A stretch of 64,000 nucleotides of DNA from Pseudo-nitzschia pungens (Eukaryota > Bacillariophyta > Bacillariophyceae > Bacillariales > Bacillariaceae): positions 434,001 through 498,000 of the forward strand of contig CM074769.1 in assembly GCA_037355855.1 (NCBI GenBank), in the 5' to 3' direction. This document shows positions 1 to 64,000 of the stretch, piece by piece. The position numbers and the translations under genes were made by a program. Numbering within the stretch: the stretch's first letter is position 1; each line of letters starts with the position of its first letter. Under the pieces are notes generated by a model. The model had not been told where the DNA came from. It did no database searches and saw only the letters and a list, made by a program, of their open reading frames with translations.

Positions 1-780
1 TGCTCCTGGGATCGCTATCTGCACATGTTTTACAAATAAGAGACGATGTTTTTTCAAACAATAGCAACGTGTGCTAGAGGAGCCATCCTCAGCAAAAGCG
101 ATGGACGTTGTGTAGCAGTGGATTAGACCCAGCGAAGTATAGCTATTATCGTCAACGCAGAAGGGCCCACATTGTATCCACCACCAACTCTCCTTAGGTC
201 ACTTTGGAAATCGGGATTGTAACTTGAGAATCAATGGTGGTTTTCGTTGTGCTGAGGCTGTAGTTGCGTTGAAGATCTAGATAAGTTATCCCTTCGTTTA
301 ATTAATGTCTAAACGTACCCAATTCAGGACCATTCATACATTCATAATATTAGATACGCAAAGATCAAAATTACGAAGTGGCGGAGTGCAAGTACGACGT
401 ACGAAGTGTGACAGGCCGGAACATCCTGTCAAATCGCGATAGGACAAATCTTCAATGAAGAGTAACGTGTAGAACATTCCTTTATCATGCTCATAGTAAT
501 AACAATAAAACGAAATACAATCATATAAATACGAAATACGGAACAAACTCAGAACCTAAATTCTGAATATACACAGATACGGTAACCTTACCGTACATAT
601 TAATGACCGAGAATAAATATTTTATAATGGAAGACGACACATATCATGGCAATATCAATCGTGACTTTGATCGTTATTCTCAATGGAATACCCCATTTCG
701 CGTATGTCATCGTCATTCTTATCGCACAATTGCTTGAATTCAAGGTGGTTGACGCAGTTTCGTAGCTGAAGCCACGCGCG
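1..780. other. Intergenic, no gene recognised
   Basis: AT-rich sequence with no convincing open frame on either strand. The only structure I see is an inverted repeat at 580-596 (arms ACGGTAA and TTACCGT around CC), a member of the dispersed GTAAGGTTAC-like family found throughout the window's intergenic DNA. Confidence 0.6.
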
Positions 781-810
781 CACTCTCACTCACTCACTCA
801 CTCACTCACT
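781..810. repeat. (CACT)n microsatellite
   Basis: About seven copies of a CACT tetranucleotide lie directly downstream of the stop codon of the minus-strand kinase gene, so they would fall in its 3' untranslated region or just beyond it. Confidence 0.9.
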
Positions 811-814
811 AGGT

Positions 815-2531
815 CTATCCCGAGGCATTCGAAAGTCGGCTTCTTCGGGATTCATCCAGATATACATCAATAACTTCGTCAGAGAGTCTGTTGATTTCTC
901 TGCGCAATCGTTCGCAAGTTTCGGCCATGGATGGTCTTTTCAGATTGTCAACAAAACCTTCCCGTAGCAACTTGCAAATGCTGGGACCCCAGTCCTCCCT
1001 TATTTTGGGTCGGACTCCGCCTAGAACCACCGACTTCTTAAACATTGCATTGGTTGTAATGTGGTCAAAAGGAGTTTCGATGGCAAGGATTTGCCAGCAC
1101 AGAATGCTAAACGAATAGGAGTCCGCTGTTTCGTTGTAGGGTTTCGACAAGAAAACCTCGGGCGCCATGCTGGAAATATTTGGTGTTGTTAATCAAGACA
1201 TCGTTAGTTGAACAGATCCACGTTGTTACCCTCAAATAATAAAACCACAAGACGCCTTCAGTTTCAGAGTTGATTACTTACTACCGGGGAGATCCTGTGT
1301 CGCCAGTAAGATTGTACGTTCCATCTGCGAGCTTCTTTCGTGGATCCAACTCCTTCGCAAGACCAAAATCGAAAATTTTGACATCACCTCTGACATCAAA
1401 TCCAATGTTATCCTACAGAATTTCGAGTTATCATTGTGGCAACGAGAAACGGTGAGACAAAATGAGAGAAGATGCGGTTTTGAATCGAACATAACTTCTT
1501 GATTCATCCGTCATCAGATTTCCAACATACCGGTTTGAGATCGCGATAAATGACACTGTGACCACAATGAAAACAGAAGGAAACAAAGATAACTTTCCGT
1601 TAGCTGTCCATCCAAAAGCGCTCAATCCCTTTTTGTGTCGTTACGACAGATCGAGCATCATTTACTTTTTTGGTTGTCCCCATAGCAATCCTTACGCACC
1701 TCATACCGTGTAAGTAACTAAGCGCACAGGCAAGATCGTACGCCACAGACAAACGCTCTACCCAGAAAGCATTTTTTGCGTCTTTCGACTTTAATAGCTT
1801 CTTCAGCGAGCCACCCTTTTGCTTCTTCCATTTCTTCAAACGAACTGGCATGATGTCGTACAACCTGTCCAGCACTACAAAAAATCCATCCGAGTACAAA
1901 CTACCACCATCCATCGCTCTCATCTTTATGATGTTCGCGTGGCGGATGACCGAAAGAAAACGTGCCTCGGTTGCCAGGTCGACTACCGCATTGACGTAAT
2001 GCTGGGCATCTTGCCTGGATTTGTCTTGAACTCGTTTGATGGCATATCGGTAATCCTTTCCTGATCGGATATAATGCCTCGCCATAAAAGATCGGTCCTG
2101 TATTTTGTTGTGAATATAGAATTCGTCACCAGTTCTCGGCTCTACGGCACCGTTATCTCCCCCATGCAGAGTAATTTTTGTCACCTCGTTGACAACACAA
2201 AATCCGCCACGACCAAGCACACGTCCCAAACTGAGCTCTGGATATTAGTTGTCGTCATAGCAAGGATTTGAAATAAACGGCACGACAAAGAGATAAGAAT
2301 GCGTCCAAGATGTAGAGTGCCCTCTCTAGCAACGAGTTCAGCATTAATAAGCCTACCATTCAGTTGAAATTTCGGGATTCTAGTTTCAGCATCGTTGTCT
2401 AGGAGTACAGAGTCCGAGGTCTTTTCCGCGACAACGCCCTCCGCTACGGTCAACAAATGTGAAATGGAATATTCTCCAATTTGGTCGGTCATGCTTTTAT
2501 GATAGTTGCGATTCCACCAAGTGATGCCCAA
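815..2531 (-). CDS. Serine/threonine protein kinase, five exons including a 25-nt microexon
   Basis: Phosphotransferase of the eukaryotic protein kinase fold. Inferred exons (minus strand): 2531-2357, 2237-1700, 1555-1531, 1412-1285, 1169-815. They total 1221 nt, giving 406 residues in frame. Visible motifs are the glycine loop LGRGGFCVV (about 66-74), the ATP-binding lysine in YAIKRV (K126), the helix-C glutamate in LATEARFL (about E149), the catalytic loop VIYRDLKPDN (D243, with YRD replacing HRD), DFG at 261-263 and the APE motif in MAPEV (about 291-293). The C-lobe contains DSYSFSILCWQIL. The third exon is only 25 nt and encodes the catalytic-loop core. The organisation resembles the large diatom kinase family with YRDLKPDNIGFD and TGS..MAPEV signatures; substrates are unknown. 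The start is the farthest upstream methionine in the exon; an internal one at MTDQIGEY is also possible. Confidence 0.88.
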
Positions 2532-3682
2532 TTGTGAGAGTAAGATTTACCGTTATGGTCTCGAAGAAGGTTGAACACAAGCTACGACGCTTCGAAACAA
2601 CGACGTTGAGAGCCAACAAAATAATGAAGCCAAACTGAAAATAGCGAAGCAAATTTTTTGTGCTTTTGATGTCGAGATGATTAATTAATTTTTTTACTAC
2701 GGCGTGCAATTGCGAGAAGTTCTGATCGTGATGAATCGGTGGGTTAAAAGAACAAGTAAGTTACGGTACAGTAACTTACGGTATTGAGAACCAAAAAATG
2801 GATTGAGAACGTAATTCTGCGGATAGTAAAAGTAAGATTACTTGTGGGACAGAAACAACAGGCTAAGCCTTACACAGTACGGTAGGTGAATGTTTCATTC
2901 AGAGCTTAATTGAAACCGTACCCAAATTTTGAAGCAGTTGACAAGAAAAATGAGCAAACTTCCTAAAGGAAAGTGGTAATTTATTGAGCGAATGGATGCT
3001 GTTCGCTCTCTGGTATCTTACGTACCGTAAGACCTTACGGAAAGAATGAACGATAAGATTACTTGTACGGTACACTCACCAGTAAGGTTGAGGACATCGA
3101 AGAAGTTCATCTTCTCCTCCTAGTACTACTAGTAGTAGTTGCCCAATCACACCTGTTCTTGTCACAAGACTATTACTTCTTGTCAAAGTCCACTTCCTCC
3201 ATGGCTATCCGAGGAGATTTCGAATTGCGCTGAAGTTTTGGTGATGGTCCTGCAAGGAATCCAAATTCATCTATGAACTCAAGAAGTAGTACTACTACTA
3301 GTACGACTGCTGCAATCAAATCAATGAACCTGCCTTTTTCTGAATCTTGTCCAGATGTACTACACCTAGTATGATTCATTATTCTCTGTTTAAAAATGCT
3401 CACAAGACAAGAACATACACGTTGTTCTAAGTCTGCTAGCAAATGAATGTGCATCTACATACTTTTTTTGTGATCGCTTGTGTTTTTATCTTCTTACACC
3501 ACAGAAGTATTAAAATACTACTACTCCAGTAGTAAGTAGTTTCATCAATCATTAGTCACATTATTCTAAATCAAGTTCCAATATCAATATTTGGTATTGT
3601 TTGTTTCCACAAGACCATTTTTATACAGACCATTTATTTCTTTTCGCTGTGGGAGCAGGGATGAAGACTGTCAGCACTAAGA

Positions 3683-3720
3683 AGTAGTAGTACTACTAGT
3701 ACTAATACTAGTAGTAGTAT
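3683..3720. repeat. CTAG-centred AGT/ACT inverted repeat
   Basis: A run of AGT units turns into ACT units through palindromic AGTACT and ACTAGT centres, twice over. It is the longest of several such elements in the window and can fold into a hairpin on either strand. Confidence 0.75.
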
Positions 3721-4144
3721 CTGGTGGCTAATGAAGCAATCATACCTCCTAATTGTCCTTCTCTCTTTGCTGACCATGACTGTATCATGATCATAAGAAT
3801 CCTTCTTTCAGCAAAGTTGAAAACATTCTCTTCCTCATAGCCAGAACCATTACAACTTGTGTCCCTTTCAATCCATAGTCACCTTCCGTAGCTCCCGGAT
3901 TGAAAAGCGATGAATTGCAACAAGATCTTAATCTGGGGATGTTGTGGGTACAAGTACGATTAAATTTCTTGCACAAACTCCTTGTAAATGGTCTTCCGAA
4001 GAATATTATTACTACGTATCTATCTTGAATCATCATTCGTACTAGTGTTCATAGTGCATTGCGGTAGTTTTCAGATAGATCTTTCGGACTCGTGTCAGCA
4101 GATCAGATAATTTTATCTCCAACATCTGATACGAGTAACCTTAA

Positions 4145-4171
4145 TTACCGGTACCGGTAAGGTTACCGGTA
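4145..4171. repeat. GGTAAGGTTACC-like inverted element
   Basis: TACCGGTA units flank a GTAAGGTTAC core, giving partial dyad symmetry. Similar cores recur in nearly every long intergenic region of the window. Confidence 0.6.
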
Positions 4172-4490
4172 TGTGCGTCAAGCAGTACGAGAACTGGTAA
4201 GGTTTATTGGCTAAGTCTTACCGCTATTCGTGAAAGTGATCTTTGTTGGGTCCCCTGCTCTGGCTTTGCCCCCTGTTCTGAGACTGAGAATGAAGGGAAT
4301 CCATGTCGTGACCACGATTTACCGGTAAACCTTACGATCCGATTACGAGTTCGAGTAAGAGGTACGAGTATCGAGAATCGTAATTACGACAGCCGAAGTC
4401 ATTATTAGACTTCCACATCCTATCATAAAACGAAAGTACGAGTAGCCTTTCAATACATCACGTGAACATTATTTGTACAAACTCTTTACC

Positions 4491-5671
<1,181 letters not shown>

Positions 5672-7755
5672 ATCACTCACGCGAAATAATGTTGCCGATT
5701 TTCTTCAAGGGAAATAGATGTTTCGCAGTCATGGTTTATCTGAGATTTGATTGCGATCTTGGTTACCTTGCTTGAGTCGATGACATTCGCATCCGTAGTT
5801 TGATGATAATTGATTCTGTCTAATTCAATACGAACAATCATTATTTTTGCTAACTCGTGCATAGTGCTGTAGAATCGTGCACATTTTCTTTCCATGGACG
5901 AGATACGCCAAAATAAAATAGATTTTCATGCTATGGTATCCCTCCCTTCTAGTCGTCGCACTATCTCAAACTTTGAGGCTCACACCCAATTCCATCCGCA
6001 CAAAGTATAGTATATCGGGGCTATCTTACTTCTCTATTGCTTTGCTCGAAAGGAATAGCGAGGAACGAGTCAATGAAACCAATGTAACACTCTAGGGTGA
6101 TGAGCCCTGTTGCAACAAATAAAATGTTCGAACTAAATCAAAGCGCTCAGTCCGATCCAAAGTGACGGCAACAACAATCAACCAAATAAAATAACAGATT
6201 CAATGGCAAATCAATATAAAAGCAAGGTTTGGACGCGAACTAATTGCAAGGGTACAGACGCTTATGCCAAACGAATCAAACAATCGAATCGAATCATATA
6301 TCGATATCGATATCGATATCGATAAGGGTACAGACGCAAACAAAATAAAGGGTACAGCAGCAATAACAAGGCCAACCTTGTTCCGGACAAACAAATAGTC
6401 CACAGGGAGCTCAAAATATAATAGAGCAATCCCACGAAATCCATATTCAACACCCACAGAGGTGCTCTGGAGTTACGAAATTCGAAACTCCAATAAACTG
6501 CTGTAAACCACCCAAATAAAGACCGGCAAAGTATACTCAGCATGTTACAACCAATTCTTACGCACCGAGCCTTGCTTGAACACAAACTGTCATGCATTGC
6601 TGTGTGCAGTGCGACTGTTTTGATCCAAACCACGGACTGATCTGAAGGCGGCGGAGCCCCAAATGCAAGAAGAACAGAATCGCGGTTTTGACTCAAATTA
6701 TTTCATTTGTGAGAGGTTCCTACAACAACGGCGCACGCTATGTTTGCTTTGCAGGCAACAAGACTGCATCAACACAATACCTTGCACAAGCAGCCTTTTA
6801 AAAAAGCATTAATCGAAAAAACAATAGTACTAGTAGTAACAGCGACAACACCACTAAGAATGACAATTTATTCATTGGTGTTGCTCCTGTTAGTCACATG
6901 AAGAATCATAGCTCTTTAATGTTTAGAGCTAGCTACTAGCTTCAGGAATTCAGTTGCATGTTGATGCTATGAGGAATGATGACATCACAATAGTACAATT
7001 GACACTTTGGAGTGCTGTGTGGTGTGCGGTGTGCGGTGTGTGATGCCTGGATCGAGGATCGAGGTACAGCATGTTGGTATCTCATACGGTAGATACGATA
7101 GGTAGGATGCCTGTTAATACCAACGGAATTTCGATTGTTTCCATCCCAGCAGATCCAGTTGTGACCGCGCGGTGAGATTCAAAAAATAGGAGAGAAGCCA
7201 TAATTCCTCGTATTGTGTTCACAAAACGAAGAGGTGCGTCGTACCAATGCATGGAAAGGCCAAGCAGCGATCCCTTGATGCTTGACAATGTGATGATGCT
7301 ATGCATTGAGTTTTACCCCAATGTGTCTCTGGTATGCCGAGATTGCTTGATTTCTGGTGTTCGTGTTGTCATCGCAACGCATCGAGATGCATGAACGATG
7401 GTGACAGAAGAGTGTCGAACGAGATCGATGTTCCCCTTTTTTTGCTTCTTAATGCGCGCGATCTTTCCTGATGGATTCCGTCCCACCTCGCATAGACAGC
7501 GAGAACACGGAATTTCGCAGACTGTTTCTCGTGCGCCGGAGCGAGGCCTAAATTTAATGCTGCATTTTGTGGACCTGTCCATGCAGTACTTCCTACGAAT
7601 TTTGTCTCATCGTTACGTCGTAACTTTCGGAAGTAGCAACCATCAGCCAGCCACTCAACACCACACTCACATTATGTTGTCTATTTGCTTTTGGTCTTTC
7701 AAAACATAGCACAACACGCAGTAGAACTATCATACACTAGAATAGTACGTTTGGG
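5672..7755. other. Intergenic, about 2.1 kb
   Basis: I see no supportable gene. Features are an (ATCGAT)n tract at 6298-6323 bracketed by GGGTACAGACG copies (about 6250 and 6327), and a GTGTGCG-rich tract around 7011-7045. Open frames of 70-144 codons on the minus strand at 6200-6700 look like chance. Confidence 0.6.
6298..6323. repeat. Self-complementary ATATCG tandem repeat
   Basis: Four-plus units of ATATCG give a 26-bp stretch that is its own reverse complement and can form a hairpin. The 11-mer GGGTACAGACG lies on each side in the same orientation. Confidence 0.85.
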
Positions 7756-10700
7756 ATGAATAATAGTAATTCAAGTCTTCGACCAGGTTGGTTCAAAGGA
7801 CCCGGCGCGGGCGGTGGAAAAGGATTTCAGCCGCCGCCAACAGCGTCGGATCGTGGTGAGAAAGGCCGTTCTGGCTCAAATGGAAGAGGCGATAATGAAA
7901 CTGGAAGCAAAAGGGATTCAAACATTTTCGCAGCACTGCTAGACGACGATGGTGTGGGAAGCGGAGTCGGTGACGGCAATGGTGTTGTCCATGCATCCGA
8001 ATCGTCTTCTAAACCACCGCCGGTTATCAGCAGTTCGAGAAGCGAAGCATTTCGATCGAGTTTCAACCGGTCTTCTTCTTCGGGGGGATCTCGTAGATCT
8101 CTTGCTGATTTAGCAGCACGCGTTCCGGAATTGTCGTCTTCTAGCGGCCACGGTGGCCGGCGTCACTCCGGTCATTTGGGTGGACTGGGTGGAAGTGGGA
8201 GATTTTCGCACATGCATTCGCATGACGGTTCGGGAGGTCCCAGTGGGTCGATTGAAAGCTATAAACCAGATCCAAAGGTCATCCGATACACACGAGAAAA
8301 ACTCTTATCGTTACGTTTTGCTCCGAGAGGAGAGGACAAGGGTCCTCCCGAGGAGCTCAAACCGCTCGAGGGGTCTGTTATTATTTCGGCAACGGCTCAA
8401 GATCCTGTTTGCTGGGACACATTTGATGCTGAAGAAATCTGGGAGATGGCTAGAGAACAAAGGAGATCATCGTCGGCTATTGGTGGGAAGTCTATCGGTG
8501 GTCTAGAAGACCAACGCAGGCGAACGGCACCTAGTAGCGGGAGATGGTCCCGTGGATTGGCTTTACCACCTCAAGAGGAAAGTAGTAAAAGAAAGGGAGA
8601 GGTGGATAATCCAAATGAGTTGTGGGATGATCCAGTTGGTGGAGTGATAGGCGCAGCTTCAGATTTTAGTGCCTTTGGATCATTGCCGGCGGAAGGTGGT
8701 GCTGATGCATTTGACTTTGATAAGATGGCGGAAGCGTCTGCGAAACTAGAATTAGAGCTTCATGGAGAAAGAGGTGGCGATGACGAGGTCGAGCAAAACA
8801 ATGCCAAAAAGATCGACATAAGTCGTCCACTTGCAAGTGCTGGCACCACTCTCATATCGGGATCAGGCAACGATGTAAATGTCTTCGAAGACTTTGACAC
8901 TCCAGTGACGTCGGACTCTGAAGGAGAAACCAATTCCTCTGGAGCAGACGTTGACAAAGAAACAGTCGCAGTTCGTGGTGGCGACGAAGATCCAAACGCA
9001 AGTTCTAGATTGATGAAAATGATTGGAGTGTCGAGAGACCCTTCGATTGATGCAGCGCAAGAAACGAACCTTTCGGAACCAAGCAGCAATCCTTGGGGAT
9101 CGTCAACAAATCTTGACGTCGCAGCTAAATCAACATCGGTGGATCCAATCATTGGTGGAATCGGAGGTACCTCAATATCACTCAATCCCTGGGGAGATTC
9201 TATTATTTCCGGTTCGACATCTTCTCAGCAGACTGGGGCCGGTGGTGGAATGACTTTGGGAGGCATCCACTTGAGTGCGTTTGCCGAAGAAAAGAACCGC
9301 GAAGCACAGATAGCAGCAGAACGAGAAAAAATGGCTCGCCGGGAGGCCGAGTTGCTGGCACGCCGTCGGCAAGAGGAAGAAGAAAAACAACGACGTTTAC
9401 TGGCCCAGCAGCAGCAACAACAACAACAGCAAACTTCGCCACAGCAATCCCAAATTGAACTCATTCTCATGGAAAGAATTTGTACAATTTTGGAGAACTC
9501 ATGGGGCAGATCTGATCTGTTGTCTATTTTGAGAACACTTCACTCCGAAGATTCACGACTTATTAACTTATTAGGAAACATCGATGCTCTCCGTGCTCTG
9601 ATTGCGAGAAGTCCACAGAGGGTCAGTCTTCGCATAGATCCAGGCCTCGCTAGTGAGATCGCTGTTCTTGTGATGACTAATGCTCAGTGGCAGGAACAAC
9701 ATCAGATTCAAGCACGTATTCAGCAAGAACAATTGCGCCGGCGTCACATGGAAGAAGAGGCAAAAGCCAGGTTGCAAGCACAAAACCAACTCACTGCATC
9801 GATCAAGAGGGATGCTCCTTGGTATTATTCTGATCCCCAAAACAATATACAGGTAAGCACAGATTGCCTTGCCGGTCATTCAGTCCCTTTAATTTTTTGT
9901 TCACTTTACACACATCGTTTTGCTAATATCGGTTCCTTTCTCCCAATCTATTTCGCAGGGTCCGTTTCGAGGAGAGGAGATGAGACAATGGCTGGAAGCT
10001 GGATATTTCAAAGGCGACTTACCTATCAGTCAGTTGCCCAATGGACCATTCCATCAGCTGTCTAATTGGTTTCCAGATTTGAATTCCGCTTTCACCGCGA
10101 AAGCATTTGAAGGACAGAATGAAAAGGACGCTGCGGCAGCAGCGCTAGAGCAACAGAGAAAGAATGAGCAAGCTGCCGCGGAAGCCGAGAGACAACGTCT
10201 TGCGGAAGAAATGGAAGCAAAGAAAAAGGCAGAGGAAGAAGCCGCTGCTGCCGCAGCTGCAGCGGCAAAAAAAGAGGCGGAAGCAGCAGCAGCAGCTCGT
10301 AGCCGCGAACGAGAACGCCAGAATGCTGCAGAAATGCAAGCGTCTGTAAATGGTGGCAACCAGTCATCTACTCAGTTGAAAATGATGCTTGGTCTTTCGG
10401 CCGGAGAACAACCTGTTGCGGTCACAGAAAATAAAGCTCCCGACGCCACGAATGGAGTTACCGCTGCCAAGAAAACCGAGAAAAAGACTTCCAAAGTTGC
10501 GAGTAAAAAATCCTCACCAAAACCTGCCGAGGTTTCTCAGGGAGTGTCTCAGCCAGAACTAAAACCGAAACCTGTTGTGTCTGATCCAGTACCAGCACCT
10601 GCCCCCGTGGCACCAGTTGCACCGGCATGGGGAGGAGTCGCAAACAATAAGCCCCGAAAGAGTATGTCTGAAATCCAACAAGAGGAAGCTCGTGCTGCTG

Positions 10701-11212
10701 CTATTTTAGCTGCGAAACGTGGCAGTATGCCGCAAGCGAGTAGTAGTGGATGGGCCAACGTTGCAGCTGGTTCAAGTGGGTGGTCCAGTGGAGCTATCAG
10801 AACTTCTGCTGTTCAGAACCCTGCGCCAGTAACAAGTGTCCGACCAGGTCAAGCCCCTTCTAAACCTCAGACGAAGAAAGTCGCTGTCAACATTCAAAAA
10901 TCAACCCCGGCATCTTCCGCTAGACCAGCAGAAGAGTTTGGTGCAACCATGTCTCCGGTGATGGAAAAATGGTGCAAGGAGAAAATGCAACAAATCAACG
11001 GAAGTGATGATCTCACTCTAGTTGCGTTTTGTATGACTCTCAATGACGCAAGTGAGATCAGACAGTACTTGACAACTTATCTCGGATCCACTTCTCAAGT
11101 GAACAATTTTGCAACTGAGTTCATCAACAAAAGAGGTCTTGGAAGCAAGCATGAAGAGTGGGAAACTCCTGGAAGCGCGAAGAAAGGGCGGAAGAAGAAA
11201 AGCGGACGATAG
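7756..11212 (+). CDS. GYF-domain protein with an eIF4E-binding motif (GIGYF/Smy2-like)
   Basis: Likely translational regulator that recruits proline-rich partners. Two exons, 7756-9852 and 9959-11212, give 1116 residues. The N-terminus is Gly/Ser-rich. At about 178-184 lies YTREKLL, a perfect fit to the canonical eIF4E-binding motif YxxxxL(phi), as in metazoan GIGYF and 4E-T. A charged coiled coil and polyglutamine run occupy about 505-560. The GYF domain begins near W689 (WYYSDPQ), is split by the intron just before GPFRGEEM, and continues with WLEAGYF and LPISQL. A long Glu/Ala/Lys coiled coil follows. A conserved helical C-terminus (VMEKWCKEKMQQI, ..FATEFINKRG) is also present in plant and fungal GYF proteins. 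The combination supports a GIGYF-like repressor; partners are inferred. Confidence 0.9.
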
Positions 11213-11598
11213 ATAATAGTGCTACGAAATATTTGATTGCATTCCACTCCTCAGACTCGTCTGAGTAGGAAGAAAATAAGGCATCTAGCTAAACCATGAT
11301 TGGAGGTCACAGTTAGTTATTTCGTCACTAGGAACTACGAAGTACCTCGTATTGTAGTACGTGGAAAAGGAAAAGGCACGTTTGTGTTTGATCATTTTCC
11401 AACTAAGGCAATGATAGCGATGCCAAAACTTAACGTATTTTCCTCAATGATCGAAGTTGTTGATGTCACAATGGGAAACTATTTGCTGTTTGCGAACGCC
11501 TAGTACCAAAAGATGCCCAAATACTTTGTTTCAAGAATGTTTACAATATGATACAATGGGGGTTTACTTCTCTATTTTCTTAGCAATCTAGAAAAGAC
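11213..11598. other. Convergent intergenic spacer
   Basis: Short spacer between the tail-to-tail GYF and eL30 genes. A 67-codon plus-strand frame is present, but nothing supports it as coding. Confidence 0.5.
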
Positions 11599-12138
11599 TT
11601 AAGCTCTGTCGGCGAGGATATCGGAGTCACCGGCGTCGAGGATGGCAAGAACGGAGCAGTTGTAGAACTTTCCGCAGGCAGTTCCAAGAGCGATGTTGTT
11701 TCCGGCATAGTGGTGGACGTGGCACTTTCCGAGCATACACATGTATTCGACCTCAGACTTTCGCAGAGGAGGGCAGTTGGAGGCGATGACGACCATTTTG
11801 GCCTTTCCCTTGCGGACAGCCTTCATGGAGTTCTTGTAACCCAGGATGGCCTTTCCGGACTTCATGACCAGCTTCAGACGGCTGTTCATGTTGTCTTGTT
11901 GCTTCTTCTGCGCTCAGATAGAGAAAAGAGAAAGTCCATTAGATGTTGAATTAAGGTCACAGATTACAGTACACTGTAAACTGCAGATCTCGTCTGCAAC
12001 ACAGCGAGAGGACCATGAAGGAGATGAATATGCGACAGCCGAGCTACGCTAGTCGTTGTCATCTGACATCCATCTCGGGCGGACAGCATTTTGATGCCCC
12101 CTCCGGAGTCATTGACGTACCGCTTTCTTGGAAACCAT
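11599..12138 (-). CDS. RPL30: 60S ribosomal protein eL30
   Basis: Structural protein of the large ribosomal subunit. Exon 1 is 12138-12121 (18 nt, MVSKKA) and exon 2 is 11907-11599, together 108 residues in frame. Family signatures are [47 protein letters not shown] and the C-terminal [12 protein letters not shown]. The length is close to the usual 105-115. The tiny first exon followed by a roughly 210-nt intron near the 5' end is typical of ribosomal protein genes. The donor is GTACGT and the acceptor GCGCAG. Confidence 0.95.
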
Positions 12139-12774
12139 TTTGATATATCTTAACTTGGTATAGAACGTTAGAAGTTGACCCTTTGAATTATGATGGACGA
12201 TGGGAGGAAGGTGTTTTCGTGTTTCCTTGGTTTAGCGGTGTTTTGTCAATTCATTTCTTTCTCGTATGTATCTGGCTGCTCATGTCCTGCCAATAGTAAA
12301 CCGGTAAGTTTGATTTTGTCTGTCCTTCGGAAAAATCTTTATTGAAGACTATTGAAGCTCCTCCTCACACCATCAAACATATTACAGGTTCGGAAGTTGG
12401 GGGGTGGAAACATTTTTTGATTTTTGAATCAGTCCCCAAACGTGGTCCCTAAAATACTTTACAGTATTGAAACACCGTACGGTACCGTAATTACCGTACA
12501 GTAATTACTCGTACCGACAAATGGTCGAGTTGTCACGTCCCGGGAGGTTGGAATGTCAGGTTTTGAAAGTAAGCATGCTGCCGCCACTAACATGCATTGT
12601 GATCGACAGTTTACTGGCTCCTGCAAATTCGTTTCGTTCTTTTTTTTTACGGAAACGTGAAGCCGAATCTTTCCCATTGATTGACTGTCTCATATTTTTG
12701 TGCTCCGATGACTCTTCTGTTCTTCGGGTGGTAGGAACCGAATTTCTTTGTTCATTACTCCGAGGTAACCCATC
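12139..12774. other. Divergent promoter region between eL30 and JmjC genes
   Basis: Shared upstream region of two divergently transcribed genes. A cluster of GTACCGTAATTACCGTAC-type motifs lies at about 12475-12515. I see no coding sequence. Confidence 0.5.
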
Positions 12775-14696
12775 ATGGCAAAGAGAAACTCGAAAGGCAA
12801 CGCTGGTACGAAAGACATCAAGAGACAAAGAATTCCTTCGGAGGAAAATAGAGTTTCAGGGCTCGAGGATGTACAACGTGTTCTGAATGAGTTGAAGCAC
12901 GCCGATCCTGTTCTCCGATTGCAAATATCAAATGATGTTGAAAGTCCTGACATTAACCCAAGTTCAAAAGACTTGCTTGGGTCTTTAATGTATCCGCTAT
13001 CCCCCGAGGATTTCAAATCGTCATGTTTTCGAAAGAAGGCAGTCCACGTATCTTCGAATCGAAAAGACAGAGCTGGCGACATCAGTGCCAACTACATGTT
13101 TGGCTTGGATTCCAGACAAATTTTTGAAGAAACCAGTTCCGACAGCATATTTCTCTGGATTCCATCGAAAAGCAGCAAAGACAAATCGTCCGCGGACTTG
13201 AATGAACAAAAGAGTCTGCAAAGTATTGATGTCCAAGACCCAAACACCGCTCACATTCTGCACACACACTCCAATTATGCCTCGTATTGCCGAGCACCTC
13301 CCGAATTGGAACAACAATTAGTCAGCACAATGCTCAAGAATGTTGGTTTGGGTTTAGGCCAATACGATCCAACTGGTGAGTCTGGAAATTCTATGAGATA
13401 CCTTCTCTCAAACTTCATATTTCTCTTCTACTTCGTATCTGTTTTCTCACCTAGTTGAAAATTGGAGCAGGGGACAGGTTGACAACTCTTGGAAGAGGAG
13501 AGGTAGAAACTTTCATAGGCACAAAGGGTCATTTGACTGGATGGCACACGGACTTCCAGGTGAGAACTTTCCAAAACATACCGTTTCTCAGGTTTGAAAT
13601 CGATTCGAATACCTCGATGATCTCATTGACATTGCTTCCCACGTCATAGGAAAATTTCACAGTTCAGCTCTCTGGACGCAAGAAATGGACGCTGAAGCAA
13701 GGAACAGTCAAACATCCCATGCGAGGTACGACCCCGCACTACAGATCGTCCCCTGATGTCATTGAAAATCAAATAAAAGCTGCCAGACTATCCAATCCCG
13801 ATTATCAATTCGGACAGCAAGATTTGGAGAGCAATGCCTTTGGGTCAGAAGTAGAGATAATAATGGATGCGGGTGACGTTCTGTATTTTCCAGCTGGAAT
13901 GTGGCACAAGGTTGAAACACTGGAAAGAGGTGTATCGATAAATATTAGTTTGATGGGAACAACTTATGCATCGTTGGTTTGCAAAACTCTAGAGCACGTT
14001 TTGCTTGAAAGAGATGAATGGAGGGAAGTCATTTGTTCGACCCGGGAGACAGGATCCGATGCAGTTCAGAAATTGAAGGTTCTGCTCAATGATCTTCCTA
14101 CCACTGTCGAGAATCTAGCTAGAGGCGGTCTAGCTGAGGGCATGTTGCCGCCAGCTTTGCGAACTCCTCCTGCCTTTGAATTTATTAGTAACGAAGATGA
14201 AGTACACGCTCAAGAAGAAGACGATGGCAGCATTGGAAGCGATAAATCGTCCGGGGGTAAGGATGTGGCAGAAATGGACGACGAAGAGAATTCAATTCCA
14301 TCTAAAGAAGAGGACGAGCACTCTTCAATGGAAGAAATTGAAAACGTTGTTGATATCGACGACTTCGAAATGCCCGAAGAATTCACCTCCATTACTCCAT
14401 CCGGGAATGATGGTTGGAGGAGGAATCCATTGGCTTCACTCATGCGAATGTCAGACATCAAGTCTTTTTTCCAGGAAACGGAGGCTGCTAGCTCTGAAGA
14501 TGATCAGAGTTTATTTGTTCTCAACGCCAACTTTGCTGGAAATGAAATGCACGAGAGCACCGTAAGGGTTGTGTTGAGAGATCGGTCAGGTTTACTGGAA
14601 AGGTTGTGCTCTCTGCGGGGAAAAGATCTCGATGAAGTGACAAAGAAATTGGATGCACCACCCAGTGCACTGATTTACTATGGATTCATAGTTTGA
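12775..14696 (+). CDS. JmjC/cupin oxygenase, ribosomal oxygenase (NO66/MINA53)-like
   Basis: Probable Fe(II)/2-oxoglutarate-dependent hydroxylase. Exons 12775-13375, 13471-13559 and 13650-14696 total 1737 nt, giving 578 residues in frame. The iron-binding HxD is in GWHTDFQ (H226, D228), followed by NFTVQLSGRKKW. The distal histidine is in YFPAGMWHKVE (about H316). This arrangement is that of the cupin_4 / ROX family, which hydroxylates histidines of ribosomal proteins. An acidic low-complexity linker (about 385-440) separates the catalytic part from a C-terminal region that could be the winged-helix part. The N-terminus is basic (KRNSKGN..KRQR), suggesting a nuclear or nucleolar location. Substrate is inferred only. 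Confidence 0.82.
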
Positions 14697-15747
14697 ATTG
14701 CAAGTATAACAATATGAGTGCAGTCGGACATTCGGACTATGATCACCACTTCTTTGTCACTGCAATTAGGAACTGGGTATTAAGACTTTTAGTACAACGT
14801 AACTTCCCATGCCCATGGGCCATCATCATAGGGAACAAAAGGATGGCTTGCTATAGCAAGACAAAAATCGTTGTTTCGTTTCCAATTACAGCAGGAGTCG
14901 AACGAATAACGGCAACAGGGCATCATGAACTCCTCATCAGTGGAACCTCAATTAGCATCATTGAAGAGTTCATAGTAGTACTACTAGTACCATAATATTG
15001 ATTTTCTAATCAAAAAATAGCTTCATTCCGTCGTCTATCCTGTACTGCTCGGAAGACAACATACAACTGTAGTAGGTTCCGATTTTTTGGATGGGTTTTC
15101 TTTTCCTAGAGCTTCCGGCGGTATGTAAATAATACTAGTAGTAATAAGGTTACTAGTAATGTACATCACTGAAACAGCGGAGTAACCTAACGCTACGAAT
15201 ACTACATAACCTTAGGTTGACATCCATCCTAAGGATCTTCAGAGGACGCCAATTCGATCGAATGAATCATCCAAGAATACCGAAAATACCGTAAACCTTA
15301 CGCCAGAATTCCTTCGAACAGATCATCCCAAAATCTTTTCGTTGAGAACCAAGTCAACACGCACAGCACTGATAGTATGATTCTCGTACACCCCCTCGCA
15401 ATCTTGCCGCAACATGATTGATCCGTAAGGTTACCGGTACTGAAAATACCGTGGAAGGAACAAGATGTGCCGAATCACACCGAAACAGTCGTTACCGGGC
15501 GCAGGTAGATGACTACCAAGTCGATAATAGAATGCTGTACCGGTACGTAATCTTACCCAGTCACCGATCCTTACCGGCAATGAAAAACACACAGCATCAT
15601 TTCACGACACCTTTCGAAACAAGCAGCACTACTATTTCGTTGCAAGTTGAAACCTCACAAAGTCAGTATTCTTTATTTGGCGGCCATATTTGATTCATCC
15701 GCCGACACAAAATTCAGTTCCTTGGGACGAGAGAGCACATTCCAAAC
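14697..15747. other. Intergenic
   Basis: No gene is supported. It contains a CTAG-centred AGT/ACT inverted repeat at 14972-14991 and another near 15129-15160, plus GTAAGG/TTACCG blocks at about 15290-15300 and 15425-15580. Confidence 0.6.
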
Positions 15748-16143
15748 ATGAGCGGCGACGACAACAAGAACCCTCAAGAGCAGTTCAAGGAGCTCATCAA
15801 GAGTGGTGTTGAAGCTGCCAACAATGGCCTTCGCATCGCACAAACAACTTATACCAGCATCAAAGAACCAATGTCATCGGCAATGCAATCTTTCGAAGAA
15901 AATGGGTCGGTGGCTATTGAACAGGCAAAAACGGTTTACATGAAACGCAAACAATACGCACCCGAAATCATGGGTGGCACAGCGGTGGTCTCGGGTGGAT
16001 ATCTCCTGCTACGACGAGGAAAGATTGCAGGCGTACTCGGAGCTGCCATCGGTGCGGGAGCTGCCTATTCGGTTGTATATGATGAATTTCCGGTAGAGTT
16101 TGAAAAAATTCCCGACATGATTTTTGGCAAGAAGGATGAATGA
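15748..16143 (+). CDS. Small hydrophobic protein, possibly a mitochondrial MICOS (MIC26/27-like) subunit
   Basis: Single-exon, 131 residues. The first two thirds are amphipathic helix (FKELIKSGVEAANNGLRIAQ..). A glycine-rich hydrophobic segment follows at about 73-113 (MGGTAVVSGGYLLLRRGKIA and GVLGAAIGAGAAYSVVYDE), long enough for one or two membrane passes with GxxxG packing. I do not recognise the family with certainty. The order helix, then GxxxG-rich hairpin around a basic turn, recalls apolipoprotein O/MIC26-27 proteins, but this is only a resemblance. The start lies in a good context (AAACATGAG). Confidence 0.6.
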   Translation: MSGDDNKNPQEQFKELIKSGVEAANNGLRIAQTTYTSIKEPMSSAMQSFEENGSVAIEQAKTVYMKRKQYAPEIMGGTAVVSGGYLLLRRGKIAGVLGAAIGAGAAYSVVYDEFPVEFEKIPDMIFGKKDE

Positions 16144-16685
16144 AACAACTGAATCAATAGTCGTCAAGGGACTCGGAATTTATGTACACGCGAACGAAAA
16201 ACAGCGTCACTAGCTGGTCTTATTGAATGCATGGTTGGTCGAATCAACCGTGCGATTCGTCAAAGGAAAGCCAGTCAAGGAAACCAATAGATCAATATTA
16301 CTTCGTATTATTATTTTTCAATCAAACTATTCCTCGTTGATTGGGATGCGAAAGTATACAAGACATTCTTGTTCTCGTCGTTTGCTATGCATATCGTACA
16401 TACTTGTTCGATTTGATGCTTGAAGAAGTCGACTGTGCGCTTGGAGAAGGTTTGAGTCACTTGCCATGAATCTCTCCGTAAATCAAAAATGCTTGGAAAA
16501 TATATTCCTTCCTTCAGTGCACTAAGAGATTGCAAAACTGCTATTATATTCGTTCGGACGTAATCAACAGTTCTCTTCTTATCATATTTGCATCCTGTGC
16601 CTGTTTAGACAATTCATTCCATTGTTAATGTTTGAAAAAAGATAACTCCTCGTACGCTGACGAGGGTTTGAAACCCCACTAAAAT
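16144..16685. other. Convergent intergenic spacer
   Basis: AT-rich spacer between two tail-to-tail genes. I see no gene or RNA in it. Confidence 0.5.
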
Positions 16686-17888
16686 TTAAGTTGTGATACC
16701 TTTTTGATTCTGGATACCTCCGACGATATTGTCCCACCAACCTCCGAGCTGCACTCCAATAGGGATTTCTTTCTCTGCCTTCTTCTTCCTTGGCTTGCGA
16801 ACGGGAACCAAACCGCTTTCGAACTTGTTTCTCAAGTCGTAGAGGAACTCGAGTCCTGCCCGCTCCGCTTCTGTAAGTTCTGGATGCCAGAAGTCAATAA
16901 TTAATACGTAACGATCACCATCTGTGGGATTACCAGTAGCGTGAACGAACGATGTGTCCAATGTCAGCAGGCGCTGCTCTTCCCAACTTTTTCGCTCATT
17001 TGCAACGTCGATCCAGCAGCCCTCGGGTATTTTTAATCCAAGATGAGAGGTCAAGATGAAGTTTCGACCGTCACTGTGTGGCTTGACACCCGAACCCGGT
17101 GCCTGTCGAGCAAAACAAACGCCTCTAACCGCGAGCGGGATGTCCAATTCTTTTAGTAGTTGGTATGTTCTGGGGAATTCTTTGCAATTTTCGACGTTCC
17201 ATGCTCCAAGTCTCTGGAGTCGAATCGCTGACCACCCAGCACCCATAATGCTGTTTTGCAAACTGCTGTCGCCTGCAAACAGATTTCTATCCCTTCTGAT
17301 TTTGGCTTCGAATTCTTCTTGAATGATATGTGAATTTTCCTCGAGGGATTTTGCCCACGCAAATTCCGTTGTTTCCCAGAAGGGTTTCGCCGTCAGACCT
17401 TCAACGTGCTCCTCAGATGGTTCATGGAATTCACCATATCCAGATTCTAAAGGGATCTCTCCCCGAGCCCTTTGATTCGCAGAGAAGAAATAAAAATGGC
17501 AATACAGATACGTTCCGCATGATGGTTGTCAGAAATTTGAATTCAATAAGCCAATTTTTTTTTCCTCGGGTGACAGCTGCCTTCGTAGCGCAATTTTTTC
17601 CAATCGGGGTGAATGCGATAATATATTTCCACGACGAACTTACCTCATCCCGAAGCGTCTGATTCGATCAATGTCACCTCCTTTTTTCTTATAGAATGAT
17701 TCGATACCGTCGAGTCCCTCTTCAACATCTTCCCAGAATTGTTGCTGTCGCTCTGTCAGAGCATTGAGGCTTCGATGCGTCGGCGACGATCTCTTCTTTG
17801 ACAAAAAGGGAGCAACTTCCACGAAGGCCCAGTACCTTTCACATAGAAAGAGTGCCAACAACAGTTGGAACAAACGCAACTTCATCAT
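16686..17888 (-). CDS. Aspartyl/asparaginyl beta-hydroxylase domain protein with N-terminal signal
   Basis: Fe(II)/2-oxoglutarate oxygenase of the AspH family. Exon 1 17888-17644 and exon 2 17469-16686 give 342 residues in frame. The core begins at KPFWETTEFAW. It has the first iron histidine in VKPHSDGRNF (about H213), the 2-oxoglutarate-binding SHLGLKIP (about H224) and the second iron histidine in LDTSFVHATGN (about H258), the arrangement seen in AspH. The N-terminus is a hydrophobic signal (LRLFQLLLALFL) followed by ERYWAF|VEVAPF. A phenylalanine at the predicted cleavage site with a basic Ser-rich stretch after it resembles the diatom plastid-import ASAFAP motif, so plastid targeting is plausible but unproven. 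A basic RKPRKKK segment lies near the C-terminus. Confidence 0.87.
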
Positions 17889-19169
17889 TGTATCTGTAAA
17901 TGATGATCACCTCGTATTATTCTTCTATTCTTTTCAGAAATGCCATCTGCCTTCATTCCTTCAAATCATTTTTTTCTTCTCTTTTCTATCGGCTATCGGA
18001 TACACGTTTACTACAATGCGGTTACAATTCCCGATTCCCGATACCGGTAGGTGTCAAGGTAAGAAAGAAGATACCTTTTTCTGCGTGGAATGTGCAATGT
18101 TGAACTTCTCAGGAGCCCTTAGATGGTCTGTCCGTATGTCACTATGTTCTGCTGTTTATTCTCTCCAATCAATAGCGACCTCAGTTAATTACCGTGCGGT
18201 GTTGGCACCGGTATCAGTACGAACTCGTATCATACCATACCATATTTTGAATACGTATGATAGTACCATAATGTCACGTAAATTCATGAATGATCAACAA
18301 TTTTCATTACGGTAACCTTATGGTAAGATTTATCTCTCATCAATCTTTCGCAAATCGGTACGCATAACCAGTAATCGGACGGACGTGTACATGTAAAGGT
18401 AAGATTAATCGTATCGAGGGTTATGAAAAATAAGTTACTTCAACCTGCTTCAACGTACGTATCCACAATTTCATTAGCATTCGATATTTTTCGTTTTTTA
18501 GTAAGTCATGCGAACTACAGTGATCAAAATCGTACCGGCATGTCTATTGGGTCATACGGTAACCTTACGGAACGTGATCGATTCATTTATTCGACCTGGT
18601 AAGATTACTCGTAAGCTTGGCCGTACCGGTACCGTACTCTACATACCGATAGTTTTACCTCAGATACTGTACATACGGTACTTATCGGTATGTTGATTGT
18701 TGAATCGAATGAATTAATGAATCTATGTTCCTTATGAGCCAATAGAAATACGACGACACGCTATTGAATGGAAGTAAACGTAATCTTACCGGTATTTCGT
18801 ACGACTAAACGAAAAATATCTTTTTGTCTCCGAAAACGGCTTCTTGTAGTATTATTTTTTCTCTACAAGTGTAGTAACTCATCCAAAAGACAAGAATCGT
18901 ACAAACGACAGTTCCCAATATCTTTACTCAAAATTAACCAAACAGAGCTGGAACTCGTACGCAAATTTGCAGAAGAGTCATCCTCACCATATCTGCTCAG
19001 ACTGACTCTACCCCTGTAAGTATTCGTCCTCAAATTCTGAACTTGTACACCATTCTGGTCCTCCAACACTTTTACCCATTTCTTAGTCATTTCCGTAACG
19101 ATCGGACTTGTTATTTTAGTTGATTGCTCCAGATATTGATAATCGAATCTACGAAGCAGAACCAGAAAC
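17889..19169. other. Intergenic, dense in GTAAGG/TTACCG motifs
   Basis: Divergent spacer of about 1.3 kb. GTACCGGTA, GGTAACCTTA and GTAAGATTA motifs recur at roughly 18184-18670. I see no gene. Confidence 0.6.
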
Positions 19170-20207
19170 ATGAACATGGTATTCTTCTCCTTGTGCATTC
19201 TCACATTCCTGGCAATCAGTCAAGTTGAAGCTCAGGACAACGAATGGACCCCCTGCACTCCTCTGCGAGAATGTAGTCAAAAACGTGTCTTTCCGGCAGT
19301 CGACGTGAAAGAGTATTATAAATCCGCTGAGGGTTTGGAAGGCAACGAACTACGCAAGGAATTGAATTCGATCATCAAGGACCATTTTGTCTACTCTTAT
19401 GGTTGTGTATGGAACGCACTCGCAGAACTTGATCGTGACCCCAACAACCCGGACAATGTGATTGACTTTTTCACTTCGCGGCCTATTCCAGTTCTTCGTC
19501 GCGATTGTGGTAAAGGTGACGGTGACTCGTGGAACCGCGAACACATTTGGGCAAAAAGCCAAGGCTTCCCTGAACAAAGATGTCATGCATACACTGACGT
19601 TCATCACTTACGTGCAGCAGATCGATCTGTGAACGGTGACCGATCTAATTATGATTACAAAGAGGGAGGAACGGCCAACGACGAATGCACGTCGTGCAAC
19701 GTTGACAAAGAAAAACGGACCTTTGAGCCATCAGATTTCCGCAAAGGTGAAACTGCTCGAATGATGCTCTACATGGATGTACGCTATGAAGGTGATGACA
19801 ACAGTTTTACAGATGATTTGGTCTTGACAGACGACTTCCAAAGTGGCAACAAAGATCCAGCTTCTGGGTTTCTTTCTGATCTGTTGAAGTGGCACTGCGA
19901 TTTCCCTCCGAGTGAAGAAGAGCGTCGCCGGAACGATGGTGTGCATTCTTGGCAGGGCAATCGTAATCCATTTATCGATCACCCAGAATATGCTAGCTCT
20001 ATTTGGAAATCCCCGTGCGAAAAGTATGAGAAACCCACAAATGAAAGCGGCAGCGACAATCAAGTTCAACCAATAAAGTCTGATCCTCCTTCCGATTATA
20101 ACTCTCCGTCGTCATTTCTTCCTTCTCTTCGTCAATTTTTTTCAAAGTGGATGAAGGAAATCAGAAAAATGATAGAAAGGATGATGGGCGGATCAAATGG
20201 GTTCTAA
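19170..20207 (+). CDS. Secreted endonuclease I (EndA/NucM-type DNase)
   Basis: Single-exon, 345 residues. Residues 1-21 form a signal peptide (MNMVFFSLCILTFLAISQVEA). The His-Me finger nuclease core shows WNREHIWAKSQGF (R123-E124-H125), TDVHHLRAAD (about 142-151) and VN..RSN (about 154-160). These are the hallmarks of bacterial endonuclease I, which cleaves double-stranded DNA non-specifically in the periplasm or extracellularly. Cysteines are plentiful (CTP, REC, YGC, RDC, RCH, NDECTSC), fitting a disulfide-stabilised exported enzyme. The last 60 residues are Ser/Pro-rich then basic. The family is mainly bacterial, so an ancient transfer is plausible; phosphate scavenging from external DNA is an inferred role. 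Confidence 0.92.
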   Translation: MNMVFFSLCILTFLAISQVEAQDNEWTPCTPLRECSQKRVFPAVDVKEYYKSAEGLEGNELRKELNSIIKDHFVYSYGCVWNALAELDRDPNNPDNVIDFFTSRPIPVLRRDCGKGDGDSWNREHIWAKSQGFPEQRCHAYTDVHHLRAADRSVNGDRSNYDYKEGGTANDECTSCNVDKEKRTFEPSDFRKGETARMMLYMDVRYEGDDNSFTDDLVLTDDFQSGNKDPASGFLSDLLKWHCDFPPSEEERRRNDGVHSWQGNRNPFIDHPEYASSIWKSPCEKYEKPTNESGSDNQVQPIKSDPPSDYNSPSSFLPSLRQFFSKWMKEIRKMIERMMGGSNGF

Positions 20208-20674
20208 CTTTCCCCAAGAGAGTCGAATTTCATTCAAAGGCAACCATGGTTCACCCTCGGACGCATCAATAAGACACCTTTGACAACCCTGCACAGTGTA
20301 TACGTCAACACGCTACCCCCTCTGTAATACAAGGAATAAAAATCTTTCCACTATTTACTTTAACTTTAAATGCTGTAATTATGGAATGAATAGTTTCAGA
20401 TACGGACATCATTCCAGAAGTGCCTTGGTGTGGTGCTATTCGGTCGATACGAATATCTGAGAACGGAAATTCGTACTCTCACACATGGGAAAGGTGAGAC
20501 GTAAATTTGCAGATGCGCCGAGATAAAATAGTCAACAGTTGTCTGCAAGAGGGATAATCTCTAACCCAGAATTATAAAACCGCATAATTTAGTGAGCTGC
20601 ACATGTTACATACTGTTTCATTGATTTTGAATCGGTTCATTCAAAGCGTGAACCAAGATGTACTCTATGTTCAT
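20208..20674. other. Convergent intergenic spacer
   Basis: AT-rich, with no gene or RNA recognised. Confidence 0.5.
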
Positions 20675-21761
20675 CTAGTTCGTCCCCCACTCACGCCTTT
20701 TACTTTCACTGTCTACTCTACATTTATCGAGCTGAGCTGTCCCAGCCGATTTTGCCGCGATATCCTGGACGTTCGAACTTTTCTTTTGAATTGATGGATT
20801 CGGTGGTAAAAAGTCACGAAGATATATCTCACGTTCACCCTCACCAAGATGATCTACAGGAATTGCCAATGGCGTGGCTGACGGGTCACCACAAATCAAG
20901 GTCATCGACGGTCGAATTACCATAGGAGCTCCAACAAAAGAAACAGCTTCCATCTTTTCTGTTTCAAAGTTTGTTCTCAAAATCTGTGTCCGACCGCTAT
21001 AAAGAACTTTATTCTCTTCCTCAGTTTCAGATACTGTCCTGTCAAACGTTGAGGTAGCAGAGAGTGATCCATCGCTGTCTTTACATTTCTTGCCTTCTTC
21101 GTTTTCTGATGCGGCCTTTCTTCGACGGATCTCTGGCGCTCCCTCACGAAGAGCCTGGCAAGTTTTTTCTCTGGCTCTCACATCGCCGATTTCGATCCAG
21201 AAAACTCCCTCGGATTTCGTGGGATACCTTCGTAAAAAGCGACCGCCTTTCTCACGGATTTTTTCAACAACTTCTGCTGCGACCTGGGGCTTATCACGTT
21301 TCTTTGCTTTCAAATAATCGCTTTGGTATTGTTTGACCAAAGATCGAAATGCACGATTTCCGGAGTGACTGTTTGTTGCCCCACCTCGTCCTGATAAAAC
21401 TGAATTTCGTTACGACAAAGTTTGATCGTCAGGTACGAAATTTTCATTCAGTTGCATGTTGCATTGAAACTTTTGGAACATAGTCTCAAATAATTCATCA
21501 ACAATGCTTACCATCGTTTGGTTGAATATCAGTGATGTATTCAACGATTGGCATCTGCCAACTATAGTAGTTGAATGGTCTCTCAAACTGTGGCCCTCCA
21601 TGATGTAGAGGTAATGGGGCGTGTCGGTGATGTCCATGGTACGGAGATTCAAAGGAATTTGAAATTAGCGGCGGTCTCTTGCTTTGCTGAAAGGAAGGAT
21701 AGCGCGACGACGGTGGCATGTACTTCTTTAATTGTCCCGAGGAAGGAGATTGTAAATTCAT
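20675..21761 (-). CDS. DUF6824-type domain protein (stramenopile family)
   Basis: Exon 1 21761-21512 and exon 2 21399-20675 total 975 nt, giving 324 residues in frame. After a His/Pro/Tyr-rich N-terminus the conserved domain begins at PNDVLSGRGGATN (about 81) and runs through NRAFRSLVKQYQ, DYLKAKKRDKP, VEKIREKGGRFLRRYP, FWIEIGDVRAREKTCQALRE. I recognise this as the DUF6824 domain, very numerous in diatoms and often placed with putative regulators. The remainder is Ser/Glu-rich and looks disordered. The intron falls inside the codon for V84 of NDVLSGRGG, a position that makes the join certain. An in-frame stop lies upstream of the chosen start. The molecular function is unknown; a DNA-binding or regulatory role is inference. 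Confidence 0.85.
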
Positions 21762-22764
21762 CGTATGATTTATATTCGTGTACAGGTGTCGACGGAGAAC
21801 AAAGATTCTGTCTTAATTCGTCCTGCTTTCCATCTGTTATGAAATCGCAGCTTATGAGCCAAGGAAATCTCAGTGATGAATTCCTAAAACTGCATTAATT
21901 CTTCTTTCTAAAAGTACCATCTATTCATTTTGAAAGTGACCGTGCCCTCTTCGATCACTGGCTTTCATCAAATCGTGAGCGCTGGAAATTTTTTTTTGGT
22001 GATTTGTACTTTTCGACCGACCATGCTCGTGTCTACCGTGGCAGCATAATTTTAAAAAATTAAATCAAGATGTTGGAATGACAACGGTTGGGTCTAGTTA
22101 GGATATCAAAGAGCCGCTCGCAGCTGCCTTGGACGTTTAGAGTCTAGTAGATGGCTCATGAAGAACCAAAATAGATCGAAAAAAGTTGAAGGAAGTTGAG
22201 TTTACGTGAGGAGTCGTCACGGTGGTTACGACAACGCAGTAAGGCTACCTAGGAAGTGAACATGTGTGCAGTAATTCGGATTTTTTTGATCGCCGTGACT
22301 GATGTCTGATGAAGTATCTTTCTAATTACAGTAAATTAGTATGCCATCCCGATTTTCCTCCTTGAAAAAAATAACGATGCGGTAATCTTACAAGCACAAG
22401 TATGGGTAAAATCTTACCGGTATGTGTATGGGTATGTGTAAGGTTTATGGGTATGTATGTGTATAATTCAATAAATAATAAATACCGTAGGCCTTACCTC
22501 AAAAGTTTCAAACTGCTCCCGCCGGCTTCGTAATGAGTGAGTCAAAAATCATTCGTGATTAAGGTGAAGTAAGAGTAACCTTACGAACATTATTTTCATA
22601 TTATTTTCATTCCGTACTCGTACCGGTACACTACGAAAAATTCCTTTCCTAACCAAAAATCATCCAAAATCACACATTAGGCCTAGTCATGATGTGCCAT
22701 GTGCCGTCAACCAAAAATCGGCTGAACAGAAAGTTGGAGATTGACGAATTCTGAAGCGAGCCCG
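21762..22764. other. Intergenic between divergent genes
   Basis: About 1 kb. GTAAGG/TTACCG blocks lie at about 22380-22500 and 22570-22630. I see no gene. Confidence 0.6.
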
Positions 22765-23956
22765 ATGAGTGTGGAAACTGGCGACAAACGAGCTGTAGTA
22801 TTATCAGTTCAAATACCGGAGGATGCAGAACATGGAGACTCTCTAAGCTTTGAGGCCAATGGGCAAACCTTTACAATAGAAATCCCACCTGGCTCGGTTG
22901 CCGGAGAAATATTGGAAATAAAACTTGGGAGCTCCGTTAATGAAAATGATACAGAGATGAAGGATCCGGATGTCGATGGAAAAGACAAGATTGATGGCGA
23001 GAAAATCACAGTCGAAATGCTGACTGGATCGAAAATAAGCGTTCTTCAGACCACGGTCGGTGACGTTTCAGACAGAAATCTTTCCGATGGAACACATCAA
23101 CTTGTGTGGCCCGCAAGTCGTTATGTAGTACACTACATCAATACACCGGAATTTCGCAGGCAAGTTCAGAGCGTGAAGATTAATTCAGTTTTGGAGCTGG
23201 GAGCGGGACATGGACTGTTTGGGTTGGCATTCGCTGATGCGATTGCTAGCTTCAAAAAGTCTGGAGAAGGCGTTAATCTATTATTGACTGATGTCGAAAA
23301 AGCTTTGTCCCAACTAGAGGCTAATGTTGAAATGAATCAAGAAATTTTCAATGAAAGAGTACAAATATCAACGTTACCATTGAAATGGCACAATTATCCG
23401 ATGCCTCAGACAGCTTCTCAATTAGATTTTATTCTTGGAAGTGATTTGCTTTACAATTGTTCGGTCATACCCAGCTTGGTGGGCACTATCCGAAGACTTC
23501 TATCGAAATCAACCAAGATACTCATTTCGGTTCGGGTACGTAATGTTTCATTTAGAGACCAGAGAAGTCATTTTACTTCAGCGTGTTCTATCTACTAACT
23601 ACTCAATGTTTGCAAATGAAATCTAAAAGTGGCGAAAGCCTTCAGAAGAGCGATGTTTCTTTACGATGTTGAGTGACATTGTTGATTGGAAGTTAGTGCA
23701 CGGTGCTTGTTCATTAGACTATCGACTATACGGGAACGGCTCGTGTGAATCAGACAAATATTTCTCTCAAACCATGGTTGGTATTCAAGGCAAGGTTGTT
23801 GCACTTTCATCGATTGATGAACGTTTAACCGAGGAGATGACAACAGAAGAATTTGAACAGTTCGAAGAGCTTCAGACTCAAGTTTATCTCGGGGAAGTGG
23901 TTGAAAGATCGAGAAATACGGATCATATCCAAAAACGACAAAAACTGAAATCATAG
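22765..23956 (+). CDS. METTL21-type lysine methyltransferase with N-terminal beta domain
   Basis: S-adenosylmethionine-dependent protein methyltransferase, by family. Exons 22765-23535 and 23630-23956 give 365 residues. The N-terminal part (about 8-55) is a small domain with paired PEDAEHGDSLSFEANGQ and IEIPPGSVAGEILEIKL, a pattern of PpGv.pGd.l repeats common in stramenopile proteins. The Rossmann methyltransferase follows, with motif I LELGAGHGLFGLAF (about 143-156), the acidic motif LLLTDVE, and DFILGSDLLYNCSVIPSL, which is the D-x-x-x-G-x-D-x-x-Y pattern of the Methyltransf_16 family. The last exon continues RWRKPSEERCFFTML and ends in a basic KRQKLKS. The first ATG (MSVETGDK) was chosen because upstream codons offer only non-ATG starts. 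The substrate is unknown. Confidence 0.85.
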
Positions 23957-24105
23957 GAATTTGCGCTCTCTCTTCACTATTTCTTTGCCATACGTAGTGA
24001 TGAAATGGTAGAGCCATACCTTTGATTTTTCGAAATTGCTCGACAAGTCAACTCGTAATCAGTTTGTTGGAAATAGTTATTTGTGCTCAAGAAATAGGTT
24101 GCTCG

Positions 24106-25675
24106 TCATCTTCTCTTCGTCAACATTTTTACAGCTAGCCATCCCATCGCAATTCCACCAACGATCAAGAGTGCCTCGATGTGTTCCTCAACGAAAGATA
24201 TGGGTGAGCAATCGTCATCCTCGTCTTCTTCCCCATCAAAGGGTGCAGAACTGTTTTTCGGTGGAGTTTTGAATTCTTCTATTTCGCTTTTCGTCGAATA
24301 GTTTTCATCTTGTTTTGTCACCACCATTCCGCTCGGTTTCTCTGTTTCCTTGGGTGAGTACTGCGGTATTGATTGAACAGAGTAAGCAGAACTAGAACTT
24401 GGATCAGACTCATGTATCGAAATTGTCGACTGGATGGCGGGATCTTTTTTCTTGGAATTTTTGCCTACTTCTTTGTCATTACAAAACATTGCTTTGGCTC
24501 GTTCTTTTTCTTTTGTTCGCGTTGCTTTATTCTTTTTTGAAAATTCTAACCGTAGCCTTCGGATATCTTTTTCCTGCGTTGCAAGTTGTTTGTACATAAG
24601 GTCGCCTTCTTTCTTGTATCGTGAAATAGCTTTAAGTGCCTTCTTCACAGCATCATGCATTTTTGAAGCATTATGCTGTTCCATCTGAGATTTTGCGATA
24701 AGCAGTAGACTCTGTAATGACAGCAACCATCGTTCATAGAGGAATCAGACAATCAGCTTTCATATAATGGCAATGGAAAAAAGTTACAGCACACATTCAG
24801 TCAAAAACTTGGAACTAGTTAAAGTATTCGTGCCAACGTACCTTGACTTTCCAGGTGCCAAACAGCTGGGAATCACCAATACCGTCATCGTTCAGTACTT
24901 TTTTAATTTTACTTCCTTCGCCTTTCTCTTCGAGTGCTTCGATCAATACTAGCGCATTTGTACCGAACCTTGCTGCACGGTCCCAATCGTCTTTCTTTGA
25001 GGAACAAAGTGCAGCATTATTTGAACAGGTGATCATCACAGCTATCAAGTCCGCTCTAACTTCATTCGTAGAATCTGACTTATGCTGAACGTATCGCACA
25101 GCATCCACAGCCTTGGCAAATAGTTCTAGTGCTCCAGTGTAGTCCTTCTCCCTGAATTTCAATGTGGCTTGTTGTTTCAGTTCGTTGGCATGCTCAATCT
25201 TTTCGAAGACGTCCATATCGTAGATTTGTTTTAGTCGCAATACTTCGCATTCCTTCGCGGATACATAACAGAATACTGATGACCGCCCAGCTAACCTCCA
25301 CGAGGAAAGTTTTACAACATGAGTTTTCATGCAATCATCTCTGATTTCTGTTACCTTCCCTCTACCCCACTTGGTCAAAACTTCGGATCCAACAACCGGG
25401 GAAACCGAAGGAAATTCAGCTGGTGAATACAACATATGAACATTCTTTGACGAATCATAGAGAGTACTTCTATCATTCTCAGGTCGTTTTGTCCAATCCA
25501 AAAGTTTAATTTCTTTCATCCGAATCTCATCTTTTTCCACAGCATGAGAATCATTCCCCTTTCGAGTACGTATCACAATCCCGTTCCCATATGGGGTTTT
25601 CACTATTCGTTGGTCTTTGTCTTCCGGGACGTAGTCCGAGAATTCATGGGACAAATCTAGGGATTTTGGGACCAT
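24106..25675 (-). CDS. Tail-anchored TPR protein
   Basis: Exon 1 25675-24842 and exon 2 24711-24106 total 1440 nt, giving 479 residues. The first ATG in a good context (AACAATGG) was taken as start. The N-terminal half carries two small beta-rich modules: VKTPYGNGIVIRTRK, and VLTKWGRGKVTEIR followed by KLSSWRLAGR. These resemble the short G.G.V..IR motif repeats seen in many diatom proteins. A TPR-like helical array follows (ANELKQQATLKFREKDYTGA, then CSNNAALCSSKKDDWDRAAR), continuing across the intron into a coiled coil. An acidic linker precedes a single C-terminal hydrophobic segment, ALLIVGGIAMGWLAVKM, ending in LTKRR. That topology is a tail anchor facing the cytosol, in ER or outer organelle membrane. 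A co-chaperone or membrane adaptor role is an inference. Confidence 0.78.
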
Positions 25676-26649
25676 TGTTAATGTTAGAGTTGTCGCAATT
25701 GTTTTTCCATGATTGCCTAAGGGAAGCACAACTTTCCTTTTATTCTCAGTCTGCCGATGGCTAGGAACAAAGCAGTAACGATTTGAATGGAGACTCCCAT
25801 CGTCTCTCGTCGACCACAGGAAACGAACACAAAAGAACAATCAAAAAAAGTTATTTCTACGAAGTATTTCCAATCCCAACATCAACGAATAAAAAATACT
25901 GTAATCTCTCAAGATCAACGAAACAAATACTGGTATCAAGACCTTACTACCGGTAGTGGTAAACCTTACGTGTAATAATGATCAATCGATCTAAAAATCT
26001 ACCGGTACCTTCCCAATCAATCGTGTACTGGTAGATGGACAGACTATTTTGGGCCGATGGTACATGCATACTGTAAGCTTCTTACCGTAACCTTATTGAA
26101 CAAACATACTGAATACCGATAGAACTGAACGTTTTCGGCTTCATCTTCGTAGGCGTACAAGTACCAATAATGGTACCAACACCATCCCAGGTACAAGACC
26201 GTTCCCCCCCACAGCTCTTGCATGGATTATTCTCATTACCTCAACGGGCTTCTAGGTCTTGTCAGTTCCTTCTTTCGACGTTCATTGGCTTCATTTGCTT
26301 CCAGTCGCTTGTTGGTCTAATAGCATGTAGTATTTTAGGACAAGGAATGCGAAATATGATCATGTTTCTTGTTTCAGTACGCGTGGGTACAATCACAACC
26401 TTGGCTTTGTTTCGACAAATTCTACAGAATACCAAGCTTAGTAGGTTATTCCATTCTTTTTTTGGAAAAAGTTTCCATTGTATTACGTGCACTCCAAATA
26501 AAGCTGTTTGCAACTTGAGCTATAAGAGGACTTCGTTGAATACATTGATTTCGAAATTACACATATTTTCCCAACTTATGGTATAGCCATTACTATTATT
26601 ACAAGCATCTTCGAGGATTCAATACGTTTGGTTGCACAAGGATGGCAAC
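25676..26649. other. Intergenic with dispersed motifs
   Basis: About 1 kb with ACCGGTA, GTAAACCTTAC and CTTACCGTAACC blocks near 25930-26110. A 138-codon plus-strand frame at 26170-26586 has a hydrophobic stretch but no recognised family or intron logic, so it is not called. Confidence 0.5.
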
Positions 26650-27645
26650 CTATTCTCTCTTTTCCTTTGGGACATGAGGATTAGTCGCATGCATCCATAG
26701 ACTTAATGCAGACAAAACACCCCCTACTATCTGCTCGACTGAAACCCCTTCAGCTGTAATGAACGCCTGAACAACTCCACTTAAGAACATGCCAAAAATC
26801 AGTGCAAATCCCTTGCGAACCGACCCTGCGTATTTGGTAACGAGTCCCACTACAATACCTCCAATTGAATTCGTAAGAATAGGAATCCATGTCGTTGCCG
26901 TCCATCCGTTCCAGAATCCGTCTTTAGCGATAGTTTTCCCATCAGGACTCATAAGAAGACTGGAAAAAAGTATAAGCGCAGATGCCGCGCAAAGCTCCAT
27001 GCTGAACAAGTAGGAATTTCTGCCGCCACCTTGGGCTTGAAGATTCTTCTGTGACAAAGCTCCTGATAAACCGCTGATGAAACTAGCCAGCATGATAGGA
27101 GCAACCCCGTGCGTCCAGTGATGCGATTCGAGTGCGGTGAATTCGACTGGCTTGGTTGCAGTGAGATCTAGAGGGATTAATTTCTCCATGATCAGAGCAG
27201 ATATAAGCAAGATGAACAAGCTGATGACTTGCATAAAACTTTGTTTGCGACCCATCACCAGGTAGCAACACAACGCAGCAGACAACGTTTTTGTCTGGTT
27301 CAGCACATTGAACGTGAGGGCATCGAGCGTTTGGTATGCTTGTAAGGCGGCCATATTTTGAAGCGAATAAAGGGCTGCTGGCACAAAGGCAACCGTAGCC
27401 CATGTTGATACTGTCCATCCAGATACCGCCGATCGTGCGGACCCACTGAGCATCAGCATCGCCAAGGCGAGTATAAACTTGAGCAATTCTTGCATCAATA
27501 TCACGGTAGAGCGACATATATTTGTTGGCGTATAGGTTCGAGTTAGGATTGGCTGAAAAGCAAATTGTAAACTTAACAAGAACATGTAAAACATTGCCTT
27601 CCGATCGAGAGACGGCGCTGCTGGTGATGCTTTGGGACCTGTCAT
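26650..27645 (-). CDS. Nucleotide-sugar transporter (SLC35A-like)
   Basis: Imports a nucleotide sugar into the Golgi or ER lumen by antiport with the nucleoside monophosphate. Single exon, 331 residues, about ten hydrophobic helices. Family signatures are VPAALYSLQNMAALQAYQTL followed by NVLNQTKTLSAALCCYLVMG, the pair that defines the UDP-galactose/CMP-sialic-acid transporter group. In the second half are SGLSGALSQKNLQ, the C-terminal PILTNSIGGIVVGLVTKYAG and SVRKGFALIFGMFLSG. The specific substrate cannot be read from sequence. The C-terminus is cytosolic and basic (HVPKEKRE). Confidence 0.9.
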   Translation of the reverse strand: MTGPKASPAAPSLDRKAMFYMFLLSLQFAFQPILTRTYTPTNICRSTVILMQELLKFILALAMLMLSGSARSAVSGWTVSTWATVAFVPAALYSLQNMAALQAYQTLDALTFNVLNQTKTLSAALCCYLVMGRKQSFMQVISLFILLISALIMEKLIPLDLTATKPVEFTALESHHWTHGVAPIMLASFISGLSGALSQKNLQAQGGGRNSYLFSMELCAASALILFSSLLMSPDGKTIAKDGFWNGWTATTWIPILTNSIGGIVVGLVTKYAGSVRKGFALIFGMFLSGVVQAFITAEGVSVEQIVGGVLSALSLWMHATNPHVPKEKRE

Positions 27646-28452
27646 TATTACGGTAATATTCTTTTCAGTTCGTTTGTTGCGTGCCGATTTGATTTCGGGT
27701 TCCAGTAAGTGAAAGGCACAGAAGTGTGTATGCTATGTCGCCGTCGTCTTTGTTCTTTGCCATGTTTGGCTAAGACGGGATCGAATACATCAACAATGAG
27801 TTTCAAGATTCAAAACAGAGAGATCCAACACGAAGTTAGAATGTTGAAATGTACGAAGTAAGGATAATTATTGTCCTGAGTTTTAGCTTGACTTGTGGTA
27901 ACTTATTTAATGGCACGAAATGGAAAACAACTGACTGGGTACGTAGGTCTTTCAAATTCATTCGCGCGTTCTAGTTTGCGCGAGCATCATTTACACGTGG
28001 AAACAAATACGAGCCTCTGGAATAAAACGGTTGGTTGGAAACTCATTTTAATGCTAATAATGTCAGGGAGATCCATGACACTGAATCTTTCTGTATGAGC
28101 AAAGTTGCAGTCAGTAGTTAGATAGACACCAACTAATCCACTGTTCGTATTCCCGAGCATCAAAATATTGTACTTCGTATTCAATTACCAAGGGTCTATC
28201 ATGATGTAAATTTTACTGGTGTGTATACTATCAAAAGTGGCAGAAACGGCGTTTTAGTCCGAAGCATTAGATTTTGCGGATGGAGTTCCCTGGTAGTGTT
28301 GTAACACTCACGGCAGAATGCAGTCACCAGAAATAAGATAATGGGGTTACAGAGGTAGCACTGTGTTTCGTAGCAGTACACGTATTCATGATTCTTTTCT
28401 GAACAAATCTGGGTCTTGCTTCATGGGTTCGAATCGGTAGGTGTATCCTCGA
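27646..28452. other. Intergenic
   Basis: About 0.8 kb, AT-rich, no gene recognised on either strand. Confidence 0.5.
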
Positions 28453-30943
28453 CTATGCCTTGAGCAGATTTTCTAAGTCTTCCAAATCGTCATCGTCTTC
28501 AAAATCGGCAAGATCTAAGTCACCAAAATCTTCATCTGCGGATGCCAAGAGTGCGTCCATGTCATCTTCAGTATTCAAGAGGTCATCAACCGCTGCGGAA
28601 TCTTCGGTTGCCTTTGCTGTCGCACTTTCACCCTCTGACTTCATTTCTAGGTCCTCGCGTTGATCCTTGCCGACATCAGCAATTGCAACGGCTGTGTCAT
28701 CATCAAAAATAGGTTTCGTAGGCTTTGAAGCTGTGCTTGCAGAATCGAAAACAATTTCTTCAGTAATATAGGCATTTTGCCCTTCCTCCTCGTCCAGGGC
28801 ATTCAAAGCATCCATCAACGAATCTCTTTGTGGAGGTTCCTGTTTGCTTTTGACTGTATCAGCAACAGGTAAGAAATCGAATTCGTTTCCGATACTGAAC
28901 GTTTCGAGCTGGGTGCGTTGTTGAACTGGTGGTGCAGTGTCAGCTTTTTGATCCTCACTACTTTCTTGTTTTTTGATTGAATCTCCTCTCCTCCTCCCAA
29001 CTGTGGGTCCCCAAAATGGATCGGTGTTTGTTTGCTTAACGTGTTCTTGTTTCTTTGATGCAATTACATCCCAAAACCTAGAATCACCTTGTAGCATCGA
29101 ATCAACACCTGATGCCTTGACAACCGGACCTTTTCCCTTTTGACCCTTGGTATCACCTGCATCATTCGCTTCTTCTTTTAGTTCTTCTTTCTCGAATCTC
29201 GCCAATGCATCGGCGTCGACCCTCTCAAAAATGAGGTCGAGGAAAAAATCATCAGGGTATCTTTTGTCATGGCATGCTCCATCGAGTTGAGATTTTGTGA
29301 GGCGTAGAACATTGGGGGGGACGTAACCAGTGTGAAAGGCCGCTCGAAACATTGACAGACGTTTCTTTCTAAAAGTTAAATGACGACAACGAATAAGGAT
29401 ATCGCCCTGGATAATTTGGTTTATGTTGAAAGGAACCGTCCCATCCATGACTTGGACGAAAGGTAATTCTTCTTCTGACTGTTGAACATGAAGGGAAGCC
29501 GCCGAAGTATGCAGAAGCTTTCCGGCTTTGAAAATCTGCAGATATGGAGCACATCCCATGAGTTGTTTATCATCAATTTCTGTGGTTTCGCTTCCGTCTT
29601 TTTGTTCAACCTGGATCTTGTCTTTTAGTGGGCCTTTTGCAAACTGAGATGTACGACGACGGTAAGCAAGCGAGAATGAGTCAGAACCGTCAGGCAAATA
29701 ATAGAATAAAACCAAGCTAGATTTCATTCTGAAGAGAAGCAGCATGCAACTTTCACACTTACCTTAGGTGCTTCACTCATGATTATACGCTTGAGCATGA
29801 GGGGTGTTTGCGATGGTCGGACGCCGTCTAACATGTTCTTAAAGTACGACGCATATCTCCTTTGTGAAGGGATAGTGAGATCATCAGGTCGTAACTGCTT
29901 GCATTTTGCAATGTAGGCAAGCGCTTCGTTGATGTCCCCAAAACCTGTGGGAATGTTGATAGAGAGAAAATAAATGTGTTAGTCAGAACTCAAAAAGAAT
30001 TCATGCAACGAGATCAAAATCCGAGGCATATACCATAATAAAAAGAGCCAAAGGGTTTGTGGTAAAAGAACTGCTGCCAAAAAACAAACTTACCGGCCTC
30101 CCCCATCCAGCAAAGGAAAGCAGCCAGAATTGTGGAGGTTCGGCCCTTCCCAGAAAGACAATGAACAACCGCAACGTTTCGTTCGTCGGCCTTCATCCAG
30201 TTCTCCATTGACACAAGTAATTTCAATAGCAAGCCAAGCGGTGGACTTGGAGAACCAGGAAACGAAAAAGTCAAGACTTGGTTGTTCAAGATGCTTACAT
30301 CATAATCCACTTCGGATAAATTCCAACACAAATATCTCCCATCGTGACGACGATCTAAAAGATGTCCAATGGCTGCAAGTTTTCTTTCTGCGGTAATTGC
30401 TGGCATCACTTTGCTTGCAGTCGCAGGATGCGACATTGTGATGATGCGGTCCGTGATGTAGACAACTTCCGCATCACGCAACGCCTCAACGTCGAGAGGG
30501 AGATTGTGGTCGCGCTTGTAAAACCCCTTCTTCAACTGAAACTGCCGCTCCAAAGTAGATCTTGATGTTTCAACCGCATCTTTGGTTGCCACGACTGCGT
30601 CTTCCGCGGCTCGCTTTGTTTCTTCTGCTGCTTTTCTCGTGGTTTCTACAACCGACGACCATAGATTGATCATTCTTTCCTTATCAACTTGAATATTGGG
30701 AAGAGCTATCATTGGAGATGTAGCCATGTTCGGAGAATCAGCTCCTGTTGATGCTTCCTGAACTTCTTTCTCCAAAATCTCGACTTGCTTATCAAACGCA
30801 TCATCTGCTTCTGCTTTCTCAGTAAAGGAAGATCTTGCCTTGCTTTTCGTGGCGGCATGAGTAATAGCCTCTCCAGTATTCTCCAAGACGGCACTGGTTT
30901 TCTCCAGGGCCTCCTTGGCCTTTTCCGTCCACGATGACCACAT
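28453..30943 (-). CDS. PTEN/auxilin-type phosphatase with C2 domain
   Basis: Exons 30943-30094, 29944-29763 and 29643-28453 total 2223 nt, giving 740 residues. An N-terminal amphipathic region (about 1-135) carries Ala/Lys/Glu heptad-like repeats, including KAAEETKRAAEDAV. The tensin-type phosphatase domain follows, with VVYITDRIITM, LLDRRHDGRYLCWNLSE, and the catalytic loop HCLSGKGRTST, keeping the CX5R pattern (about C262 and R268) and the GKGR lysine of PTEN. A C2 domain runs from PYLQIFKAG to FFLDLIFE. The long tail is acidic (ADEDFGDLDLADFEDDDDLE). The P-loop suggests phosphoinositide phosphatase activity, but the loop that holds the general acid reads FSFPGSPSPP, without the Asp-His of PTEN (DHNPP). 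Activity is therefore uncertain. Auxilin/GAK proteins have the same phosphatase-C2 pair, but no J domain is seen here. Confidence 0.86.
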
Positions 30944-32786
30944 CAAATAATATCTTGCTGAGTAAAATGGAATCCCAAACTTGTCAGTTTTCTGACTAAC
31001 CTAAATGAAGGGTCGATGCAGTAATTGCAACAAGCTTTGAATGCCTGTTCCAGTGATCGTTTGTTGTGATGTTCACACAGTGCACCTGGTAATGCTACCG
31101 GAATTGGGGACGGAAAAGCTACGACGGCAAATTGATTTGAATAGAAGCACTAATCTAATTATTTTTGCTTCTCAAGACCCAAAATATGAATGAAAAAATC
31201 GATGTTGATCTTGGAACGCAATACTTGTTACTTGTACGGTAGTCCTACTCGTACTCGTACATAACCTTACTTAGTACGAAGCACTTCCCAATTGCAGCAT
31301 TTACTTTTCCTTTAAAAACAATGCCTGTGCATTGCATCATCTTACCAGTACCAGTAATCTTACTACCGCTACGAGTACGAGTATGCAATAGACCAGTAAA
31401 CATTGGCGAGTGTACTGTACTAAATGCCGCTCGTACAGTACCGTATCTGAAAGATTACAGTACTATCTTGTATTCATACGATACGTACCGTACTAACTGC
31501 CCATTATCCATACGAGAGCGCTCGCTTTCGTCGAGGTATCCTATGGGATAAGGTTTTTACCCCGGCGCCGTCTCGGGTGTACGTCAACTTCGGAGTGCAC
31601 GTACTCTGTGCTCACATTTGTCTATACTAGGTCATACGCGGTATACACTATGTCTATTCTGTAGTGATGGCGGATTGACGAAGCTTTAGGCGAATGTGTG
31701 GTATAGCGTGCGCGCGCGTGTGCGCGGTAGCTATCTAGTCACTAACCACGATCGACAGGATCGTGATCGACAGGATCGGGGTGATCGACAGGATCGGGGT
31801 GGTGTTGGGGTGGTTAGTGTGCTGGGGTAGCCAGCGGGGGGGGCACGGTGTGGTCCGGGGTTGATCGGCAGGATCGTGATCGGCTGGATCGGGGGCTGGG
31901 GTAGCCAGCGTGCTGGGGTAGCCAGCGTGTGGGCGTGGGTGGTGTTGGTATTGGTGTGTATTGTGTGGAGGTGTATGGCTGGGGAGAAAGGAATAGGTTT
32001 GTTGATCCGCTCCCACAGGGAACAGCACTCCTCATTGTCGTCGGCTTGGTGTTGGCCAAGGGACAATGAGGTGAGCAGATGGGGAAGGCATCGTCCCGCA
32101 CCTCCGTGCCCGGTAGCGGCTGCGTACCTTGTGCGGGCACCGCGTTGTGCCCGTCTACGGTACGCGCGCTGTCGGCCCTCTCGTGACACTTACCTACCTA
32201 CCATTGGGACCTTCCTCACATACGTCGTAGTGCTCGTCACGGCGCGCGCGGCAAGTTCACAGGTGGTGCGCGTGGTGGTGCGGGCGTGTCCCCACCCGCA
32301 TCCTGCAGTTGCGGTGACCTGTGTCTTGCCCAACATAAGCGAATGGACTTGCAAAGGTAGAATGAGAGCATAGAGGTTCGGGTTTCAACTCATTTCAAGC
32401 ACGACTCAAACGGTCGGATGATTGCTACTCCGCTCTTCCGCAGTCTCCGAGGATTTGGATCTGGGATCATCAACGAATCCCACCATGCAACTTTTCTCTC
32501 TGTAACCTTACAATAATGTCACAATCGAGAAAACATTCTCTAGTGCTAATCCTTGTATTGTGTATTTCCAGTTCCTGGCAGTTCCTGGTGGCGACGACCG
32601 ATGCTGTACAGGTGCACCGATTTGACCGGGGTATTATCATTTTTTATTATACATTTGCATTAAATTTTACGACTGATTTGTTCGTTTGATGCGTTTTTCT
32701 CAGAACATCTTTCAATTCGTAGTACTGGCACACGTTGGGACATCAAATGAAGGGAAAAGGGTACGAGCTCAAATGATAGCAAATGC
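30944..32786. other. Intergenic with a GC-rich, strand-skewed repeat zone
   Basis: The left part (about 31225-31500) holds many GTACCG/GTAAGG motifs. From about 31690 to 32370 the base composition changes sharply to G/T-rich on the plus strand, with short direct repeats. Open frames on both strands across this zone are biased in composition and match no family. Confidence 0.55.
31738..31935. repeat. Short direct repeats (GATCGACAGGATCG and GGGGTAGCCAGCG units)
   Basis: Three near-identical GATCGACAGGATCG units at about 31750-31798 are followed by at least three copies of CTGGGGTAGCCAGCG (about 31822, 31899 and 31914). A related GATCGGCAGGATCG copy lies between them. An alternating GC/GT tract (GTGCGCGCGCGTGTGCGCGG) lies just upstream at about 31709-31728. 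Confidence 0.75.
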
Positions 32787-33601
32787 TCAAACCACTGCAG
32801 AGGCAGAATCGGTCACAAGTTCGAAGTGTGTAGCCAGCTCTTTTCTCCTTTCTTCGTTGCGAGCCAAACGCTCCTTCCTTCTTTTCGCAAACATACCGAC
32901 GCACAATCCCGCTAAACCCAGTGTTGCTACACTGACAAAAGTAGCGTTAGTGGCGTAGCTGGAATCGTCGCTTCCCTGGACACTGACATTGATGGTGCAT
33001 GTAGCGAAATCACTTCCCCCACCCTCGTGTTTGAAATGAACAGCCATGCCCATGGTGAATCCGTGCCATCCAGCGTACCACGATTTTCGAGTTCCGTAGT
33101 TTTCGAAGAGGAAGTTGAAGTTGTATGTACCTGCGCCGGGGCAGGAGTGTGACTCTTTGCCATCGTCATCGGGGAGGGCAGTAACAACACCGGCTTCGCA
33201 TACGTCTTCGACTTCGCCAGAAAAGACTTGCGTACCCATGCTGTAAATCGAAGGAAACGTTCTTTTTGCAGTAATAACCATTGGACGAGGAAGATCCGCA
33301 TTGGAAGTGACTGAAAACATCATTATAAAATGAGATAAGCGAGCGGCGTAAAAAAAAAACACATGGCAACGAGAAACAATTCTGGACATCGTATCGACAT
33401 ACCTTGTCCAGTGACAAAAACTTCCGAGCCATATGTGCATCCACTATTCGAATGATCGCATGTAATTGATGTCACGAGGAGATCTTGGAAATGGCCAGTG
33501 CAAGATGCCGAGGAAGTTCTGGGGACCAACTTCGCTGAACCCAAGACAGAAGGCAGAGCACTGACAAGGCACAGAATCGTGACAACAAGTCCTCTCGACA
33601 T
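32787..33601 (-). CDS. Type I membrane glycoprotein of unknown function
   Basis: Exon 1 33601-33403 and exon 2 33310-32787 give 240 residues in frame. Residues 1-22 are a signal peptide (VVTILCLVSALPSVLGSA). The luminal part has six or more cysteines (SCTGHF, TCDHSNSGCTYG, DVCEAG, SCPGAG, ATCTINVSV) and N-glycosylation sites such as NVS and NATF. A single transmembrane helix (ATFVSVATLGLAGLCVGMF) is followed by a basic cytosolic tail, KRRKERLARNEERRK. I do not recognise the ectodomain. The pattern AGTYNFNF..WYAGWHGFTMGM suggests a beta-sandwich fold. Surface or vesicular location is inferred. Confidence 0.8.
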
Positions 33602-34283
33602 GGTTGTTGTTTTTTAGTTTCGTTTAATCGGAAAGAAGTGACAGGACTATCCCCTAGAGGTACGGTTGTTGTGAAGCTGCAAAAGAGTTGTGGCTTGGAT
33701 CGTTATACAAGAGTTTACGACCGCGAACAAAACTGAATAGAAAAAGCCCCCAGTTTTGTGTGAGTCGATTTTGTTGTTTGTTTCAATCAATAGAATCGCT
33801 AACTTGAGACTTCGCAACGCCTTTTTTCTAAGTAACCGAACAGTACAAAACGGTAATATCCAAATTGGTCCGTTGGGCTCTAAAAGAAGAAATTCCAACG
33901 GCAAGTGATAGTGCTAGTCAGGCGCGCATTTAGACATAATATTTTTCCGGACTCCTTTGACTCAGAAAGTATATGTTCCTGAACCCTATTGTGGTACCGG
34001 TATAGGGGCGATAGCTGAAAAATTGTGAGACTTTCTTTTCCCTTTCCCTCCTCATTTTTTCGGCACCGGGATGTGAACGAAGTTTTCGGATGCTTTACGA
34101 TCCTCGTAACCTTATCGGTGAATTACTCTTCGTTGTGTCACGATTTCATATGGATTATGGATTCATTACCGAACTGAAGTATTTCTCTCCACAAGAACAA
34201 CCAGAATCCAAAATCTTGGTCCAATCTGCTACCTTCAGGGTACCAGTTCAAATTACAAACACAAAAGAATTTCCATCGCAAGA
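33602..34283. other. Divergent promoter region
   Basis: Spacer between the membrane protein gene and the PI synthase gene. No gene recognised; a single ACCGGTA motif lies near 33995. Confidence 0.5.
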
Positions 34284-35474
34284 ATGGCGGAGGCGAAGAC
34301 GACTGCGAATAATGTGTTGCTTTATGTCCCAAATCTCATCGGATATTCGAGAGTTGCATTCACGATTGCAGCTCTCTTTCTCATGATAGCAGCGCCAGGG
34401 TATTGGGTTCTTGCAATCACTCTGTATATATCTAGTTTTGTCGGCGACCTTTTTGGTCAGTGTATAATAGATTTTGAAGGGCTCGGCATCATTCTCGAAT
34501 GGGCACTCCATATTATTTCCATACCTCGAACCACTCATGATCGTTCCTTTGCTGCCTTTTGACTATCATGCAATGCTTACAGACGGAATGGTTGCTCGGC
34601 GTCTAGGGCAAGTAAGTGGCAGCAAATAATCTTCAGATGGAAACAAAAATGTTGAATTTTGCGATTCCTGTTGAAGAAACACTCATCATATTGTTGCTCC
34701 CGTCAACTCTGATGACTATTCGATGCTATGATGTTTTCTGGTCACATGGCAAAACAGACCTCTACATTCGGTGGTCTCCTCGACATGGTTACGGACAGAT
34801 GCTCTACACTCGGTTTGTTGTTTGTGCTCGCGATCGATTATGAGGAGATCGTCCTTCGGCTGGTAAGATCAGACTCGACACGAATCGGGTTACTACAGTT
34901 TGTCATAGCTTTGATCCTACACAATGTATCTCTCATTTCCCTCGTCGCTGCATTGAATTCTCAATTGTGTGACCGATGCGATCTGTTTCATATCTTTCTT
35001 GAAGACGTTCCTTTCTCTATGTCTTCTTGATATAAGTTCTCATTGGTGCCAAATGTACAGCACATCTTGCTCTGGCAAGCACCACAAGTCAGAGGATGGA
35101 AACGAGGGCCGACATTTTTTGGTCAGATGGTTTTACAAGTATTATTTTTTCTTTGGATATCTTTGCGTGGGAGGTAGGTTGACATTGCATGAACGAGATA
35201 CTGCAGCTGCCTGGACTGTAATTCGATGCTAACGAAATCACTCATCTGACACGACATAATTTGAAAAACACCGAAAACGTGACCAGCTGAATTCACTTAT
35301 GTGTTGGCCTATGCTATTCAGTTTACTGGCAATTACTGGATCCATCCAATATTGAAAACTGCTCTGTGGGTTGTCGTACCGGGATGTTTCATGAAGCAAC
35401 TAGTGAACATCATGCAACTGGCGTCTGCTTGCTACGTTGTAGCTGAAATGGACGCAAAGATGAAGAATAAATAA
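34284..35474 (+). CDS. PIS1: CDP-diacylglycerol-inositol 3-phosphatidyltransferase (PI synthase)
   Basis: Makes phosphatidylinositol from CDP-diacylglycerol and myo-inositol in the ER membrane. Exons 34284-34455, 34583-34611 (29 nt), 34758-34862, 35005-35173 and 35287-35474 total 663 nt, giving 220 residues; the human enzyme is 213. The N-terminal NVLLYVPNLIGYSRVAF is typical. Joining the exons rebuilds the full CDP-alcohol phosphotransferase motif D-G-x2-A-R-x8-G-x3-D-x3-D (D58, G59, A62, R63, G72, D76, D80). Two introns bracket the microexon inside this motif. LDISSHWCQMY and a C-terminal stretch NYWIHPILKTALWVVVPGC with a final helix also match PI synthases. Confidence 0.95.
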
Positions 35475-35578
35475 TGACTATAACAATTTCTAGCAGTGTT
35501 ATTGCAAAAATTTTGGATGCATAATCCCATAAATGTCGGGAGAGAAAAAGAGAGCTTGATTCTTTTCCCTCAGATGCC

Positions 35579-37501
35579 CTATGGATTGGGATTCCACACA
35601 TTTTTCAAAATGTCGTTCACGTTCGTCCCTTTCGGTCTGCGGGTGGCAAAAAAGTTTTTCAAACTTTCTTCGAAGTCTTCGGCGCAGACGTGAGGGGTGA
35701 TTGATGAATCCGAATCACCCTTTCGAAGGGAAGAGCTGACGCGTCGAACCGCCCGGATAGCAGATTCGTTCACCAAAAACTCCAATTCGGCCCCACTGAA
35801 ACCGGTCGTGACCGCTGCCACCGCTGACAGATCAACCTTTTCACCCAATCCCAGGGAGTTCAACCGTGTGTCATCGACGCCTCGGCATTCTTGGAACCCG
35901 GGCAATTTTGAGGCGTGGATTCTCAAGATATTCTCCCTTCCGATAGCGTCGGGAAGCTTGAGTTTGACGATTCGATCGAATCGACCGGGCCGAATCAGCG
36001 CCGTATCTAAAACCTCGCGCCGGTTGGTTGCCGCCAACACACAAATCCTTCGTGTCGAATCCAACCCGTCCATGCACGCAAGAAGCTGATTCAGGGTTTG
36101 TTCGGCTTCGTCGTTCCCACGGCTTCCCATCATCGGATTTCCCGAATCCCTCGATTTTCCTAGCGCGTCCAGCTCATCGATGAAGATGATCGCGGGAGCC
36201 ATGCGATTTGCTCGCTCGAATAATTTTCTCACTCTGGCGGCGCCTCGTCCGACAAACATTTCCACAAAGTCGCTCCCACTCGCGTAAATCAGAGGAACCC
36301 CCGCGGCCGCTGCCGTTGCGCGCGCCAACATAGTCTTGCCCGTTCCTGACATCGAGAAGCAAAACGAAAACAAACGTTTGGGGTGGAATGAAAGGGGACA
36401 CATGAATATCAGCGAACGATGTTGTCAATAACCATACGCAGTGTTCACCAATGCGCTTCACTCACCTGGTGGACCCTCCAACAGCAGACCTGTTGGTGCT
36501 CGCGCACCAAGAATCGCGTATTTTCCGGGATTTCTCAGCGTATCGACGAGTTCCATGACCTCTTGTTTGGCGTCATCGATTCCCTGGATGTCGTTGAAGG
36601 ATGCCAGTGGAAGGGCATTTTTGTTGGCAACTTTTCCGGGAACATCCCCGGAGCCATTGGCCTGCCCGCTAAACGTCTTGTACATTCTCCACAGAATCAA
36701 CATGTAAAAACCCAGAATGGCGGTCCGAGCCACTACCACAAGTGTGTTGGCGCGTTGGCGATTGGCCGCGGCGAACGGGATGTTGTTTTCGCGCAGCGTA
36801 TCGATCAATTCCGGAGACGCGGCGACTTTGTTGGTGTAACAGACGAGCTGCTTCACGGTCGGATTTTCGCCGTCGGTGTCCGATGATTCTTTCGTCAGAC
36901 GGTACACGATTCGTTCCGGACTGATGCGCATGTTGTCGACGGTCGGAGAGGTGACTCCCTTGGATGTCGTTCCGGAGTTTTCGACGAGGTCTAGAAAGTT
37001 GCTGTACGAAATCTCGATCGGAGGACCCGCGATGCCGCTTCTCAGTTGATTACGTCGAACGTATGCGCTCCTCCCCACACTCCCAAACAAGAGCATCACC
37101 GTGAGAAGTTGCATGGCCATGAGCATCTTCCCCTTCTTCGATAGCGACTTAAACCTCACGAGGAATCTTCCCGGGGCCGATGCAAAGTGGACGATTGCTT
37201 TTCGGAAAGCGATCACCAACTTTCGAGGGCGCAGTTTATTGTTTCGGGGTTGCTTTTTGTTCGATCCGTCGCCGTCCATGGTAGAGAACAATGCAGTCGG
37301 CCGGGAATGGATCTGCGGTCCCGTTGTCGACTCCCCATGATGTTTCACGTTGTGATTCGACCATTTTCTCGACGCAACGTGCCGCCCGTTCTCTATTAAC
37401 AGTGCCTTCGATCGAAGGTCTGGGAACTTGGAATTGAATCCATAAAGCAGAGTTGGAAGATTTAACAGACACGATAGGAACAGTACCGAAAAGTTCCTCA
37501 T
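35579..37501 (-). CDS. FtsH-like AAA ATPase lacking the M41 peptidase domain, probably plastid
   Basis: Exon 1 37501-36466 and exon 2 36345-35579 total 1803 nt, giving 600 residues. Residues 1-22 are a signal peptide ending at YGF|N, followed by a Ser/Lys/Arg-rich stretch, which fits the bipartite plastid presequence of diatoms. Two transmembrane helices ([18 protein letters not shown], and [19 protein letters not shown]) flank a small domain, as in FtsH. The AAA module is complete: Walker A GPPGTGKT (343-350, split by the intron after GPP), pore loop FVEMFVG, Walker [10 protein letters not shown], and the second region of homology [20 protein letters not shown]. The protein stops shortly after the lid helices ([18 protein letters not shown]), so the HExxH zinc protease is absent. 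It may act as an unfoldase or FtsHi-like assembly factor. Confidence 0.88.
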
Positions 37502-38107
37502 TTTGATATAGAATAAGCGCGCGATGCTCTCGCTGTTCCGACTGCCGGGGAAGGTGAGCAGTCACTATTGTGTCGACTTGGCACCAGTCTCTGTGAGTGT
37601 GGCCATGGAGAGTCAAAGGCTGGCAATGGAAAGTAAGTTATTACTCGAACCGGTGCCTTTTTCGCCGGGTCCGTGAAGTCGAAAAAAATTCCGACGGGCC
37701 ACTGTCGTCACAGATGGAATGTTGTGTTGTGTCACATGTTTTTCTGCATCGCTTGGAGCAAATGGAAACAACGACGTCGAAAGAATTTACAAAAGTACTG
37801 CCATGACGGCGAACGGTCAGACGTTGGTACGTTTTAGAAGCCTCATTTTGCAGTCCCACATACTTTTGCAAACGTGTGGCGTACCGTACCAATTTGTTCA
37901 TGGCTTGGCTAAACCGTACCGGTAATTTACTTTGTGCGAAGTAAATTCTAAATTTATACTGGCTTGATTGTCACCGCCTTGAAAGCTTTGTTTCGACTAG
38001 ATAATGGCAAAGAAGAAAAGGGAAGACAAGAACTTTGATTCATGTTTCATTGCATTGTCTTTGATCACTTAGCTCAACTTCTATGACCGCGGTAGACCAA
38101 ATTCGGT
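37502..38107. other. Intergenic spacer
   Basis: No gene recognised. A GTACCGTACC and ACCGTACCGGTAA motif pair lies near 37880-37925. Confidence 0.5.
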
Positions 38108-39619
38108 TTACGGTGGCTTGGAAATCTCCATCAGTATTTTGCGCATGCAGAGTGGCGGAGACGCTCCCCACGCTCCGTCCAACCCGCCGCTTCCTCGGTC
38201 CTGGTTTGCCTCGCCACCGGCAGTCGGAGCTTCCTCCGGCCTTTCGGCATCCTTTCGAATCGCGTCGAAAAACTCGGCCTCGGTCGCCGTTCCGACATCG
38301 GTGCCGGGCGTGCCGACGATGCTCACGGTTCGCCGGTTGGTGCCGGCGTGGATGGTCCCCCGAGAAGGCGTCGACCGCTGTGCGCTTTCCGCGACGGGGC
38401 CTTTCTCGGGAGCGTCCCCGACGAAATCGATCAGGGCCCGTTCCAGGACGGTCGACACAATGCGGTGCCGGGTGGCCGCATGATCGCCGCCGCCGCCGTC
38501 GTCGTCGTCGCTCCAGGGATAGCCGTCCGTTGTCATCAGGAACAGCAGGTGCTGCACGGCGTAGTACATCAGGGGATGTTCGGGAGACACCGCCACCAGG
38601 TTGGTATTGATTTCCGCTCGCGAATCCGAATGGTGGTTCTCGTCGCTCGGTACCAAAAAGAGGATTGCGTCGTTGTGGGAATCGCGGAGGATAGCGCCGG
38701 TGGCACCGCTTTGCGACAACGGTGGCGGCGCGTATTCCAGATCGGCGTACACGCCACCGAAAATGTACAGGCAGAGAAAGCGCCACACGAGTCGTTTGGA
38801 AAAGGATCCGTTGCCCACACAATTCCTCAGGATCTGCCCGAGGTGGGGAAACTCGTTGGCAACGACCAACGGAACCCGGTGTTGCTTGGCGATGTTCGGT
38901 CCCTGCTGCTGGGAAGCAATGATCACTCGGAAGAGACGCGTCATGGCATCCTCCGTGTGAAAATAAATGGACCATTCCTCGTCCTCGTCCTCGTTGTTGC
39001 TATTACTATTACTATTGCCATCGCCATCGCCTGTCAGAAGGTGTCCTTTCCACTGTTGATTTAGATCGTACAGCGCCGATGGAACACACCTCGAGGAGCC
39101 TTGCTGATGAAAAATCTTTGGTATCTTTCGATTGTTGCGCGTCTCCGATTGCCTCTGTGGATTGATGCCCCTCGTAGCAGTCGAATTCGAACCAAGGTGA
39201 TGGTACCCGGTTATCCGTTTTCTCCCTTTGTCGGGACAAGACACCGATACCGCATCGGTAACTCGGAAGGGCTGGGTGATCTGTTCCAACGATTTTCGGG
39301 TTTTTGCTCGGTGTGTCGTGGATGATTCCGTCGACCCCAACGGGGATGCATTCGTCGGGGCATCGTCGATCCTCTTCGTTTTGATTGTGGTCGTGGTCGC
39401 TGCGTGCTGTACATCGAGATATCCGGCGAGGTTGCTGTTGTCTTCGAACGGAAAATAGAAAGCCCGCTCCACCAACAAAAAGAACAGAGGGCAAAACGCG
39501 ACGAAGCGAATCAGGGTGCGGAGTTTGTTGCTTCGCTGCTGCTCGTTCGGGCGAAGGATAATGTTCGGCCTCTTGGTTGCCGGCACTTTGCCCCACATTC
39601 TGGATATCCCCGTGAACAT
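38108..39619 (-). CDS. GT32-type glycosyltransferase (OCH1-like), copy A
   Basis: Single exon, 503 residues. A signal anchor lies at about 35-52 (LIRFVAFCPLFFLLVERAF), giving type II Golgi topology. A Ser/Thr/Arg-rich stem follows. The sugar-binding family signatures are KIPKIFHQQGSS (about 165-176), EWSIYFHTEDAMTRLF, then RLVWRFLCLYIFGGVYADLE (about 276-295). In OCH1 and related enzymes this last block carries the metal-binding DxD; here it reads D-L-E. VSPEHPLMYYAVQHLL is also family-typical. Low-complexity Asp/Gly insertions (WSDDDDGGGGDH, GDGDGNSNSNSN) interrupt the domain. It probably adds a hexose to protein or lipid-linked glycans; the acceptor is unknown. It lies head-to-head with a paralogue at 40475. 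Confidence 0.82.
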   Translation of the reverse strand: MFTGISRMWGKVPATKRPNIILRPNEQQRSNKLRTLIRFVAFCPLFFLLVERAFYFPFEDNSNLAGYLDVQHAATTTTIKTKRIDDAPTNASPLGSTESSTTHRAKTRKSLEQITQPFRVTDAVSVSCPDKGRKRITGYHHLGSNSTATRGINPQRQSETRNNRKIPKIFHQQGSSRCVPSALYDLNQQWKGHLLTGDGDGNSNSNSNNEDEDEEWSIYFHTEDAMTRLFRVIIASQQQGPNIAKQHRVPLVVANEFPHLGQILRNCVGNGSFSKRLVWRFLCLYIFGGVYADLEYAPPPLSQSGATGAILRDSHNDAILFLVPSDENHHSDSRAEINTNLVAVSPEHPLMYYAVQHLLFLMTTDGYPWSDDDDGGGGDHAATRHRIVSTVLERALIDFVGDAPEKGPVAESAQRSTPSRGTIHAGTNRRTVSIVGTPGTDVGTATEAEFFDAIRKDAERPEEAPTAGGEANQDRGSGGLDGAWGASPPLCMRKILMEISKPP

Positions 39620-40474
39620 GCCGGTACCGATTCACCCCAGAGCAAAGTGAGGTTCCCGATCTGTTACTGTATTGTTGTTTCTTGCGGAACGCAAGTCTCT
39701 GCCCAAACTCGTATCGTTCTCTTGCAAGTAGGTTTCTCAAAGTCTCGGTTGTCCCTGTGATACCCTAATAGCGCCTCGAAAGCTGTGGTTTCGGTTCCTG
39801 AGTATCAATGCAGTCGATCACGTATTGACACTCAATGCACTTTCCTACGGATTCCCATCATTGTCAATTCGTTGGGTTGGGTAATTACCGTATCATGACA
39901 ATTATGTCGTTACGATGAATTTTTTTGGGAGTGTTTGATGTCAGATTCCGACTGCTGCCTAGAAAAACCTTTTTTGTTGATGTTGGAAGCACTCGGGATG
40001 TTCGGACTCATTGCGCGGATTGGGGGGCTATTATTTCAATCATCAGGAGGAATGACAAAGAGTTCCGCAAGTCATAATTTTTTTCGAGCTCCAGAGTGCG
40101 AAAAGGCGTCGAACCTTACTTGTAACTCGTGTTGTCCGGTGTCTTCAGTTGCGCTTTGAAATAATTACCAGTAGTATTTCGATTGCGACTAATTCCATGT
40201 TCCATCCACCTTGCTTGAAACAGATATACCGGTAGCTCAAAGCTCGACGACATTGAGCGTGAAACCTTTTTGTCCGCTTTCGGTGTCACCACCCCTCTGA
40301 CCACTCAAAGACATCGGGCGAACGATCACAGAGCGCAATTAATTACTGCAAGGCGGAGTGATCGCTGTTCGCAGTTTCCAACTTACAACACCCGAGAACA
40401 CGACCAATCCTGTTTCGAATCCATCCATCTCTCCAACGATTGTCCCGACCGCGGCAAGAAAATGTTCCGATAAC
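39620..40474. other. Shared divergent promoter of the GT32 pair
   Basis: About 0.85 kb between the two starts. I see no coding sequence. The upstream reading frame of copy B is open beyond its first ATG, but only through non-ATG codons. Confidence 0.55.
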
Positions 40475-42308
40475 ATGTCCCCTGCGAATCCAAAACCGAC
40501 CGCAAAGTCACCAACACCAGCGGAACTGCAAGCACGGCAAGGTCGCAGGAGGGTTTCGAACAGATCCGGAGCCGCAAAAGACGGGCGGTCGAACCGCAGG
40601 AGACGCAAGAATGGTGCGGCAGGATCCAAGGCAAGCAATCCCGCATCCGATCCCGGATTGGCTGCGATCCCGGAGGAAAATCCAAAGAAGACCAAGTTGG
40701 TCTATCGAAGGACAAAGGTCCTGAGAAAATGGGTGCTGCCGACCGTCTTTTTGGTTCCTCTAGGCATTGTTGGGTTGGAATATTACATCGGACAGCTCAT
40801 CGGGCTCGAGCACGTCAGGGTTGTGTACGAGGAGCAGCTGGTCGATCCCTGGGACCTGCTGATGCAAAAGCTGGACGCCCCGGAAGTGCCGGATCCGAGC
40901 TGCCTGGGGAGCTCTGCGCCCCACTACACCCTGGCCGACATTGCGTTCACGCCGAGGAAAAAGTGCCCCGAGGGACAGCGACGAATGATCAATTTCCACA
41001 ATCCGGTCTGGAATTCCAGGGTCGACGACAACAAGCTCATTCCGAGGTTCGTGCACCAGCACTCGGACACCCGGTGTCTGACCATGAGAGTGGATCGAAC
41101 GTCGACCAAGTGGGCCTTCCGTCATGTACGTACCGCATCGAATCGTATCGAATCAATCAGCTGATTGGGACGTGTGTTCCTCTATGAATCGATATGCGTG
41201 AAATCGGATCGCTGCGTCGTTGCAATGCACTCTCGGTTTGTTTGTTCTTCGGAAGCAATGAATTCAGAAACAATGGAAGACTGACTCACAACAAATTCGA
41301 ACATTCTTCGTTGTCGCATGCATGCTATCCCATAGTGGAGCTACTACATTCACGACGAAGAGTCGAGGGATCGTTTGTTCGAAAAGTACTGTGGGGATTT
41401 CACACAATCCTGCGAGTTCCCGCTGTTGTGCCAGATCGTTTCCAAGTGTTTTCGCACGACGAACCATCGAAACCGAGTTCGATACGATTCCCTCAAAATC
41501 GAGCTGTGGAAATTCCTTGCGGTACGTCGATGTGTGTTCCCTCGAGATGATTCGTCGCGTTCTTTCCTGCTAGCTTGATGCCTTGCGACGGCTTGCTTGC
41601 TCTGTTTCTTCCTCGCGTGCGTCGGATATTGCCGTTCCTGACCGGTCTCTTGTCTTGCCGCGCATGTCGTCTCCGATGATTCCACGCTAGCTTTGGATTT
41701 TTGGTGGAGTGTATGTGGAACTAGGCTTTCTGCCGTCAAGATTCCACGGCGGAAGCATTCAAAAAGACGACGACGGAATCTTCTGGATCGACCCAAAGAC
41801 GGGAATGCTCAGCACGAAACTGATGGCGGTGTCCCCGCGGCATCCCATCATGTACTACGCCGTTCAGAGCTTGCTGCTGGCCATGCTCGCGGAGGGGGAG
41901 AAGGAGGGGGAGTCGTCTTCGTCGTCGCTGCTGCTCTCGGGGGACGACGCCGGTTCGCGCATTCTGAGCCGGGCCCTCTGGATGTTTCGAGACCAACCGC
42001 AACCGCCGGACGGCGAGGAGCTTTCTCCGGGACAATACCACGGGGTCTTGGACCGCTCGGTGCGCGTGATGGACGGCAACGGATTGGTGCTGCCCGAACG
42101 GCAGGAAGGCGGCGACGGCGACGTCGTCGCAACGACGGGCAACGGTTGGGTCGCGTCCGTGTTCACCAGCGACCAGGACAGAGAAGCCGAGTTTCGAAAA
42201 ATAGGAATGGTGAAAGACGCTATCGGGGAGGAGGACGGAGGCAACGAGGGGAGACTGTCATCCTGCTTTGGCGAGCTTCATCATCTCCGAAAAGTTTCTG
42301 CATCGTAA
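40475..42308 (+). CDS. GT32-type glycosyltransferase-like protein, copy B, DxD motif lost
   Basis: Exons 40475-41125, 41336-41521 and 41691-42308 total 1455 nt, giving 484 residues. A basic N-terminus (RRRRKN) precedes a signal anchor at about 87-106 (LPTVFLVPLGIVGLEYY). Family motifs are KLIPRFVHQHSD, KWAFRHWSYYIHDEESRDRL, SLKIELWKFLALWIFGGVYV (joined across intron 2), and LMAVSPRHPIMYYAVQSLLL. At the place of the catalytic DxD the protein reads V-E-L-G (288-291), so it may have lost metal and donor binding. The tail has Ser-rich and acidic insertions. It is paralogous to copy A and transcribed divergently from it. It could be an inactive partner or regulator, or use an alternative mechanism. 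Confidence 0.78.
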
Positions 42309-43360
42309 GGGATGGAAACCCGATCGACTCCGCCGCGACGATCGATGCCATGCGCACAAACTAGCATCCTTCACGCACCAAAACGGTGAATTCGTGTTGG
42401 CGGGTCCGAGTGGTTGGCGTTGTTCAGAGTTTTTGACAATATACAATCCATGAGACCTACTTCAATCAGATCCTAAACTACTGGTGAATAACGGAATGGA
42501 CTAGTTGTTGTTAGACTCAAAAACCAACCAAATTGCGTCATTACTATGGATTTCGGTGCATCGGGGAGCAAAGGCCTATCAGTGCCGAGGTTCCTTCATC
42601 CAAGACACAAAGTATCAGATGTCCGCTTGATCCAGGGTTGAGGAAGGACCTTTTTTGCACCATCCCAATCTACTCTACTTGCAGCCCAGGAAGACAGAGC
42701 CTTGGGTTTATCGAAAATACTGAAGGACCCCAATCTCCCGTGGCGTGCTGCTATCCTTCGTGCATTGATGAACAGCGTTCCCAGTGTGGTCTTTGACAAC
42801 ACTACAGTACTACTACTACTAATGTTAATTGATCAAAAGACAAACAACAAAAGCAGCAACAGAAATAGAACTTATCTCTGGAGAAAAGAATCACCATGCA
42901 ATTCGCAATCATTGTTCTAACAATGAACAAAATTTTCCTTAGACCTCTACTACGAACCTTTTGATAAGCGGCGAGGCATCGTAGATTGTCGCTGGAGACT
43001 CACACTATTGCATACGTGTAGCGGGGGAGTAGTCCAAAGCCAACCATGTGTGGTCAAACTCTTTCTAAGGATTCACTAACTCCCTTCAAGTCTAAGCAAG
43101 TTTTAGGTGCATGAGTAATCGATTTTTATCCGAGGAGCAGAGTTTCTCTCTGGGCATTCTCGGAAATGAATTGTCAAGAACACACAAAAAGAGCGATTGC
43201 CACCACCAAGATCAAAAAGGTCATTGATAAGGCAAGAAGATAACCTACTACTAGCAAACATGTCCATAATCGAAAGGGGGCGGATTCTTTCCCTATTCTC
43301 TCTGTCGCAATCATCATGCGCTGCTCTAATCAGAAACCTGAGAACAATATCACAACAACT

Positions 43361-43399
43361 ACTGCTACTACTATTACAACTAGTTGTAGTACTACTACG
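43361..43399. repeat. CTAG-centred ACT/AGT inverted repeat
   Basis: ACT-rich arm, centre ACAACTAGTTGT (a perfect 12-bp palindrome), then an AGT/ACT arm. It is a strong hairpin candidate of the same family as 3683-3720. Confidence 0.8.
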
Positions 43400-44121
43400 A
43401 TCCATCGATTAATCTTCCATGTTGGTAAGGTTAACCTTACTCGCACTTTCAAATACTGGTACAATAGTAGAAGTTTTGCATACTTTTGATACGCAAACGA
43501 TGCCGTCGTCAAAAAATAAGATCTTACTTCCTACTCGTATTCATACTTTGTAAGTCTTACTTCGTAACAATACTACTACCTCTTCTTAGTAACGGCAGCG
43601 CCATTCAACGCCGCCCCAAAACCGTTCGAGACCAAAGCGCGCAATAATGATTCTTTTGTCATCGTTTGTCACTTGGAAGTCTTTCCCGGTCAACGGCTGG
43701 GATCCACTCTGCCTACTCCCTCATCGATGCGGATTACGTACAGACGGTCATTTAAAAGGAAACGAAACGGCCTCTCCTCTCCTGTCCCAGATAATCTTAC
43801 GGAAATCTGGTAATGTTTTTTTGCAAATTTGTGGTCGCATTGCACGATTTTGCTGGCTAAGGAAGACCTTAGCTGGTATCGACCGCTACGCTACAAAACA
43901 ATTCTTCCGCACTTTCTCCTCTTTCAATCTCAACAACAACGAGAGCAACAACCAAAGTGACCACGACGGTTGTTAGTTTCGGAAACGACGTTACGCACAA
44001 ACCGTCGCAATCCAACCCACCCTCGAACGCTTGGGTGTATCACCGCAACCAAATCGGTACGGAAAACAGCGCGAGACTCAACCTTCCGTAGTCCACGCGG
44101 CAACCGCGAGTCACTCGACCG

Positions 44122-44156
44122 AACCAAACCAAACCAAACCAAACCAAACCAAACCA
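44122..44156. repeat. AACCA pentanucleotide repeat in the eIF4G leader
   Basis: Seven tandem copies of AACCA end about 38 bases before the eIF4G start codon, so they probably lie in its 5' untranslated region. Confidence 0.9.
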
Positions 44157-44193
44157 GACGAATCGAAGAACCGACAATCCACACACGCGCACG

Positions 44194-47100
44194 ATGGCAT
44201 CTGGAGGAGGCCCCGGACGGGGAGGACATTCCTGGCAGCCTACCGCACCGGGAGGCCAGCCACCACCACAGCAGCAGCCACCACCGGGCGGCCAGCAGCA
44301 ACCCATGCCGCCACCCCCCATGGCCGCCTATCACCCCGGCGGACGGGGAGGACGGGGCCCGCCACCTTCGGGACCGCGCGGAAACCCAAGCGTTCCCCCA
44401 CCGAACGCCTACGTGGTGGGAATGACCCACCACCAGATGAATCAGATGAATGCCTTCTACAGCCCGTACGCCCAGCAGCACATGGTGCCGCACCCGCAAT
44501 TCGCTCCCCAGGGCGGAAGGGGCGGCGCCCACGGCTGGAACCACTCCTTTCCGGGGGCTCCGGTGGGAGTTCCCCCCCACTACGCCTCCAGTCCGCAGCA
44601 GTACTACTCCCAGGGTCCCCAGCCCGGCCGGGGAGCTCCGAGGGGAGACAGGGGCGGTCGAGGCGGGGGTGGTGGCCGAGGCGGAACCCACTTTGCGTCC
44701 TACAATCCTCCCCACAATCCTCCCCCGGCCCCCCGCGAGAAGAAGGTCCTGGTCATTACGGTACGCATTGAAACGTATTGTTGTGTCGTGTCGTGTTGCG
44801 TTGTGTTGCGTTGCGTTGCGTTGGGAATCGATTTTGTAAAACTCCGAAGGACGACTGCTCTTCAACACTCACCGTGGCCTTTTTCTGTTTATATCGCTCG
44901 CTCATTTTACTCTTCCGTGTATCGTTCTCGTTCTCGCAGGACAAGGACGGCAATCCCATCGATTTCTCCTCGTCGAAAAAATCCAGCCAGTCAACCGCGG
45001 CAGCTGCCGCTCCCGCCCCGGCAGCCGCGCGTTCGACCGATGCCGGAGCCAAGCTGCGACAGGCGGCACTAGACGCCATCCAGGGAAAGAGCGCCAAGGA
45101 TGCCGCCGCTAAGAAAAAGGCGGAGGAAGAAGCAGCCGCCAAGAAGAAGGAGGAAGAAGAGGCCGCCGCCAAGAAGAAAGCCGAAGAGGAAGCCGCGGCC
45201 GCTGCTGCCAAGAAGAAGGAAGAAGAGGAGGCGGCCGCAAAGAAAAAGGCCGAAGAAGAAGCTGCCGCTGCGAAGAAGAAGAAGGAAGAGGAAGAAAAGG
45301 CTGCTGCCGCGGCCAAGGAAGCCGAGGAAAAGAAAAAGGCTGCCGCCGCTGCTGCTGCTGCTTCCAAACCCAAGTCCTCCCTGGCCTCGCTCTTGTCCAA
45401 ACAAAAAGAAAAGGCGGCGGAGGAAGAAACCGTTGCAAACACCACCGCGGCATCCTCGGCCACGCCGGGATCCTCCTCGAACGGCAAGAGAAGACGCCAC
45501 GTCTACTCCAAGGAGGAAATGCTCAGGCTCCGATCCCTCCCGGTTTGCCAGGCACGCCCGTCCGACCTGCCCGAATTCGTCATCACCAAGGGACCCCAGG
45601 CCGCCCGCACCGGTGGCGCCGGGGGAGGCGGCGGAGACGGCCACCACCGCGGAGATCGCGGCGATCGCCGGCAACAAAACCGTGGCTCCTGGGAGCGCGG
45701 AGCGGCACCCCCTCCCCGACGCGGCAACAACAACAATCAGAACGACAGCAACACGGGAGGACAATGGGCCCGCGGCAAGGCTCCTCCTCCCCAGCAGAAC
45801 CGTGGGGGACGCGGCGGTCGCGGTGGAAGAGGTGGTCGCGGGCAAGGTCCGCCCTACTTTGACGGCCCCGTGGCTCCGCTCGTCAAGTCGGCAAACGGCT
45901 GGCGACCACAGAAAAACACCGGTCCGATGGTCATTGCTACCAAGAAGGTCAAGTCGATTCTGAACAAGATGACCAAGGAGAAATTCGATCGATTGTCCCA
46001 GCAGATTATCGACATTCCCGTAAAGTCCTATGCCATACTGACCATGATGATTTCCAACGTCTACGAAAAGGCCATCGACGAGCCCTACCTCGGAGACATG
46101 TACGGAGACTTGTGCGTAAGACTCTCCCAGAACGTCCAGAGCAACTCTTTCATACACATTATCAAATCCGACGAAGAACCACCCACGGAAGACGGAGAAC
46201 CCGCTCCTCCCTCGTCCGGAGGAGACGCCGCGTCCAACTTTAGTGTGTACCGGTGGAGCAACGACGTGTCCACGGACGATTCCGACATTGTGGGACCCTT
46301 TGATTCCGTGCAAGACTGCACCAAAATGGCCCTGTCCTCCAACGAGCAACAAGATCCGGTGTCGCGGGGTGAGATGGAACTCGAACTGGTCAAGCTGCAG
46401 ATCAAGTCCGGGGTCTTCATCAAGACCATGAAGGTCAAACCCAAGGAAGACGAGGAATCATCCTCGTCGGCACCAGACAAATTCTACACCGTCTTCTTCC
46501 CGGTCACCGACCACGATCAGTGCGGCCAGCAACTCTCCAAGATCTTTTTGAGCGAGCGGGAAGCCGTTTCGGATGCCAACAAGCAGAATTCCTTCAAGCG
46601 TTCGTTGTTGAACAAGTGCGAGGACGAATTCAACAAGGGCGACATCTACGAGGGCTGGAAGAAGGAAGAAGCAGAATACAAAGCAAACATGGCATCGTTG
46701 TCGGCCAAGGAACAGGCCGAAAAAGAGGAAGACCTGGAATTCCGCCGCATGAAGATCAAGAAGCAGATGCTTGGAAACATCAAGTTCATCGGCCAGCTGT
46801 ACAAGAAAAACCTCATCAAGGAGAAGATTATGAGATACTGCATTGCTTCCCTGCTGAACCTAAAAACCAACGACGACCGAGCCAAGCTCCCTGTGTACTA
46901 CGACACCGGAAAAATCGACATGGACGAAGAAGATCACGAGGCAATCTGCAACATGTTCTCGACCATCGGACAGACCATTGACAAACCTGGCGCCGAGGGC
47001 TTTATGAGGGTGTGCTTTGACAAGATCCAGAAACTAAGCGTCAACAAAACCCTCCCCGCCCGATCCAGATTCATGTACAAGGACTTGCTGGACCTCCGCA

Positions 47101-48053
47101 AGAGCAACTGGGTTCCCAGGCGCAAGGAAGAAAAGGCCAAGAAAATTTCCGAGGTCCGCAAGGACTTTGAGCGAGAAGAGCGAAAAATCGCACAAGAATC
47201 CGCCGCGGCCAACCAAGGCAACTATCGTGGCAACAACTACGGTGGTGGCCGAGGTGGAAGAGGCGGCGGCGGAGACTACCGCAACAACAACCGAACCAAC
47301 TACGGTGGCGGCAACCGGCAACGCTCACAACGCCAAATGGAGACGGACGACGATGGCTTCACTACCATTGTTGGAGGCGCCAAGCAGACCCGTGGCAATC
47401 CCCAAAAGCGAAGCATCCAGGCCAGGCCTAAATCTTCGCCCGCTCCAGCGGCTGCTCCCGCGAAACCTGCTGCTCCTTCGTATCCTCCCCTGGACGACGA
47501 GAAGCTCGAACGCCGCATCAAGACGATCCGCGGCGAGTACATGCAGGACCCCAAAAACCGCAAAGATCTTCTCCTCTCATTGGACGAACTCACCGGAACA
47601 GAGAACTACGGTTCCAAGTTTGTTTCGCTCAACTCTGATCGCATGATCGATTGCAAGGAGGACGAGCGCAAGGCCATCTACGCCATGCTCGAAATCTTGG
47701 TGCAGGAGGGAAAGATCTCGCCGAGCGACGTCAAGAAAGGTCTGCTCGACATTATCGAGTTTATCGATTCCTTTGCCTGCGACGCTCCTTTTGCTTATGA
47801 CTACCTCGGACGCATGCTTGCGACTATGATTCGATGCAACGCTGTGGACGTCACCTGGATCGCCGGGGAAGCCGAGAAGACCAAGATCAGCAGAGACGAC
47901 AACCCCGAAAAGATCATCCGTTCCCTGATCAAGGCCATCAATGACGACAAGGGAGTCGAAGCCATCAAGGCCGCCTTTAGACCCCACCAAAAGGCATTGG
48001 AGAAATTGCTCGGAAAGGATAAATGGGAGTCGATCAAAAAGGAGATTGCTTAA
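44194..48053 (+). CDS. EIF4G: Eukaryotic translation initiation factor 4G
   Basis: Scaffold of the cap-binding complex. Exons 44194-44760 and 44940-48053 give 1226 residues. The N-terminus is Gly/Pro/Gln-rich, with RGG boxes. A long Ala/Lys/Glu coiled coil follows. YSKEEML at about 378-384 is a near match to the eIF4E-binding YxxxxL(phi), with Met at the Leu place. A second RGG segment follows. The MIF4G domain starts near 513 (KSILNKMTKEKFDRLSQQI). It is interrupted by an insertion of roughly 120 residues rich in acidic and Ser stretches, before resuming with SFKRSLLNKCEDEF and KFIGQLYKKNLIKEKIM. The C-terminal MA3 domain starts near 1025 and ends in KWESIKKEIA. Its intron carries a GCGTT-type repeat. 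Confidence 0.95.
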
Positions 48054-48056
48054 ACT

Positions 48057-48081
48057 ACAACAACAACAACAACAACAACAA
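48057..48081. repeat. (CAA)n tract in the eIF4G 3' region
   Basis: About eight CAA units start three bases after the eIF4G stop codon. They would lie at the beginning of the 3' untranslated region. Confidence 0.9.
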
Positions 48082-48731
48082 TACCCAACTGTTTACTGTC
48101 GACAGGAACAAGTTATAATGATATCAAAACAATTTTAATATCCAATAGTCATGTACGAAATAATTTTCTGGTTCGAAACTCTAGATTGACTCCGACAGCA
48201 CAGTGGGCAGAACCAACTCCTTACTCTTCCGGAACAGGATCCTCAGCTACATCATCTCTGTATTTTTGCAGGGATTTGAATTATGAAACGTGGTATTTGG
48301 ATGTTCCTGCGAGGTATGGACTGTGAACACTCCGAGCTGTTGTGAAGATCTCTATTGAGAATATTCCTGCGTTTTGAACACTGTCCTGGTGTGCGTATTG
48401 GGTCATGCATCATCCCCTAAGCATTATTTGAGGAGCGCTCAATACAATAGTAACTTACCTTGGACTAGGCTCAAAACTATTTGTTTGATGAGAACTTCCA
48501 TTTCTCACGAGCCAAACTTTGAAATGACATGTCACTGTTCTTTTCATCGAGAGATCTATAAGATACCGGAGGATCTTATGCATACCAAATTGTCGCTTTG
48601 TGTGGAACACTCATAAAGGTGCAAAGTGATCCAAACTTTTTTCCTGGCGGAAAAGTCCTCAGCTGTTGGTCACAACAATAGTCTTCGTGGAGTGGAAAAA
48701 AATGTAGGGGGCGACGATGATCCGTGCTTGC

Positions 48732-48735
48732 AAAA
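48732..48735 (-). terminator. RNA polymerase III T4 terminator of the permuted tRNA
   Basis: On the minus strand a TTTT run lies 10 bases after the end of the tRNA 5' half, in GGTAATTTTGC. A longer T7 run lies about 30 bases further downstream. This is the usual Pol III stop, placed after the box A half as expected if the whole permuted unit is one transcript. Confidence 0.6.
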
Positions 48736-48745
48736 TTACCTGCTA

Positions 48746-48822
48746 TCGTAGTCAGACGCCTTGCCGTTGGGCCAAAGGGTCGTGTGAAACCCTCCCGGGA
48801 ATCGAACCCGGAATCTTCTGAT
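48746..48822 (-). tRNA. Circularly permuted tRNA-Arg(ACG)
   Basis: Read on the minus strand the 3' half comes first. It consists of A38, anticodon-stem strand TCAGA, variable loop AGATT, T arm CCGGG-TTCGATT-CCCGG and acceptor strand GAGGGTT (48822-48788). Six bases (TCACAC, 48787-48782) follow. Then comes the 5' half: acceptor GACCCTT, TG, D arm GCCC-AACGGCAA-GGC, G26, stem TCTGA and loop CTACGA (48781-48746). Acceptor strands pair over 7 bp (two G:U), anticodon stem 5/5, T stem 5/5, D stem 3. Joined at 37/38 the loop is CTACGAA, with anticodon ACG. The result closely parallels yeast tRNA-Arg(ACG) as I remember it, including the AGATT variable loop. Box B precedes box A. A T4 stop follows. 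Maturation should need circularisation by the splicing enzymes, then trimming at the linker. Confidence 0.87.
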
Positions 48823-49703
48823 ACCTATTGTGAGCGAGTCAGCTCGTACAGTGAAACAACTTTTGTGTTCTCGACACCTTCGGTCGCCGTTCTGTTCCTT
48901 ATATACGGTAAGGTTACTGCGTTGTTGTGATTCAAGCCCATCCATTCTCAGCATGATATATCATGAAGTTTCGAACAATAACTACCTCTGTTGAATGATA
49001 GCTTCATGCTATCTTCGACCTCAGCTCATATTCAAAAAATGGAAAAATCCTTCAAATCTCCCCACTCATGGTAATAGTATAATTCCCTTTTACTAGTCAA
49101 TTTATTCATCAAAAAATCATCATTTTTACCATTGGATCTGGTCAAAAGCAATTTTTGGGCTCATATTTTGGTTCAAGTCACACACACCAATACTAGCTTC
49201 AACATGATATGAAGCCAAAAAAAGACGTAGTTGAATTGTATGTCGTCCTGGTGTGACAATTCATAGTTCTCTCTAGTAGAATCTATGAACTCATGCGTTG
49301 CCCAAATGTTCTTTTTCCCAGAGCAACCGTGAACTCGTCCTTATAGCATACAGTGGACCATGGATACAGGTTCCTTCTAAAAGTATAATTTAACGTGCAG
49401 CTTTTCATTGTTCATACCTGTGCTACCGGTACGTTATTTAACACGCACCGAGTATTTTGCTAAAAAATGGTGGTTCCCTCGAAAGGTTCCATGAATTTTT
49501 AAATTTTTGGGTTCCTCTTCTCCGACAACTGCCACCGCCGCTCCGGGTTGCCGATGTTCTAACAAAATCAATCATCTCGAAAGAAGTTACCGAAGCCGAT
49601 CACGATCATACAAGAAGGACTCTACCAAAGCGAATCATACCGATTTGAACCAAATACCCTCTCCTACTAGACCTTGCGAAACTTTTATCCGCTATCACTG
49701 AAA

Positions 49704-50030
49704 ATGAGATATGTCCAAGCGGCTTCGATTGGTTACAATGCGGCGCGTTCGGCCTGCCGAAACTCTCTCCGACTGACTGGCGTTGGCAAACGAAGAACAT
49801 TCGCATCGATGAACCAGTTTCAATGCTTCAATACTGGAGAGGATATTTCTTCGATGAATCGACAAAAGACGGATGGAATGTCCGGGATGGGAATGCACAA
49901 CTTCAGCAGCCGTGCGGGAGACATTGTGCTTTCAATCAGCGGCGATCGCAACAATAGGCTGAACACGGACTCGCAGCATATCAGCTTTCTCGAAGCGTTG
50001 GAATATTCGGAAGAAGACGATGGTGGGTGA
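49704..50030 (+). CDS. Hypothetical small protein with mitochondrial-type presequence
   Basis: Single frame, 108 residues from the first ATG (MRYVQAASIGYNAARSACRN). The N-terminus is basic, Ser/Ala/Arg-rich and free of acidic residues for about 35 positions, as in mitochondrial presequences. The C-terminus turns into HISFLEALEYSEEDDGG. I do not recognise a family. The acidic end after a Leu-rich helix recalls that of the minus-strand frame at 50811. It could be an incomplete first exon. Confidence 0.4.
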   Translation: MRYVQAASIGYNAARSACRNSLRLTGVGKRRTFASMNQFQCFNTGEDISSMNRQKTDGMSGMGMHNFSSRAGDIVLSISGDRNNRLNTDSQHISFLEALEYSEEDDGG

Positions 50031-50810
50031 CGAGCTTCAATTCGTTACGCTCCAGAAGGCTACACTACACGCACTTTAAGTGCCTCAAAATAACAGTAAA
50101 ATAAAATAATAAAACACTCCTAAAGACGATTGACTGCTTTCTCTTTTCCCAGGAATGAATTGTAGTTATATTGATACTGTTACATGTCTATTCTATATTG
50201 AATGTGTGTCACTGCATTAATGCATTACCAATGGTTTTCAGAAGCCTGCTATGAAAAGGGCAAATAGAACGGAAAACTGATATGAGTTGATTGGTGTATG
50301 ATACATGCTTTTGTGTGATGGATTCGCGTCTCTCTTTCATACTCTAATGTGCGGAATTTCAATGGCGTCAGGATTCTCAGTGGGAAGTCAGCAGTTATAT
50401 ATCAACAGATATGCTTTCATGACAAATGAAATGTAGATAGAAAAACTGATGTCATCATTGAAACCATGCCTTGACTGTTGCACAACGCGCTGTTTTTCCG
50501 ACGGATGAAGACTCAACGTACCTCGTTGTCTTCCTTCCCAACAGGACTCACTTATGATGTTGTGATTGAATTTGTTCGATCTTTTGAAAATGCGGGGCGA
50601 TCTCTTTCGGTGAGTTCTGTGATTGTTGCAATATTTTTCTTCCATCATCTACGTGCACAGATATTACGTGTTCGTGTTTATGCATCATGTGTGTCCACAA
50701 CAATGTTAGAAAATCAACTGGGTGTGTGTTGTAATGAAGATCTGTTAGACCAAAAGGCATCATCATCTCACCAGAGCGCAGCGAATGTTTGATTCCCAAA
50801 CGGATAGAAC
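50031..50810. other. Spacer between two small convergent frames
   Basis: AT-rich. A stretch near 50546-50611 is flanked by a good acceptor (TTCCCAACAG) and donor (TTTCGGTGAGT) on the plus strand and reads LTYDVVIEFVRSFENAGRSL in one frame. It could be an exon of an unrecognised gene, but I cannot connect it. Confidence 0.35.
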
Positions 50811-51110
50811 TTACGTTCCGTCAATCTCCTCACTGTCGTATTCCAACAAGGACGAGAGTGTTGTTGTAAGTGCCGACGGCTGGGCGATAGTAACTCGCGA
50901 TAGGTTTTGACCCAGAGATATGGAAGGGGCGAAAGAACCCATGGACCTAGAATGCCTGGATCTTGTCGCACCAAAGCTGAATGTCGTCTGTTTGGCGGTT
51001 CCCCCGGTCGCGGCGGAGCTGGTTGTGCTTGCTCGACCGCAGCTATTTACGGATGCCCTCCTTGCAACTCCATGGCCACACCTTCTTGAGAATGTTCGAA
51101 CAGCTCTCAT
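50811..51110 (-). CDS. Hypothetical small protein with mitochondrial-type presequence
   Basis: 99 residues from MRAVRTFSRRCGHGVARRAS to LLEYDSEEIDGT. The presequence-like N-terminus is Arg/Ser-rich without acidic residues. The stop codon overlaps a perfect donor (GGAACGTAAGTTC), so this may be only the first exon of a longer gene whose other exons I could not find. No family recognised. Confidence 0.4.
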   Translation of the reverse strand: MRAVRTFSRRCGHGVARRASVNSCGRASTTSSAATGGTAKQTTFSFGATRSRHSRSMGSFAPSISLGQNLSRVTIAQPSALTTTLSSLLEYDSEEIDGT

Positions 51111-51949
51111 TATGTTGTGATGTTTCGTTCTCAGATAGCTGGCTGGATATGCACTTGTGATTATGGTAGGTTGTATTCTTGACCATTCATTCAATGAAGT
51201 CTTTCACGGTTGTCTGGTGGGCCTTGTGGTCGGCGATCCTTCCATCTACCGTACGGTATTCGCTACCGGTATTGGTATTCTGGCGCAGAAATCAATCATC
51301 ATGGAAGGGTGCTGCTGGCAAGAACTTGATAACCTTACCTTACGATCTTCCGTCCAAAGAAGGAATGTATCTCTCCCAGCATGCGCGCAATTTGAAGAAA
51401 TATATTCCACGTGGAATCTGTCTGAAAGAACATCGTGAGTTTCTTGGAAAGATCGCACACGAAACCAGCCAACAAAAACACTTGAGTCAAACTAGTCCCT
51501 TGTGGTGTCAAAGGGTGTCAACATTCGTGAAACTGAAAAAAAAAGAGTGCACAATTTCTGGAGCTATCGACAATCGACATGCAATGCTGCAAGTGAGGAA
51601 AATCAAACTGAGTGCAGACAGCGTAAGTTAGGTACCGGTAGCTATTTGAAGATAACTTAGAGCATGAAGCTTCAGAACGAAGCTTGTAATTGACAGAGTA
51701 CAAAAATCTGAACGTCGAAATCCTGTAAAATAATGTAGGGCAACGAACTAGAGCCCGAAGATGACTATGCAGAGCTCCATCTCTGTAGCTTTAGCTATTT
51801 TCATCATTTTGCTTTCATCTCTACTAGAACTGTTTCTGAAGAATGTCACATTGTCTTCAGAAATGAAATGAGCCTAAAGCTATTGATATGACAAAAGTTC
51901 AAGTTGCAAAAACAGTAACATATGATTGAATTAGCTTCGACTTTTTGAG
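51111..51949. other. Intergenic
   Basis: Plus-strand frames of 93 and 150 codons exist at 51157-51631, but they show no recognised motif and overlap GTAAGG-type repeats. No gene is called. Confidence 0.45.
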
Positions 51950-53489
51950 CTAATATGCTCCATCTAGTCCTGCTATTGAAGCAAGAATGATTTTGTATCC
52001 ATCATCCAACGGAACATCCCGATCTGTTACCGATTGGCAAATTTTTGGGAAGTCTGCGGTGATGTCCAAAAATTCGGTCATGTAAATTAGTAGATTGAAA
52101 TCACTCAACAAATCAATAAAGGTCCATCCGGAAGTACCACTCTTAGAGAGCTGTCGTTTCATTTCGTCCTTTGAAGGCATTCGATCGTCCAAATCACGAT
52201 TGATTCTCGGAAACTGGGAGACAAATACCTCAGACGTGTGCTGGACAATTGGTACGACAGTCAAAAAGAAATTGTTGTCGATTGTTTTCGATTCTTTTCC
52301 CTCCTGAATCGCCGTGAAGGTTTCATTAACCTCGCAAACTCCAGGATTGGTACCAATTTCCAGAGCTTCCTCGGCTACCATTGCCATGCACTGTTGCGAG
52401 ACTTGGAACGCCTCGACTCCGACATTACCATCTTTGCCTTTTCCTACTTTGATGGTGACAAAGGGTGTTTCTTCCACTCCCCCCGCGGCCTCAAGTTGAA
52501 GCTCTGCCGCCATTATGACTTCCGCCGTCGTCAAGACTATATCATCTTCTCTGGGCGGGTGTCCAAATATCCAACCTACCTTTTGCAACCCAAGCAATTT
52601 CGCGATTTCGTCGACCTTCATCAGAAACAACGAGGAACAATTAGTTTGGAAACAAATCAGACATATCCCATCTTTAATCTGACTGGATACTGCCGCGCGA
52701 TTCAATTACCGAACGTGATAGGTTCTCTGCATCAGCATATTTATTTCTCACCTTATCCTCGAGTGGGTCTTCGAGCTGTTCAAACCCTTCGGCTGCGTCT
52801 AGATCAGGTTCTTGGGGTGGTTCGTAAATTGCTTCGACAATCGTCTTTTTCGTTCCCGAATCGTCCGATTCCTCGTATTTTCCATACAAAAAGGCAAATC
52901 GCTTTCGAGCAAATTGAAATCGTTGCAGGTACGACTGAAAGTTTTGGATACTGGGGGAGTCCAGAGACACCTGAGAGCAAATCGCTTGTTCCTGGCGTTT
53001 CATCTTGAAAATAAATTGCGAGTCCATCGCAACAAACTCGTTCAGAGTCCAAGCCATCTTGATGTCGCGGAGTGGCATCATTCCGCGCCGGAACCCTTTG
53101 TCGTCGGCGGAATTGCGAACCTCGTTCGATGGAACCAGTTTGATTTGACCGTCTTTATCGATGATGCGCTTCATGTTGCTGCTGTCTTGCGCAACGCCAC
53201 CGGCGGACTCCTTGTCTCCCGCAACGGGAACCGAGGCGTCACCCGTCGCGCAGCTGGCAGCATCTACGCGGCAATGAACCATCGAGCCATGCTTCAAGTT
53301 TTGGCTCTTCAGCGACGCACCGAGATCCAATGGTTGTCGGCACGCCGGATCGGTGGAGAGAGGCTTTTCGTACGAGACGTGAGGTCGTGTCTTGGCGATT
53401 TCGGCCAGGATATCCTCTCCCTTTGATGTCTCTGGATCCAATCCTTCCACTCTCCAAACCCCAACGTTTGAACGGACACGAATAATCAT
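51950..53489 (-). CDS. NPL4: NPL4, ubiquitin-recognition cofactor of CDC48/p97
   Basis: With UFD1 it brings ubiquitylated proteins to CDC48 for unfolding, as in ER-associated degradation. Exon 1 53489-52752 and exon 2 52615-51950 total 1404 nt, giving 467 residues. The N-terminal about 85 residues form the ubiquitin-like (UBX-like) domain (MIIRVRSNVGVWRVEGLDP..). The MPN-type core shows NFQSYLQRFQFARKRFAFLYGKY, TIVEAIYEPPQEPD and, across the intron, VDEIAKLLGLQKVGWIFGHP. The C-terminal domain contains the DFNLLIYMTEFLDI and DLLSDF pattern. No zinc-finger cysteine clusters are visible; plant NPL4 also lacks the C-terminal finger. Start is the only upstream methionine. Confidence 0.93.
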
Positions 53490-54075
53490 TGTTGTTTCTT
53501 TATTGTTTCTTTATTGAAGAAGGAGAATTCTGTTGACCTTGACAAGGATACTTTCGCAACAACCAAATTTCTAAAAATGCTTCTCGTCGTGCGTGAGAAA
53601 ATGGTGTCGTGAATTCAACTTGTGATTACTTGTACGAATTTTGTTTCTGTGTCTTTCTCTACGATTCGATGTTCGGAAGCTCGAACGAGTCGACCAACAA
53701 AAAATCCGAAAGTCGGTGAATTTTTACAAGCTTCATCCCAGAAAGATGCTTCGTGTATGCAAGACAAGAAACCAAACCTACCGTTCAGGATCATGATTGC
53801 AGGTAGCATTTCCTTCCAAAAGGAGCAGTATCAATGCTACTTTCTACCCGTGGGTTCCTAAGCCACTGCACGAAAGAATTATGATAGGCATGAGACGTGC
53901 TACTAGTAATTGAGGAGCGGTGAAACGCTGTTTGTCGACGAAGTAAACGCCATTGTGAATTGTTGAACAACGCGAGAGCTTATTGGTAGCAGTATTACTT
54001 AGTCGTTTTGCAATTATTGCTCGACGGTACAAGCTTGGGGGTACAGTGTACAGAACAACACCGATGTACCGGCGT
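53490..54075. other. Intergenic spacer between tandem minus-strand genes
   Basis: No gene recognised; short frames only. Confidence 0.5.
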
Positions 54076-55627
54076 CTAATCCACCTCCTTGGCAACGACC
54101 TTCTTCCGATCGCTCTTGAAAGAATAGGTGCCGGGTTTCGAATGCTTGATCCTGTTCGCTTGCTTGCGTTCGGCGCTTTCCTTCTGTATGATGGCTTGCT
54201 GCGTTTGCTTCCGGATGGTCTTGGGAATCTTTCGCGACCGATGAATCTTCTTGACGCTCGGGAGGTGCTGGTACTTCTTGACCAGAGCCTCTCGGTATCG
54301 CATCGCGCTTTCTTCCCGCGGCGTCAGCTGCCCGAGTTTTTCGTTGGAGCGAGCCTTCCACAGCCGCACGTTCGTGTCGTCGCTGCCGCTCACGACATAG
54401 GTGTTGTCCATGGTGTAATTCACCGTGAACACCCGTTGCATTCGTTTCGTGTGATATATGTCCCGGGCGTACCCGTTCCTCTCCCTCAGATTGAATATGC
54501 GAATGGTTCGATCGTACGATCCCGTGACGAATTCCCTGCCCGTCGGTGCCCAGTTGACGGATATGACGGCGTTGGTGTGTCCCTTGTAGATGTGCGAAGG
54601 CTGCGACAGGTTTCTCATGTCAAAGGTGTAGCAGTTGTAATCCTCGTTCGCCACCACGAAATTGAGCGGCTCCATCGGATTCCACTGCAGATCGTTCGAC
54701 CTCATCCTCAGAACGGTCTTTTTCATTGCGGACGCGGTCCGGAGATCGTGCAGACCGATGCCCCTGTCCATCGAGCAATTGGCAATGATCTGCGGCTCGG
54801 ACGGATGGAATCGAACCACGTTCACGGTGTCGGCCGACCCCCACAGGTCGTCGTGTGTCTGGATCGGTGCGCTCCGTTCCGGGGTCCAGAGCTGCACCGC
54901 CGAGTCCGAGGCCGTCACGAATTGTCGCTCGGAATTCCACTGGTGATCGATCGATTGAAAGGACCCGTTCGTCCTCCAGGTATCGACGAAACCGCCGTTC
55001 AGGTTCGAAACGTCGCTGCTGCTGTTTTTGGAAAGAACGTCGGGGATGGAAAACCTCCGAACGGTCCCGTCCTGAGAGCAGGAGTAGAAATCCTGATCGA
55101 GTCCGAACGCCATCCCCTTGACGGCTTGTTGGTGGGCATTCAGCGTAGCAACGCACGACCGCGTGGGCAAGTCCCACAATTTGACGGTGCCGTCCGCGCA
55201 TCCCGACAGCAGGGGCAGCAACGATTTTCGCGAAATGGCCGTGTGGTAAACGGCGTCCATGTGACCGTTGCCAAAGTTTCCCACCAGTGGTTTTGCGAAC
55301 TGCCCATCGATCGAGAGACAAACACAAACGCAAACAAACGAACACAAACAGAGCAAAGCAAAGCAAAGCGAAACAGTCAGCGAGACGAGCCGGAAAACGA
55401 CAAACGCTATTGGATTTTGCCGAGGGGAACGCTCGACCGCGGACGCAGAAGTCACCATCCCGGCTCACCATTCGTTCCATTTTCGCCGAGGTCACCGCCC
55501 TCGCCATTTCGCGAGGCCGTTGCATGGGGTGATAAACCGGATCGAGATTGCGCGATTGCTTCCTCAGGTCTCCAACGCATTCGCGCTCGGTGGAGGCCTT
55601 GCTCCTGCTGAGCGCCTTTACTTTCAT
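54076..55627 (-). CDS. SOF1: SOF1/DCAF13, WD40 protein of the small-subunit processome
   Basis: Nucleolar factor needed for 18S rRNA processing. Exon 1 55627-55469 and exon 2 55299-54076 total 1383 nt, giving 460 residues. The N-terminus MKVKALSRSK..RNLDPVYHPMQRPREMARAV matches the family start, and the join restores AKMERM|FAKPLVG. Seven WD-type repeats follow, for example LSGCADGTVKLWDL, YSCSQDGTVRRF, VTGSYDRTIRIFN and VSGSDDTNVRLWKA. The C-terminal Sof1 domain is basic and conserved (KYQHLPSVKKIHRSRKIPK). The intron holds a purine-rich CAAA/GCAAA repeat (about 55320-55370). Confidence 0.95.
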
Positions 55628-56498
55628 GGCGGACGGTCAATGGATTTCGACTGGGTCGGTCGGTCGGAGACGAGATCGATGATGATACCGTGCCGTACGT
55701 ATCGCAGCGCTATCGGAGTGGGATGGTTGGTTGATCTCCTGCGGCACCCAATTTCCTTTTCGTCGGATTTCCGTCCTCGTTCTTCGTTCGACAATCCCCT
55801 CTCTCTCTTCGCGAGAAATCATCACCTGTCACTTCGGTGCCGCGGTTGGGGACTGCAAAGTGTGAACCGTGATTGAGATGAAGAATAAGTTTACAAGGAC
55901 TCACTCACTCGTTCCGGTAAGATTAGGAAAGTGGTTGGTTGGTTCCTACGGTACCGGTAGTTCAGTCCGGTGCGGCCAGACCATTGACCATTCTGCGAGA
56001 AATCCCCCAAAATTTTGACCCAAAGAAAAGTTCAGTGTGGTAGGATTGTCGTCTTGTCGAAATACCAGTTAGTGTACCGTAGGACTATACTAATAAGGTA
56101 AGGTAAGATACCTCGTAAAAATCTTACGATACTTGTACTCGTAAGGTTACTCCTACTCATACTGATTAGTCATACCAACTACAGTAAGGATAACAAAAGG
56201 GTACATCGTAATTAGGTTTATTTTAGATCATGCGACGATCTACGATGCCCCGGAAAGATGTCCTGCAGCGCTTGGATTTGGTATTTGGTGGGTGAATCGA
56301 TCATCACTAACGGACGATTATTACGAAGTAACCTTACTGTACCCAAGTATTATTTAGATCGTGAAAACGAAAAAGAACCAGTGTCACAATACTGTAAGAC
56401 ATCCGACCGGATAGCCACAACAGTCTGATACCGGTAGAATTGCATCGTCACACCATCAATCGCAACAACAATTCGCTCGCGTCGGCATCGAGAAAAAG
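55628..56498. other. Divergent promoter region with dispersed motifs
   Basis: GGTAAGATTAGG, GTACCGGTAG, GTAAGGTAAGATACC and GTAAGGTTAC blocks lie between about 55914 and 56170, and again near 56330. No gene recognised. Confidence 0.55.
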
Positions 56499-59294
56499 AT
56501 GGTCCGTCGAAGGAACAGCCGTCGCCCGGCGAATGCGTTCGATTCGCTTCGTCTTTTTGGCATCGGGATCCTTTTCTTGCTGTCTCTCGCGTCGCCCGTA
56601 TACGATGTCGTCGCCGACTCGGTCTCCCACCTGTTTTCGAACGGACCGGAATCCCTCGCCAAGGGAAGGCAGCTGTTTTTGGACGGCGATTACGACCAGG
56701 CCGCTCTGTTCTACTGGCGCGCCGTCCTCTTGCAGGGCGAGAACAAGGCCGAGTACTCCGTCGAGGATGCCTTCCAGGGGTTCCTCGGTTGCTACACCAT
56801 TCGCGACAGGACCGTGGACGGTTTCTTGTTCATCGCGAAGGAAGTGATGGAGCGAAAGCAGAAGGACATGGCTCTGGCGTACATCGATCAGGCATTGGCG
56901 TGAGTGCAAAACGAGTCGGTCGGTTCGGTTCTATAGTTGCCGCTATTGTTGGTTCGACCTCCGAACGTTTCGCTGCGCACCGGTTGTTCGGGAGCGCCGT
57001 GCGAAACGAAAGGATTGGTCGCCGGACTATTATTGTTTGTTGTTTATTGGTTGGTTGTCGCGATCGTCCTTTTTTGAACGAGGAGGCGTCGTCCTCGATG
57101 GGTCTGACCGCCAGCGTTCCCCCGCTTTTTTTTTTTCGCATCGTTTGCAGCATCGAGCCCGGGAACAAGGAGGCGCTGGCGCTGAAAGAGCGCTTCACCA
57201 CCGGGGGAGCCCTGGGCGGAACCGTGAAACCGAAAAAGCGGGAGAACAAGTTCCAGCCCCAGTGGGGGACCCCGGAGGCGAGCAATCCGTCGGCGATGAC
57301 GGGGAAAACGCCGGAGGATCTGTACGAATATGGATCGACCCTTTTCTCCCGCAAGAACTACGAGCACTGCGCCGACGTCTTCGAGCTGTCGTGCAAGCGT
57401 TCGGGCAACACGCTGGGACCCAGTTGCAGCAACGCCGTGTATTGTCGCATGATGATCATGGACTGGGGGTTCAACGGGACCGGCTTCGAGCGAGACATGC
57501 TCCGGCTGGAGGAACTGGCCGAGTTCGAGCGCCAAAAGTACAGAACGGGAGATCTCGACAACTTTCGGTGGCAACGGGCCATGTCCACCCACCCGCACAT
57601 GATGCTGGGATATCCCCTGCCACCCATGCTGAAACGATACGTAGCGGAATCCGTCGCTTACATGGACGAAATGATGGCACGGGTTCCAGGAGGGAGGGAG
57701 AGCCATAGCGCCCCTCCCTTCCGACATGCCCTTCGACCCGGTGTCGGAGCGGGAAAAGTATGTCGAAGAGGCATCCCGACCCGGGTTCAAGCTCAAGGTC
57801 GGGTTCGTCGGGAGCGGCTTCAATTCCAAGGCCGTCCTGTATTTGTCGCAAGACATCTTTCGATTCTACGATCGAGACAAGATCGAGATGCACATATTTT
57901 CTCTGGGTCCACCCGACAACGATAATTTCATCAACATTGGCATGAAAGGCGTCGACTGGCGGAAGCGAGTAGCCAAGCACGTGGATTACTTTCACGACAA
58001 CGAAGAAATCAAAATGGATCACGTCGGTTTGGCGAGATACATCCACGACCGGGGCATCCACATCCTGATCGAATGGGATGGTTATGCGAGACAGGGCGAA
58101 CGAGCGCAAGGTTTGATGGCACTGAGACCCAGCCCTCTACAGATCTTGCACCAAGAATTTCTGGGCACCAGCGGAGGAATGTACGTGGACTACATTGTTA
58201 CGGACAAGGTGACTTCCCCGCCTCGTTTGGCAGATTTATACACGGAGAAATTCCTTTATCTTCCCAACCACTTTTTCAGCAAGGGACACGCCGTACAGGA
58301 AGAGGTGAAGAAACCGACACATGACTACCTGCCCGCAACCAAACCGTACAAGATCGGAACCGGTTCTCCTTCGGAAAACGCTTGTCTCTCCAATTCGGGA
58401 AAGAAACCCAAATTCGTCTTTTGCAATTTCAACAAGTTTCTAAAGAACAGCCCCGATACCGTCCGGAGCTGGATCAGGATCTTGCGCGAGGTTCCCGATT
58501 CGATGCTGTGCCTCCTCGAGAACCCGCAGTCCGGCAAAAAATACCTGCAGCGGTTCGTTCACGAGGCAGCGGGCGATCCCAAGATTTCCGAGGATCCCGA
58601 CACCAAAGAATTACGTTCCGGATTTCGAACCGAGGGACGGCGATTCTCTGACGAAACGGATCCACTTTTTGCCCTGGGAACGAAACCCTTTTGATCACCA
58701 GGCGCGAAACCAGGATTTCTGCAACGTGATGCTGGATTCGCATCCCTACAATGGTCACACCGTAGCGCAGGATTCTCTTTACGGCGGTGTGCCAATCGTG
58801 ACTCGCAGTGACGGGGATGACATGAGTTCGAGGGTGGTAAGTGCGACATAGTTTCGAACCGGATGACGGACGTTGAACCGTGTTTTCTATTGCTTTGTTT
58901 TGCTCACGCCGTGTTTCGATCTATTTTTATTTCATTCATTCAGACAACGTCCGCAAACATTGTTTTGGGATTGGAAGAACTGAACGCTTACGGTGGGCTC
59001 CGTGACTACGAGGATATTGCAATTAAACTCGGCAACAACAGAACCATGTACAACGACATTCGACGACAACTGATCGATACGGCCCTCCAAACCAATCCTA
59101 TGCATCCGTACTGGGATGCACCACGATACGTCAAGAACCTCGAGACCGGGCTGCTTGCTGCCTGGGAACGTTTTATCGCGGGACAAGAACCGGATACGAT
59201 CGAGGTTGTAGAATCTACGGAAACGTCCAGGGGAACTTACGAAGAAACTCTGATCAACAACCCATCCGATAGGTTAGATCACGATGAGCTATAA
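56499..59294 (+). CDS. GT41 O-GlcNAc-transferase-like protein, two apparent +1 frameshifts
   Basis: Exons 56499-56899, 57151-58836 and 58944-59294. The N-terminus has a hydrophobic segment (LFGIGILFLLSLASPVYDVV), then two or so TPR-like helices. The catalytic region shows KLKVGFVGSGFNSKAVLY, VDYIVTDKVTSPP, KPKFVFCNFNKF, LDSHPYNGHTVAQDSLYGGV and the C-terminal YEDIAIKLGNN, all typical of GT41 (OGT/SPINDLY). The frame shifts at GGG 57681-57683 and again at TTTT 58689-58692. Removing one base at each makes the spliced length an exact multiple of three, 811 residues. Sequencing or assembly error is the simplest cause; a young pseudogene or allele is the alternative. All sugar-site motifs remain readable, which favours error. 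Confidence 0.85.
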
Positions 59295-61145
59295 TGACAA
59301 TATATATTAATTGTATTCTATGAAGACCGAACCCACGATGGATGAAAATCATGCCCATGGTGGAAGAGAATTCCTCGATTCGCTCGATGTTGTTGCTACG
59401 GTTTGATTGTTCAGTTCGTGTCGTCTTCCGCGTGCACATCTCTTCCGAATCGTTGCGAAGAGTCATTCCGACAGAGGTCGCAACTGCCCGTTGACTTTTC
59501 AAACAGTTTTCATACATTCATTATCTAAATAATTGAATCAAGTGTCACAACGCTTAGCTATTTCACTCGCTGGAGATTTGCCACGGAGGAAAATCAATAC
59601 TTTGCATTCATTGGTTCTTCTTGATTGAGATGATATCCGAATTGTTTTTCATATTGTCCTTCCATCCCAACAAACGGCTGAACTATTCTCCCGCCAGAAA
59701 CTATTCTCTCGTCAGAGTTGTGGCTCCATTCGGATCGTTCTTGCGGATAGTTTCCTCTTGGGAAGTTTCCATTTCTGTCTACACGTGAGCAACGATTGGT
59801 TCACGAACAAAATTTGATGGTCTAACAAATGATGTCGGTCATAGGAACAAATACTAGTTTTGACGCTTACTGTACACAACCCAACAGTCAAAGTATAGTT
59901 GGTGGCCACTACATTCCACGATGAATGGTGCATTAATGATGTCCACATTAATAACTTGTTGGTTTCAAAATCCATTACACTCTTCTTCAATGCATTCTTA
60001 CCAGGAAAGATTCGGATCACTTTTGAATAGCAAGCCTAATTGTATCTGTCCATACTTCTTGTTGCTTTCTTCATTACTATGATGGCAAGAATTACTTGAG
60101 ACAAATATTTGATGCATTCCTATTGACTCTTAAGTTATCATCACCAGCAGTTTACATCTCACCAGTGTACTACTCGTCCTATGTGCTGTTCCATTTTGAT
60201 ATCAAGAAGAAACAGCAAAATTGGTTGTCTATCTAGTATTGTTGGGTTCATGGTCAGAGGAATGCTGGATGAATTATATTTGATTCTACTGGTTCCAAAC
60301 TAAGTAGTAGCAGGGAATTCTAAGTTGTATGATTAGTACTACTAGTATTCTTCCCTTCTTCATTGCTATCCATTGCAAGCAACTTTGTTTGTTTAGGTTA
60401 CTTCAAAGATCTTGATAGAGGCAGATTGAGAATCCGCAACTGTGTATGTCTCGCCTTTGCGTGAGCAACTGTGACTACTGGATGCGGTGGTGGTGATCGA
60501 ATCATCGAGCAAGTGGGATTAGACTGGTTACTGTTTCCGAACAACGGCCGGTAGTACGAGTAATCGTATCTGGTATCCAACTGTCGGGACAGGTGGCCGG
60601 GTGTCGGATGGTCACACAGTGCCGTCTTGTCTGGGGACTGCTCGTAATCTTAGTCCGTACGATCCGTGAGATCTAGAGCCTAACCACGTCCCGCGGGAAA
60701 CCCTGATGTTATAAAGCACTGTTTTAGTCTTTTTTGCGACCCACCAATGCTGTTGGTGATGGAGCGATGATAATGAAGGCCTTTAGTATGGCGCAGCCTG
60801 TGCTGACGGGAGGGGACAACAGAACGAAAAAACCCGCGCTTTGACAGACCGTCCGTAGTTTTTCGTCTTTCAGTGCGAAAAGAGTCAGTCCTTTGCCTTG
60901 TCGATGAGCGTTTACGGCGTTTGTACGAATCCTGCACCGATAAGGAACGATCCCATGCCAGTCAACTAGCGCGTAAATCTTACTTGTACTCGTAATTTTT
61001 TGTTCCTTACTTTAATTCATCGAATCGATCCGGTTCTTTTTCTTGCCTCCATCGAAACGAGCTAGAATCCCGAGACTATTTAGTACTGCTACTAGAACTC
61101 TTTCTCTCTATTCCTCTTCACCTTTCGCTACAGGCAATCCCCGAG
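59295..61145. other. Intergenic, about 1.85 kb
   Basis: No gene recognised. A CTAG-centred repeat lies near 60300-60345 and ACCGTAAGATTAC-like motifs near 60975. Between about 60540 and 60960 the sequence is GC-richer and less repetitive than typical spacer and could hold an RNA gene, but I could not match it to any known class. Confidence 0.5.
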
Positions 61146-64000
61146 ATGAGTAATCCTCCCAAAGAAATCACCGGTGATTCCGCCGAGCAAGCCTCTTCCA
61201 CGAGCGAGGCAGAGAAGTCATCCCCGGTCCAAACCCAAGAAACTCCCTCCAATCCCGAGGCAACCGCCGCTGTGAAGCAGGAGGGAGATTCCACCACAGT
61301 GGCGGAAGTAACGTCAGCTTCGAATAGCAATAGCGGGGATGACGACGAGGACGAAAAATCGATCAAGTCGGAGGGCGCTGACGAGGAAGATGCCCTAGTT
61401 TGCGACGCTCGAACGGAACGAAGAACAAGAAGAGGCCGCTCACCCACACGCCCAACCAAGCGATGCCAAGGCCGCTCCTTTGCTTCTCCAATCGGCGCTG
61501 GCCAAGGGGGATGTCGCCATGGATGACTCGAGCAGTGTCGTGAAAACCGAAGAAAAGGGCGGAAGCGAGGAGGAGAGAAAAAGGAGAGGGATCCACGGAC
61601 GACTGTTCCGCACGATCAAGTTGTCCACCAAAGGGTACGCAGCAAAATCCGATCTTTTTCGTTCCAAGGAAAAACAACTCAAAGCACGACGTGTCAATCA
61701 TAGATTTTAGGCAAAATGAACGATGTTAATGAGTTTGCGTTTGCTCCTATCGTCGCTCACCTTGCGAAACTGTTTCTCGTCTTTTCTTTCTACAGCAAAA
61801 CCAACTCGACTTTTTGCTTTCGAAAGCCTCGGAATACAGTAACTTCATTTCCAACGATCTGGAAGAGTTGCAAAACGCAATGGTACGTTCCAAACTTTCT
61901 GTGATGCATCCATTGGGTGTTGCGTAAATAATCGAAACCATTGCAGTCGGCTTCCGATTCGATTCATTGCTCACGATTCTGACACTGTGTTCATCCAGGC
62001 CGAGAAGGCGCGACAAAAAGCGGAAAAAGCCGAAAAACGCAAGCGAAAAAGCTCCAAGGGGAGCAAGAGCAGCAAGAAAACAAAGGGCAACAGCGGGGAG
62101 GCACTCAAATCGGCGTTCGAAAAGGACGCCGAGATTCGGACGGGAACGAAACCCATCTTTACTCAGCCTTCCAACCTGACGAAGGGCTGCGTCCTGAAGG
62201 ATTATCAGCTCGAGGGTGTTCGGTGGTTGGCCAGCTTGTACGAAAACGGGGTGTCCGGAATTCTGGCCGACGAGATGGGTTTGGGAAAGACCATCCAGGT
62301 CATCGGCCTGGTGGCACACTTGTTGACGCAGGACGTCACGGGACCCTTTTTGGTGGTCGCACCGCTGGCCACCCTTCCCAACTGGGTCCGGGAATTCCAG
62401 AAATGGTTGCCCAGTAAGCCCGTGGTACGGTATCACGGGCCCGCTCCTGACCGCGAGGCCTTGCTCAGGGGTCCCCTGAATCCAAAGGAGAAACGGGACA
62501 AGCGGTTTCCCATCGTCGTGACCTCTTTCGAAACGGCAATCCGGGATCAAAAGAAGCTGAGCAGACTTGGCCCCTTTGCCTACGTCATTGTCGACGAGGG
62601 ACACCGGCTCAAGAACCACCGCTGCATGCTCATTCGGTCGCTGAAGCAGCTCGACGCTTCCAACCGCCTGCTCCTCACCGGAACCCCGATCCAAAACACC
62701 CTGGACGAGCTGTGGGCCCTGCTCAATTTTGTCAACCCGCAAATTTTTGACGACCTTAGCGTCTTTCAATCGGTACGTGAATCAGTGTTAAGAATGGGTG
62801 GTTGCTGGTGTTGAACAATGATTTGGATCAACATTGCTCAATGCTGTTTTCTTTCGCAACTGGCTTGTTACAAAAAAACCTTCTACAGTGGTTCGGATTC
62901 AAAGGTACGTGCTTTCTGTGAACATTCTTGTAGAGCATCGAATCGTTTGACATTCGTTTGGGGACAAAATGCAAACGACTCATCCATCTCGATCTCGCAT
63001 CCGCTCTCGTTGCAGATATTGGACAGAAATCACACAAGGGCACGAGCGAGGAAGACATTATGTTGGAACAACGCAAAAACAAGACGGTGACGAAGCTCCA
63101 CGAAATTCTCCGACCATTTCTGCTACGCCGTGTCAAGGTGGACGTTCTCAAGGAAATGCCTCCGAAAAAGGAAGTGGTGGTGTACTCGGGTATGTCCAAA
63201 CTCCAGCTCGGCTACGCAGATCTCATCGATAAGGGAATCCTACGAGACGAATTGTTGCGACAGGGAATTATGGATGCCAAGAACCTTAGCCAAACCAACA
63301 AGATGATGAACCACCGAAAGAACGTCAATCATCCCTTCATGTTTGGAGAACCACTGGACCCAAGCACCGGGACCCACCTCGGAACTATTTATCCCGGACT
63401 CTTGATCCGTGCGAGTGGCAAGTTTGCTCTGATGGACCGAATGCTGGACAGATTGCACAAAGGTACGTCCCTTGGAACGGTGTTTTTGTGTTTCTTTATT
63501 ACAGTGCAACGACCAGCTCATCTCACTGTCCATATTTTGTTCGTACCTTTCAACGATATAGATGGCCACCAAGTTCTCATTTTTAGCCAGATGACCAAGG
63601 TTCTGAACATCATAGAAGACTACCTCAACTTTCGTAGCTGGAAGTACTGCCGGATCGATGGTTCGACCAACATCGATGATCGACAAAAGGCCATGGACGT
63701 CTTCAACGCCGAAAAAACCGGCGGAAAGAACGGCGGGCGCAACTTTGGGGACGATCGGTACTTTGTCTTTATGCTCAGCACCCGGGCTGGTGGGCTGGGA
63801 ATCAACCTGACCAGCGCCGACACGTGCATCATTTTCGATTCCGACTGGAACCCCCACGCAGATTCCCAGGCGATGGACCGGTGCCACCGACTGGGACAGA
63901 CCCGTCCGTGCGCAATCTACAGGTTGCTGACCAGCAACTCTGTCGATATTGAAATGATGGAGAAGCAGGTTTCCAAAAAGAAACTGGAGCGAATGACCAT
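61146..64000 (+). CDS. SNF2-family chromatin remodeller (DDM1/LSH/HELLS-like), incomplete at window edge
   Basis: ATP-driven nucleosome remodeller. Inferred exons are 61146-61692, 61796-61882, 61999-62772, 62889-62904 (16 nt), 63016-63462 and 63562 to the edge. The N-terminus is acidic and Ser/Glu-rich. The helicase core has LKDYQLEGVRWLASLYENG, ADEMGLGKTIQVIGL (Walker A), VIVDEGHRLKN, LLLTGTPIQN, FLLRRVKVDVLKEMPPK, HQVLIFSQMTKVL, STRAGGLGINLT and HRLGQTRPCAIYRL. DEGH, HRLGQT and the EILRPFLLRR block fit the DDM1/LSH branch best. Exon 1 shows an apparent +1 insertion in TTT at 61399-61401. Dropping one T reads through ALVATLERNEEQEEAAHPHA in frame. The first intron's donor (GTCAAT) is weak, so that junction is uncertain. 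Confidence 0.87.

Follow-up and report, generated by a model that had tools for sequence, protein, structure and literature searches.

Eight dispersed permuted tRNA-Arg(ACG) genes, likely transcribed from upstream TATA boxes, in a probable raphid pennate diatom

The locus described here is, with high confidence, one of eight dispersed permuted tRNA-Arg(ACG) genes in a diatom nucleus. Judged from sequence, the family is likely transcribed by Pol III from an upstream TATA box, and the predicted fate of its precursor is cleavage at the 37/38 junction, closure into a circle and then reopening to yield the tRNA. The gene lies on the minus strand at positions 48746-48822 of the window, the 64,000-nucleotide stretch of DNA that was analysed, and in it the 3' half of the tRNA is followed by a 5-nt spacer and then by the 5' half, with the junction at 37/38 (Table 1). 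An earlier note on this DNA had read a permuted tRNA-Arg(ACG) at the same place; its letters and coordinates are confirmed, and the strand, which it had left out, is minus.

The permuted gene and its host

The four helices that the note described as pairing across the swapped halves are all present. The acceptor stem of the window copy (GACCCTT/GAGGGTT) has seven pairs, two of which are G-T, and the anticodon stem (TCTGA/TCAGA) and the T stem (CCGGG/CCCGG) are also formed. The D stem consists of three standard pairs plus a C-A apposition at 13-22 that is found in all eight copies. Once the halves are joined, U8, A15/U48, G18 G19, U33, and TTC at 54-56 are present (numbered by eye).

Table 1. 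Features of the permuted tRNA-Arg(ACG) locus in the window
Feature	Coordinates	Strand	Contents or position	Basis
3' half, positions 38-73 (A38 to T73)	48787..48822	-	A38, anticodon stem 3' strand, variable loop, T arm, acceptor 3' strand, U73	sequence and R1 match
Spacer CACAC	48782..48786	-	from acceptor 3' strand to acceptor 5' strand	
5' half, positions 1-37 (G1 to A37)	48746..48781	-	acceptor 5' strand, D arm, anticodon stem 5' strand, anticodon ACG, A37	sequence and R1 match
Leader ATAG	48825..48828	-	-6 to -3	3 of 4 bases pairable with C32-U33-A34, standard A-I register
TATATAA, predicted upstream Pol III promoter element	48899..48905	-	-83 to -77 from A38	
TTTT, predicted Pol III terminator	48732..48735	-	+11 after A37	

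In genomic order, neither ARAGORN nor Rfam at the gathering score reports a tRNA anywhere in the window, as is to be expected of swapped halves; when the halves are joined, ARAGORN reads tRNA-Arg(acg) from both the family consensus and the window copy. An ordinary intron-containing tRNA gene is ruled out, since the 5' half does not lie upstream of the 3' half. The permuted order was also scored with R1, a covariance model made from 18 ordinary tRNAs of the same assembly that were permuted at 37/38 in silico. Its training set comprised nuclear and organelle-type ARAGORN tRNAs and zero permuted Arg copies. When R1 is run on the window plus 11 loci (97,845 bases), the locus in the window scores 58.9 bits with E 3e-16, E-values of this model being rough, and the other seven copies score 57.7 to 62.3 bits; the sole other match of R1 in the window is a 13-nt fragment with E 6. 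Ordinary tRNA loci reach at most 33 bits except for a tandem plastid-type Ala-Ile pair at 49 bits, and R1 alone therefore cannot separate permuted from tandem genes. A sigma-70 and intrinsic-terminator scan and a local-repeat check around the gene returned nothing relevant. The neighbouring long reading frame at 44772-48053 (plus strand) carries a MIF4G domain and is eIF4G-like, with MA3 below the cut-off; about 700 bases separate its end from the permuted tRNA gene, which is on the opposite strand.

The host is probably a raphid pennate diatom, and the diatom origin proposed earlier is supported by the relatives of two genes. The rbcL sequence from contig C18 is 94% identical to that of Pleurosigma and 91% identical to that of Paralia. 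A Sof1-like gene in the window has 80% identity to Nitzschia inconspicua over 88% of the query; a transcript-derived protein comes closer, with 97% identity over 89% of the query. Two further frames of the window, 38108-39631 (minus strand) and 41691-42308 (plus strand), have motifs such as IFGGVY and AVSPxHPxMYYAVQ in common (compared by eye) and are likely paralogous and glycosyltransferase-like; the second is without a Pfam match.

The eight-copy family, its junction and its promoter

A search of the same assembly (66.9 Mb, 28 contigs) with the 101-nt unit returned eight loci on six contigs, namely two each on C5 and C10 and one each on C6, C7, C9, and C12. The seven other copies are 91-96% identical to the window copy. 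Each has the anatomy of 36 nt, 5 nt, and 36 nt with spacer sequences that differ, namely CACAC in the window copy and AATAC, CATTC, ATTAC, GTGAC, CCAGC, AGACT, and AGTGT in the others; every one of the eight loci satisfied the comparison script, which demanded a spacer of 5 nt. Across the exons there are three substitutions in 8 x 72 nt (576 bases) and the mean pairwise identity is 0.99, as against 0.31 in the spacer, 0.295 in the upstream 60 nt, and 0.297 in the downstream 60 nt. Position 20 in the D loop is T in six copies, C in the window copy, and A in copy L005, and in L008 a C to T change in the T stem retains a G-T pair. CCA is absent after T73 in seven copies, and the spacer of L006 begins with CCA by chance. 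As the spacer sits within the gene, a recent duplication or gene conversion would have made it uniform too; the simplest interpretation is selection acting on the two tRNA halves, and the tRNA exons look selected. An assembly artefact, which the earlier note had raised, is judged unlikely in view of eight copies on six contigs with differing flanks. Four exact-pattern scans of viral contigs and prokaryote genome contigs, collections unlikely to hold diatom sequence and possibly lacking records close to this genome, found no relatives.

The splice site probably lies at 37/38, A37 and A38 being invariant across the copies while position -1 varies. In six of the eight copies the leader has GTAG at -7 to -4, complementary to positions 32-35 (CUAC); GTAG at one fixed place occurs at 0.25% of random window positions. 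The two remaining leaders can pair one base closer, with three bases in the window copy (ATAG) and two in L007 (ACAG), a register which we take to be the standard A-I register. The six GTAG copies could form a 4-bp helix with bulges of 4 nt towards the leader and 2 nt opposite. The published BHB has a 4-bp central helix and 3-nt bulges (PMC3978253, Figure 2 legend), and a strict 3/3 BHB was set aside for these six, their bulges being 4/2. Minimum free energy (MFE) folds with 14-nt flanks contain the GTAG:CTAC helix in three of the eight copies (L002, L004, and L005), and in three others (the window copy, L006, and L007) the anticodon stem is replaced by other pairing; the three-base leader pairing of the window copy does not appear in its fold either.

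Outside the unit, TATAA or TATAT starts between -44 and -34 before A38 in seven copies and at -83/-81 in the window copy. A run of at least four T starts between +4 and +7 in six copies, at +11 in the window copy, and at +29 for the first time in L005. Neither a TATA-like element nor a T-run stands between the halves, where the spacer is 5 nt. At 20,000 random window positions the TATA range is satisfied in 1.2% and the T-run range in 2.5%, both ranges having been chosen after the copies were inspected. Among ordinary nuclear tRNA genes, 3 of 20 have a TATA at -60 to -20 of the first base, in a non-random sample with repeated isotypes that was mostly reached via the best Rfam scores; at least 60 nt of upstream sequence was required, and one gene was dropped for having less. 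The contrast between permuted and ordinary genes has a Fisher p of 0.0007, or 0.02 once genes that follow another tRNA at short distance are excluded (3/12, selection by eye), and is suggestive. A further motif common to the upstream regions was sought, and nothing emerged beyond TATA; the best 7-mer was present in six of nine regions and was equalled by 4 of 40 shuffles. U6 is a TATA-type Pol III gene, and the U6 snRNA match at C11:566290-566398 (minus strand), the one match at E 0.001 or better with 47 of 3978 first-look candidates scored, has TATAAT at -28. According to the discussion of promoters in PMC3978253, reversed A and B boxes are unsuited to TFIIIC and an upstream TATA may take over. 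The TATA pattern seen here fits that proposal, few of the sampled ordinary tRNA genes having a TATA.

The pathway that we infer, comprising transcription, a circle and charging of tRNA-Arg(ACG), would run as follows. Pol III would transcribe the gene from the upstream TATA box, a use suggested by the wrong order of the A and B boxes. The precursor would be cut at the 37/38 junction by the SEN endonuclease and closed by a ligase into an RNA circle, which RNase P and tRNase Z would reopen at the acceptor stem, removing the spacer. CCA would then be added to the opened tRNA, and editing of A34 to inosine would let one tRNA read CGU, CGC, and CGA. For algae, PMC3978253 reports precursors and circular intermediates detected by RT-PCR, and charged tRNA by northern blotting and aminoacylation analysis. 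The assembly holds one PF01974 splicing-endonuclease catalytic domain (C2:1561023-1561238, 57.5 bits), whose relatives include three solved tRNA-splicing endonucleases at E 0.001 or better, with Sen2 at just E 0.06. An RtcB ligase was not found in the assembly, the control being positive in 9 of 14 genomes, and PF09511 (RNA_lig_T4_1) and PF08303 (tRNA_lig_kinase) gave no match with controls too weak to imply absence. Trl1-type ligases occur in diatoms, as PMC4090602 states. At the level of sequence, four features support the proposal that this is a working gene, namely conserved exons, TATA boxes, T-runs, and a common junction motif.

The window copy itself is the least typical of the eight in promoter spacing and junction. 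It could be the one pseudogene or weak copy of a family whose other copies work, a possibility that we regard as less likely than not. Its TATA stands at -83/-81 instead of -44 to -34, it has no in-register GTAG, its MFE fold is without the anticodon stem, and it has C at position 20. However, its exons otherwise equal the consensus, a T4 follows at +11, and its leader can pair three bases in the standard A-I register. L005 and L007 also deviate in single features.

Search for an ordinary gene and demand for the tRNA

An ordinary, complete tRNA-Arg(ACG) elsewhere in the genome had been named at the outset as one sign that the locus is a relic, and none was found either by a joined query or by anticodon patterns. 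The joined 72-nt query has 16 matches in the assembly, each a single half and two per permuted locus, and no ordinary copy; an ordinary intron-containing gene with the same exons would probably also have appeared. The pattern CTACGRA plus a T loop occurs at 10 sites and TTACGRA at 11, the reversed control patterns giving 4 each, and ARAGORN found no tRNA in 3-kb loci around all 21 sites. As a positive control, the pattern with a TCG anticodon gave 37 sites that include all seven previously located Arg(TCG) loci; ARAGORN reads four of these seven as Arg(TCG), and the pattern match shows identical letters in the remaining three. An ordinary Arg(ACG) gene that has diverged strongly, or that lies in unassembled sequence, may still exist. 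Diatom plastids carry trnR(ACG), and the ordinary Arg(ACG) pattern picked out no plastid trnR(ACG) in the assembly; the assembled plastid pieces may not be complete, or the pattern may fail to detect this gene. The permuted family is likely the only source of tRNA-Arg(ACG).

Several other elements came to light in these searches. A dispersed repeat with CTTCGAATCGGATTAATAACGGTTCAAAAC or a near variant occurs on different contigs (for example C2:956010, C3:4747128, C4:1227703, and C5:166560) and mimics a tRNA pattern, and a second dispersed repeat, TTACGAATGTTGATGCGTTCATGTTCGAG, has five occurrences in the assembly. Many plastid-type tRNA copies, almost identical to one another, are embedded in large contigs or sit at their ends, as do several intact rbcL frames. 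This plastid-type material, at C7:4.80-5.22 Mb and C5:5.86-5.98 Mb and on contigs C18, C23, and C24, can be read as plastome pieces joined to nuclear contigs by the assembly or as large plastid insertions. A tRNA cluster on another large contig (C2:7.12-7.16 Mb) is organelle-like in look and possibly mitochondrial.

By ordinary wobble rules CGT and CGC need an ACG tRNA, and Arg(TCG) genes occur in ordinary form. Ten stretches of the window were tested, and in the eight with Pfam support (1,994 codons) the 142 arginine codons are divided into CGT 11, CGC 35, CGA 35, CGG 29, AGA 16, and AGG 16. CGT and CGC together make up 46 of the 142 (32%), or 57% with CGA.

The loci could also be relics, that is, decayed leftovers of tandem tRNA genes in a genome where a normally ordered gene elsewhere supplies tRNA-Arg(ACG), but this is very improbable. 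Tandem tRNA genes can mimic permuted order, as the 49 bits of the plastid-type Ala-Ile pair with R1 illustrate, and the window copy departs from its family in TATA position and junction. Against this stand the failure to find an ordinary gene with a method whose control recovers seven Arg(TCG) loci, and the lack of clear outer-half remains in the flanks of the eight copies, of which 200 nt were compared on each side. Among the 16 outer-half comparisons the best one, downstream of L005, was reached by 8 of 200 shuffles, and with outer-half alignments at shuffle level the tandem relic is rejected. Exons that are 99% identical beside spacers and flanks near chance argue in the same direction, as decayed loci would not stay intact. 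Least probable of all is a tRNA-like dispersed repeat, a SINE-like family in place of genes, which eight scattered copies with homology confined to the unit might recall, but which is rejected on copy number and want of a shared body, since the searches give just eight copies, the unit is bounded by tRNA positions 38 and 37, no common body or flank extends beyond GTAG, the TATA and T-run lie in unrelated flanks, and no other common upstream motif rises above shuffles.

Comparison with known permuted tRNA genes and implications

Permuted tRNA genes as a kind are already known, and the lineage, copy number, and promoter contrast reported here are new as far as we searched. PMC3978253, in the sections covered, lists 34 permuted genes from six algae and one archaeon, none of them Arg(ACG) and none from a stramenopile, and its sole pair of genes for the same tRNA is Gly(CCC) in C. 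merolae. Among the closest known systems are the prasinophytes (Ostreococcus and Micromonas), in which 18 of 19 permuted genes from four species have the junction at 37/38 (PMC3978253, Table 1). They share with the present family the 37/38 junction, the swapped order on one strand, and one short spacer, and some have AT-rich upstream sequence. Their genes, in contrast, are for Ser, Leu, Cys, iMet, Asn, and Arg(TCT), whereas Arg(ACG) is permuted here in another supergroup. At most two genes are listed there per anticodon and species, compared with eight copies here. Spacers are 11-64 nt there and 5 nt in each copy here, and the junctions are described as hBH there, while six copies have 4/2 bulges here.

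In C. merolae, as here, most permuted genes have an upstream TATA-like sequence and a downstream T-stretch follows. The circular intermediate and the charged tRNA have been demonstrated in that alga and are predicted here. Unlike the present genome, in which 3 of 20 sampled ordinary genes have a TATA, C. merolae has TATA-like sequences at ordinary tRNA genes also, and its junctions are at several positions. The tRNA-Ser of the Bigelowiella natans nucleomorph has the same 37/38 junction and 5-nt spacer (PMC3978253, Table 1), and permuted tRNA-Ser genes are also recorded from the Amorphochlora amoebiformis nucleomorph (PMC4494063). The chlorarachniophyte nucleomorph, however, is a relict green-algal nucleus with a reduced genome and a Ser gene, as opposed to a 66.9-Mb diatom assembly with Arg(ACG). 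Similarly to the present case, the Auxenochlorella genes were found when a standard tRNA scan gave an incomplete set, although the organism is a green alga (PMC12636532). Thermofilum pendens has the swapped order and short spacers of 1 and 7 nt, but it is an archaeon with a junction at 59/60 and an encoded CCA (PMC3978253, Table 1).

The earlier statement that no such gene had been described in a stramenopile agrees with a search of open-licence PMC papers, which found no report; the passages covered of PMC4090602, PMC8450103, PMC12636532, PMC4929541, and PMC13353863 report no stramenopile permuted tRNA gene. Within the reach of these searches, it would be the first permuted tRNA family with several copies and a switched promoter, and also the first from a stramenopile.

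On balance, we favor the view that the eight permuted genes supply every tRNA for CGU and CGC (with inosine, also for CGA), and that the internal promoter has been swapped for a U6-like external TATA, unlike in most ordinary tRNA genes. The switch would follow from the permutation, which reversed the internal A and B boxes. If all CGU/CGC tRNA derives from permuted genes, an RNA circle would be an obligatory step in the decoding of common arginine codons. Since ARAGORN and the Rfam gathering score overlook the window gene, the tRNA sets of other diatoms may likewise lack Arg(ACG). The own spacer of each copy is a natural barcode, with which RNA reads could tell which copies yield precursors and circles, and the TATA contrast within one nucleus makes the reading of reversed A and B boxes by Pol III testable. 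Discussion of permuted tRNA genes has so far centred on the small or reduced genomes of a few algae and one archaeon (PMC3978253); eight copies in a 67-Mb assembly suggest that the permuted arrangement can multiply and persist for a needed tRNA.
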